Shown piece after piece: positions 1 through 44,424 of a stretch of 44,424 nucleotides of DNA. This DNA comes from Candidatus Mailhella merdavium. Its GTDB lineage: Bacteria > Desulfobacterota > Desulfovibrionia > Desulfovibrionales > Desulfovibrionaceae. The translations under genes were made by a program, and so were the position numbers. The notes beneath the pieces are model-generated. The model did not search any database. It saw only the letters and a program-made list of their open reading frames with translations, and had not been told where the DNA came from. Each line of letters opens with the position of its first letter. The first letter of the stretch is position 1. The stretch covers positions 1 to 44,424 of the forward strand of contig DWXS01000080.1 in NCBI GenBank assembly GCA_019119045.1, written 5' to 3'.

Positions 1-458
1 TGTATAAGGTGTTAAGTCATATTTATTCATATTTTTAAGATTGTTTACGTATGCATATGTATACATTTAGATTTGAAAAAAAATATGGAATACGGTATGA
101 AAATCTGTATCAAGATTATATGTGTATATGAAAATATCTTCGTATAGATATAAGTAATGTTCAAGCGCAGGAATAACAGAGATAGTGTGCTGATATCAAA
201 TGAAAAATGTTCTTTCGGAACTGGCTATCGTAATGAATAATTCTGCCGGAGCTTCGGAAAGCTGCGGGCAGATATATGGTGTGTGGCAGAATCAGGCAAG
301 AATTTGAGAGAAATAAGTCTGGGAGCCTTCCTGCAGAATGCTAAAATGGCATTCATCATAATTCGGAGCATTGTGCGGGCTTTTTGAGAATTTTTGCAGC
401 ATGAAGCTGTGGCTGACAGCGTGTCGTTGCATGCTCCGGCAAATGACAGGGAGAACAT
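1..458. other. AT-rich leader region with no recognisable gene
   Basis: The first 200 bases are markedly AT-rich compared with the rest of the window, with several TATA/CATA tracts. The remaining bases up to 458 are closer to the local average. The short open frames here have no ribosome binding site and resemble no family I know. The region most likely holds the promoter of the following exported-protein genes and perhaps the end of an upstream transcription unit. I could not pick one promoter with confidence. Confidence 0.4.
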
Positions 459-1337
459 ATGAAGCGAACTCTCAAGTTGTCAATTACACTGTTGGTTTGT
501 CTGGTCTTGCCGGGTATGGCGGCCGCTTCAGAAGGAGAACATATGGACAGAGTTGTTCTTGCGGAAAAAAATATGCGTGAGCTTTTCGGGGATACGCAAT
601 CTGCTCTGGAAAGCAGTGATCCTGATTTCGCCCAGATGCGTGATCGGCTGATATATGGCGAGATTGCCGTCAACAGCTCGCTGGATGCCAAAATGCAGGA
701 GCTTGTCACTCTTGTTGTTCTGACGGCAAGCCGCTCATGGGATGAGGTGAAACTGCATGCAGAGGCTGCGTTGCGTGCGGGAGCCACGCCTGTTGAAATA
801 AAAGAGGCTCTTTATCAGTGCGCTCCCTACGCCGGTTTTCCTCCTGCGGAAAAGGCCATAGGTCTCGTCAATGAAGTTTTTGAGGAACGGAATATTGCGC
901 TTCCGGTGGAGAGCCAGTCCACAGTGACGGAAGCAAGCCGCTTTGCCGACGGACTTGCCGTGCAGAAGTCCATTTTCGGTGCGACAATAGATCAGATGCA
1001 CGCCTCCACGCCTGAAAATCAGAAAGACATCATGACGAATTATCTGTCGGCCTTTTGTTTTGGAGATATATATACTCGAACAGGACTTGATTTGAAGACA
1101 CGAGAATTGTTGACGTTTTGCATCATCAGCTCTCTCGGAGGATGTGAAAGTCAGGTCAAGAGCCATGTTCAGGGAAATGTGAACGTCGGAAACAGCAAGG
1201 AAATGTTGATTGATGCTCTGGCACAGAGTCTTCCCTATATCGGTTTTCCTCGTACATTAAATGCTCTTGGATGTGTAAATGCTGTCATCCCCGAAAAAAA
1301 TCCTGATAATGAAACATTTTGTCAATGCATTATATAA
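459..1337 (+). CDS. Exported carboxymuconolactone decarboxylase-family protein (two CMD domains)
   Basis: The 292-residue protein has two tandem carboxymuconolactone-decarboxylase/AhpD-like domains, at about residues 60-145 and 190-285. Each has the typical helical pattern ending in an IGFP/AGFP-type segment (CAPYAGFPPAEKAI and LPYIGFPRTLNAL). Family members are small-molecule decarboxylases or peroxidatic thiol enzymes. The substrate here is unknown, and no CxxC pair of the AhpD type is evident. The N-terminus (MKRTLKLSITLLVCLVLPGMAAASEG) looks like a Sec signal peptide with cleavage near AAA-S, so the product is probably periplasmic. The chosen start at 459 follows GGGAG. A second in-frame ATG at 543 (residue 29) follows a stronger AAGGAG and would give a cytoplasmic form. 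The next gene, 89 bases downstream, is also exported, which suggests a shared periplasmic function. The family is clear; the role is not. Confidence 0.82.
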   Translation: MKRTLKLSITLLVCLVLPGMAAASEGEHMDRVVLAEKNMRELFGDTQSALESSDPDFAQMRDRLIYGEIAVNSSLDAKMQELVTLVVLTASRSWDEVKLHAEAALRAGATPVEIKEALYQCAPYAGFPPAEKAIGLVNEVFEERNIALPVESQSTVTEASRFADGLAVQKSIFGATIDQMHASTPENQKDIMTNYLSAFCFGDIYTRTGLDLKTRELLTFCIISSLGGCESQVKSHVQGNVNVGNSKEMLIDALAQSLPYIGFPRTLNALGCVNAVIPEKNPDNETFCQCII

Positions 1338-1426
1338 ATCATGATATATTTATATGATATTATCACAATATATATTGATATGTATAGTTGATGAATTTAT
1401 CTTATTAAAATGCAGAGAGGTGATTT

Positions 1427-2392
1427 ATGAAATATGAAATTTCACGTCGTACCTTTTTGAAGCATGGTGCCATTGCAGCGGTTGGAGCTGCTGCAATGCT
1501 CTCCACTGGTGGAAAGTCTTCCCTTGCTGCGGAGCGGAGAGCGAAAGTATATTTCACCCGGGATATCAGCAGCGAAGGGCTGTTGAAGGTTTATGAGAGG
1601 ATCAGCGGGGCACTGAGCGGCAAGGTAGCGGTCAAGCTCCATACGGGGGAACCTGGAGGCCCGAATATTTTGCCGCGCGATATGGTGCGGAGCGTGCTGG
1701 AAAAAATTCCGGACAGTACTGTTGTCGAATGCAATGTGCTGTATGCCAGCCCCCGCCAGACGACCGAAGGACACAGGGAAACCTTGAAAGCAAATGGATG
1801 GACCTTCTGCAATGTGGATATCATGGATGAGGAAGGCGACACGCTTCTGCCCATTCCCGGGGGAAAGTGGCTTAAGGAAGTGGCCGTAGGCAGTCATCTG
1901 CTGAACTATGACTCCATGCTGGTACTCACCCATTTCAAAGGGCATACCATGGGCGGCTTTGGCGGTTCTCTCAAGAATATCTCCATAGGTTGCGCTTCAG
2001 GGAAAAGAGGCAAGGCGCAAATACACAGCGACGGAAAGGAGCTTTGGGCCGGAGGTCCGCTGTTCATGGAACGCATGGTTGAAGGGGGAAAAGCCGTTTA
2101 TACCCATTTCGGCCCGCGTATGGCGTATATTAATGTGATGCGCAACATGTCCGTGAGCTGCGATTGCGAAGGGGTCAGCGCCGCGCCGGTCACGACTCCA
2201 GATATTGGAATTCTGGCATCTACGGATCTTCTGGCCATAGATCGCGCTTCCGTCGATATGATTTACGCTCTGCCCGAATCCGAAAAACACGATATGGTGG
2301 AGCGCATCGAATCACGCAGCGGCTTGCGTCAGCTCAGCTATATGAAGGAAATGGGGATGGGAAGCGAACAGTACGATATCATCGAGGTGTAG
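1427..2392 (+). CDS. Tat-exported DUF362-domain protein
   Basis: The 321-residue protein starts with a twin-arginine signal (SRRTFLKHGAIAAVGAAAML), so it is probably exported folded, as cofactor-bearing proteins are. The body matches the DUF362 family: KVAVKLHTGEPGG near residue 70, a central THFKGHTMGGFGGSLKNISIG segment, and a late D-I-G-ILASTDLLAIDRASVDMI segment. DUF362 proteins are often fused to ferredoxin domains and suspected of redox or cofactor roles. This one lacks a ferredoxin domain, though it has a CDC motif near residue 246. A GAGAGGTG Shine-Dalgarno precedes the ATG. The 89-base gap upstream is extremely AT-rich and could hold an additional promoter. A strong bidirectional hairpin follows about 200 bases after the stop. 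Function is unassigned. Confidence 0.85.
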   Translation: MKYEISRRTFLKHGAIAAVGAAAMLSTGGKSSLAAERRAKVYFTRDISSEGLLKVYERISGALSGKVAVKLHTGEPGGPNILPRDMVRSVLEKIPDSTVVECNVLYASPRQTTEGHRETLKANGWTFCNVDIMDEEGDTLLPIPGGKWLKEVAVGSHLLNYDSMLVLTHFKGHTMGGFGGSLKNISIGCASGKRGKAQIHSDGKELWAGGPLFMERMVEGGKAVYTHFGPRMAYINVMRNMSVSCDCEGVSAAPVTTPDIGILASTDLLAIDRASVDMIYALPESEKHDMVERIESRSGLRQLSYMKEMGMGSEQYDIIEV

Positions 2393-2394
2393 CG

Positions 2395-2412
2395 ACGAAT
2401 TGAACAATTCGT
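2395..2412. repeat. 18-base palindrome just after the DUF362 stop codon
   Basis: The 8-base arms ACGAATTG and CAATTCGT are perfect complements around a 2-base centre (AA). The element begins 2 bases past the stop codon. With so short a loop it reads more as a DNA-binding site or processing hairpin than a classic terminator, and no T-run follows it. Confidence 0.35.
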
Positions 2413-2592
2413 TCGAACATATATGGTGCGCACAGGCTGTTTGTCATCGGACAGCGGTGTTCCTTGTGAGCTATACGGGCGAGGCGCCGACAAAGGAGGC
2501 TCCCCTTATAATCCGGCCACGGAGGCGGAGAAGTTTTTCAGAGTCTCTATCTCACGCCTTACCTGGTTTCATTCTGTTGACCGGATACATGT

Positions 2593-2631
2593 AAAACAAA
2601 AACCACCCGATATAAGGGTGGTTTTTGTTTT
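2593..2631. terminator. Bidirectional Rho-independent terminator
   Basis: Perfect 16-base arms AAAACAAAAACCACCC and GGGTGGTTTTTGTTTT surround a 7-base loop. The GC core with A/T-rich outer arms gives a U-run on either strand. It separates the plus-strand DUF362 gene from the convergent minus-strand gene ending at 2687. Its CCACCC/GGGTGG core recurs in the terminator at 14880. Confidence 0.85.
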
Positions 2632-2686
2632 GCCGATATGACCTGTATGTCCGGAAACGAAAACTTTATCCTGTTCCGGGAATACT

Positions 2687-3328
2687 TCAGGCAATGAGAT
2701 TGATTCCGCTGTAATAAGCCGCGCCGCCGCTGTAGAAAGATGCGACGGAATCGGTAGCAGAAAACCATGCGGTCATGGATTCGATTTGCAGACGGTTTCT
2801 GATCGCGTCAACGTCAAGGCCCTGCTTTTTTCGACTTTCTTCCAGCTTGTTCAGGCTTTGTATTTTTTCAAATGAGCTTACAACATCAGGATTGTCGTTC
2901 AGGTATGTTTCTATGACAGCTTTGGCATCGGGATCGTCACAATTCACGCTGACGCCTGAACCGTTTGCATTAATGGTGATGCTGAACTTGGTATCTTCAT
3001 CAAGACCAAGTTCCCGTAAATCTTCCTTGACCTGTTCGGTAAGAGAATCTTGCAGCTTCTGATTATATTCCGAGAGAGTCTTGAAGGAAATTTTGTCGTT
3101 TTTGCCGAGATTGAGGTCATCCATGATCCCGGAAAGCGCGGAGCTGAGGACGTCAAGAGTCGTATTCAACCCGGCATAAGGATTTTTTTCAGTGGAATCA
3201 GTCCCCGAGGTTTTATTGGTGGTGGCAGACTGTTTTTCTTCGGAGGAATTTTTTTCCGCCGAGAGGGAATCAAAATTCCAGATGGACGATGTGCTTGCGT
3301 AACTGCCGTATATGGAAGAAATGCTCAT
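2687..3328 (-). CDS. Unrecognised Ser/Thr-rich protein, possibly secreted without a signal peptide
   Basis: I do not recognise this 213-residue protein. The start at 3328 was chosen because AGGGAG lies 7 bases upstream; the open frame continues to 3400 without a good ribosome site. The N-terminal 50 residues (MSISSIYGSYASTSSIWN and onward) are rich in Ser, Thr and Tyr and have no signal peptide. A charged Lys/Glu/Asp-rich middle (about residues 60-190) is predicted mainly helical. The C-terminus is short, small and aromatic (YSGGAAYYSG). The disordered polar N-terminus and helical body resemble substrates of flagellar-type export, but that is only an analogy and no named domain is visible. 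The gene stands alone, between a terminator and the phoH promoter region. Confidence 0.7.
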   Translation of the reverse strand: MSISSIYGSYASTSSIWNFDSLSAEKNSSEEKQSATTNKTSGTDSTEKNPYAGLNTTLDVLSSALSGIMDDLNLGKNDKISFKTLSEYNQKLQDSLTEQVKEDLRELGLDEDTKFSITINANGSGVSVNCDDPDAKAVIETYLNDNPDVVSSFEKIQSLNKLEESRKKQGLDVDAIRNRLQIESMTAWFSATDSVASFYSGGAAYYSGINLIA

Positions 3329-3551
3329 GGTTCGCTCCCTTGCATGACTTTGCGGAATAAGTTGCCTGATTGAAACTCCATAAAGCAAAAAATGTGCCAA
3401 ATATTGAGCAAGGTTCGGTGGACGGCATTTTTTTTTTGCTGTAAAAAAAATTAATCATGCTGTCGTATCCTTCCCTGCCGTTTTTCAGGGAAGAGTTTTC
3501 AGACACTTATTTTGAGCAGAACATTGGCAGAACGCCTGTTGTTGGAACGTC

Positions 3552-4586
3552 ATGTCTTTTACGGAAACTATTGCCTTTGATGACCCCCGGTTGGCCGGCG
3601 AGTTGTTCGGACCTTTAAATGCCAATCTTGAACTTGTGGGCGATATATCCGGTGCGGCATTTTCGACATGCGGAGCGGAGCTTGCGGTCACGTCGCCGGA
3701 TCCTGAACTGCGCGGGCTTCTGCTGAAGCTGTTTGCCCAGGCATATGATCTTCTTAAAAGCGGCCGGAAGCTTCAGGGCGAAGACCTGTTGCAGGGGTAC
3801 GAGGCTCTTGTGCGGGATCCTTCGGCAAACATGAAGGAACTTTTTCGCGAAGCCGGTGTGATCGTCACTCCCCGCAAGCATATTTTAGCCAGAAATGCAG
3901 CGCAACGGGCCTATATTGATGCTCTGCGCAAGCATGAGGTAGTCTTCGGGGTCGGCCCTGCCGGAACCGGTAAGACATATCTGGCCGTGGCCGTAGCGCT
4001 TTCGATGCTTGCGGCAAAGAGAGTCAAGCGCATAATCCTGACCAGACCTGCCGTCGAGGCAGGCGAAAAACTGGGATTTTTGCCCGGAGACATGGAAGAA
4101 AAGGTCAATCCCTATCTGCGTCCTCTGTATGACGCTCTTGGGGATATGCTCGGTTCCTCCGCTCTTGCGGCACGACAGGAGAGCGGTGTTATCGAGGTGG
4201 CTCCGCTTGCCTTCATGCGCGGACGCACGCTCAACGATGCCTTTCTCATTCTCGATGAAGCCCAGAATACGACCAGAGAGCAGATGAAGATGTTCCTCAC
4301 TCGTCTGGGCTTCGGGTCTCGCGCCGTCATTACGGGAGACATAACGCAGATTGACCTGCCCCCCGTGCATAGAAGTTTGCTGCGGGAGGGGGAAAAGGAA
4401 GGTGAAACAAGATCCGGTCTGGTTCATGCGCTCATGGTTCTGCGCGGCGTGCGCGGAATAGCCTTTCATCACTTCGGAAATGCCGACGTGGTTCGGCATC
4501 CTCTGGTTGGCCGTATTGTGGACGCTTACGATCGTAACGACGAGCCTCCTTCGCGTCGGGAAGTGAAGAATCAGGCGGAGCAATGA
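3552..4586 (+). CDS. phoH: PhoH-family ATPase (PhoH-like, YbeZ type)
   Basis: The 344-residue cytoplasmic protein has a Walker A motif GPAGTGKT (K141) and a Walker B motif LILDEAQNT (about 233-240). The Q-loop/arginine region ITGDITQIDLP is as expected for PhoH. The N-terminal 90 residues form the small domain usually found before the ATPase domain in YbeZ-type members. YbeZ proteins act with YbeY in rRNA and RNA metabolism, and ybeY indeed lies two genes downstream. The start lies after only a weak GGA. No good alternative start preserves the N-terminal domain. The gene is intact and the family call is secure; the exact RNA role is inferred from the family and neighbourhood. Confidence 0.93.
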   Translation: MSFTETIAFDDPRLAGELFGPLNANLELVGDISGAAFSTCGAELAVTSPDPELRGLLLKLFAQAYDLLKSGRKLQGEDLLQGYEALVRDPSANMKELFREAGVIVTPRKHILARNAAQRAYIDALRKHEVVFGVGPAGTGKTYLAVAVALSMLAAKRVKRIILTRPAVEAGEKLGFLPGDMEEKVNPYLRPLYDALGDMLGSSALAARQESGVIEVAPLAFMRGRTLNDAFLILDEAQNTTREQMKMFLTRLGFGSRAVITGDITQIDLPPVHRSLLREGEKEGETRSGLVHALMVLRGVRGIAFHHFGNADVVRHPLVGRIVDAYDRNDEPPSRREVKNQAEQ

Positions 4587-4736
4587 TGACGTTCTCGCTG
4601 TCTGCCTGCCTTCTTGCGAGGTCTTCTTTGCTGAAGATTTGTCTGCATTTTGGTAAGGGCAGGAAAAATCCCTTAAACTCTGAATGAAAACGCGGGGAAT
4701 GGCCTTGATCCTACCTGGCGTTATCAGGGATGCACC

Positions 4737-7313
4737 ATGATAAAGAGCAAACGTTCTTCTTTAAACGGAACGAAAGTGCTGAGCCTTCTCCGCGTTCGCT
4801 GGAATACTCACGATCGGGGGTTGGGCCTGCTTGCTCTGGTCTGTACCTTTGCCGTGCTTTCCATATTGGCCGCCCTGTTTCAGGGCGGCCGTCCCGGTTT
4901 ATATCTGGCCGGAGAGGTTGCCGCGCAGGACGTTGTGGCCGATCGCGATATCCTGGTGGAAGACGAACAGGCCACTCAGGCACGGCGCGAACAGCTTATA
5001 GCGGTACAGCCGCGCATATTTGATGTGGATAAGGCAAGTATTCTGCGTTTTCGAGAGGAAACGCTGACCCTTCTGCGGACGGCAGAACAGGCTGCGGACA
5101 TTGCGTCTTCGCTTTCTGAAAAAAAAGATACCTCGCATACGGAGAATCCTCCCCTTTCATTCGCCGACGATTTGCAGAAGAGCAGCAGGCTTTTTGAAGC
5201 GGACAATTCTTTTCCCGTGGAAAAAAAAGAAGCTTCCTCCGGTGAGGAAGGGGTTTCCTCGTCACCGCTGCAAAAAGCTTCGGGAATTTTTCCCGATCGC
5301 AGCGAGAAGAAAAAGCTGGTAACGCCGCAGGAGCTTCTTCGCGAGTTCAACGCCAGATATGGCTTGAACATAGGCGAACAGGATTTTCAGTCCTTATATT
5401 CTCCCGATGTTCGAAAAATAGTCCTGAAGGATATTCTGCCCTGGATGGAGAGCCGGCTGGGCGAGGGGGTTCTGCCCGATATCCGTCAGGTGGCAGCGCA
5501 GAACGCCATTATTGTACGGGACCCGGAAAACGGGCTTGAAACACTGCGCAGACAGGCGGACGGACTGCATGATGTTCGTTCTCTGGATGTCGAACTGGGA
5601 CTTTATCTGCGTTCTCTGCCCGATGTGGATGTCGCGGGACGCACGGCTCTGGCCCATATGCTTCCTCCCATGATCATGCCGACTCTTACGCTCAATCTTG
5701 AAGCGTCACAGCAGAGGGATGCCGTCATACAGCGAGCGGTAAAGCCCGTATTGCACAGGGTTCAGCGGGGAGAGGTGGTTGTCCGGGCCGGAGATACCGT
5801 CAGCGATGAGCAGCAGCTCAAAATGCAGGCTTTGGCCGGGCCTGGGCCTGGTCTGGTGGACTGGATGTATGCGCCTGGTGTCTTTCTGCTTTCCTGCCTG
5901 CTGGGTCTGGGCCTGTTCCTGCTACCCGCTTCTTCCAAAGAAGATGTGCTGACCACGCGGGATGAACTGTTTATCGCTTTGCTTTTGCTGGTGTTCGGCG
6001 GGGTAGCCTGGGGTATTTCAAGCGTACTTCATGCCGTGCCCGGGCCGAATTCGGCGATGATGCTTGTATATGCCTATCCTGTGGCCGGTGGTGCGGGGCT
6101 GGCGGCTCTTATCTTTTCATCTCGTCATTATGGCGTTATTTCGCTTCTTCTGGCTTTTTTCGGTACAGTCATGTTTCATGGCGACCTGGGGTTGTTCTGC
6201 TTTTACTTTTTGTCTGCCGTGGCCAATACGAGGCTTCTCATACATGCACAAAGCAGGCATGATGCCGTATGGGCAGGACTGCCTCTGTTCGTCTGGCTGT
6301 TGGTATCCGGACTCGGAGCGGCGTTTTTGGCCCGGATAGACTTTTTTCAGATTCCTGTTCTGATGCTGGCGCTTGCCTTCAACGCGCTGCTTTCCGTACT
6401 GCTGCTTTTTGCTCTGAGTCCGATTCTGGAAACCGTGCTGGGCTACACTACCCGCTTCCGTCTCATGGAACTCATGAATCTGGAGCAGCCTCTGCTTCAG
6501 GAAATGATGATGAATGTTCCCGGCACATATCATCATTCGTTGATTGTCTCAAACCTTGTGGAGGCGGGAGCCTCTGCCGTGGGCGCAAACAGTCTTTTAT
6601 GCAAGGTCGGGGCATTGTATCATGATATCGGCAAGCTCCAGAAGCCCGATTATTTCGTCGAAAACCAGTTCGGCGGGCCGAATCCGCACGATAAACTTTC
6701 TCCTGCAATGAGTGCGTTGATACTCTGCTCCCATGTGAAACGGGGGGTGGAGCTGGCGGAGGAATACAAACTTGGCGATCGCATCTGCCAGATTATCGCA
6801 CAACATCACGGTAATCGTATTATTCAGTATTTTTTCAATAAGGCAAAGACGCTGGGGGAAAATCCCCGTGCGGGAGACTACAGCTATCCGAACCTGAAGC
6901 CGCAGAGCCGCGAGGCCGCCATTGTGATGATGGCGGATTCCGTCGAAGCGGCCAGTCGTACGCTGGTGGACCCTACTCCTGCCCGGATACGTTCCCTTGT
7001 GGAGAATATTATTAAGGGAATTTACGCAGAGCGACAGTTGGATGAAACGGAGCTTACGTTTCGGGACTTGAGCAGAATCATCGAAAGTTTTTCCCGTATT
7101 CTCACAGGGATTTTTCATCAGCGTATTGCCTATCCCAAGAATGATCTGCTTCCGCATGGAGGCGAAGGCGCCTGTGTTCCCGCTTTGAAAACAGACGAGG
7201 CCGGAGGAGAAGAACTTTCGCCCGAGATGCCGGAAATGTTTGACGGAGAAGCGGACGATTCGGGGGATACCGGTAAAAATGAGCGAAGAAAAAGTGAGGA
7301 ACAGGATTCATGA
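4737..7313 (+). CDS. Membrane HD-domain phosphohydrolase, 7TMR-HDED (PgpH/YqfF) family
   Basis: The 858-residue protein has an N-terminal transmembrane helix (about 28-55), a large extracytoplasmic domain (about 60-375), a multi-helix membrane region (about 380-580) and a cytoplasmic HD domain. Its metal motif is visible as LYHDIGK, followed by SHVKRGVELAEEYKL and IAQHHG. PgpH homologues degrade cyclic di-AMP; that activity is inferred from the family. It lies between phoH and ybeY, the common bacterial order. The stop overlaps the ybeY start by 4 bases (ATGA), so the two are probably translationally coupled. Two oddities are a low-complexity Ser/Glu/Lys segment in the outer domain (about residues 120-195) and an acidic C-terminal tail of about 50 residues. 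Confidence 0.92.
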   Translation: MIKSKRSSLNGTKVLSLLRVRWNTHDRGLGLLALVCTFAVLSILAALFQGGRPGLYLAGEVAAQDVVADRDILVEDEQATQARREQLIAVQPRIFDVDKASILRFREETLTLLRTAEQAADIASSLSEKKDTSHTENPPLSFADDLQKSSRLFEADNSFPVEKKEASSGEEGVSSSPLQKASGIFPDRSEKKKLVTPQELLREFNARYGLNIGEQDFQSLYSPDVRKIVLKDILPWMESRLGEGVLPDIRQVAAQNAIIVRDPENGLETLRRQADGLHDVRSLDVELGLYLRSLPDVDVAGRTALAHMLPPMIMPTLTLNLEASQQRDAVIQRAVKPVLHRVQRGEVVVRAGDTVSDEQQLKMQALAGPGPGLVDWMYAPGVFLLSCLLGLGLFLLPASSKEDVLTTRDELFIALLLLVFGGVAWGISSVLHAVPGPNSAMMLVYAYPVAGGAGLAALIFSSRHYGVISLLLAFFGTVMFHGDLGLFCFYFLSAVANTRLLIHAQSRHDAVWAGLPLFVWLLVSGLGAAFLARIDFFQIPVLMLALAFNALLSVLLLFALSPILETVLGYTTRFRLMELMNLEQPLLQEMMMNVPGTYHHSLIVSNLVEAGASAVGANSLLCKVGALYHDIGKLQKPDYFVENQFGGPNPHDKLSPAMSALILCSHVKRGVELAEEYKLGDRICQIIAQHHGNRIIQYFFNKAKTLGENPRAGDYSYPNLKPQSREAAIVMMADSVEAASRTLVDPTPARIRSLVENIIKGIYAERQLDETELTFRDLSRIIESFSRILTGIFHQRIAYPKNDLLPHGGEGACVPALKTDEAGGEELSPEMPEMFDGEADDSGDTGKNERRKSEEQDS

Positions 7314-7789
7314 CGTTGGTACAGGTATGGTCTGCGCCAGGATGTCCCGTTCCCCGGCTTGAGTGGGCGCAGTGGTTGAGCCGCATGTTGTCGGAAGCCG
7401 TTGCCGCTCCGGAACGGGTGTGTTCCGTTCCGGAGTGTCACGATGCGAAACGGAAATTATGCGCCCGACACCACGAGGCCCTGGTGGAACTGGCGGTGAT
7501 GCACGATGCAGAAATTGCGGAACTGAACGCCGCTCATCTGGGCTGTGCCGGGCCGACGAATATTTTAAGTTTTCCCGCAGCCCCGGAAGAAAGCGGGCTT
7601 GGGGTGCTGGCATTCGGTTTGGAAACATGGTTGCGCGAGGCCGCGTTATATGGACAAAAACCGGAGCTTCATGCACAGCGTTTACTGGCGCATGGGCTGG
7701 CGCATCTGCTCGGACATGATCACGGGCCGGAAATGGATGCCTGCTGCCTTTTTCTGCTGGGAGGCGGATTTCTTTTTTCAGAAGGATAG
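7310..7789 (+). CDS. ybeY: Endoribonuclease YbeY (16S rRNA maturation)
   Basis: The 159-residue protein carries the zinc motif HGLAHLLGHDH with H128, H132 and H138, at the 4- and 6-residue spacing of the family, and the upstream PTNILSFP motif. YbeY matures the 16S rRNA 3' end and takes part in ribosome quality control. The start overlaps the previous stop (ATGA) and has GAGGA 8 bases upstream. One departure is that the ELN...PTN segment reads AAHLGCAG where E. coli has LTYRGKDK, so the conserved arginine is replaced by leucine. Position between a PhoH/HD-protein pair and era supports the call. Confidence 0.9.
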   Translation: MTLVQVWSAPGCPVPRLEWAQWLSRMLSEAVAAPERVCSVPECHDAKRKLCARHHEALVELAVMHDAEIAELNAAHLGCAGPTNILSFPAAPEESGLGVLAFGLETWLREAALYGQKPELHAQRLLAHGLAHLLGHDHGPEMDACCLFLLGGGFLFSEG

Positions 7790-7967
7790 CATGGCTTGAC
7801 TGGAACGGCGCGGTATGGAAGTGTTCCTCTCCTGACGGCTTCTGTTTATTTTTTCGATACGGGAAATTTCTGAAGGAGAAACCCGGGGTCGAGCGCAGAA
7901 AAGTCGAGCAGAATTAATTAATGGACAGTTTCCGCCCGTACGGCGGATTTTTACATGGAGTTTTGCA

Positions 7968-8912
7968 ATGAGCGGAAAACGACCGGAACACCGTTGCGGC
8001 TGGGTGGCCCTGATGGGACCTCCGAATGCGGGCAAATCCACGCTGTTGAATGCCATGATCGGGCAGAAGGTAAGTATAGTCACGCCCCGTCCCCAGACAA
8101 CCAGAAATCGTATTGTCGGAATACTGTCCGAACCGGAAGCGCAGATTATTTTTATGGATACTCCGGGCTTGCATCATGCCCGGAACCAGATGCGCGGGCA
8201 TCTGGGCAAAATGATGTTGCAGGCCGCATGGCAGAGCATGGCCGCGGCACATTGCATCATGCTGGTGCTGGATGCGGATCTTTATCTGCGCAAGCCGGAA
8301 TTTCTGGACAGGGATATTGCCGCTCTGCGTGATGCTCTGGTGGAGGATGAGCGTCCCCTTTTTGTTGTCGTGAACAAGGTCGACCTGTTTCACGACAAAT
8401 CCCGGATGCTTCCGCTTCTTTCAAAATTGCAGGAGTACCTTCCCCGTGCGGAAATGTTTCCTCTCTCTGCCTTGCAGAAAGACGGCGTGGAGGAACTGAA
8501 GAAGCTTCTGGCCGCCAGACTGCCCGTTGCTCCGTCGCAGTTTCCGGAAGATCAGCTTTCCACTGCGCCATTGCGCTTTCTTGTGGCAGAAATCGTCCGG
8601 GAAAAGCTGTTTGAACGTCTGCGTCAGGAGGTTCCCTATTCCACAGCTGTGGACATTGAAGCTTGGGAAGAGGACGAGAGCCGTGGACAGACGGTCGTTC
8701 ATGCAGTGATTTATGTTGCCCGCCCTTCGCACAAGGCTATGGTCATCGGGCGCGCCGGGGCAACCATTAAGGAGATCGGTACGGAAGCCCGCAAGGATAT
8801 TCAGAATCTTATCGGGGGCAAGGTTCATCTGCAACTGTGGGTCAAAGTCAAAGAAAACTGGTCTGAAGACACGAATCTCCTGCACGATCTCGGGTTCGGA
8901 CTGGATGAATGA
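7968..8912 (+). CDS. era: GTPase Era
   Basis: The 314-residue protein has all G motifs: G1 GPPNAGKST (about 17-25), a T-rich switch I ([12 protein letters not shown]), G3 DTPG, and G4 NKVD. A C-terminal KH domain contains [21 protein letters not shown]. Era binds the 3' end of 16S rRNA and assists 30S assembly, the same process as YbeY next door. The ATG follows GGAG by about 10 bases. Length is typical (about 300 residues). The 178-base gap to ybeY suggests it may have its own promoter, although none was clear. Confidence 0.96.
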
Positions 8913-8937
8913 CCGGCTTTTTTGATGGGGTATCATT

Positions 8938-9663
8938 ATGTCACATGTGCTTGCTCCTACCCTGCGTGAACGCTGGATGGCTGTGCGGGAAGGTCTGGAC
9001 AACGCCGTTCAGGCCTCTGGGCGTCGCCGTGAAGACGTCTGTCTTGTTGCTGTCTCCAAATATCATCCGACTGCGGCCATAGCGGAACTTGCCGCCCTGG
9101 GGCAGAAGGACTTCGGCGAAAACTACATGCAGGAGGCTCGTGCCAAACAGACGGAACTCGAAAAGAACCCTGCCTGTGCTGCGATTCGCTGGCATGCCAT
9201 AGGCGCGCTTCAGACCAATAAGGCTAAAGATGCCGCCGGACATTTTGCGCTCATTCATTCCGTTGATTCGTTGAAACTGGCGGAAGCCCTCTCACGACGC
9301 ATGCCGGAAGGAGGGATGCAGGATATTCTGTTGCAGGTGAATATCGGGGAAGAGCCGCAGAAGGCCGGGGTTCACCCTGATGCTCTGGCGGAACTTGCGG
9401 AATCTGTGGAAAATTTACCCGGTTTACGACTGCTGGGATTGATGTGCCTGCCCCCCCGTTGCGGCGAAGGAGAGGCCGCCCGGCCGTGGTTTGTGCGTCT
9501 GCGGGAGCTGCGAGACGCACTTGAGCGTCGTCTTGGACGCTCTTTGCCTCATCTTTCCATGGGAATGTCGGGAGATTTTCGTCAGGCGGTCGAGGAGGGT
9601 GCGACGCTGGTACGGGTGGGAACGGATATTTTTGGGCCAAGGCCCAATCGTCCCGTCAGTTGA
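8938..9663 (+). CDS. yggS: YggS/PROSC-family pyridoxal phosphate-binding protein
   Basis: The 241-residue single-domain PLP protein of the alanine-racemase fold type has the PLP lysine in AVSKYHP (K41). It also has the family segments FGENYMQEA, WHAIGALQTNKAKD, LMCLPP and LSMGMSGDFRQAVEEGATLVRVGT. Homologues keep PLP and keto/amino-acid pools balanced rather than catalysing a fixed reaction. The gene begins 25 bases after era with a weak ribosome site and is probably co-transcribed. It is intact and of normal length. Confidence 0.94.
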   Translation: MSHVLAPTLRERWMAVREGLDNAVQASGRRREDVCLVAVSKYHPTAAIAELAALGQKDFGENYMQEARAKQTELEKNPACAAIRWHAIGALQTNKAKDAAGHFALIHSVDSLKLAEALSRRMPEGGMQDILLQVNIGEEPQKAGVHPDALAELAESVENLPGLRLLGLMCLPPRCGEGEAARPWFVRLRELRDALERRLGRSLPHLSMGMSGDFRQAVEEGATLVRVGTDIFGPRPNRPVS

Positions 9664-9891
9664 AAATGTCCAGAATCCAGGGAAGAGTGGAGGATATCTC
9701 CGGACTTAAGTATCCGCGTTTTATGTCGAAAAGATATACGATTGTCCGCATGGGCAGCAGGGAAACTCTTTGCATTTGTTCCGGTATTGAGTATTTTCCT
9801 GTCAGGTTGACCGGTTGAGTCGGTCTGTGATGGGGCTGTACGTTACTGGATTGATGTGCATATCCGCCGGGTTTCCACGTGCGGAGGAAAT

Positions 9892-9904
9892 GGAGCGACG
9901 CTCC
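9892..9904. repeat. Short hairpin in the leader of the flagellar operon
   Basis: GGAGCG and CGCTCC are separated by a single A, 20 bases before the fliL start. It sits in a 260-base intergenic stretch (9664-9923) in which I found no gene and no clear sigma-54 or sigma-28 promoter. The hairpin is short and may be chance. Confidence 0.2.
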
Positions 9905-9923
9905 GGCATCCTGAGGAGAGAAT

Positions 9924-10493
9924 ATGGCGGCAAAGGATAAAGAAAATACCGGCGAAAAACCCAAGCGTTCAAAGCTCAAGATTATTTTTCTCATTTTATT
10001 TCTCATTATCCTGCTGATAGGCGGCTCCATTGCCTTCTGGTGGTTCAAGCTGCGTCAGCCGGGAGATGCTCTGACGGCTGTGCCCAACGTTCCCGCTGCA
10101 AGCGTGGGGCAGGATGCCGCCGCCGGAACAGGGCAGACCGGCACTTCGCCGGCCAGACAGGATTCTGCGCCTACAGATATGCCTCGCCCTGCCACGAGTA
10201 TGGCTACTCTGCCGACCGTTACGGTCAATCTTGCGGACGCGGCCGGAGATCGTTATCTCCGTGTCGGAATGGAAGTTGAAGTGAGTACTCCGGACGCTGT
10301 GAGGGAGCTTGACGCTCAGGCCCCGAAAGTACGGGATGCCATCATTATCCTGCTTTCCGGCAAGACCTACGCGGAGCTTTCTACCGCCGACGGAAAAATG
10401 TTGTTGAAAAATGAAGTTGCGGCGAGACTTAATCAGATACTGGGGACGCCGCGCGTTGTTCGTATTTATTTCACCGAATTCGTGGTTCAGTAA
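9924..10493 (+). CDS. fliL: Flagellar basal body-associated protein FliL
   Basis: The 189-residue inner-membrane protein has a Lys-rich cytoplasmic N-terminus and one transmembrane helix (about residues 20-46). A Gly/Ala/Thr/Pro-rich linker (about 50-95) leads into the periplasmic FliL domain, with LPTVTVNLADAAGDRYLRV, ALDAQAPKVRDAIIILLSGKTY-like helix content, and VYFTEFVVQ-like ending. FliL surrounds the stator and supports torque and stator stability. The start follows AGGAG by 5 bases. FliN begins 12 bases after the stop, so the genes form one operon. Confidence 0.93.
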   Translation: MAAKDKENTGEKPKRSKLKIIFLILFLIILLIGGSIAFWWFKLRQPGDALTAVPNVPAASVGQDAAAGTGQTGTSPARQDSAPTDMPRPATSMATLPTVTVNLADAAGDRYLRVGMEVEVSTPDAVRELDAQAPKVRDAIIILLSGKTYAELSTADGKMLLKNEVAARLNQILGTPRVVRIYFTEFVVQ

Positions 10494-10505
10494 CGAGGTC
10501 ACGCC

Positions 10506-11108
10506 ATGAGCAATGAAACTTTGGATCAGGATGAACTGGATCGTCAGCTTGCATCAATGACCGGCGGCGGAGACCCCGACACGGACGATGACAAATTGAG
10601 CGCAGAGTGGGAAGCGGCGCTTGCCGCAGACAATGATAAGGATAAGGAAAAAGGCAAGTCCTCGTCTGAAGGCGGCAAGGATGCCGACAGCGACGACAAG
10701 CTGGCTGCGGAGTGGGCTGCCGCTCTGGCAGGAGATGAGCAGAAGGCCGTTGAAGAGGAGCGCGAGAAAAAGTTTGCTTCCAAAGCCCTGGATGCGAAGT
10801 TCAAGGATATGACGGAAGCCTACAAGGCTCCACGTCCGGATGGAGAAAGGCGGGAACTTGATTTTATCCTTGATATTCCTCTTGATGTTTCTGCCGAACT
10901 TGGACGCACCCGGCTGCTTATCAACGAACTGCTCCAGCTCGGACAGGGGTCTGTCGTTGAACTGAATAAACTGGCCGGCGAACCTCTTGAAGTATACGTA
11001 AACGGCAAACTTGTTGCCCGCGGCGAAGCCGTGGTCATCAACGAAAAGTTCGGCGTGCGCTTGACGGATATCATCAGCCCCATTGAACGAGTCAAACAGC
11101 TGGGTTGA
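10506..11108 (+). CDS. fliN: Flagellar motor switch protein FliN
   Basis: The 200-residue protein has a C-terminal SpoA domain (about 115-198) with LDIPLDVSAELGRTRLLI, LLQLGQGSVVELNKLAGEPLEVYVNGKLVARGEAVVI and FGVRLTDIISP. These are diagnostic of FliN, the C-ring component that works with FliM in direction switching and export. The N-terminal 110 residues are an acidic, Asp/Glu/Lys-rich and probably disordered extension containing a repeated DDKL(S/A)AEW(E/A)AALA unit at about 28-37 and 63-72. The start has GAGGT 6 bases upstream. No fliM is next to it. Confidence 0.95.
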   Translation: MSNETLDQDELDRQLASMTGGGDPDTDDDKLSAEWEAALAADNDKDKEKGKSSSEGGKDADSDDKLAAEWAAALAGDEQKAVEEEREKKFASKALDAKFKDMTEAYKAPRPDGERRELDFILDIPLDVSAELGRTRLLINELLQLGQGSVVELNKLAGEPLEVYVNGKLVARGEAVVINEKFGVRLTDIISPIERVKQLG

Positions 11109-11110
11109 GC

Positions 11111-11686
11111 ATGGATACCGATGTGTCGACACAGGCCGATCATGGAGAAAACGGGGAAAGCTCTGCGGGCATTCCCCTGATCACCACGCCAGCAGTGGAG
11201 GCACAGAGAGCAGAAGCTTCATTGCATTCTGAAACACAGACTCCCCGTCTTCCGCTGGAAGGCTCGGGCGATACGTTCACCTGGGGGGCCTACTTTCAGG
11301 CAATCGGAATTCTGATTGCCCTGCTGGCGTTATTCTGGTTTGTCCTGCGTCTGATCCGAAAAGTCGGCTCGGGGCGTTTTTTGCCGACAGCCAGCAGCTT
11401 TTCCCGGCGGGATCTGAGACTGGAGGCCCAGCTTCCTCTTGGTCGGAACCAGAGCCTTCAGGTCGTGCGTTACCTTGATAAACGCTTGCTGCTGGGTGTG
11501 ACCGAACAGCAGATAACTCTGCTCGATTCTGATGAAATAATCGACAGGGAAGGCGATACCCCTCATGATGAACACAAGATTTCCGAGTTCCGGAGAATTC
11601 TGGAAAAAAGCTCTGCCGACAGTGATGCTGGCGGCTCTGGCTCTGCTGATCCTTCCGGTTCTGGCACTGGCCGCTCCGGGAGATGA
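11111..11686 (+). CDS. fliO: Flagellar biosynthesis protein FliO
   Basis: The protein of about 191 residues has a polar N-terminus and one transmembrane helix (about 58-82, FQAIGILIALLALFWFVLRLI). Its cytoplasmic domain has the FliO pattern RRDLRLEAQLPLGRNQSLQVVRYLDKRLLLGVTEQQITLLD. FliO assists assembly of the FliP ring in the flagellar export gate. I chose the ATG 2 bases after the fliN stop; a TTG at 11105 would overlap fliN. The last 122 bases also encode the start of fliP. The Ser/Gly-rich tail that results may be a by-product of that overlap. Confidence 0.85.
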   Translation: MDTDVSTQADHGENGESSAGIPLITTPAVEAQRAEASLHSETQTPRLPLEGSGDTFTWGAYFQAIGILIALLALFWFVLRLIRKVGSGRFLPTASSFSRRDLRLEAQLPLGRNQSLQVVRYLDKRLLLGVTEQQITLLDSDEIIDREGDTPHDEHKISEFRRILEKSSADSDAGGSGSADPSGSGTGRSGR

Positions 11687-12365
11687 CGTTCCGGCTCTTC
11701 AATTGAGCCTGTCCGGAGGAATGACTGAACCGGACAAGGTTTCTCTGGCGCTTGAGATACTCTTTCTTCTGACGGTGCTGTCTCTGGCTCCGGCCATCAT
11801 GATGACCGTCACCAGCTTCACACGAATCATCATAGTTTTTCATTTTGTGCGGCAGGCCATGGGAATCCAGCAGATGCCGCCTACGCAGATTCTGGCGAGT
11901 CTTGCCATTTTCATGACATTAATCATCATGTATCCCGTAGGGAAGGAGATCAATGATACTGCGCTCCAGCCCTATCTTGCGGAGCAGATAGATTTTAACG
12001 AGGCTCTGGACAGAGCGCAGGAGCCTCTGCGCTCTTTCATGTTCAAGCATACAAGGGAAAAGGATATTTCCATCTTTTATTCCATTGCCAAAATGGATCA
12101 GCCCCGCAGCAAGGACGATGTTCCCACGACGATGCTGGCCGCTGCCTATGTTCTCAGTGAACTTAAGACCGGATTCAGCATAGGCTTTCTTATTTACATT
12201 CCTTTTCTCATTGTGGACATGGTAGTTTCCAGCATACTTCTGGCCATGGGTATGATGATGCTGCCTCCTATGATGGTATCCATGCCGTTTAAATTATTGC
12301 TTTTCGTTATGGTGGACGGCTGGAATCTTCTCGTGGGATCTCTGGTCAACAGTTTCATGGTCTGA
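11565..12365 (+). CDS. fliP: Flagellar export gate protein FliP
   Basis: The 266-residue polytopic membrane protein has FliP signature segments MMTVTSFTRIIIVFHFVRQAMG, PPTQILASLAIFMT, FSIGFLIYIPFLIVDMVVSSILLAMGMMMLPP and the end DGWNLLVGSL. It has a cleavable signal peptide (ALPTVMLAALALLILPVLALAAPG). The first Met at 11565 supplies the basic n-region (FWKK) and follows AGGGAAGG by about 11 bases, but overlaps fliO by 122 bases. An internal ATG at 11625 would shorten the overlap yet lacks a ribosome site and the basic residues. FliP forms the pentameric core of the export channel with FliQ and FliR. Confidence 0.94.
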   Translation: MMNTRFPSSGEFWKKALPTVMLAALALLILPVLALAAPGDDVPALQLSLSGGMTEPDKVSLALEILFLLTVLSLAPAIMMTVTSFTRIIIVFHFVRQAMGIQQMPPTQILASLAIFMTLIIMYPVGKEINDTALQPYLAEQIDFNEALDRAQEPLRSFMFKHTREKDISIFYSIAKMDQPRSKDDVPTTMLAAAYVLSELKTGFSIGFLIYIPFLIVDMVVSSILLAMGMMMLPPMMVSMPFKLLLFVMVDGWNLLVGSLVNSFMV

Positions 12366-12462
12366 AAGTTTCCTGCGTTGGCATGCCTGAAAAGCGTCTG
12401 AGGGCTGAAATTTTCATGCAGCGGGATCTTCTGCAGAGAAATGTGCAAGAAAGGAAATATTC

Positions 12463-12732
12463 ATGAGCCCCGAATTTATCATAGGTTTTGTAAGACAGGC
12501 GATTGAACTGACGCTTTCCATCGCCCTGCCCATGCTTCTCGTGGGGCTGGCAATAGGCGTGTTCATAAGTGTCATCCAGGCTGCAACGCAGATTCAGGAA
12601 ACGACCTTGACCTTCATCCCAAAACTGGTGGCGATATTTGTCGCGCTGCTTATTTCCTTTCCATGGATTATGAGCAAACTGAACACCTTTACCATCAATC
12701 TCTTTCTTAATTTACCGGAATATATACGCTGA
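12463..12732 (+). CDS. fliQ: Flagellar export gate protein FliQ
   Basis: The 89-residue protein has two transmembrane helices. The family pattern is visible: FVRQAIELTLSIALPMLLVG in helix 1, ISVIQAATQIQETTLTFIPK in the loop, then the second helix LVAIFVALLISFPWIMSKL. FliQ packs around FliP in the export gate. AAGGAAA lies ahead of the ATG. It ends this flagellar block; fliR, flhB and flhA do not follow, so they must lie elsewhere. Confidence 0.95.
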   Translation: MSPEFIIGFVRQAIELTLSIALPMLLVGLAIGVFISVIQAATQIQETTLTFIPKLVAIFVALLISFPWIMSKLNTFTINLFLNLPEYIR

Positions 12733-12927
12733 AGGGGCCTTGTCAGACTGATTTTCCGGGCTTGCGCAGCCTGCATTGAGAGGCTATGCTTTCCATGTCC
12801 CTGACGGACTGTTTCAGATGGAGGGCATGGCTTTTCCTGTTTGGATACTGCTGTACGGAAGAGGCTGTCGCGCTGTCGGAACTGTACCTCAGAAAAAGTC
12901 TCGGGAAGACCCGTGCGATGAGGAATC

Positions 12928-13419
12928 ATGCGTTTTACAAAACAGGAAGAGCATGTCCTGCGCATCGTGCAGGATAATTTGCCGGATACGCTTACTCCGT
13001 ATGCCGATATCGCCCGTGAGGCGGGAATCTCGGAAGGCGAGGTTCTTGCCCTCCTTTCACGCCTCAAGGAGGACGGAAGCATACGACGTTTTGGCGCGAG
13101 CATCCGGCATCAGCGGACAGGATGGAAACACAATGCCATGGTGGCATGGAAGATGACGGAAGAAGAGGCTGATCTTGCCGGTCCTCTTGCGGCGTCCCAT
13201 GCCCGCATATCCCATTGTTACTATCGGCCGTCTTCTGCACCGGACTGGCCATACACCCTCTACACCATGATTCACGGCCGCAGCGAGGAGGAGTGTATGG
13301 ATGTCGTGGCAGAGTTGAAAAAAAAGCCTCCTTTTCGGGATTGTGCCGTGCTGGAAAGCATAAAGGAACTGAAGAAGATTTCCATGACCTATTTCCCGGA
13401 GCCTGCGGAGGAGAAATAG
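12928..13419 (+). CDS. ahbB: Siroheme decarboxylase subunit, AhbB type (Lrp/AsnC-like fold)
   Basis: The 163-residue protein has an AsnC-type winged helix (about 5-60) and a ferredoxin-like domain containing ISHCYYR and [15 protein letters not shown]. The latter is the heme-precursor-binding signature of NirDLGH/AhbAB proteins rather than of amino-acid-responsive regulators. AhbA/AhbB decarboxylate siroheme to didecarboxysiroheme in the alternative heme pathway of sulfate reducers. The [11 protein letters not shown] segment looks to me more like AhbB than AhbA; this is from memory of the families, not a search. Its neighbour hemL makes 5-aminolevulinate, the pathway precursor. The partner subunit is not adjacent. 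A true Lrp regulator is the less likely alternative. Confidence 0.72.
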
Positions 13420-13497
13420 GTCGCTGCCCGCTCATCACCCATATTAATATTCATACGGATGGCGCAATATCCATCCGGACAAAAGCGAGGAGACAAC

Positions 13498-14772
13498 ATG
13501 CTGGAAACCCGTTCTCAGGAATTGTTCGCCCGAGCCTGCCGGGTTATCCCCGGAGGGGTAAACAGCCCGGTACGGGCCTGTCGCAACGTGCATTGCGATC
13601 CCCTGTTCATTGCCTCGGCACAGGGAGCCCATCTCCTGACTGCTGACGGCAGAAGCATGATTGACTTTGTGGGATCGTGGGGGCCGATGCTGCTTGGGCA
13701 TGCCCATCCGGAAGTGACGGATGCCGTGCGTCAGGCCGCTCTGCGCGGAACCAGTTACGGGGCGCCTTGCGAGGATGAGGTTCGGCTGGCTGAAGATGTT
13801 TGTGCCGCGTTGCCGTCCGTGGAAATGGTTCGTATGGTGAATTCCGGTACGGAGGCCACCATGAGCGCGCTTCGTCTTGCGCGAGGAGTGACAGGGCGGG
13901 ATAAGGTCATCAAGTTTATTGGCGGCTATCACGGACATGGGGATGCTTTTCTGGCAAGTGCAGGCTCCGGACTGGCGACATTTTCCATTCCGGGAACGCC
14001 CGGAGTGCCCGAAAGTACGGTCAGGGATACGCTTCTTGCTCCGTATAATGATCTGGATGCCGTGCGTATATTATTTGAAAATAATCCGGGACAAATTGCC
14101 GCCCTTTTTGTGGAACCCGTGGCAGGCAATATGGGCCTGATGCTGCCACAGCCGGGATTTCTCCAGGGCTTGAGGGATTTGTGTACCGCTCACGGCACGC
14201 TGCTGGTTTTTGATGAGGTCATAACGGGCTTTCGTCTTTCCTATGCCGGAGCCCAGGGCCGTTTTGACATCATGCCGGATCTTACGACCTTTGGTAAAAT
14301 CATTGGTGGAGGGCTTCCCGTCGGGGCATACGGCGGACGCGCCGCATTCATGGAAAGAATCGCACCGCAGGGGGATGTCTATCAGGCAGGAACCCTTTCC
14401 GGTAATCCTCTGGCTATGGCTGCGGGAATTGCCACGCTCGCCGTGCTGAGACATTCCGATTACATGGCGCTTGAACGCAGCGTAGACGCATTTGTCGCGG
14501 AATTGGAAAGTATTCTGCGGGGCAAGGGGGTTCCCGTCCAGATTCCGCATATTGCTTCCATGTTCACCGTGTATTTTACGGATGCTCCTCTGCGTGATTT
14601 TGCCAGCGTACAGACGGTAAATACAGACTTGTTTGAGCGTTTTTACAAGCAGATGAGAGAAAAGGATATTTTCCTTGCTCCCTCGGCTTTTGAAGCCAAC
14701 ATGGTTTCCTTTGCTCATAGTGAGGACGATTTCGCCAAAACGCTTGATGCGGCGCGTACTGTCAGCTTCTAG
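13498..14772 (+). CDS. hemL: Glutamate-1-semialdehyde 2,1-aminomutase HemL
   Basis: The 424-residue class III PLP aminotransferase has its PLP lysine in [10 protein letters not shown] (K267), FDEVITGFR just before, and N-terminal [12 protein letters not shown]. It converts glutamate-1-semialdehyde to 5-aminolevulinate in the C5 pathway, feeding siroheme, heme and cobalamin. The start at 13498 has GAGGAG 5 bases upstream; an in-frame ATG at 13459 lacks a ribosome site and would add a non-family extension. Length is normal. A strong hairpin terminator lies about 110 bases downstream. Confidence 0.96.
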
Positions 14773-14879
14773 CCTGTTGTCGGATACCGCAGCGAATGTC
14801 GTTACTATTTGGGCCTCGTGTCCACCTGGAGCGCATTCCCACGGAATTATGGAATTTATCCTTTTAGGTGTATATACGA

Positions 14880-14918
14880 ACAAACAAAACCACCCGCATC
14901 GCGGGTGGTTTTGTTTGT
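14880..14918. terminator. Bidirectional Rho-independent terminator after hemL
   Basis: Perfect 18-base arms ACAAACAAAACCACCCGC and GCGGGTGGTTTTGTTTGT enclose a 3-base loop (ATC). The T-rich outer arm supplies the U-tract. The core CCACCC/GGGTGG and flanking A/T tracts match the terminator at 2593. Confidence 0.88.
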
Positions 14919-15332
14919 GCTTTGCTGAGTAATTCAACGTGTATTGATTGCTGTAAATAGGGCGCGTTTATTGTGTCATCTTTTACGCTGTAAAATATTT
15001 TAAAATTTCCAGCTGATTATGACGACTCTTATGTTTTTTTGCTGGCTGACGAATATATGAAAGGAATAGAGATTGTCCGTGCATTTTTCCACCTGTCCCT
15101 CTTTCCGGAGGGAGTATCCGTCTGGTTCGTCTGTCCGGGAAAGGAGGGGCTTTCTGCAGGATAAAGGCAGAGCTACGGCCGCTCATCCGGATTTCCAGGG
15201 AATTCAGGGAACTGAGCGATTCCGGCTGGGACAATGACGGCATTTCTGCATGGGCTTAAAGTCTGCTGTGGGGACTATGGCAATTTGTGCATGTGAAATA
15301 TCCTTGTCCGTTTATACTGGCAGAGCTTTGGC

Positions 15333-15379
15333 TTTCCCCATCAAACGGGGGGCAGTTGCCGTATCCATTTATGGGGAAA
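15333..15379. repeat. Inverted repeat upstream of cbiG
   Basis: TTTCCCCAT (15333-15341) and ATGGGGAAA (15371-15379) are perfectly complementary across a 29-base loop containing a G6 run. It lies about 170 bases before the cbiG start, so it could be part of a structured leader RNA. No known riboswitch core was recognised. Confidence 0.3.
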
Positions 15380-15548
15380 AGATATGCGACATGGTGTTCT
15401 TTTGAATGATATTGTTGTCCTGACGCCGCTCATCATGTGCGTTGATGATCGGGACGCCGGATAGGCAGGGAAAAGAATTCACCCGGCAGATGCTGATTTT
15501 CAACGGTGGAACTTGCGCTCCGAAAAGCTTGCCGACAGGGAGGGGGAT

Positions 15549-16757
15549 ATGTCCGGAACACGGATGTCCATCGCTTTTTATGCCTTCAGTCCGCAGGGGC
15601 TGACGCTGGGAATGAAGCTTGCGCGCGACATGGAAGGGGAGCTTTTTGCTCCTGTCCGCCTTTTACAGACGGAGACGGAAAACGGAGTTTCCTTTTTCGG
15701 CTCGGAAGAATCTGGAGATCGAACCTTTGGAGATATTGCTGCACGGGAGGGCACAGCAGGTATTCTTCCGGGGCAAAGGGTAGGATATCCCGTCTGGCCT
15801 GTACGCGGATTTTCTTCTCTTTCGGAGCTGATGGAGGAACAGTTTCATTCCTACCCCGCGCATGTTTTCATTGGTGCGGCAGGGATTGCCGTACGGGCGA
15901 TTGCTCCTCATCTGCGGGGTAAAACCGTGGATCCTGCGGTGGTAGTCTGTGAAATACACGGACGTTTTGTTATCAGTATGCTTTCAGGGCATGTGGGAGG
16001 CGCCAATGCTCTGACCCGCAATCTTGCAGCCCGCACCGGCGGTACGGCTGTCGTCACCACGGCCACGGACAGCGAAGGCCTGCCTGCTCTGGATGTTCTG
16101 GCGGATATTGCACATTGTCATGTGGCTGATCCTGAAAATCTGAAGCTGGTCACGGCGGCTATTCTTGCCGGACGCAAACCCGTACTCGTTGATCCCCGCG
16201 GATTGTTGCCGCTTTCGGATGAGGAACGTTCTTCGCTTTTTATAGAAGAAAAATCGGCAGACAGTCTGGAAAAAGAAGAAGCTATGCCCTCTCCTCAGGT
16301 GGTAGTAGGCGTTCGGGAGGTGCCGCCGGCCTCTGGACGCCTGAGACTGTATGCCCGTCGCCTGCATCTGGGGATGGGCTGGCGCAGGGGAGTTCCGGCA
16401 GAAGTTCTTCTTCAGGGGATCAGCGAAACCCTGAAACGGGCAGGTCTGGCGCGGGATGCTCTGTCTGCTCTGGCTACTTCGGATATCAAGAAGGAAGATC
16501 CTGCCGTTCGTGCCGTAGCTGCGCAGTTGGGCCTTCCTCTGCTGTTCTTTTCCGCGGATGAACTGGCCTCGATCCCCGTACCTCATCCTTCCGAAAAGGC
16601 TTCGGAAATACTGGGGCGTGAGGGAATAAGTGTTGCGGAAGGCGCGGCTCTGCTTTCCGCCGTGCGCGGCTTCGGCGCATCCGCGCAGGACGTGCCCCGG
16701 CTGATTGTGCCCAAAACCGGGCATGAAACCTATACTGTTGCTGTGGCGCTGGCATAA
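15549..16757 (+). CDS. cbiG: Cobalt-precorrin-5A hydrolase CbiG
   Basis: The 402-residue protein has a CbiG N-terminal domain containing FIGAAGIAVRAIAPHLRGKTVDPAVVV-type sequence and LSGHVGGAN (about 105-160). A central region follows, then a CbiG C-terminal domain starting near VVGVREV and ending with GHETYTVAVAL. It opens the delta-lactone ring of cobalt-precorrin-5A, releasing acetaldehyde, in anaerobic cobalamin synthesis. The start at 15549 follows a GGGAGGGGG run. An upstream in-frame ATG at 15513 would add 12 residues without support. cbiH follows after 37 bases, the usual pairing. Confidence 0.94.
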   Translation: MSGTRMSIAFYAFSPQGLTLGMKLARDMEGELFAPVRLLQTETENGVSFFGSEESGDRTFGDIAAREGTAGILPGQRVGYPVWPVRGFSSLSELMEEQFHSYPAHVFIGAAGIAVRAIAPHLRGKTVDPAVVVCEIHGRFVISMLSGHVGGANALTRNLAARTGGTAVVTTATDSEGLPALDVLADIAHCHVADPENLKLVTAAILAGRKPVLVDPRGLLPLSDEERSSLFIEEKSADSLEKEEAMPSPQVVVGVREVPPASGRLRLYARRLHLGMGWRRGVPAEVLLQGISETLKRAGLARDALSALATSDIKKEDPAVRAVAAQLGLPLLFFSADELASIPVPHPSEKASEILGREGISVAEGAALLSAVRGFGASAQDVPRLIVPKTGHETYTVAVALA

Positions 16758-16794
16758 ATTCAGCAACCTCTGAGTCAAGAGAAAAGAGAAACTG

Positions 16795-17583
16795 ATGGAT
16801 GATATTTTTTTGCGCGTGGTCGGCCTCGGGCCGGGAGACGAAATGCTGCTTACCCCGCAGGCTCGCACAGCCCTGGAACAGGCCGAAGTTGTTGCAGGTT
16901 ATTCGGGGTATATGGACATGTTGCCGCCTGAACTGAAAGAAGGGCGAGTCTGCATTTCCACCGGTATGATGGGAGAGGTTGAGCGTTGCCGTCAGGCTAT
17001 TGATTCGGCACTCTCCGGTAAGCGGACAGCCCTCGTCTGTTCAGGCGATCCGGGGATATACGCTCTTGCCGCGCTGGTACTGGAACTGCTGGAAGCTATG
17101 GGAGTTGAAGATCGTCTTGACGTGGAGATCGTTCCCGGCATTCCCGCACTTTGCGCGGCTGCCGCTCTTCTGGGGGCGCCTCTTACGCACGATTTTGCCT
17201 GCGTGAGTTTGAGTGATCTTCTTACGCCGTGGACACTAATCCGGAAAAGGCTGAAGGCTGCTCTGGAAGCCGATTTTGTGATGGTTGTCTACAACCCGCG
17301 CTCTCGGAGACGTACCGGTCAGCTGGAAGAGGCTCTTTCTCTCGCGCTTTCCCTGCGGGAGCCCGGCACACCGGTGGGGCTTGTACGGCAGGCATTCCGG
17401 ACAGGGCAGCAGGTACGGGTAATGCGTCTGGATGAACTGAATCCAGCAGAAGTGGATATGCTTTCCATTCTTATCATCGGAAACACGTCCACCCGGATGC
17501 AGACAGGGGGGAAGGGCATGCGGATGCTTACCCCCCGCGGCTATGCGGAAAAATATAGCTTGAAGGATGCGGACGGAGAATAA
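16795..17583 (+). CDS. cbiH: Precorrin-3B / cobalt-factor III C17-methyltransferase (CbiH/CobJ)
   Basis: The 262-residue SAM-dependent tetrapyrrole methylase has VVGLGPGDEMLLTPQA at the N-terminus, the SGDPGIYALA loop (about residues 82-92), VEIVPGIPALCAAAALLGAPL and MVVYNPRSRRR. The SGDPGIYA and YNPRSRRR elements place it in CbiH/CobJ, which methylates C17 and contracts the ring. Its pairing with cbiG points to the anaerobic (early cobalt insertion) route. A terminator follows 30 bases after the stop. The gene is intact. Confidence 0.94.
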   Translation: MDDIFLRVVGLGPGDEMLLTPQARTALEQAEVVAGYSGYMDMLPPELKEGRVCISTGMMGEVERCRQAIDSALSGKRTALVCSGDPGIYALAALVLELLEAMGVEDRLDVEIVPGIPALCAAAALLGAPLTHDFACVSLSDLLTPWTLIRKRLKAALEADFVMVVYNPRSRRRTGQLEEALSLALSLREPGTPVGLVRQAFRTGQQVRVMRLDELNPAEVDMLSILIIGNTSTRMQTGGKGMRMLTPRGYAEKYSLKDADGE

Positions 17584-17612
17584 TTCTGAATACTGTGTCG
17601 AGCAGATTTCGG

Positions 17613-17646
17613 AGGAAAAGCCTGTTGCTGCTGACAGGCTTTTCCT
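17613..17646. terminator. Bidirectional terminator between cbiH and the AT-rich orphan gene
   Basis: Perfect 13-base arms AGGAAAAGCCTGT and ACAGGCTTTTCCT surround an 8-base loop, followed on the plus strand by GTTTTATTTAT. It can serve both convergent genes. Confidence 0.85.
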
Positions 17647-17649
17647 GTT

Positions 17650-18342
17650 TTATTTATCTTTACGAGTTGCTCTGTGTGCTGTTACAAATAAAATCTTTGT
17701 AAAAAAATAAATGGATAATATGAGAGCTGTGTATATCATGTATTGTGATTCATGAATATCTCCGTATTCATCTGTTCTTATAATTTTTTCTGTGTAAGAA
17801 TTTATAAAATTATCATATAATATATTGGCTTTTTCTCCTTCTTCCTGACATATGAATACGCATTTTTTTTGAAGCGTCGGATGTTTATAATCAACTATAG
17901 TGACTTCTGTTCCTGATGAAACAAAGATTTCTCCTTGATATATATACATATAGAGAAAACATATTGATATGACTTGTAAAATAATCAGTTTTGAAATTTT
18001 TTCAGTTTTTGTGTTTTTATTGAACAGATTGACGGCACAAAGTATAAAAAATATACCGATAATAAGAAATACATATATGTATTCTTTAATATAATTTGCT
18101 TTGTATGAAAATGTTAATGTAATTATATCTTTAAAAAAATCAAGCTTTCTGTAAATCCATGATTCATATCGTATGTCGCTTGGAAAATAACAATATTTAA
18201 TGATTGAAGGTTCGCAGCTTAATGTAATGATTGTCCTGTTCTCGCTTGGAATCCGATATATATCACCGATGCTCAGGAATATCATGATGGAGAGTATTCC
18301 GGAGAACAGAAAGGCTGTACCCCATAAGTTACGGCTTGGCAT
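17650..18342 (-). CDS. AT-rich orphan membrane protein (four predicted transmembrane helices)
   Basis: I do not recognise this protein of about 230 residues. Predicted helices lie near residues 6-28, 85-105, 115-135 and 200-225. A cytoplasmic or periplasmic loop before the last helix contains KKCVFICQEEGEKANILYDNF. By eye the gene is about 25-30% GC, far below its neighbours, and uses many ATA, AAA and TTA codons, which suggests recent horizontal acquisition. Composition returns to local values at the first 20 codons. I chose the Met at 18342, which gives a clean hydrophobic N-terminus; the frame is open to 18408 without a good ribosome site. It could be an immunity, toxin-partner or phage-defence membrane protein, but no motif supports any of these. 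Confidence 0.65.
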   Translation of the reverse strand: MPSRNLWGTAFLFSGILSIMIFLSIGDIYRIPSENRTIITLSCEPSIIKYCYFPSDIRYESWIYRKLDFFKDIITLTFSYKANYIKEYIYVFLIIGIFFILCAVNLFNKNTKTEKISKLIILQVISICFLYMYIYQGEIFVSSGTEVTIVDYKHPTLQKKCVFICQEEGEKANILYDNFINSYTEKIIRTDEYGDIHESQYMIYTALILSIYFFTKILFVTAHRATRKDK

Positions 18343-18758
18343 GGAAAACCGACCTTTACAGACAATCGGAAAGTTTATCACGGGAGCTTCGCTTCCGGGA
18401 GGCGTCACTGCAGGCGGGGCCTCTTCTGAAACGGATGAGGATGCTCAGTGCGTATGCAGCGTGCCCTTACAATGTCAGCCGATTACTGAGCATGGTGATT
18501 CATGCTGCTGAACAGCATCACGGCTGTCTTTACCCGATTTTTCGTCTTATTTACGTATCGGGATGCATGGCGGCTTCAGCGTAGAGTCTGATGCTGCAAC
18601 ATACAGAAATATGGACAGGAATAAGAAACGATCCTGCCGCCCGGCGGAACGCAAGTCAGTCCGGCTTTTTCCTGCCTCCCTGTTGTCAGTCGGGGAGGCA
18701 GACCGGATGACAGGCGTTCCGTTCAGGCGAGGAATGGGCGTAAGAGTTTTTCCGCCGT
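18343..18758. other. Gene-free stretch between the orphan gene and larA
   Basis: This 416-base stretch of normal composition holds no frame with a convincing ribosome site. It has one 9-base inverted repeat, CTGCCTCCC (18672-18680) with GGGAGGCAG (18693-18701), flanked by CCGG on both sides. No U-run follows it on either strand, so a terminator for larA is doubtful. The promoter of the AT-rich minus-strand gene must lie here. Confidence 0.35.
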
Positions 18759-20060
18759 TTATGCCTTCAGTTTGGGCAGGGTGGAGGCCCCGTGCGGCAT
18801 GAGAATGGTTTTCATGTCGAGTGAACCGCCGTTCAAGGCTGCGGCCACTTTTAAAGCCTCATCCAGCGTTTTGACCGCCCTGATGCCGGTTCTGGCAAAA
18901 TTATCAGGGTTCATATCTGTCACAAGGATCAGATTATGCGTTTCCGCCGCTTCTGCGAACAGGAAGCCCACATAGGCTCCGATGGAGAAGGCGTCCCGCA
19001 GAGCCCGTTCCCGTTCTGCCATATTGGAGAAAGCCTGAATCTGCTTCTGACAGTCATCGTCCCCGAAGCCTTCGTGACAGCGGGAAAGCAGTATGAGCGT
19101 GCCTTTGGGAGAACATGCGGCCAGAGCGTTGCTCAACAGTTTGATGGTCTGATAAAAGTTGATGTCCTTGGGGTAGCCGCCTGCGCTGGCGATGACCAGC
19201 GGGGCAGTCTGAGGAATGGCAACCCCGTCTATGGATTCTACCAGCCTGCACGCGGCTCGGTGGGCAGCCAGCCAGTTTCCTGCGAATGCACTGATGATGT
19301 TGAACTGGTCATTGACCACAACATTGAGAGAAAAGCAGGGGGGAAGCATGGCCGCAGCTTCCAGCAGGTCGGCCTGAAAGACGTTGCTGTTTTCAAGGTT
19401 GCCGCTGCATACCATGGGGTTGGTTCCGTTACCGAATCCTTCATTCAGCGCAAGATTGTGGTGGTGCTGGATGGTGTCGTAGGCGGCAATACCGGGCAGA
19501 AGCATTTTTCCGCCTCCGCCGTATCCTGCCAGAAAATGATACACCACTCCGCAACAGGAAACGATTTTATCAGCTTCCACAGCATGACGGTTGAATTTTA
19601 CCGGAGTTCCGTGGGATGTCTTCCCCATATACACCATATCCTGCTGTTCCCGGCACTGGTGATCCACTACCTTGATGCGTTGCAGGATATCTTCCCCCGT
19701 CAGTTTGACATGTTCTTCCCGTGTTTGGCGTCTGTGGGTACCTGTTGCGCTGAGAATGGTGATATCCCGATCCGGAATGCCGCATCGATTAAGTTCTTCA
19801 ACCATAATGGGCACATAGACAGAAGGAGACTGCCAGGAACGTGTGACGTCGGGAACGAGCAGACAGATGCGCTCTCCTGCTTTTACCAGCTCCTGAAGAG
19901 GCGGAGACTGTACCGGAGCTGAAAGAGCCTGTCGGATGACCTGTTCTGCCGTCAGTGCCGGCAGTTGAACGGAGTTCGGTTCCAGTTCTGCGATGAGATT
20001 GGCGGGCTCGATATCCACAGCCCATTCCTGTTCACCATATTTTAAAAAATGCCGTGCCAT
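18759..20060 (-). CDS. larA: Nickel-dependent lactate racemase family protein (LarA)
   Basis: The 433-residue protein carries the LarA catalytic set: D71/R74 in PDVTRSW, H109 in ATGTHR, H175 in VYHFLAGYGGGGK, the pincer-lysine equivalent K185, and H201 in QHHHN. By memory these sit one residue later than H108, H174, K184 and H200 of the Lactobacillus plantarum enzyme. LarA interconverts D- and L-lactate using a nickel-pincer nucleotide; some homologues act on other 2-hydroxyacids. Lactate is a major electron donor of sulfate reducers. The start at 20060 has AAAAAGGA 9 bases upstream. The maturation genes larB, larC and larE are not nearby. The racemase fold is secure; the substrate is inferred. 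Confidence 0.85.
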   Translation of the reverse strand: MARHFLKYGEQEWAVDIEPANLIAELEPNSVQLPALTAEQVIRQALSAPVQSPPLQELVKAGERICLLVPDVTRSWQSPSVYVPIMVEELNRCGIPDRDITILSATGTHRRQTREEHVKLTGEDILQRIKVVDHQCREQQDMVYMGKTSHGTPVKFNRHAVEADKIVSCCGVVYHFLAGYGGGGKMLLPGIAAYDTIQHHHNLALNEGFGNGTNPMVCSGNLENSNVFQADLLEAAAMLPPCFSLNVVVNDQFNIISAFAGNWLAAHRAACRLVESIDGVAIPQTAPLVIASAGGYPKDINFYQTIKLLSNALAACSPKGTLILLSRCHEGFGDDDCQKQIQAFSNMAERERALRDAFSIGAYVGFLFAEAAETHNLILVTDMNPDNFARTGIRAVKTLDEALKVAAALNGGSLDMKTILMPHGASTLPKLKA

Positions 20061-20227
20061 GATGTATTCCTTTTTAATAAGTCAGGAACAATGTCAATAT
20101 GCTACTATTCTGAACGGATACAGGCAAGAAGCGAAAATATGCTCCTCTTGCCCGCCCGCCCGATTTCTGAAACACTGAAGATATCGCAAAGGTTCTCTTT
20201 TCAGAAACATTTTTCACGGACACAACG

Positions 20228-20752
20228 ATGCTGGCTTCCAAGACAATAACGGCTATAGGGATAGATCCGGGTTCACGCGTGACGGGCTGGGGGGTTGTCC
20301 GTGAAAGCTCCGGTATGCTTGAACTGGTGGCGTGTGGGGATATCAGGGCCGGAGGGGAAGATTTTCCGAAGCGGCTTGCGTATATTTATCATGAGCTGTG
20401 CCGGGTTCTGGATAAGTGGAAACCGGAAGAAGCCGCAGTGGAACAGGTATTCACGTCCAAAAACATCACAAGTGCGCTCAAGCTCGGGCAGGCCAGAGGC
20501 GTGGCCATAGCGGCATGTGCGGCCCGCAATCTGTCTGTGAGTGGTTATGCCCCGACTCTGGTAAAAAAATCTCTGGTCGGCAACGGCAGAGCGGAAAAAT
20601 CACAGGTAGCCTTTATGGTGGGACAGATACTCGGATATTCGACAAGTAACTGGGTTCCCGATACGACAGATGCTTTGGGCATAGCAATCTGTCATCTGAC
20701 TATGCGCCGGTACAACCATATGGCGAGAATATGCGGGGAAGCACAGGGATAA
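20228..20752 (+). CDS. ruvC: Crossover junction endodeoxyribonuclease RuvC
   Basis: The 174-residue protein has the RNase H-like catalytic set: D13 in GIDPGSR, E72 in VEQVF, and D145 and D148 in PDTTDALGIAICH. RuvC resolves Holliday junctions with RuvAB. It is divergent from larA across a 167-base intergenic region. ruvA and ruvB are not adjacent in this window. Length and motifs are normal. Confidence 0.96.
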   Translation: MLASKTITAIGIDPGSRVTGWGVVRESSGMLELVACGDIRAGGEDFPKRLAYIYHELCRVLDKWKPEEAAVEQVFTSKNITSALKLGQARGVAIAACAARNLSVSGYAPTLVKKSLVGNGRAEKSQVAFMVGQILGYSTSNWVPDTTDALGIAICHLTMRRYNHMARICGEAQG

Positions 20753-20868
20753 GGTTCCCTGTCATGGACAGGCAAACGGCTCGTGAGCGGTATTCCTTTA
20801 ATACAGATGAGCTGCATGACCGTTTGTCCGGGAGGGGGCCCGATATATTGTGAAGAGCCGAAGAAAAA

Positions 20869-20897
20869 GGGCCCGTCCGACATTGCCGGACGGGCCC
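20869..20897 (-). terminator. Rho-independent terminator of the molybdenum oxidoreductase operon
   Basis: Perfect 11-base arms GGGCCCGTCCG and CGGACGGGCCC surround a 7-base loop. Read on the minus strand the stem is followed by TTTTTCTT, and it lies 23 bases after the cytochrome gene stop. On the plus strand there is no U-run, so it acts for the minus-strand operon. Confidence 0.9.
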
Positions 20898-20919
20898 TCT
20901 GTTCAGCAGGTCATGGGGC

Positions 20920-21615
20920 TTAACCCTTCAGCTTGCGGAACCACAACGGGTTGTGGCGACGCGCAAAATCTTCAGGAATAAAGCCGGTGAACATGGAGCG
21001 GAGAGCCGGGCCTTCTCCGGGGGCCAGAGCCGCCATATAAATGTGAATGGGCAGTACAATGGCCATGATACCGGCGCAGCAGAAGTGAATGAGCATACTC
21101 CAGCGCAGCAGGTCTTCCGTACCGGCCTGAGTTCCGGCAAAGACCATGATGCAACCGGTGACAATCAGACCCAGACTGCAAAATACGGCAGCGATAGCCG
21201 CAAATTTCTGCCCTGCATTATAGAAGCCCTGAGGCGGCAGCGTAGGATCCATTCCCATCCGGCGCATGGCCTTTTCCCCGACGGTGAGCCGCAGGCCCTT
21301 GCGGATGCACCATGTCATATCGGAAGCGGGATGAATGGAGGTGATTTCCTTCATAAAGGGAAGAGCTTCCTGACGTCCGCGGAAAATGACGAACACCAGA
21401 CACAGGGCAATCCAGATCAGACCGATGACCACATGTGCGCTCAACAGCGGATACAGGCCGCCGAAGATGCCTGACCAGGCAGATGTCCACCATTCGCCCA
21501 CAGGACTCATTTCCGGATTGGCCAGCAGAGCAAACCCGGAGAAAAGCAGAAAAAGCCAGCAAATGGCGTTGCCCCAGTGCAGAAAGATACCCCAGATGGA
21601 GTGACGGCGGATCAT
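20920..21615 (-). CDS. Cytochrome b membrane subunit of a formate dehydrogenase-type oxidoreductase
   Basis: The 231-residue integral membrane protein has four transmembrane helices (about 11-31, 55-78, 140-160 and 172-195). Histidines suited to two b hemes appear in LHWGN, SAHVVIG, LIHFCC and LPIHIYM. This is the gamma (FdnI-like) subunit pattern, which passes electrons between the periplasmic catalytic dimer and the membrane quinone pool. Its ATG overlaps the ferredoxin-subunit stop (ATGA), so the two are translationally coupled. A terminator follows directly. Confidence 0.88.
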   Translation of the reverse strand: MIRRHSIWGIFLHWGNAICWLFLLFSGFALLANPEMSPVGEWWTSAWSGIFGGLYPLLSAHVVIGLIWIALCLVFVIFRGRQEALPFMKEITSIHPASDMTWCIRKGLRLTVGEKAMRRMGMDPTLPPQGFYNAGQKFAAIAAVFCSLGLIVTGCIMVFAGTQAGTEDLLRWSMLIHFCCAGIMAIVLPIHIYMAALAPGEGPALRSMFTGFIPEDFARRHNPLWFRKLKG

Positions 21616-22367
21616 GCCTGACCTCCTTGATCGTTACGGCTGTTATCGTCGTGGCTTTCTTCATGATCGTGTTCGCGATCCGAAGGCAGGACAAGTTGTT
21701 TGAAAAAGACGCCGATGACTCCGAACAGAGCAAGACCTCCCAGCCAGCGCGTACCGGTTGCGACATGTTCCATGGCCTTGACCGGGCCGGGTATTTCCGC
21801 ATCGCGGGGCCAGTCCGTAGGTACGGTATGGTTGAGATAGGTCAATGAGGGTTCCGTATTGCAGTTTTTTGCGACAACGTGAATCTGCTTATTTTCTTTA
21901 AGCAACTGTGAGACCGGATCGTCAGGATTGTCCGCGTCGCCGAAGCTGCGGCAGTGGGTAGGGCAAACCCGCACACATGCGGGGACTTCGCCCTTGGCGG
22001 AGTATTCGCGGCAATAGTCGCATTTATCCGCAGTTCCTGTTTCAGGGTTTTTGTAACGCGCATCGTAGGGACAGGCGGCAATGCAGGAACCGCATCCGAT
22101 GCAGCGGGACTTGTCGATGGCGACGCTGCCGTCGTCGGCTTTGTAGGTGGCATGGGTGGGGCAGGCGTCTACGCAGAGGGGCTTGTCGCAGTGCATGCAG
22201 GCGCCTGGCTGAAAGACACGCCCCAGAGGAGACGTGGTATCGGGCGTCTGGCGCACCCAGTTTCTGGAATGACCAAGGGGCACATGATTTCGCTGCTGGC
22301 AGGCGACAAGGCATGCTTTGCAGTTCATACATTTGGTCGAATCAATGACCATGACATATCGTGACAT
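21612..22367 (-). CDS. Four-cluster 4Fe-4S ferredoxin subunit with C-terminal membrane anchor
   Basis: The 251-residue protein has sixteen cysteines in four ferredoxin-type groups: C13/16/19/23 (STKCMNCKACLVAC), CMHCDKPLCVDAC, CIGCGSCIAAC, and CDYC with CVRVC. This is the beta-subunit pattern of FdnGHI-type and related molybdenum enzymes. A transmembrane helix near residues 205-225 (WLGGLALFGVIGVFFKQLVL) precedes a His/Asp-rich tail, as in FdnH. It relays electrons from the catalytic subunit to cytochrome b. I chose 22367 because GGAG lies 9 bases upstream; a more upstream Met at 22400 has no support. Confidence 0.88.
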   Translation of the reverse strand: MSRYVMVIDSTKCMNCKACLVACQQRNHVPLGHSRNWVRQTPDTTSPLGRVFQPGACMHCDKPLCVDACPTHATYKADDGSVAIDKSRCIGCGSCIAACPYDARYKNPETGTADKCDYCREYSAKGEVPACVRVCPTHCRSFGDADNPDDPVSQLLKENKQIHVVAKNCNTEPSLTYLNHTVPTDWPRDAEIPGPVKAMEHVATGTRWLGGLALFGVIGVFFKQLVLPSDREHDHEESHDDNSRNDQGGQA

Positions 22368-22408
22368 AGTTATACTCCGAAAGTATGCCGCACGGTTCAA
22401 ACGCCGGA

Positions 22409-24592
22409 TTATGCGTTGATCTTGCGCAGAGCGCAGCCCACACCGTTATGCTGGCAGGAAATGCGATCCCAGTAGTTGGGAAGAATGGTATTGATGTGGG
22501 GACTGCGGTTCTGTTCCAGCGGACTCGACGCCGTACAGTGTGACGGCGTGAAGATGATGCCGGGGATGATTTCTGGAGAAATATCCACCCATGCTTCAAG
22601 GCTGCCCACAAAGGTTTCCAGAAGAACTTTTTCTCCCTGAACGAGGTTATATTCGGCGGCCGTTTTCGGATTGATGGACACGAAACGGCCTTCACTGTAC
22701 TGGGCCAGCTCCTTGGAAAAATTGGTCATGGTCTGCTGCCAGTGCCAGAGAACCTTCCCCTGCGTAAATACGAGCGGATATTTTTCGTCCCTGTCTTTTC
22801 CGAGCGGGCTGCCTTTCGGATATGTCCATTTGACGCGGCCGAACACGCGATCCTGAACGGTCATGGTTCCTTCAGGGGTCAGGAGCTTTCCGTCGCTGAA
22901 AACATTTCCTATGTGTTCTTCGCCGTTTTCCTCATAAATGGGCCAGACCAGACCATCCGGAGATTTACGCAGCCGATCGAGCGTCATGCCCTTCCAGGAT
23001 GGAACGATGGACACAAATTTCTGGTAGAGATCCGCAGGGTCCTTGAAGTTGGGGTACTTGTCGCCGAAAAGGGCGATACCGAGATCCCGGTAGAACTGCC
23101 AGTCCGGGACACAGGAACCCGGCGCGTCCACGATTTTTTCCCGCCAGACAATCTGTTTTTCATTCCCGTAGCCGGAGCCTGCCGTTTCAGGAGAGAGTAC
23201 ATTGGGGATGAAGAGATCCGCAGCTTCGGTTTCTTCCGTCATAAAGCAGCCGCGATGGACGACAAAGGGTACTTTTTCTATGGCCTTGCGTACATTTTCG
23301 CAGTCCGGATAGCGGCGGTAGCTGCTCTGGAGGAAAAGGATATCCAGATTTCCCTTTTCCATGGCCATGCGCAGGCGTCTGAAATTCATCTTTGCCTTGT
23401 CCAGCGGGCCGAGCAGTGCGTCGACGAATTCGTCTTCTCCGCCGGGTTTGCCGCTCTGCATGGTAAGAATCCCTCTGCCGGATCCGAATATGTTGTCGGT
23501 CAGTGCCTGAAGGAAAATGAGAGCGCGTACCGTCGGGATACCGTTGGTATATCTTGCAAGCGCGCCGCCCAGCCAGAGGATGGTGCGTGGGCTGGAGGCA
23601 ATGGCGGCGTACACTTCCAGAATGGCGTTTACGGGAACGCCTGTGATCTCCTGCACCTTTTCAGGGGTATAGGGGGCGGCGTCTTCCTTAAGATTATCCA
23701 GATCGGTGATCAGGGTGCGGGCCTTGGCATCGTCGAAGGCTCCGTGATCAAAAATATAGCGGATCGCGCCCAGAGCCAGCGCGCCGTCTGTACCGGGCAG
23801 CGGCTGGAGCTGTGTCGTACACCACAGGCTGGTACGGGTTTTGCGCGGATCGATATAAATGATTTTTGTTCCGCCGGCTCTGGCTTTTTCCAGCCAGCGG
23901 GTATAGGGCGGGTACAAATCGTTGATATTTGCGCCCCACAACAGCAGCGTCTGGGCATTGCAGACTTCGTTGACCGTAGTCGTGCAGTTGCCGGTGCCGG
24001 TCATTGCCGTCAGCATGTTGGCACAGGTACTGGTGCAGGTTTCTCCCGGAGGCATGGTATGCACGCAGCCGGCAAGATGCAGTGTCATGACGGCGGCAAG
24101 CTCGCTTTCCCGGCAGTCCCACAGCGGCATGGTCATTGCCATGCGATCACCGGCCTTGCTCCCGTGCTTGTCCAGGCATTCCCTGACTTTTGTGGCGGTA
24201 ATCTGAAGAGCCTCTTCATAGCTGATGCGCTTCCAGCTTCCGTCCGGCTGATGCAGCATGGGTTCTGTCAGACGATAGGGGCTGTTGACAAGTTCCACCA
24301 TGGACAGACCCTTGGGGCACATGGAACCGCCGGTCCAGCGGTTGTCCTTTTCTCCAATAAGGCTTTCAACCATGCCGTTACGCACCTGTGCCTGATAGGT
24401 GCAACGAGTCTGGCAGAATGGGCAATAGCCTTTGACAAATGAGATTGGGCCGTGGTCTTCAGGCTCTCCTCTGCCGGAAATTGTTCCCATGCCGAGCGCT
24501 CGTCCCGGAGCGCCTGTCATGACAGCCGCTCCTCCGGCAAGCAGAGCCGCGCTGAGCCGGAGGAAGTTTCTGCGTGAATAGGTGTCTTGCAT
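22409..24592 (-). CDS. Tat-exported molybdopterin oxidoreductase, catalytic subunit
   Basis: The 727-residue protein opens with a twin-arginine signal (SRRNFLRLSAALLAGGAA). A 4Fe-4S motif follows with C57, C60, C64 and C92 (then K94), then the molybdopterin domain and a C-terminal MGD-binding domain (near VFTQGKVLWHWQQT). The likely Mo ligand is C190 in GETCTSTCANM, aligned by eye to Sec140 of E. coli FdhF. No in-frame TGA is present. The His that follows the ligand in classical formate dehydrogenases is Ala here. The substrate may therefore be formate or a sulfur/selenium oxyanion such as thiosulfate or polysulfide, which cannot be settled by eye. The start follows AGGA by 7 bases. With the next two genes it makes a complete periplasm-facing complex. 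Confidence 0.85.
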   Translation of the reverse strand: MQDTYSRRNFLRLSAALLAGGAAVMTGAPGRALGMGTISGRGEPEDHGPISFVKGYCPFCQTRCTYQAQVRNGMVESLIGEKDNRWTGGSMCPKGLSMVELVNSPYRLTEPMLHQPDGSWKRISYEEALQITATKVRECLDKHGSKAGDRMAMTMPLWDCRESELAAVMTLHLAGCVHTMPPGETCTSTCANMLTAMTGTGNCTTTVNEVCNAQTLLLWGANINDLYPPYTRWLEKARAGGTKIIYIDPRKTRTSLWCTTQLQPLPGTDGALALGAIRYIFDHGAFDDAKARTLITDLDNLKEDAAPYTPEKVQEITGVPVNAILEVYAAIASSPRTILWLGGALARYTNGIPTVRALIFLQALTDNIFGSGRGILTMQSGKPGGEDEFVDALLGPLDKAKMNFRRLRMAMEKGNLDILFLQSSYRRYPDCENVRKAIEKVPFVVHRGCFMTEETEAADLFIPNVLSPETAGSGYGNEKQIVWREKIVDAPGSCVPDWQFYRDLGIALFGDKYPNFKDPADLYQKFVSIVPSWKGMTLDRLRKSPDGLVWPIYEENGEEHIGNVFSDGKLLTPEGTMTVQDRVFGRVKWTYPKGSPLGKDRDEKYPLVFTQGKVLWHWQQTMTNFSKELAQYSEGRFVSINPKTAAEYNLVQGEKVLLETFVGSLEAWVDISPEIIPGIIFTPSHCTASSPLEQNRSPHINTILPNYWDRISCQHNGVGCALRKINA

Positions 24593-24702
24593 GACAATAT
24601 CCTGTGGGTTTGCCGTATGGCAGTTCAGGTTCTCTTGCCGTTTCCGTCGGAAGGGAAACTTCCCTTGTTGATTACAGGAAAGGGCGGGAAAATGTAAGTT
24701 GA

Positions 24703-24736
24703 TTTTCACCGCAGCGAGAGAGATGTGCGGTGAAAA
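24703..24736. repeat. 11-base inverted repeat between lplA and the oxidoreductase genes
   Basis: TTTTCACCGCA and TGCGGTGAAAA surround a 12-base loop. It lies after the lplA stop and before the oxidoreductase start on the minus strand. The A/T arms resemble a terminator, but no U-run follows the stem on the minus strand, so an operator or attenuator is equally possible. Confidence 0.45.
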
Positions 24737-24769
24737 AATTTCGCCGTTGCCGTTTTCCCGTTTTGGAAA

Positions 24770-25792
24770 TCATGACTCCTTTGCACGGACATCTGCTTCG
24801 CCGCTTAGAAAAGCGGCGATTTCCTCTCCTGGTGCCCCGGTAAAATATTCTTCCAGAGGATAGGGAAGGCGCGTCAGAGCGGCGCGTACGTCATTTGCCG
24901 TAAATTTTGTTCCTGTCAGAATGTGTTCAATGTCCGTCACATTCCTGCCGGAAAAAAAATCTCCGAATATACGACAGGTGCGGATGATACCGTTTTGTAT
25001 ATCAAAACGACAGTCAAGCGCTCCCCAGGGAAAGCGTTCCCGTATGCAAGTGGTGAAGGCCGGGGATTTGCCGTAGTTCCATTCCCATGTGCGGTATTTC
25101 AGGTCTGCAAGTTCTTCGGCTCTGGAGGCCGTTTCCTGCGGGAGCAGGGCTTCTCCTTCCGCACAGCGGGCGATCATGGCGTCGGCAAGCCGTGTCAGAC
25201 AGGTATCCCGATCAAGCTCCGGCGCCATAAATTCCCGCAGGTTGGCCACCCTGCTGCGGTGGGAGGAAACTCCCTTGGAACGGTATTTGTCGGGGTTGCC
25301 CGTCAGAACCTGCCCGAGTACGGACATATCCAGATCCACCAGCATGGTGCCGTGGTGCAGCACCTTTTCCCCGCTTCGACGCTGGGCGCAGCCGGAAACC
25401 TTGCGTCCTGCAACGGTAATATCGTTTCGGCTGGTGAACTCGGCCTTGATGTTCAAGTCGGCAAGAGCGTCCACCATAAGACGCATGAAGGGGGCAAAAT
25501 CCGCCCGTTCATTTTTTTTCAATGAAGTCAGGAAGGAAAAATTCAGGTTCCCTTCGTCATGATAAACAGCCCCGCCACCAGTTTCACGGCGGATGACGGG
25601 AATATTTTTTTCACGGACAAAGGCTTCATTGATTTCTTCCAGCGTGTTCTGATGTCTGCCTACTATAACGGACGGACCGTTGCGCCATATAAGAAGCCAT
25701 CCGGGATCATTCGGCTTCAGATCGTCGAAAAGACATTGTTCCAGCGCAAGATTATAGGCCGGATCAAGGGATTGTATGCACAGAGCCAGCAT
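24770..25792 (-). CDS. lplA: Lipoate-protein ligase A
   Basis: The 340-residue protein has the LplA catalytic domain with RRETGGGAVYHDEGNLNFSF (about 68-87) and the lipoyl-AMP lysine K131 in VAGRKVSGCAQRR. An accessory C-terminal domain lies near residues 250-335. It attaches lipoate to the lysine of GcvH or E2 proteins using ATP. The start at 25792 has AAGG about 6 bases upstream. No lipoylated target gene is adjacent, and no link to the oxidoreductase is evident beyond orientation. The family is secure. Confidence 0.93.
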   Translation of the reverse strand: MLALCIQSLDPAYNLALEQCLFDDLKPNDPGWLLIWRNGPSVIVGRHQNTLEEINEAFVREKNIPVIRRETGGGAVYHDEGNLNFSFLTSLKKNERADFAPFMRLMVDALADLNIKAEFTSRNDITVAGRKVSGCAQRRSGEKVLHHGTMLVDLDMSVLGQVLTGNPDKYRSKGVSSHRSRVANLREFMAPELDRDTCLTRLADAMIARCAEGEALLPQETASRAEELADLKYRTWEWNYGKSPAFTTCIRERFPWGALDCRFDIQNGIIRTCRIFGDFFSGRNVTDIEHILTGTKFTANDVRAALTRLPYPLEEYFTGAPGEEIAAFLSGEADVRAKES

Positions 25793-26110
25793 GAAAGACC
25801 TTTGGTTAAAGGATAATCACGTTTTGTACCTAAGAAGTGATGCTTGCCGTTGAACGTTCCGGAATTCATTGAGCCGACAACTTCAATCCTCATGAATGTT
25901 TTTCCGGTTTTGCTGTGGACTTTCCTCTGAAAGGCGGCAATCCCCCCTTCCGGGGACTAGGGGACCTTTCCACACTCTACGATACCTTCGCTTCGATACA
26001 GTTTCAAGTGCCTCTTTCAGGCGGAAACAGGCTCAATTTGTCGAACAGAATGATATTTTTTCATGTTTCGCGTATTCCTGTTTTCACTGCGGAAAACGCC
26101 GCGGCCGTTT
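25793..26110. other. Intergenic region between lplA and the RND pump gene
   Basis: This 318-base region is upstream of lplA and downstream of the pump gene, both minus strand. GAAAACG (26092-26098) and CGTTTTC (26106-26112) make a small hairpin overlapping the pump stop codon, a weak terminator candidate. C/G runs near 25938-25970 could also pair. No convincing gene was seen. Confidence 0.35.
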
Positions 26111-29100
26111 TCAGTTTTCAGAGGAAGCTGTTTGGGGTGCCGTGCGGTGGAAGATGCGCCGTATGGTTCTCAATACCCAATCTCCGAAGTGATCAAGATA
26201 CACATAATATACGGGAGTGATGTACAGCGTCACCACCTGCGAAAACACCAGGCCGCCGGCTACGCATATGCCTATGGGACGGCGCATGTCCGCCCCGGTA
26301 GCTCCCATGCCTATGGCCAGAGGAAGCGCGCCCATTACGGCGGCCAGAGTCGTCATCAGAATGGGGCGGAAGCGGATGAGGCAGCCTCTGATCACGGCCT
26401 CTTCGGGAGAGATATGCTCTTTGCGTTCAGCTTCAAGGGAAAAGTCAAGCACCATAATGGCATTTTTCTTGACGATGCCGATGAGCATGATGATCCCCAC
26501 GAAGGCCATCATGTCCAGCTCGAGATCAAAGATCCAGAGCAGCAGCATGGCTCCGAAGGCTGCGGAAGGCAGTCCGGAAAGAATGGTGATCGGGTGGATG
26601 AAACTTTCATAAAGGATGCCCAGAACAATATAGATAAGCGTCAGAGCCACGATAATCAGGATAACCATGCTGACGACGGAGGACTGGAAATCCTGAGCCG
26701 TACCGGTAAAACTTCCGGTTACGGAATCCGGCAGAATTTCGGCCGCCGTGTCTTCCACATCCTGCATTGCGTCTCCCATGGCGTAGCCGGGCGAGATGTT
26801 GAAGCTGACGTTGACGGCAGGGAACTGGCCCCGATGGTTGACCGTCAGCGGGCCGGCTTCATTTTTATAGGTGACGATGGTGTCCAGAGGCACCAATGCG
26901 CCTTTTCCGGAGCGCAGGTATATGGCCGAAAGGACGGATGCGGAATCCTGAAGTTCGGGAAGCACTTCCAGCTTGACGGTATAGTCGCTGACATCCGTGT
27001 AGATGGTGGATATCTGTCGCGTTCCGAAGGCCGAATACAGCGCGTTTTCGATCTGCCGCAGAGTAATGTCGAGCATTCCCGCCTTGTCTCTGTCGATTTG
27101 CAGAAGAATTGTGGGATTCATGAGCTGCAGATCCGTTCCCACGTCGCGCACACTGTCTACGTCCTTAAGCGCACGTTCGAGTTCCTGAGCTGCCGGGTAG
27201 AGTTCCTCCACGTCCGTTCCGACAAGCGTATAGGTGTACTGTCCGCCGCTTCCGCCTGCTCCCCGACTGTCCGCATTCTGGACATAGACGTTGAGCGTGG
27301 GGTTGTTGCTCAGAGCGGCACGCAGCCGATTGATGACCACATCTATATGATCGCGTTCATTAATCGGCTTAAGCCGGACGGTGATATTGCCGGAGTTCGT
27401 CTCTCCGCGCGTTCCTCCGCCTACTGTAGAAAGATAGCTTTGTACCGCCGGATCAGCCGCTATAATCGGATGGAGACTGCGCTGCGCTTCCGCCAGAGCG
27501 GCAAAGGAGATGGATTCTTCCGCTCTTGCCGTTATGCGGATACGCCCCCCGTCCATGGCCGGGAAAAAGCCTGTTGGCATATGTGCGGCGAGTACGGCGG
27601 TGGCGGCTATGAGAGCAAGAGAAGCGACAAAGGTCGCAAAGCGATGTCTCATGACGAAATGAAGGCTGATTTCATACCCCCGCAGCAGCTTGCCGAAGCC
27701 GCTTTCCATAGTTCTCTTGAACCATCCGTCTTTAGGCTGAACGGAAGCGTCGCTCAGGAAGCGGGCGCTCAGCATGGGCGTCAGGCTGATGGCAATGAAC
27801 AGGGAAACGCTTACCGCAATGATGATGACGGCGGCAAATTCAACAAACATACGTCCGGCCACGCCCGGCATGAAGAGCAAAGGAATGAACACGGCGGCAA
27901 GGGAAATCGTCATGGACATGATGGTAAAGCCGACTTCTCCTGCGCCGTCCATGGCGGCCTGCCATGCGGATTTTCCCATTTCCCTGTGACGGACGATATT
28001 TTCCAGCATGACGATGGCGTCGTCCACCACGAAGCCGACCACGAGAATGAGAGCCATGAGTGAGAGATTGTCGAGGCTGAAGCCTGCCGCGAACATGAAG
28101 GCGTAGGTCGCCACGATGGAGAGCGGCACGGCCAGACTGGGAATAATGGTGGCCATGGCGTCATGAAGAAAGAGATATATGACGGCAATGACAAGAAAAA
28201 TGGTGAGAATGAGGGTAAACTGCACTTCGTGAACGGAATCCTGAATGGGAATGGAGCTGTCTTCCATCACGGACATATTGATAGAAGGGGGCAGGGATGC
28301 TTCAATGGAAGGCAGAATATCGAGAATGTCGCGCACCACCTGAACGGTATTACCGCCGGGCTGACGCGTCACCTGCACGATGACCCCGTTTTCTCCGTTG
28401 ACCCAGCTTGCCTGGGTGGTGTCTTCCACGCCTTCTTCCACCAGCGCCACGTCTTCCAGACGTACAGGCGCGCCGTTTCTCCATGCTACGATAATACGCG
28501 CAAACTCTTCAGGCCGACGCATTTCTCCCGAAGCCTTGATATTTCGGATTCGGGTTTTCCCTTCCAGCGTCCCCGTAGGCAGCGTGACGTTTGCATCCTG
28601 TACGGCGGCGGATATTTCATCCACGCTGACATCTCTGGCTACCATGAGCGCAGGATCGAGCTGGACACGCACGGCGTAGCGTTTTGCGCCGCGCACTTCC
28701 GTTTTGGAAACGCCGTTCACCATGGAAAGACGCTGCGAGATATAGGTTTCCGCGTACTGTGTAAGCTCCTGCGGGGTCAGGGATTTTGAGGTCAGGGCAA
28801 TTTGCAGGACAGGGAGGGAGTCCGGGTTGATTTTGATGAAGCGAGGCTGTTCGGTCATGGTGTCCGGCATACGCGAATATGCCTGAGAAATGGCTGACTG
28901 CACATCCAGGGCCGCTCCGTCTATGTCGCGGTCAAGCTCGAATTCGATCATGACCATGGTGCGTCCCTGCTTGTTGGTGGAACGGAGGCTCTTGATCCCT
29001 GCAATACCGGAAATCTGCTTTTCCAGAGGTTTTGCTACCGAGGTTGCCATGGTTTCTGGATTGGCTCCGGACATTTCGCCTATGACGGTGATATAGGGAA

Positions 29101-29224
29101 ACTCAACATTCGGCATGTCGTTCAGGGGCAGAAGCGTATAACTCAGAAGGCCGAATATGAGTATTCCCGCCATGATGAGGCTTGTCGCCACAGGGCGCTT
29201 GATGAAAACCGCCGACATGTTCAT
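26111..29224 (-). CDS. RND multidrug efflux transporter, inner-membrane pump (HAE1 family)
   Basis: The 1037-residue protein starts MNMSAVFIKRPVATSLIMAG and shows the two-repeat RND layout: twelve transmembrane helices and two large periplasmic loops. The proton-relay acidic pair is in the fourth helix (VGFVVDDAIVMLENI). The sequence PNVEFPYITVIGEMSGANPETMATSVAKPLE is typical of AcrB/MdtB-type pumps. It uses proton motive force to export hydrophobic compounds through an outer-membrane channel. Its start overlaps the adaptor stop (ATGA). No TolC-like gene is adjacent, so a shared outer-membrane channel is likely. The gene is full length with no frameshift. Confidence 0.95.
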   Translation of the reverse strand: MNMSAVFIKRPVATSLIMAGILIFGLLSYTLLPLNDMPNVEFPYITVIGEMSGANPETMATSVAKPLEKQISGIAGIKSLRSTNKQGRTMVMIEFELDRDIDGAALDVQSAISQAYSRMPDTMTEQPRFIKINPDSLPVLQIALTSKSLTPQELTQYAETYISQRLSMVNGVSKTEVRGAKRYAVRVQLDPALMVARDVSVDEISAAVQDANVTLPTGTLEGKTRIRNIKASGEMRRPEEFARIIVAWRNGAPVRLEDVALVEEGVEDTTQASWVNGENGVIVQVTRQPGGNTVQVVRDILDILPSIEASLPPSINMSVMEDSSIPIQDSVHEVQFTLILTIFLVIAVIYLFLHDAMATIIPSLAVPLSIVATYAFMFAAGFSLDNLSLMALILVVGFVVDDAIVMLENIVRHREMGKSAWQAAMDGAGEVGFTIMSMTISLAAVFIPLLFMPGVAGRMFVEFAAVIIIAVSVSLFIAISLTPMLSARFLSDASVQPKDGWFKRTMESGFGKLLRGYEISLHFVMRHRFATFVASLALIAATAVLAAHMPTGFFPAMDGGRIRITARAEESISFAALAEAQRSLHPIIAADPAVQSYLSTVGGGTRGETNSGNITVRLKPINERDHIDVVINRLRAALSNNPTLNVYVQNADSRGAGGSGGQYTYTLVGTDVEELYPAAQELERALKDVDSVRDVGTDLQLMNPTILLQIDRDKAGMLDITLRQIENALYSAFGTRQISTIYTDVSDYTVKLEVLPELQDSASVLSAIYLRSGKGALVPLDTIVTYKNEAGPLTVNHRGQFPAVNVSFNISPGYAMGDAMQDVEDTAAEILPDSVTGSFTGTAQDFQSSVVSMVILIIVALTLIYIVLGILYESFIHPITILSGLPSAAFGAMLLLWIFDLELDMMAFVGIIMLIGIVKKNAIMVLDFSLEAERKEHISPEEAVIRGCLIRFRPILMTTLAAVMGALPLAIGMGATGADMRRPIGICVAGGLVFSQVVTLYITPVYYVYLDHFGDWVLRTIRRIFHRTAPQTASSEN

Positions 29225-30360
29225 GAGGCAGCTCCGTCGCTGTTGCTGTCCTTATCCTGTGCAGTATGGGACTCCGGAAAACGTACGTCGATGCCGTCGG
29301 CAAGACGCACATGCCCTTCCATGACGACTTTTTCTCCGGCATTGAGTCCTTCGGTCACAACCCTGATCCCGTTATTTTCCACGCTGGTGCTGACCAGGCG
29401 GTATCTAGCCTTCATGTCGTCGCCCACGACATAGACGAATGTTCCGTCCGGACCGATGGTCACTGCCCGGGAGGGAACGGTGACCACGTTTTTGAGCAGG
29501 CGCAGGCGCAGCGTGATGCGCGTGTATTCCCCCGGCCACATGCTGCCGTCGGCGTTATTGAAGCGAGCCTTGAGCGGAACTGTTCCCGTTGTGCTGTCCA
29601 CATTGCCGATGAAGGTGAGTTCTCCTTCACTTTCCTTGTTGTCTTTGGTGCGTGCCGTAACCCGGAGGCTGGATTCCGAGGCTTGTCCCCGTAGTTCCGG
29701 GAGATAGCGTTCCGGAACGGAAAACGTTACGTCCACGGGAGCGGTCTCATCAATAATGAGCAGGGGTTGCGTATGTGCCGTGACGATATTGCCCCGATCC
29801 ACCTGAATGATGCCGGCGCGTCCGTCCATAGGCGCCCGAATTTCGCAGTAGGAAAGGTTGAGTCTGGCCTGTTCGACCGCAGCTTCGTCCACTTTTACGG
29901 CAGCCCGGTATCCGATGGCTTCCACGCGCGCCTCGTCATTTTGTGCTGCGCTGGTAAAGCCTCCGCTGGTCAGCTTCTGAGAACGGGCGAGATCCTGTTC
30001 TGCCTTGACCAGTTTCGCCTTGTCGCTTTCCAGTTGCGCGAGAACCTGATGCAAAGCTATTTCAGCAGGTTTTTTGTCGATGACGAAGAGCAGGTCGTCC
30101 TTTTTGACATATTGTCCTTCCCTGACCAGCACTTCCATCAGCTCGCCGCTGACCCGGGACACAATAGTCACTGTGGCCGAAGCCTCCACGGTGCCTACAG
30201 CCTCAATATTGGACGGCACATCAAGCAGTCTGGCCTCTGTGACGGTAACCAGAGCCGCCTTGGGGGCGCTTCGGACTGTTTTCTGTTCTTCATTCGAACA
30301 TGCCGTCAGACAGGCGGTGATGAGTAGACCACAGAGAACCGGGCGGCAAGATATGTGCAT
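29221..30360 (-). CDS. RND periplasmic adaptor (membrane fusion) lipoprotein
   Basis: The 379-residue protein has a lipoprotein signal with lipobox LTAC (C21). A beta-barrel/lipoyl hairpin follows (VEASATVTIVSRVSGELMEVLVREGQYVKKDDLLFVID), then an alpha hairpin (about 95-150) and a membrane-proximal domain ending with GLNAGEKVVMEGHVRLADGIDV. This is the HlyD/AcrA family. It couples the pump to an outer-membrane channel and is anchored in the inner membrane by its lipid. AGGGA lies 7 bases before the start. Promoter elements are visible about 180 bases upstream. Confidence 0.93.
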   Translation of the reverse strand: MHISCRPVLCGLLITACLTACSNEEQKTVRSAPKAALVTVTEARLLDVPSNIEAVGTVEASATVTIVSRVSGELMEVLVREGQYVKKDDLLFVIDKKPAEIALHQVLAQLESDKAKLVKAEQDLARSQKLTSGGFTSAAQNDEARVEAIGYRAAVKVDEAAVEQARLNLSYCEIRAPMDGRAGIIQVDRGNIVTAHTQPLLIIDETAPVDVTFSVPERYLPELRGQASESSLRVTARTKDNKESEGELTFIGNVDSTTGTVPLKARFNNADGSMWPGEYTRITLRLRLLKNVVTVPSRAVTIGPDGTFVYVVGDDMKARYRLVSTSVENNGIRVVTEGLNAGEKVVMEGHVRLADGIDVRFPESHTAQDKDSNSDGAAS

Positions 30361-30534
30361 GGCGTGTCCCTGAGCTGTTTTGAGAGTTGAGCAGAGTGTT
30401 TCTGATTGAGCCGGTATTACGAACCAAGGAAATCTTGTTCGCCGCGTTTCGACAGAAGTAAAACTCCGTGCTGTAGAACGGCTTTTTACTGATTTCCGGA
30501 CGCTAAGCCGGGCAGACGACGGGAGAGTGTCGAC

Positions 30535-30545
30535 AATGTTACATT
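30535..30545. promoter_or_regulatory. Palindrome at the pump promoter, candidate repressor site
   Basis: AATGT and ACATT flank a single T as a perfect palindrome that overlaps the -10 box. A copy of TGTTACATT recurs at 30640-30648. Efflux operons are often controlled by TetR-type repressors binding such sites, but no repressor gene is adjacent. Confidence 0.4.
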
Positions 30546-30573
30546 ATACAGTTTGTTGGGCTTGCCTTGTCAA
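30543..30573 (-). promoter_or_regulatory. Consensus sigma-70 promoter for the RND efflux operon
   Basis: Read on the minus strand, a perfect TTGACA (30568-30573) and a perfect TATAAT (30543-30548) are separated by 19 bases, slightly long. It points toward the adaptor gene about 180 bases away. Perfect hexamers on both boxes are rare by chance; the spacing lowers the certainty. Confidence 0.6.
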
Positions 30574-30958
30574 GCTTTTCAGACTTGAAATTCATTAAAT
30601 GAGATAAAAAATCAAATGCTTAGTGTGGTAATTCTTTTTTGTTACATTTTGTTTCAGGCTCCGGGAACAGCTCCTTGACGATGGCTGTATTCATAGATTA
30701 CAGACAGGGGCATACCTTATTTCCAGCGAGGTCGGAACATGACTTTTCTGTATCTTTGATGCGGCAGGAGCAGGAACCACAGGTTGTGGTTCACTCTTTG
30801 TCCGCACGGAGGGAGGAAAAGGGCTGTTCCGGTACTTGAGACAGCTGACCAGGATTCCTCTTTCTCCTCCTGAAAAATCACGGGCGGACCAGTCGAAGCG
30901 ACATAGAGGGCATGTTGCGTACTCGTCCAACCTTTCGGGACTTTTCAGAGGAGAAAGC

Positions 30959-32044
30959 ATGAAAAGTAATTTTTTTGCCACGACAGCAGGTATCGTGGTC
31001 ACCGGCGCGCTTATAGGCGTGCTGGCGGTTGTTCTTCAGCTCAACGGCAACCCGCCGAACATGGGTATCTGTGTAGCCTGCTTTGAACGTGATATTGCCG
31101 GCGCTCTCGGCCTGCAACGGGCTGCCATCGTCCAGTATCTGCGTCCGGAGATCATTGGGCTGGTGCTGGGTTCGCTCTGTGCCTCTCTGGCCTTCGGCAA
31201 TTTCAAGGCCCGCGGAGGCTCCTCTCCCATTACCCGTTTCATGCTGGGCATGATCGCCGCCATGGGTGCGCTGGTGTTTCTCGGCTGTCCCTGGCGAGCC
31301 GTACTGCGCCTTGCCGGCGGAGATTTAAACGCTGTTCTCGGTCTGGCCGGTTTATTTACGGGGATCGGAATCGGTACGCTCTTCTTCCGGCGCGGCTATT
31401 CTCTCGGCCGCAGCACGCAGCAGTCTGTATTGAGCGGCTGGCTTTTCCCCCTGCTCATGCTGTGTCTGCTGGCTTTGTACCTGTTCTTTCCTCAGATTGA
31501 AGGAAAGGATAAGAGCGGCGTGCTTTTTTATTCCGTTTCCGGACCGGGTTCGCAGCATGCGCCCCTGCTGATCTCTCTCGGCGTTGCTCTGGTTATCGGA
31601 TTCATCGCTCAGCGCAGCCGTTTCTGCACCATGGGCGCCTTTCGCGATCTCATTCTTTTCCGCCAGTTCCATCTTTTCCTCGGGCTTTGCGCCATGCTGA
31701 TAGCCGCATTCCTGATGAATCTGGCCTTCGGCGGCTTTCATCCCGGATTTGAAAATCAGCCTGTCGCCCATACCGAAGGTCTCTGGAACTTCCTCGGCAT
31801 GGTGACTGCCGGTCTGGCCTTTGCGCTCGCCGGGGGCTGCCCGGGGCGTCAGCTCTTCCTGGCAGGGGAAGGAGACTGCGATGCGGCTCTTTTTGCGACG
31901 GGTCTGCTTGTCGGGGCGGCCATGGCGCACAATCTGGGTACGGCCAGCTCCGCTACGGGGCTTGGACCTTATGGCATCCACGCCACGTTCATGGGGCTTG
32001 CCGTATGTCTTCTGATCGGTTTTCTTAACAGCAAAAAGGCCTGA
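30959..32044 (+). CDS. yedE: YedE-family selenium/sulfur transporter
   Basis: The 361-residue polytopic protein with about ten helices has paired YeeE/YedE-type cysteine motifs: NMGICVACFERDIAGALGLQ (C38, C41), FLGCPWRAVLRLAGGD, QRSRFCTMGAFRD and GGCPGRQLFLAGEGD. YeeE relatives import thiosulfate; the YedE branch that neighbours TusA and DUF3343 genes is linked in comparative genomics to selenium use. The first motif fits that branch. The start at 30959 is set by AGAGGAGA. tusA follows after 11 bases, so the unit is an operon. Whether the cargo is a selenium or sulfur species is inferred from context. Confidence 0.88.
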   Translation: MKSNFFATTAGIVVTGALIGVLAVVLQLNGNPPNMGICVACFERDIAGALGLQRAAIVQYLRPEIIGLVLGSLCASLAFGNFKARGGSSPITRFMLGMIAAMGALVFLGCPWRAVLRLAGGDLNAVLGLAGLFTGIGIGTLFFRRGYSLGRSTQQSVLSGWLFPLLMLCLLALYLFFPQIEGKDKSGVLFYSVSGPGSQHAPLLISLGVALVIGFIAQRSRFCTMGAFRDLILFRQFHLFLGLCAMLIAAFLMNLAFGGFHPGFENQPVAHTEGLWNFLGMVTAGLAFALAGGCPGRQLFLAGEGDCDAALFATGLLVGAAMAHNLGTASSATGLGPYGIHATFMGLAVCLLIGFLNSKKA

Positions 32045-32055
32045 GGAGCGTTTAT

Positions 32056-32268
32056 ATGACAAAAGAAATAGATACCTGCGGTCTTTCCTGCCCTCAGCCC
32101 GTGCTGATGGTTCACGAGGCGATAGCGGCCGGGGTGGACAGCCTGGATGTCCTGATGGATAACGAAGCCAGCCGCGAGAATGTCACCCGTGCGGCGGAGA
32201 AAAAAGGCTTTACCGTAACGCCGTTTGAACTGGATGGCGGCCTTTGCCGTCTGGAACTACGCAAATGA
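32056..32268 (+). CDS. TusA-family sulfur/selenium carrier (YedF-like, single domain)
   Basis: The 70-residue protein is one TusA domain with CGLSCPQPV (C8 and the carrier cysteine C12). TusA proteins pass sulfane sulfur, and in selenium gene clusters possibly selenide, between partners. Firmicute YedF has an added C-terminal DsrE-like domain that is missing here. The stop overlaps the next ATG (ATGA), so the carrier and the following DUF3343 fusion are translationally coupled, consistent with a relay. Confidence 0.9.
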   Translation: MTKEIDTCGLSCPQPVLMVHEAIAAGVDSLDVLMDNEASRENVTRAAEKKGFTVTPFELDGGLCRLELRK

Positions 32269-33899
32269 ATCTGCGGAATCTGTTTCGCAGCCTGACCTCT
32301 TCCCTTGCCCCTCTTTCCGGGACGGGGAAGGGGCCAGGCCCCGTATCATCATCCCATGAAGTCGAACAGGGTCTCATGGTGTTCGAGAATACGGCGGAAG
32401 TCATTCGTGCGGAACGCCTTTTTCGGGAGCGGGGGCTGCCCGTCAAGGTCATGGGGCCTCCGCCCGATCTGCGTACCGGCTGCGATATGGTGCTGGTCTT
32501 TCCGCTGCTGATGGAACTGGCCGTGCGAAAGACACTGGAAGACGAGCGTCTGCATCTTCTGAAAATTGTTCCTCAGCATGACTTGCTGCTGGAGCCTGTA
32601 TCTCTGTTTCATGTCCGCCGCTATGGAAAGTATCTGATGGTACGCGCGGCAAACATGAAGATGACAACAGATCTCGAGGAAGGACGTATCGTCAATGTTT
32701 CGGGCGGAGGCTGTCCGGATGTTCCCTATCTGGCGTCTCTGCTGGTGGGAAGCCGCTTTGAAGGCTATGGCTCCGCCTCCCCCGCAGGGGAGGAGAAATG
32801 TGCCGAAGCTCCTCGTTTGCACGGCAGAACGCTGTGTTCCTATTCGTTGCAGAAGGCCTTTGAAGAGACGGAGCGTCTTCTCAAGCATCCCGGAGACATG
32901 CCGGAAGCGGAAGACTGTGAGGTTCGGAAGCCGGAGCGTCCCGTATTTTCTCCTCTGCCTCTGCCCGGGAAAAAAAGGCCGTGGCTGATCTGCGGCTCTG
33001 TACCCGACGCAGCCTTTCCTCTTTGTCGCGGACGTTGGGCCCTGAAGGGAGAAGAGCTTCTGCCGCTGGACGGGCAGGCCGGAGGGCGTGCGCTTCCAGT
33101 ACAGAGGGGGACTCCTGCGCTTGTTGCTGCGGCTCTTGCCTGCTTTTCAGAGGAGAAAGCGGAACTGGAAGCTCTGCTGGTCGGTGACGACGGTTCCGGA
33201 CAGGGGAGTAAAGCTCTTTATGGCAAGCTGGCAGAAGATATTCTGCCTGTTGCCGGAGTCTCTGAAGGAAGCCGCGATATGTTGGAAGGGTTGACCTTTC
33301 ACTATCTTTTTCCCGATGTTGACGGTCACAACCGCGTACTCATGGCTCTGGATGCGATGGAGCGGCGTCCTCTTGCCGTAGCCGATGCGGGATTTATGTA
33401 TGCCGCAAAGATGAGCGGGTATGCGGCCAGTTATGATCTGTTTACGCCTGATGCCGGAGAGCTGGCCTTTCTGGCTGATGAAAAGGCCCCGCATCCTTTT
33501 TATACGCGGGGCTTTGTTCTCGCCGGGGACAAAGATGTCACGGAGCTGGCAGAGAGGGCCTTTCAGTATGGAAACTGCCCGCAATACATGCTGGTGAAAG
33601 GCGTTTCGGATATGTTGTTTAAAGGAAAGGAGCTTGTGGCCCGGGTTGACTCTCCGTGCGTTCCCGCCATGGAATGTATGGGAGGAACCGGCGATTTTGT
33701 CGCGGGAATGACGACCGGACTGCTGGCTCTCGGTTATGATCTGGAAAGTTCTGCGCTGGCTGCGGCGCGGTGCAACCGTCTGGCCGGTGCAGCCGCCGCG
33801 CCTACGCCTGCCACAAGAGTGGCGGAACTCCTGCCTTATGTTTCTACAATCATGGATGCCCTGCGGAGAGGAGACGCTTCCCGGCTTCATGCGGAATAA
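32265..33899 (+). CDS. Fusion: DUF3343 (Se/S carrier-like) plus NAD(P)HX-dehydratase-like kinase domain
   Basis: The 544-residue protein has a DUF3343 domain at about 35-100 with the family cysteine C73 (DLRTGCDMVLVF). A second region (about 105-205) carries SGGGCPDVPYLA (C150). The C-terminal ribokinase-like domain (about 235-540) shows LFTPDAGELAFL, a VKGVSDMLF strand and GGTGDFVAGMTTGLLALG (473-490, with D477 as likely base). The last three features resemble the ADP-dependent NAD(P)HX dehydratase (NnrD/CARKD) family more than sugar kinases. What the kinase domain phosphorylates or dehydrates is unknown. I chose ATG 32265 (ATGA overlap with tusA); an earlier TTG at 32244 is less likely. The fusion and its operon with YedE and TusA suggest a role in selenium or sulfur handling. 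Confidence 0.78.
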   Translation: MNLRNLFRSLTSSLAPLSGTGKGPGPVSSSHEVEQGLMVFENTAEVIRAERLFRERGLPVKVMGPPPDLRTGCDMVLVFPLLMELAVRKTLEDERLHLLKIVPQHDLLLEPVSLFHVRRYGKYLMVRAANMKMTTDLEEGRIVNVSGGGCPDVPYLASLLVGSRFEGYGSASPAGEEKCAEAPRLHGRTLCSYSLQKAFEETERLLKHPGDMPEAEDCEVRKPERPVFSPLPLPGKKRPWLICGSVPDAAFPLCRGRWALKGEELLPLDGQAGGRALPVQRGTPALVAAALACFSEEKAELEALLVGDDGSGQGSKALYGKLAEDILPVAGVSEGSRDMLEGLTFHYLFPDVDGHNRVLMALDAMERRPLAVADAGFMYAAKMSGYAASYDLFTPDAGELAFLADEKAPHPFYTRGFVLAGDKDVTELAERAFQYGNCPQYMLVKGVSDMLFKGKELVARVDSPCVPAMECMGGTGDFVAGMTTGLLALGYDLESSALAAARCNRLAGAAAAPTPATRVAELLPYVSTIMDALRRGDASRLHAE

Positions 33900-33918
33900 T
33901 ATCTCGGACGCCCTACAA

Positions 33919-33944
33919 CGGGAACAAGGCACGCCTTGTTCCCG
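33919..33944. terminator. Perfect hairpin between convergent genes
   Basis: The 12-base arms CGGGAACAAGGC and GCCTTGTTCCCG flank a 2-base centre. It lies 20 bases after the fusion gene stop and 43 bases beyond the convergent gene's stop. No U-run follows on either strand, so it may stop transcription inefficiently or need Rho. Confidence 0.5.
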
Positions 33945-33986
33945 CATAGCGACGAAAGCGGGGAAGGGGGGAACGACATGCCGCAA

Positions 33987-34610
33987 TCAGGCGAGAACGT
34001 GGCGTGCCGTTTCTCCCGGCGCAGGGCGCAGACGCTCAAATATATCTTGGGCCAGCTCCCGGCAGGAAGGATCCGGATCGTTCCGGGCCTCGTGCAGGAC
34101 ACACAGCCCTTCATGCTTTAAATCCGGCCAGGCAGTGATGACGCGCTCCACAGCACGGTAGCAGGAAAGGCGCAGCGGGGCATAGTCGCACCATGTGTTG
34201 TCGCCCTCTCTGTTCCGGATGTAAGAGAACAGAACGCGATAAAAATCGTCAGCCAGAGGACGCGATTGCGCCAGAGCTTCTCCGAAGGCTTCGGGAATAC
34301 CCCAGCCTATATTGCCCGACTCTTCGTTCATATGCCACATGAAACGTCTGATGACGTTTTTTGCCTCTTCCGGTCTTTCCTGCCGTAGAACGCGCAATAC
34401 TCCTCCCAGTGCGACGGCCGCTCTTTCTGCAAAGGGGGAACCCTCCGGAAGGCAGGCAAAGAGCGGGCCGACAAGTGAAGTCGGATCCGTCTGCCTGTTT
34501 TCAAGAGCTATATCGGGAGAAATATCGGGGGGCAGAGGCTGATCCGCAGACCAGTCCTCACGGTGTATCCAGTTGCGAACGCTATGTTTCAGAGCGCGGA
34601 ATCGGGGCAT
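33987..34610 (-). CDS. HEAT-like repeat protein, DVU0298 family
   Basis: The 207-residue all-helical protein has the segment NVIRRFMWHMNEESGNIGWGIPEAFGEAL, which I associate with the DVU0298-type proteins of Desulfovibrio. Helical pairs then continue to the C-terminus (CVLHEARNDPDPSCRELAQDIFERL) as in HEAT/armadillo repeats. The function of that family is not known; such repeats usually mediate protein contacts. The start at 34610 is fixed by an excellent AAAGGAGG 7 bases upstream, although the frame is open for another 104 codons. It converges on the selenium/sulfur operon. Confidence 0.75.
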   Translation of the reverse strand: MPRFRALKHSVRNWIHREDWSADQPLPPDISPDIALENRQTDPTSLVGPLFACLPEGSPFAERAAVALGGVLRVLRQERPEEAKNVIRRFMWHMNEESGNIGWGIPEAFGEALAQSRPLADDFYRVLFSYIRNREGDNTWCDYAPLRLSCYRAVERVITAWPDLKHEGLCVLHEARNDPDPSCRELAQDIFERLRPAPGETARHVLA

Positions 34611-35116
34611 ATGCGTGCCTCCTTTCATGAGTTCGGATAACTTGCGATGACTCCGTTCCGTGTTTTGTTTCCATCGAAAAAGGGGGTATAGATGCGGGAC
34701 GGAGATATTCTGTCGTGCTAATGGTAAGCTTCCGAAGCCTGTTGTCCAGATCCCTTTATTGCGTACTATCCCGTTCCTGGTATTTCCGGGCACCTCGTGC
34801 TGACATATTCTTTCAGCGGCTTGCCTGCGGGGAAAACCGGTTGTCTTAATGCCTCGTGACCCGGAAGGAGAGTTTCCGTATCGGAAGGAAGTTAAGATAT
34901 GGAACAGTTCATGATTGTTCAAAAATATTCCGGATGTCCGTCGGATATCCGATAATCATGGAAGAATATGCCGTGTAGGCGGGCATGGTCTTAAGGCTGC
35001 GAAGCAGTATGAAAATGCTGTTTTTTATACTTGACAGGATGAAAAATACAGGACAAAAATTCTGGTTCCCATATGCTACTAATCAACCCGTTATCGGGTA
35101 AGGATGGAGGATTTTC
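34611..35116. other. Divergent intergenic region before the PxxKW gene
   Basis: This 506-base stretch has a perfect palindrome TCGGATATCCGA (34941-34952) and a TTGACA at 35031-35036 that may be the -35 box of the next gene. A very short frame of 18 codons (34899-34955) with GGAAGGAAG upstream is noted separately. No full-length gene is seen. Confidence 0.4.
35086..35099 (+). promoter_or_regulatory. Small hairpin just upstream of the PxxKW ribosome site
   Basis: ACCCG and CGGGT surround TTAT, ending 2 bases before the GGATGGAGGA ribosome-binding region. It may modulate translation or protect the mRNA 5' end. Confidence 0.35.
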
Positions 35117-35392
35117 ATGAGTACGTCTGACAAGATGCTCGCCGGTGCCGTCAAGACCGAAAACGGCGTGGAACTTAATGGGGTTGTGCTGAATCCCATT
35201 GTTGAACAGTGCAACGGTTGCGACCGTGTACGGAATTTTGAAGACCAGCAGTTTTGCAGCAGCTACCCCGCCCCTGCCCGCAAATGGGTAGGCGGACGCT
35301 GCAACTTCGCCACCCATATCAAGACGGAAACTACGGTCAAGGCGAAGGTGAACCCGCTGAAGGCCTCCAAGCGCGCCGCCAAGGGTCACTAA
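35117..35392 (+). CDS. PxxKW-family cysteine-rich protein
   Basis: The 91-residue cytoplasmic protein has the PARKW core followed by VGGRCNFATHIK, and cysteines in EQCNGCDR and FCSSY. It matches the small cysteine-rich PxxKW family known from sulfate reducers; the four or so conserved cysteines suggest a metal or iron-sulfur site. The C-terminus is Lys-rich. Its ribosome site GGATGGAGG is very strong, and the gene stands alone between a candidate promoter and a terminator. Such a solitary, well-translated layout suggests high expression. Function is unknown. Confidence 0.85.
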   Translation: MSTSDKMLAGAVKTENGVELNGVVLNPIVEQCNGCDRVRNFEDQQFCSSYPAPARKWVGGRCNFATHIKTETTVKAKVNPLKASKRAAKGH

Positions 35393-35410
35393 ACTTTTTT
35401 TCTTTCATGT

Positions 35411-35451
35411 GTTCACCGGGAACGTACCAGTATATGGTGTTCCCGGTGAAC
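35411..35451 (+). terminator. Terminator hairpin after the PxxKW gene
   Basis: The 13-base arms GTTCACCGGGAAC and GTTCCCGGTGAAC pair perfectly, with a further ACCA/TGGT pair inside a 2-base bulge. GTATTTAATCTTT follows. It separates the gene from the M20 hydrolase. Confidence 0.75.
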
Positions 35452-35489
35452 GTATTTAATCTTTAGCGTTTTCATTCACTGGAGTGACT

Positions 35490-36722
35490 ATGCGTGATGA
35501 GCTGATTGCCGCGCTGGCCGGACGTGCGGAACGGGCTCTGGAGCTTCAGACCGGACTGACCGCCATTCCTGCTCTGTCTCCTGAAAACGGTGGAGAGGGC
35601 GAAGAGCGGAAAGCTCTCTGGCTGGAAGAAAAATTGCGTTCGTTCGGTTTGACGAATATCGAACATGTGGACGCTCCCGATCCGAGGGTTCCTTCCGGCA
35701 AAAGACCCAATATGATTGTTCGAGTTCCGGGCAGGACGAAGCGTACGCTGTGGGTACTCGCTCATCTTGATGTCGTGCCTCCGGGAGATCTCGGTCTCTG
35801 GAATAGCGACCCCTGGACGGTGACGCAGGATTCGGAAGATCCGGATCTTATTCGCGGGCGCGGCGTTGAGGATAACCAGCAAGCTGCCGTGTCTGCCATA
35901 CTTGTTGCGGCGGAACTTCAGGAAAAGGGCATCACTCCAGATTTGGGCCTGGGGATCATTCTTGTTGCCGACGAGGAAACCGGCAATAGTTACGGGATCG
36001 AACATGTTCTTGCTGAACGTCCGGATCTTATTGCTGCGGACGATCTCGTCATGGTTCCCGACTATGGCACCGTGGACGGAGAACTCATCGAGGTGGCGGA
36101 AAAAAGTACGCTGTGGGTCAAGGTTACCGTTACGGGCGCGCAGTGCCATGCTTCAACCCCCGATGAAGGAAAAAATGCTCTGGTGGCTGCTTCCGATATG
36201 ATTCTGCATGTGCAGCCCGAAATGGAAGCGCGTTTTCCCGCAAAGGATCCCCTGTTTGTTCCTGAACGCAGCACAATTACCCCCACGCGCCACGACGCCA
36301 ACGTACCGAATGTGAATACCATGCCGGGCAAGGATGTGTTTTTTGTCGATTCCCGAATCCTGCCCTGTTATGATCTGGATGAGGTATTCAGCGCGATGCG
36401 TTCCTTCATGGAAGAGATCGCCGCAAAGCACGGCGTGGCTGTTGAGCTTGAAATCGTGAATCGTGAAGCCGGTCCTGCGCCGACGCCCGTTGACTGTCCT
36501 GTGGTCCTTGCTCTCAAGGAAGCCGTGTACAGCGTGTACGGCATCCGTTGCAGGGAAGGCGGCGTCGGCGGCGGGACGGTTGCTAAGCAATTCCGCTCTC
36601 GGGGCATACATGCGGCAGTGTGGTGTCGGGTACTCGACAACTGTCATATGCCCAATGAAGGGGCGCGCCTTTCCCATGCGGTAGGGGATGCCCAAGTGTA
36701 TGCTCATATGCTTTTTAGCTGA
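35490..36722 (+). CDS. M20-family metallohydrolase
   Basis: The 410-residue protein has the di-metal M20 site: H92 and D94 in AHLDVVPPG, D128 in GVEDNQQ, and E162/E163 in ADEETGNSYG. A dimerisation domain follows (about 210-330), and a late NCHMPNEGARL supplies the last histidine ligand. The family includes aminoacylases, dipeptidases and succinyl-diaminopimelate desuccinylases; substrate specificity cannot be read here. ATG 35490 has GGAG 5 bases upstream. GTG 35484 is the only alternative. The gene is intact and cytoplasmic, with no signal peptide. Confidence 0.9.
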   Translation: MRDELIAALAGRAERALELQTGLTAIPALSPENGGEGEERKALWLEEKLRSFGLTNIEHVDAPDPRVPSGKRPNMIVRVPGRTKRTLWVLAHLDVVPPGDLGLWNSDPWTVTQDSEDPDLIRGRGVEDNQQAAVSAILVAAELQEKGITPDLGLGIILVADEETGNSYGIEHVLAERPDLIAADDLVMVPDYGTVDGELIEVAEKSTLWVKVTVTGAQCHASTPDEGKNALVAASDMILHVQPEMEARFPAKDPLFVPERSTITPTRHDANVPNVNTMPGKDVFFVDSRILPCYDLDEVFSAMRSFMEEIAAKHGVAVELEIVNREAGPAPTPVDCPVVLALKEAVYSVYGIRCREGGVGGGTVAKQFRSRGIHAAVWCRVLDNCHMPNEGARLSHAVGDAQVYAHMLFS

Positions 36723-36760
36723 AGCAATAAGGCAGAAATCATTCCTTTTCGATGAAGGCA

Positions 36761-36791
36761 GCCCGGCAAAGGGGGAGGGCCGATGCCGGGC
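36761..36791 (+). repeat. Inverted repeat upstream of the SulP gene
   Basis: GCCCGGCA and TGCCGGGC pair around a 15-base purine-rich loop. It sits 38 bases after the M20 stop and 54 bases before the SulP start. With no U-run it is a leader hairpin or a weak terminator. Confidence 0.3.
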
Positions 36792-36844
36792 AGGTTTGAA
36801 GTCGGAATATTCCTATCTACTTTTCAATCAAAGGTCGGCACAAC

Positions 36845-38587
36845 ATGCAGCATGGCTCTTTTTCCCGCATGCTGGCTCATGCTATGGGGCGCATTGCGCC
36901 CCGTTCCTTTTTTCCTCACGGCACTTCGGCTCCCGAAGGAGGGCCGTTCCGCCCCAAACTGCTTGCCGTATTAAAAAACGGATATTCCGCAGCGGAGTTC
37001 GGCAAGGATGCAATAGCCGGCCTTACGGTCGGCGTGGTGGCCATGCCTCTGGCCATGGCCTTTGCCATTGCTTCCGGTGTGGATCCCGTCCAGTGTCTAT
37101 ATACGGCCATCATCGCCGGTCTGGTCATTGCTTTGCTGGGGGGGAGCCGGTATCAGATAAGCGGCCCTACAGGGGCCTTTGTCGTCATCATTTACGGTAT
37201 AGTGTACCGGCACGGATATGACGGACTTGTTCTGACCACGCTGATTGCCGGCTGTCTTCTCGCTTTGGGAGGATTGTTCCGGCTCGGTTCGATTATCAAG
37301 TTCATTCCGTATCCGGTGACGACGGGATTCACGGCGGGCATAGCCCTGATCATCTTTTCTCAGCAGATGGGAGACTTTTTCGGCCTTCCCATTGAAAATG
37401 CGCCGCCTGAATTTTTCAGCAAATGGGTCGTCTATCTTGAGGCCATACAGGATCTTTCTCCCGTCACTCTCGGCGTTGCAGGCTCCACACTTGTGGTCAT
37501 GCTTCTGATCCGCCGTTTTGCCCCCAAAGTTCCGGCGCCTGTGGCCGGCGTTATCTTCGGCGGACTGATTGTCTGGCTGTTCAATCTTCCGGTAGATACG
37601 ATTGCCAGCAAATACGGCGCAATTCCTTCAACCCTTCCTTCCTTCCACTGGCCGGAAATCAGTATCGAGCGTATTCAGATGCTGTTTCCCGATGCGGTGA
37701 CCATTGCCCTGCTGGCCGGTATTGAATCCCTGCTGACCTGTGTCGTTGCGGACAGCATGACTGGGGACAAGCACTATTCCAACATGGAATTGGTAGCTCA
37801 GGGGGCGGGAAATATAGCAAGCTCGCTGTTCGGCGGTATTCCTGCCACAGGGGCCATAGCCCGTACCGCTACAAACATCAGCAGCGGCGCACGTACGCCT
37901 GTTTCCGCCATTATCCATTCCCTTACCGTACTTGCCTTCGTGCTGTGGCTTTCTCCGCTCACGTCCGCAATTCCTCTGGCGAGCCTGGCCGCCGTCATGG
38001 TCATTATTGCCTGGGGAATGCTGGAAACCAAGGCTATCAAAGCTATTCTCCACGGCCCGAAGTCCGACTGGTCGGTCATGCTGCTGACCTTTGTTCTGAC
38101 ACTTGTCGTGGATCTCACCGTGGCGGTGTATGTCGGCGTTATTCTGGCCTCTCTGCTCTTCATGAGACGGATGAGCGTCATGACCAGCGTTCATGAAGTC
38201 GAGTGTCAGGACGGGGACTGTGAGGAACTCCCTCTGGAACAGCCCTCATTGCCCGAAGGCGTTCACCTTTTTTCCATCAACGGCCCCTTTTTCTTCGGAA
38301 TGGTGGATCGTTTTCAGAACGCTCTTGCCGGTACCCAGAGTTCCGTACGGGTGTATGTCCTTAACATGCGCGATGTCCCTACCATAGACGCGACGGGGAT
38401 TCACGTTCTTGAGGCCTTTCTTGCTCACCGTTCCGAGGGATACAAAGTTGTGCTTGCGGCTGTTCCTGCTCCTACCAGAAGAATTCTGCGTCGTATGGGC
38501 CTGCTGCGCAGCCTTGGAGAAGACAATGTCTGTCACTCTCTGGAAATGGCTCTGGCGCGTGCCGCCGAACTTGCCCGCAGCAGGTAG
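36845..38587 (+). CDS. SulP-family anion transporter with STAS domain
   Basis: The 580-residue protein has a SulP membrane domain (about 50-450) with IAGLTVGVVAMPLAMAFAIASG, YQISGPTGAFVVII and ATGAIARTATNISSGARTP. A cytoplasmic STAS domain follows (about 470-570) with MRDVPTIDATGIHVLEAFL. SulP proteins carry sulfate, bicarbonate or dicarboxylates with protons or sodium. In a sulfate reducer sulfate is an obvious guess, but bicarbonate is equally possible. AAAGG lies about 10 bases before the ATG; other in-frame starts within 20 codons are possible. The STAS phosphorylation-type region (DATG) is intact. Confidence 0.92.
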   Translation: MQHGSFSRMLAHAMGRIAPRSFFPHGTSAPEGGPFRPKLLAVLKNGYSAAEFGKDAIAGLTVGVVAMPLAMAFAIASGVDPVQCLYTAIIAGLVIALLGGSRYQISGPTGAFVVIIYGIVYRHGYDGLVLTTLIAGCLLALGGLFRLGSIIKFIPYPVTTGFTAGIALIIFSQQMGDFFGLPIENAPPEFFSKWVVYLEAIQDLSPVTLGVAGSTLVVMLLIRRFAPKVPAPVAGVIFGGLIVWLFNLPVDTIASKYGAIPSTLPSFHWPEISIERIQMLFPDAVTIALLAGIESLLTCVVADSMTGDKHYSNMELVAQGAGNIASSLFGGIPATGAIARTATNISSGARTPVSAIIHSLTVLAFVLWLSPLTSAIPLASLAAVMVIIAWGMLETKAIKAILHGPKSDWSVMLLTFVLTLVVDLTVAVYVGVILASLLFMRRMSVMTSVHEVECQDGDCEELPLEQPSLPEGVHLFSINGPFFFGMVDRFQNALAGTQSSVRVYVLNMRDVPTIDATGIHVLEAFLAHRSEGYKVVLAAVPAPTRRILRRMGLLRSLGEDNVCHSLEMALARAAELARSR

Positions 38588-38590
38588 CGC

Positions 38591-39775
38591 ATGCGCACGC
38601 TTCAGGTTGTCAATGTTCGCTGGTACAATGCCACGGCCTGGTATGGCGTGACGCTTGCCCGCATTCTGAGTGAGGCCGGCCATCCTTCGCTGGTGGTCGG
38701 CCTTGCCGATACGGCTCCTCTGCGGGAAGCCGCGCGTATGGGGCTTGAATGTGCGGAACTGGCTCTGAATCATACGACGCCGCTTCGGTTCCCGGGACTT
38801 ATACGCGGGATGACGACGCTGCTGGAGCAGTTTCGTCCCGATGTTGTGAACTGCCACAGAGGAGAGAGCTTCCTTCTGTGGGCTTTGCTCAAGCGTCGTT
38901 TCAATTTTGCACTTGTCCGTACCCGGGGAGATCAGCGTCCCCCGAAGAACAACTTCCCGAATCGCTGGCTGCACAGGCGCGCTGCGGACGCTGTCGTCTC
39001 CACCAATAGCAGAATGTCCCGTCGTTTTCTGACGGAACTCGGCGTTCCTGCGGATCGCCTGTTTACCATACTTGGCGGTGTGGATACTTCCCGTTTTTGT
39101 CCTTCTCCCGAGAGCAGGGAACAGGCGCGGAACAGATTCGGACTTGCGTCTGACGACGTTGTTTTGGGGATCGTCGGACGCATGGATGAAGTGAAAGGTA
39201 TCCGCGAGACTATCCATGCTCTGGCACAGACCAGGAAAGCGTGGCAGGGGAAGAAAAAACCCCGCCTGCTGGTGATTGGCTTTGATTCACAGTATTCCAC
39301 GGAAGATGTGAATCTCTGGTCGCAGGATGCCGGGCTGGGCCCGCTGGGCGCACCGGACGCGCCTGTTCTGGTAAGCGGCAGAGTGGAGCGCCCGGAAGAC
39401 GCGATAAATGCTCTTGATCTTGGCGTTCTGGCTTCACTGGGGTCAGAGACCATTGCCCGGGCTGCTCTTGAGATTATGGCGTGCGGGGTGCCTCTCATTG
39501 GAAGCAGCGTAGGCGTGATGCCGGATATTTTACCGGATTCTCTGCTGTTTTCTCCGGGAGATATAGCTGGAATGAGCGCGTTGATGAGCTGTGCGCAAGA
39601 GCCTTCCTGGCTTGAGGCGACGCGGGGGATTTGTCGTGAACGCATTTTTGCAGGAACAGCAGAGTCTGTTCCCGGCGCGTACCCGGTGGGCGGTCTGACG
39701 CTGGAAAATTTTCGTACACAGACGTTGGATGTGTACAGACGGGCGTTGGCCTGTGCCGACTTGCCCGTATGCTGA
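38591..39775 (+). CDS. Family 4-type glycosyltransferase
   Basis: The 394-residue protein has the GT-B fold of GT4 enzymes. The N-terminal domain starts VNVRWYNATAWYGVTLARIL; the C-terminal domain has LGIVGRMDEVKGI, then GSETIARAALEIMACGVPLIGSSVG with the retaining-enzyme ExAxxxG-type site. Such enzymes add sugars to lipopolysaccharide or other surface glycans. It starts 3 bases after the SulP stop, so the two genes are probably co-transcribed, though they share no obvious function. No other glycan genes are near. Confidence 0.88.
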   Translation: MRTLQVVNVRWYNATAWYGVTLARILSEAGHPSLVVGLADTAPLREAARMGLECAELALNHTTPLRFPGLIRGMTTLLEQFRPDVVNCHRGESFLLWALLKRRFNFALVRTRGDQRPPKNNFPNRWLHRRAADAVVSTNSRMSRRFLTELGVPADRLFTILGGVDTSRFCPSPESREQARNRFGLASDDVVLGIVGRMDEVKGIRETIHALAQTRKAWQGKKKPRLLVIGFDSQYSTEDVNLWSQDAGLGPLGAPDAPVLVSGRVERPEDAINALDLGVLASLGSETIARAALEIMACGVPLIGSSVGVMPDILPDSLLFSPGDIAGMSALMSCAQEPSWLEATRGICRERIFAGTAESVPGAYPVGGLTLENFRTQTLDVYRRALACADLPVC

Positions 39776-39828
39776 CCACCGTCTGCGCGATTAATAAAAG
39801 TATGGTGTGACAACAGGGGGAAAGCATT

Positions 39829-40851
39829 ATGTTTACCGGTTTTGCCAGCGATAACACGGCGGGTGTTCATCCCCGCATTATGAAGGCTGTACTTGAGGCC
39901 AATACCGGATACTGTCGTCCTTATGGCTTTGACGAGTGGAGCGAGGCGGCCATCAGTGAGTTCAGAAAGCTCTTCGGAGAGGATGCGCAGGTATTTTTTG
40001 CCTTGAGTGGAACCGGTGGCAACGTCATGAGTCTGCGAACCATGCTCAGACCCTGGCAGGGGGTCATCTGTTCGGATGTTGCGCATATTAATACAGATGA
40101 AAGCGGTGCGCCGGAATGGGTTGGGGGAGTAAAACTGCTGCCGCTTCCTGCCGATGAGGAAGGTAAAATTCATCCCGGGCAACTGGCACGCTGGGCCGGA
40201 GATATCAAAGACTGTCACCATGCGACACCTCATGCGCTTTCCATTACCCAGACAACGGAATTTGGAGGTGTGTATTCTCTTGAAGAGGTGCGGGCCCTGA
40301 CGGCGGAAGCCCATGCCATGGGACTTGTGACCCATATGGACGGCACGCGTATTGCCAACGCTGTGGCTTCGCTCGGAGTCGACGTATGCGAGCTGACCAG
40401 GAACTCCGGTATTGATATTCTGTCCTTTGGCGGAACAAAGAACGGCCTTATGCTTGCGGAGGCTGTTGTCGTGTTCAGACCGGAGCTTGCGGAAGATTTT
40501 TTGACCATGCGCAAACAGTCGCTCCAGCTTGTCTCAAAAATGCGTTTTGTGGCCGCACAGTTTACCGAGGCCCTTCGCGATGGTCTTTGGTTGGAAAATG
40601 CCCGTCATGCCAATGAAATGGCCCGCTATTTTGCTTCCGAACTGAACAGGCTGCCGCACATGGAGGCCCGTACTCCTGCGGCCAATGCCCTTTTCGTGCG
40701 CATGAAGCCGGAACATATGAGCAAACTCATGGAAAAATATTATTTTTATGAAGTGGATCATGTGCGTCATATCGCCCGCCTGATGTGCAGTTTTACCACG
40801 ACAAAGGAAGAGATTGACGCGTTCGTGCGTGACGCGGCCGCATTGTGTTGA
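39829..40851 (+). CDS. ltaE: Low-specificity L-threonine aldolase
   Basis: The 340-residue fold-type I PLP enzyme begins SDNTAGVHPRIMKA and has HMDGTRIANA and the PLP lysine K204 in LSFGGTKNGLM. It cleaves threonine or allo-threonine to glycine and acetaldehyde. GGGGGAAA precedes the start by 6 bases. Length and motifs fit the family. A strong terminator follows. It ends the cluster beginning at 36845, or stands alone after a 53-base gap. Confidence 0.93.
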   Translation: MFTGFASDNTAGVHPRIMKAVLEANTGYCRPYGFDEWSEAAISEFRKLFGEDAQVFFALSGTGGNVMSLRTMLRPWQGVICSDVAHINTDESGAPEWVGGVKLLPLPADEEGKIHPGQLARWAGDIKDCHHATPHALSITQTTEFGGVYSLEEVRALTAEAHAMGLVTHMDGTRIANAVASLGVDVCELTRNSGIDILSFGGTKNGLMLAEAVVVFRPELAEDFLTMRKQSLQLVSKMRFVAAQFTEALRDGLWLENARHANEMARYFASELNRLPHMEARTPAANALFVRMKPEHMSKLMEKYYFYEVDHVRHIARLMCSFTTTKEEIDAFVRDAAALC

Positions 40852-40876
40852 GCCTTTCGGAAAGGCTGTCTTCGTC

Positions 40877-40912
40877 GCTCCCGACTGGAATTTTCAGCGG
40901 GAGCTTTTTTTT
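40877..40912 (+). terminator. Rho-independent terminator after ltaE
   Basis: GCTCCCG and CGGGAGC pair, extended by CTG/CAG with a single A bulge, around GAATTTT. A run of eight T follows (40905-40912), 25 bases after the ltaE stop. Confidence 0.92.
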
Positions 40913-41329
40913 ATCCAGAATACCTTGCTTGCAGACTGATTGTGTGCATCAGCAGGGGAATGTGGAGAGCAATGGGACGGGCAGTCTGAGACGACCGTCT
41001 CGTCGATGAGACATGTCATAAGAGTGTTTTCCTTCTCGGCGATTTGACCCTCCGGGCTGCTGTTATCCTTGCCTTCAAAATATCGTTTCCGCGTTTGACC
41101 CCGCGCTCCAACACGACAAAGAGTCTCGTCCTCACAAAGCAAAAAAAACGTTGGCATATTGTCCTGCTTCTCCGCCAGAGGATAGGAGCATCTGTTCGCA
41201 GTTTCCGCAAATGTGCCCCGCGTATTCTTCCCCTCCGTCTGCATATTTTTCTGCAAAAAAAAACAAAAAATAAACTTGTGATGATTTTTTCTGTTCCCAT
41301 TCCTGCGTATAACAGACGCATATTGTAAA

Positions 41330-41343
41330 AGATATGCATATCT
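41330..41343. promoter_or_regulatory. 14-base perfect palindrome upstream of the transporter gene
   Basis: AGATATGCATATCT is a perfect palindrome 76 bases before the transporter start. An adjacent Crp/Fnr-type regulator and the palindromic operators of that family make it a candidate operator. The sequence does not match the classical CRP or FNR boxes. Confidence 0.4.
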
Positions 41344-41418
41344 ATACAGGAAGATTTGGTATTTCTGCAATTATGCCATGTGTCTGAATGTTGCTGAAAC
41401 GTTAATAAAGGAAGGAAC

Positions 41419-42837
41419 ATGGATAATGTCAAAAAACTGAATGTACGTCTTTTGTTAATTCATATTATCATCCTTTTTTTTCTTTTTGGATTCAAATATC
41501 TGCCGCCATTCGGTCAGATGACACCCTACGGTATGGGGATTCTTGGTATTTTTCTTGGAGAGCTTTTGGGATGGCTTACAATCGGATTTATCTTTCCATC
41601 TATCGCCGGTATTTTTGCCCTTGCATTTTCAGGGACATTTGACGGCATATCCCAGTGCTTTGCCATATCCTTTGGCAATGATGCAACGGTTATGATCCTC
41701 TGCTGTCTTTTTGTCTGTGCCTTCATGGAGCATATGAAGCTCACGGACGCTACAGTCGGTTTTCTGCTTAATCTTCGGCTTGCCAAGAAATCCTCGCTCT
41801 TTTTCTTCTTTATCTTTTTTTTCGCCGTATGGCTTGTCTCTGCGCTCTCCAGTTCTGTCCTTTCCATCTACCTGACGGTTATGATTTACCGGAGTATTTC
41901 CCGGCAATCCGGGATCGAGCCATATACCCCATTCAATTCCTTTGTACTTTGCGGCTGTGCAATGGCGGCCATGATGGGCGAAATATCCTTCCCCTTCAAA
42001 CCCGTAGCTGTGGTGGTGATGAATCTGTATCAGACGTCCACTGGAAGTCAGCTCCCTTTTGAAACGTATCTTTATACCGTCACACTTTATGAAGTCGTAC
42101 TCCTGTTTGTGTATGCCCTGTTCGGCAAGTACATTCTCAGGCTGGATTACAATATCATCAAAAACGTTGATATTCCCAGTCCTTCTCTTGATAAGCGTCA
42201 GAAATACGGCCTCCTGTGCATCACGCTCATGATGGTTGCATTTCTCCTGACCGGCACCAACATTGAGATCTTCAAGTACATGGGGCTTGGTGGTGCGGGG
42301 CTTGCCTCCATTCTCGTCATGCTCATTCTACAGGTCGACGGGGAACCTCTGCTGGACATCAAAAAAATGGCGGGAAAGTTCGACTGGGGCACTTTTCTTT
42401 ATATGGCTTTCTTCGTTTCATTCATGCCTCTTATGGGTAGCCCGGAAGTGGGACTCAACGCTACGGCGTCTTCGCTCATGGCTCCCATACTCTCGATCAT
42501 GCCTTCTTACGCCTTTCTTGCACTGGCCCTGCTGCTGACCACTGTCCTTACCAATATCCTCAATAACCTGCCTGTGGCCATTATCTTTATTTCCTTAATG
42601 GGGGCCATGAGTTCCGTACTTACGGGCATCAACTTTCATGCGGGCTGTCTGTGCATCACCATTTGCGCTTTCATTGCCTGTGCCACCCCTGCCGCGAATC
42701 CGGCCAGCGTTATCATCTTTGGCTGCACGGATCTTATCCGTCCCCGCGTCTCGCTGCTGATCGGCGGCATCGCCTGCCTGTTTCTGTGCATTGTCACGCT
42801 GCTGGTCTTCTATCCCTTCCTGAACGCCATCCTGTAA
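41419..42837 (+). CDS. SLC13/ArsB-NhaD-type anion symporter
   Basis: The 472-residue protein has about 12 transmembrane helices. The family signs are GNDATVMILCCLFVCAFMEH-type second domain and the paired helical hairpins with S-N-P-like turns (LNNLPVAIIFISLMG, ATPAANPASVIIFG). It belongs to the divalent-anion:sodium/ion transporter superfamily, so it probably imports a carboxylate or amino-acid-like compound. GGAAGGA is 2 bases before the ATG. The amidohydrolase starts 17 bases after its stop, so the transported compound is likely the hydrolase substrate. The substrate itself is unknown. Confidence 0.82.
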   Translation: MDNVKKLNVRLLLIHIIILFFLFGFKYLPPFGQMTPYGMGILGIFLGELLGWLTIGFIFPSIAGIFALAFSGTFDGISQCFAISFGNDATVMILCCLFVCAFMEHMKLTDATVGFLLNLRLAKKSSLFFFFIFFFAVWLVSALSSSVLSIYLTVMIYRSISRQSGIEPYTPFNSFVLCGCAMAAMMGEISFPFKPVAVVVMNLYQTSTGSQLPFETYLYTVTLYEVVLLFVYALFGKYILRLDYNIIKNVDIPSPSLDKRQKYGLLCITLMMVAFLLTGTNIEIFKYMGLGGAGLASILVMLILQVDGEPLLDIKKMAGKFDWGTFLYMAFFVSFMPLMGSPEVGLNATASSLMAPILSIMPSYAFLALALLLTTVLTNILNNLPVAIIFISLMGAMSSVLTGINFHAGCLCITICAFIACATPAANPASVIIFGCTDLIRPRVSLLIGGIACLFLCIVTLLVFYPFLNAIL

Positions 42838-42854
42838 CTCCAAAGGAATAAGCT

Positions 42855-44042
42855 ATGACCACAATATTTTCTCATGCCCATATCGTTGATGTCATCAGCG
42901 GCATAAGCTACGGCCCCGCAGACATCCGCGTTAAAGACGGTATCATTACGCAGATCGGCAGTATGCAGCCGGAGGGCGATGACACGGTTATTGATATGAA
43001 GGAGCGTTATGTTTCTCCCGGGCTTTTCAACTGTCATACGCATATCTGTTTCAAGTTCTTTACTGATCCAATGTATGCCACAAAAAACATTGTGGAAGCT
43101 ACACTGAACGCTGTGGAAAACCTTAAGGTGTATATCCGCACGGGCGTTACCTGCATTCGCGATGTGGGTGATATTGAATTCCTTACGGTCTTTGTCCGTG
43201 AAGCCATACGCAGGGGAGGCCTGACGGACGCGCCGGATCTTTTCACTACGGGACGCCCTATCTGCATGACAGGCGGGTCAACATGGCAACTTTTGGGCTA
43301 TCAGGCCGATGGTGTCGATGAATGCCGAAAAGCCGCCCGACTCATGCTGCGCAACAGGATTGACTGGCTCAAACTCATGGCTACGGGCGGTGTGGCCACG
43401 CGGGGCAACTCCTGCGGCGCGGTACAGCTCAACGAGGACGAGTTGCGCGTCATGGTGGAAGAAGCTCATAAGGCCGGTACGCCGGTCTCCTGCCATGCGC
43501 AGGGCCTTGAAGGCGCCAAGAACGCCATTCGTGCCGGGGTGGATTCGCTTGATCACGGCTTTGTTCTCGACGATGAGGCCGTACAGATGATGTTGGACAG
43601 AGGTATCTGGCTGGTTCCCACACTCATGGCGCCGCAGGAAAGCCTGAAGCACTGCAAGCTCATGATTGATGACGAATTCCTCAAAAAGGCTGAAAAGAAT
43701 ACCGTGGATTCCATCGCGTCGTTCACCAAAGCCTACAAGGCCGGGGTGAAATGCGCCCTCGGCACCGACAGCGGTACCATACTCTGTCCGCACGACAATA
43801 CCTGCGAAGAACTTATCCTTATGGTTCAGGCCTGTGGCTTGACACCTGAAGATGCGCTCAGAATCGGTACCATCCATTCCGCGGACATGATGCGTCTCAA
43901 GGACAGCCTTGGTTCCATCGAAACAGGCAAGAAGGCACATTTTGCTGTATACAACGAAGACCCCCTGAAACATATCACCACGTTGCGTGACTGCCGCATG
44001 ACCATCAAGAACGGTCGCGTTCTCTGGGATGCGGAAGCCTGA
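42855..44042 (+). CDS. Metal-dependent amidohydrolase
   Basis: The 395-residue TIM-barrel amidohydrolase has the metal set H61/H63 (NCHTHICF), K173 (WLKLMATGG, candidate carboxylated lysine), H214 (SCHAQG), H234 (LDHGF) and D305 (GTDSG). This ordering matches the imidazolonepropionase/Xaa-Pro-type dipeptidase branch, which hydrolyses amides or imidodipeptides. The enzyme has no signal peptide. AAGGA lies 8 bases before the ATG. It is likely co-transcribed with the upstream transporter. A bidirectional terminator follows, then the convergent regulator. Confidence 0.87.
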   Translation: MTTIFSHAHIVDVISGISYGPADIRVKDGIITQIGSMQPEGDDTVIDMKERYVSPGLFNCHTHICFKFFTDPMYATKNIVEATLNAVENLKVYIRTGVTCIRDVGDIEFLTVFVREAIRRGGLTDAPDLFTTGRPICMTGGSTWQLLGYQADGVDECRKAARLMLRNRIDWLKLMATGGVATRGNSCGAVQLNEDELRVMVEEAHKAGTPVSCHAQGLEGAKNAIRAGVDSLDHGFVLDDEAVQMMLDRGIWLVPTLMAPQESLKHCKLMIDDEFLKKAEKNTVDSIASFTKAYKAGVKCALGTDSGTILCPHDNTCEELILMVQACGLTPEDALRIGTIHSADMMRLKDSLGSIETGKKAHFAVYNEDPLKHITTLRDCRMTIKNGRVLWDAEA

Positions 44043-44052
44043 TCTCCGATAC

Positions 44053-44090
44053 CAGAAAAAGGCAGGTCAGTCAGGGTCTGCCTTTTTCTG
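44053..44090. terminator. Bidirectional terminator between the amidohydrolase and regulator genes
   Basis: Perfect 13-base arms CAGAAAAAGGCAG and CTGCCTTTTTCTG around a 12-base loop give U-rich tails on both strands. It lies 10 bases after the amidohydrolase stop and directly before the regulator stop. Confidence 0.88.
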
Positions 44091-44424
44091 CTAATCTTCA
44101 AGTTCTCCGGCGCGAATGCGCAGCAGAGTATCCATATCCAGAATACGAAGATTCTTTTTCGTATAGCTTTCAATGATGCCCCGCTGTTTCCATTGCGCAA
44201 TGATGCGATTCACCGTCAAAGTATTGATCCCCAGAAGTTCCGCAAGCTGTGCCTGACTCAGCGGAGGAGGAAAGGCATATCGACGTCCACTGTTCAAGTA
44301 GAAACCATAAATAAAGATGGCGATTTTCTTTGCGTTGCTTTTCTGTTTCTGCAGGCTGGAAAAGATCTGTACGGAAATACTTTTAGCAGCGATAGAAAAA
44401 ATAAAGTTCTGTAAGAGATCTCCG
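44091..44424 (-). CDS. Crp/Fnr-family regulator, C-terminal part (cut by the window edge)
   Basis: The frame is open from the TAG at 44091 to the end of the window, so the 5' part lies outside. The visible 110 residues include a helical dimerisation segment and a Crp-type winged helix: FPPPLSQAQLAELLGINTLTVNRIIAQWKQRGII then a wing (NLRILDMDTLLRI). The LTVNRI recognition-helix region fits HTH_Crp. A TTG at 44297 would give a false short protein, since the frame and its family similarity continue upstream. The sensor half is missing, so its ligand cannot be guessed. It converges on the transporter/amidohydrolase operon and may control it. Confidence 0.8.
   Translation of the reverse strand, partial: GDLLQNFIFSIAAKSISVQIFSSLQKQKSNAKKIAIFIYGFYLNSGRRYAFPPPLSQAQLAELLGINTLTVNRIIAQWKQRGIIESYTKKNLRILDMDTLLRIRAGELED

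Follow-up and report, generated by a model that had tools for sequence, protein, structure and literature searches.

Results

The window, a stretch of 44,424 nucleotides from Candidatus Mailhella merdavium (contig DWXS01000080.1), contains a tight same-strand operon encoding a YedE transporter, a single-domain TusA and a fusion of DUF3343 with a kinase-like domain. tusA lies 11 bases downstream of yedE, and the ATG of the fusion gene at 32265 sits within an ATGA that overlaps tusA by 4 bases. The coupling of the three genes in the original prediction is thus confirmed from open reading frames, sequence and family matches. No known RNA element reached gathering score in the region 30300-34200 around the operon. 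The genes and domains are as follows.

30959..32044, + strand: yedE, ATG at 30959 to stop at 32044; YedE-family putative selenium transporter, TIGR04112 464 bits (cut-off 200)
32056..32268, + strand: tusA-like gene for a single-domain carrier of 70 aa; PF01206 54 bits (cut-off 28.6), Cys12 in a CPxP motif
32265..33899, + strand: fusion gene DUF3343L-KIN, 544 aa; PF11823 and PF01256 matches, ATGA overlap with tusA
32370..32570, + strand: DUF3343 (Se_S_carrier) domain; invariant C73, predicted model ferredoxin/ACT-like in look
32598..32885 (approximate limits), + strand: second DUF3343L domain; invariant C150 (SGGGCPDVP) and C191 (TLC), no family of its own found
32976..33854, + strand: KIN, predicted ribokinase-fold domain; GGTGD at 33681-33695, catalytic-type Asp477

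By score the transporter belongs to TIGR04112 and fails both models of the thiosulfate transporters TsuA/YeeE (NF052577, 35.5 bits against a cut-off of 400; NF041049, 26.4 against 645). Its cysteines C38, C41, C110, C223 and C294 are invariant in all 101 full-length sequences, a comparison that excludes the short or split YedE pieces which do count as YedE in the cassette tallies below. C12 of the TusA-like protein is likewise invariant (21/21 sequences compared). A full YedF identity was rejected for this carrier: YedF is defined by a TusA plus a DsrE-like domain and a TIGR03527 score above 110 bits, and the protein consists of the TusA domain only and reaches 44.8 bits.

The N-terminal part of the fusion protein matches PF11823 (Se_S_carrier/DUF3343) with 55 bits (cut-off 25). 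This part, here called DUF3343L, is about 200 aa long in relatives and fused to KIN in the window, and so departs from the 80-100 aa of a stand-alone DUF3343 protein. C73, C150 and C191 are invariant in 63/63 sequences. The cysteines named beforehand in YedE (C38/C41), TusA (C12) and DUF3343 (C73 and C150) are thus all present and invariant where compared, and C191 has to be added to them. The second DUF3343L domain had no sequence match in the PDB at E <= 1 and a single weak Pfam match, FKBP26_IF, below cut-off. A Foldseek search with the whole DUF3343L model gave no match at E <= 0.001, and VIA-align rows for this model cover mainly residues 33-109, so that these results do not mark the second domain as a new fold.

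KIN matches PF01256 (Carb_kinase) with 32 bits (cut-off 27), and its predicted model has the overall fold of the ribokinase superfamily. The Asp of the GGTGD loop (GxGD-type), which we take to be catalytic as in that superfamily, is invariant in 69/69 sequences; other family-specific invariant residues include K158 and H186 (KIN alignment numbering). KIN itself lacks an invariant cysteine and so is unlikely to take part in a thiol chain. Its nearest relatives, by sequence and by fold, are NNRD enzymes. Against TIGR00196 (cut-off 129.85), however, KIN scores 37-38 bits in the window's genome (38.4) and at most 50.8 among the scores listed, and each of the 30 cassette genomes tested also encodes, as a separate gene, a typical Nnr that passes the cut-off. 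A TPD motif is present in 69/69 KIN sequences, where the one Nnr compared (L181) has TPH. A role of KIN as NAD(P)HX dehydratase of the genome is hence unsupported, and judged by predicted fold and sequence score KIN is related to, yet distinct from, NAD(P)H-hydrate dehydratase. An annotation error is probable here, as the top KIN scores go to dehydratase models despite the separate typical enzyme in the tested genomes. Selenocysteine in the kinase or in DUF3343 was also considered and rejected: several matches carry in-frame TGA, TAA or TAG, and in the fetched loci L005-L034 such stops sit at the DUF3343L/KIN gene boundary or at KIN ends.

The usual unit consists of four genes, YedE, TusA, DUF3343L and KIN, because the two halves of the fusion are separate genes in 145 of the 149 loci having both and one open frame in only four (the window, L006, L007 and the distant L078). 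All four families occur in 136/150 loci (sets of 30, 40 and 80), a count that includes a few loci with only a short YedE piece. Four records are duplicated between the sets (L088/L107, L089/L131, L090/L095 and L092/L099), which leaves 132/146 distinct loci, from several phyla. The 30 loci of the window's order (Desulfovibrionales) and the 80-locus set are best matches and not random draws; the latter carries depositor-given names and includes many MAGs. The four-domain association is far beyond chance, because all four domains were found in 30/30 of the best-matching fetched loci of the order, the window's own included. The proposed conservation of a three-gene order thus holds for the gene set, but the unit really has four genes and comes in two main orders.

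Further fusions join YedE to DUF3343L in Nostoc (L139) and KIN to TusA in single open frames (L103, L141 and L152). Distances co-vary across 115 loci, with Mantel r of 0.91 for KIN-DUF3343L, 0.74 for KIN-TusA and 0.62 for KIN-YedE, each matched in 0/2000 permutations of a test that ignores shared genome descent. Among 297 genomes of the order, 143 have both a P0002 match and TIGR04112, 1 has P0002 alone and 12 have TIGR04112 alone. In the three inspected of the 12 genomes with YedE and no kinase, YedE has either no cassette partner within 10 kb or just TusA. The kinase-like partner is thus a genuine and consistent member of the cassette.

The cassette is tied to selenium. selD lies on the cassette strand within 43/150 loci (42/146 distinct); none was seen in the remaining 107, though many of these stretches are short. 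In the order, selD directly follows the kinase in 12/30 loci, and the space available was 900 bases or more in 27/30. Of 115 neighbour ORFs extracted, 90 were scanned; among these, SelD (18) and YedF (5) are the most frequent families, followed by SelB (2) and a selenium LysR (2); SelD-related models aside, no further family exceeded 2, all as raw counts without a background set. The original prediction that the cluster is self-contained and has neither selD nor selA in its vicinity does not hold as a property of the system, given the loci with adjoining selD and the selD (with in-frame TGA) and selA on other contigs of the window's own genome.

Of 50 diverse genomes with the cassette, 46 also have selD; the four others include Nostoc (8.6 Mb). 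In the order selD occurs in 135/144 P0002-positive versus 115/153 P0002-negative genomes, in the phylum in 80/84 KIN-positive genomes versus 224/261, and in the class Dehalococcoidia in 11/11 versus 94/146. For the phylum, 98 genomes matched KIN and 14 weak ones were set aside to give 84; 12 of the 14 matches lie in frames above 500 aa and are probably Nnr, and G489 and G506 may be fragments. selD is thus more frequent in the cassette-positive groups, but since its base rate is high (order 250/297, phylum 304/345, Dehalococcoidia 105/157) co-occurrence alone discriminates weakly, and the group tests ignore relatedness. The same base rate makes the 145/155 TIGR04112-positive genomes of the order with selD a weak test. 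No selD was seen in 9 P0002-positive genomes of the order and 4 of the phylum, all drafts of at least 160 contigs, in which a missing selD is indistinguishable from a draft gap.

Discussion

We interpret the operon as a selenium import-and-delivery module feeding SelD, a reading to which we assign a probability of roughly 60%. It rests on computed results: the four genes form a conserved unit and are fused to one another in some genomes, the transporter and the carriers keep invariant cysteines, KIN has a predicted ribokinase fold and a GGTGD loop, and the unit is linked to selD and further selenium genes. By analogy with YeeE, which hands over to the TusA-family YeeD by a cysteine relay (as described in PMC11073785), YedE would move a reduced or sulfane-like selenium species across the membrane along a cysteine ladder. 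At the cytoplasmic exit the TusA-like protein would accept the selenium, forming a perselenide-type adduct on Cys12, and DUF3343L would receive it through C73 plus the C150/C191 pair of its second domain. KIN, covalently tied to DUF3343L here, may then spend ATP on modifying a small selenium carrier or on driving release, whereupon selenide would reach SelD for the synthesis of selenophosphate and, from it, selenocysteine. In this way the DUF3343L-KIN pair would make a step on the path from import to SelD dependent on ATP. More tentatively, the pair may be an unrecognised selenium-handling unit in which C73/C150/C191 are loaded and the kinase phosphorylates a selenium carrier or gates its release to SelD with ATP. 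If true, it would form with YedE and TusA a dedicated selenium import-and-delivery pathway common to many mostly anaerobic phyla. The selenium or sulfur relay first suggested for the locus is in part supported, by the conserved gene set, the selenium tie, the invariant cysteines and the kinase-like partner; its self-sufficiency is not, and the order of hand-over along the cysteines may be as outlined.

Selenium fits the cassette better than sulfur. A module importing and transferring thiosulfate or sulfane sulfur is unlikely; such modules are exemplified by YeeE-YeeD and by the YTD cluster (YeeE-TusA-DsrEFH type II) of sulfur-oxidising/disproportionating Desulfobacterota. PF04143 and TusA are common to both kinds of system, YTD clusters are described from cable bacteria and relatives (in the texts of PMC13047784 and PMC13293266), and the Nostoc genome with the YedE-DUF3343L fusion plus KIN has no detectable selD. 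The transporter, however, belongs to the selenium equivalog and is far from the TsuA cut-offs, no DsrE-family match was found in the three genes or six neighbours scanned, and selD and yedF are the commonest neighbours, beside which selB and the selenium LysR occur as well.

We likewise regard it as improbable that the genes serve selenium detoxification or homeostasis, with YedE exporting excess selenide, or selenium adducts that TusA and DUF3343L have loaded, and KIN tagging or sensing the load. Genomic data do not reveal the direction of transport, and Lin et al. 2015 considered that YedE might export surplus selenium (in the text of PMC5322559). Against this, the linkage runs to SelD and selenocysteine genes, and YeeE-type relatives of known function import (PMC11073785, as far as its text covers them). 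In Methanococcus maripaludis, yedE mRNA rises by about 5 log2 units under selenium depletion, which points to acquisition (text of PMC11097638). Other findings of that account weigh against the import reading itself: the yedE deletion has a mild phenotype only, and no transporter could be linked to a selenium species. That KIN is nothing more than a second copy of NAD(P)HX dehydratase, or a house-keeping kinase that happens to sit in a selenium operon, is very improbable: NNRD enzymes are its closest relatives, but its sub-cut-off scores, the separate Nnr, the TPD motif, the fusion to DUF3343L in some genomes and the co-variation with it speak against this. The selenium import-and-delivery reading is thus preferred, and a unit that many phyla retain, often together with selD and with variously fused neighbours, offers named genes, cysteines and one enzyme to test.

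YedE, TusA and DUF3343 have been proposed as selenium genes before (text of PMC5322559). What the present analysis adds is KIN, a second domain in DUF3343L that contributes two further invariant cysteines, and the breadth of the cassette. KIN is not named in the text portions covered of PMC5322559, PMC9312934, PMC13188914, PMC11097638, PMC2432076, PMC2276186, PMC11073785, PMC13047784, PMC13293266, PMC8780430, PMC4215793 and PMC10102598. The accessible text of the D. alaskensis and D. vulgaris fitness papers yielded no relevant passage on the cassette.

Comparison with known systems

The YedE / SirA-like (TusA) / DUF3343 set of Lin et al. 2015, as presented in the text of PMC5322559, shares the TIGR04112 transporter, the TusA/SirA-like and DUF3343 neighbours and the link to SelD. 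Its DUF3343 proteins typically have 80-100 aa, in contrast to the roughly 200 aa, second domain and two extra invariant cysteines found here, and no kinase appears in Table 1 for the worked example, Slackia, whereas the cassette includes KIN. YeeE-YeeD (TsuA-TsuB) thiosulfate uptake also combines a PF04143 transporter bearing a cysteine ladder with a TusA-family partner, and by this analogy the two systems probably use the same hand-over logic; the transporters fall in different equivalog families, and the cassette has a selenium gene neighbourhood and the extra DUF3343L-KIN pair. The YTD cluster similarly joins transporter, TusA and a further carrier in Desulfobacterota, but the cassette is selD-linked and, with no DsrE-family protein detected, has DUF3343L and KIN instead. 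Unlike NAD(P)HX dehydratase (NNRD, PF01256/TIGR00196), finally, KIN stays below the TIGR00196 cut-off, carries TPD in place of TPH and has invariant residues of its own.

Results

The original prediction's reading frames for yedE, tusA and a third gene proved correct in their coordinates.

26111-30360, minus strand: RND efflux pump and adaptor genes, upstream of yedE and divergent from it across a gap of about 600 bases
30959-32044, plus strand: yedE
32056-32268, plus strand: tusA
32265 (ATG)-33899, plus strand: third gene (DUF3343L-KIN), with an ATGA overlap with tusA

Family profile searches identified YedE as a strong member of TIGR04112 (464 bits against a cut-off of 200), the window's TusA as a protein of one domain only and not YedF, and the third protein as a PF11823 domain (Se_S_carrier in Pfam, earlier DUF3343) with a distant PF01256 kinase-like domain at the C-terminus. 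We refer to the extended DUF3343 part as DUF3343L and to the ribokinase-fold part as KIN. Downstream lie an opposite-strand DVU0298-family gene, a PxxKW protein, an M20 peptidase and a SulP-type permease with a STAS domain (36845-38587, 3 kb 3' of the operon); neither these nor the RND pair obviously belong to the unit. No known RNA family was found in the region searched around yedE (30300-34200).

The unit exceeds what the window shows and comprises four families: YedE, TusA, DUF3343L and KIN. The query for the third protein (P0002) matched in 144 of 297 Desulfovibrionales genomes, mostly split over two pieces of about 200 aa (DUF3343L) and about 290-300 aa (KIN). Both parts occur in 149 of the 150 loci read (146 distinct, one record, for example, being both L090 and L095), sharing one frame in just four. 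All four families were present in 30/30 loci of the order, in 69 of the best 80 of at least 546 relatives found among 590 stretches in a scan of genome contigs (several of the remaining loci are truncated by contig ends), and in 136 of 150 loci overall (132 of 146 distinct). According to record titles, these best 80 derive from Syntrophales, Dehalococcoidia, other Chloroflexota, Moorella, Syntrophomonas, Thermanaeromonas, Actinomycetota, Calditrichaceae, a Nostoc and others. In the phylum group, whose Smithella record (L090/L095) fits Desulfobacterota, the KIN profile (E <= 1e-5) matched 98 of 345 genomes, 84 of them strongly. The predicted kinase-like partner and kept gene set hold among relatives, but the usual unit has four genes in two main orders, YedE-TusA-DUF3343L-KIN and YedE-DUF3343L-KIN-TusA.

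Of the 297 order genomes, 155 match TIGR04112; 143 of these also have a P0002 match and 12 have YedE alone. A single order genome (G112) has a P0002 match without TIGR04112:

L178 (G112:C10:70000-80000), 2573-3345: split KIN homologue (two frames); genome size 1.6 Mb

Near it lie a selD-like gene (by eye) and a TusA-domain gene whose size matches YedF. Second DUF-KIN copies follow a few kb 3' of the first in L153, L162 and L170, the DUF part being split in L153 and L170. Three same-family genomes carry YedE alone (G005, L175; G084, L177) or YedE-TusA (G120, L176), with no DUF3343L or KIN within 10 kb, and offer a natural contrast for assessing what KIN does.

DUF3343L and KIN share one open frame in the window, in two loci of its genus (L006, L007) and in the distant L078; YedE-DUF3343L do so in a Nostoc (548 aa), and KIN-TusA in L103, L141 and L152, where a separate TusA start is possible since a methionine precedes each TusA part. 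Every adjacent pair of the order YedE-DUF3343L-KIN-TusA is therefore joined somewhere; YedE-TusA and TusA-DUF3343L single frames were not seen among the loci read. Distances co-vary (Mantel test, 115 non-identical loci) with r = 0.91 for KIN-DUF3343L, 0.74 for both KIN-TusA and DUF3343L-TusA, 0.62 for KIN-YedE, 0.61 for DUF3343L-YedE and 0.55 for YedE-TusA; none of these values was reached in 2000 permutations, and common descent of the genomes adds to all six. The four proteins physically belong together, and of all pairs KIN and DUF3343L are linked most tightly.

Discussion

Selenium is a better reading than sulfur for this cassette. The window's own genome encodes selD with an in-frame TGA (selenocysteine-type SelD) and selA, both on other contigs. 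About 2 kb from this selD, two genes that are NifU/IscU- and NifS-like by eye (L179, G000:C30:1-8000, 3238-5369) are a possible selenium donor. Elsewhere KIN is followed by selD within 3 kb in 12/30, 7/40 and 22/80 loci of the three sets, and two further loci have selD upstream; it adjoins the cassette in 42 of 146 distinct loci, including the window's genus (e.g. L013, L016-L022). A census, made without a background set, of 90 of the 115 neighbour ORFs extracted gave SelD 18 times, YedF 5, SelB 2 and a selenium LysR model 2; besides SelD-related models and YedF, no family exceeded two. The co-occurrence with selD raised by the original prediction was recovered in 46 of 50 cassette genomes picked for diversity. 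Group counts also favour the link, albeit weakly since selD is common in these groups: 135/144 P0002-positive against 115/153 negative genomes in the order, 80/84 KIN-positive against 224/261 others in the phylum, and 11/11 against 94/146 in Dehalococcoidia.

No selD match was found in nine order and four phylum cassette genomes, all drafts of at least 160 contigs, nor in 4 of the 50 diverse genomes. The clearest exception is Nostoc sp. FACHB-152 (8.6 Mb):

L139, contig NZ_JACJRV010000036.1, 3367-5891: YedE-DUF3343L fusion, then KIN

A PsbA-like gene (by eye) on the same stretch makes this contig probably truly cyanobacterial. The cassette may have arrived there by recent transfer, or may serve the use of sulfur or a use of selenium that needs no SelD.

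For the selenium reading, a probable mechanism can be outlined. In the relay proposed for YeeE, thiosulfate moves over three cysteines and on to that of YeeD, a TusA-family protein (PMC11073785); by analogy, a selenium species would be imported by YedE and captured by the window's TusA. Its onward carrier would be DUF3343L, which belongs to a family earlier proposed as a selenium chaperone (PMC5322559). An ATP-dependent phosphoryl transfer by KIN is suggested by its predicted fold and intact GGTGD loop. Fusion of KIN to DUF3343L and the co-variation of the two point to an action of KIN on the cargo of DUF3343L, ahead of SelD. Substrate, transport direction and order of transfer are what we infer here. 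In M. maripaludis, selenium depletion induces yedE, yet deleting the gene has a mild effect only (PMC11097638), which leaves room for redundancy or a different role.

YedE, YedF, SirA-like and DUF3343 proteins are already published selenium candidates (PMC5322559, PMC9312934; SirA-like/YedF also in PMC2432076, PMC2276186). The listings and main-text passages of the selenium literature that were searched yielded no mention of the KIN kinase or the extended DUF3343. KIN is a new element; judged by that literature, the cassette therefore adds a constant enzyme component to a selenium gene set that was already known, and its unit is now better defined.
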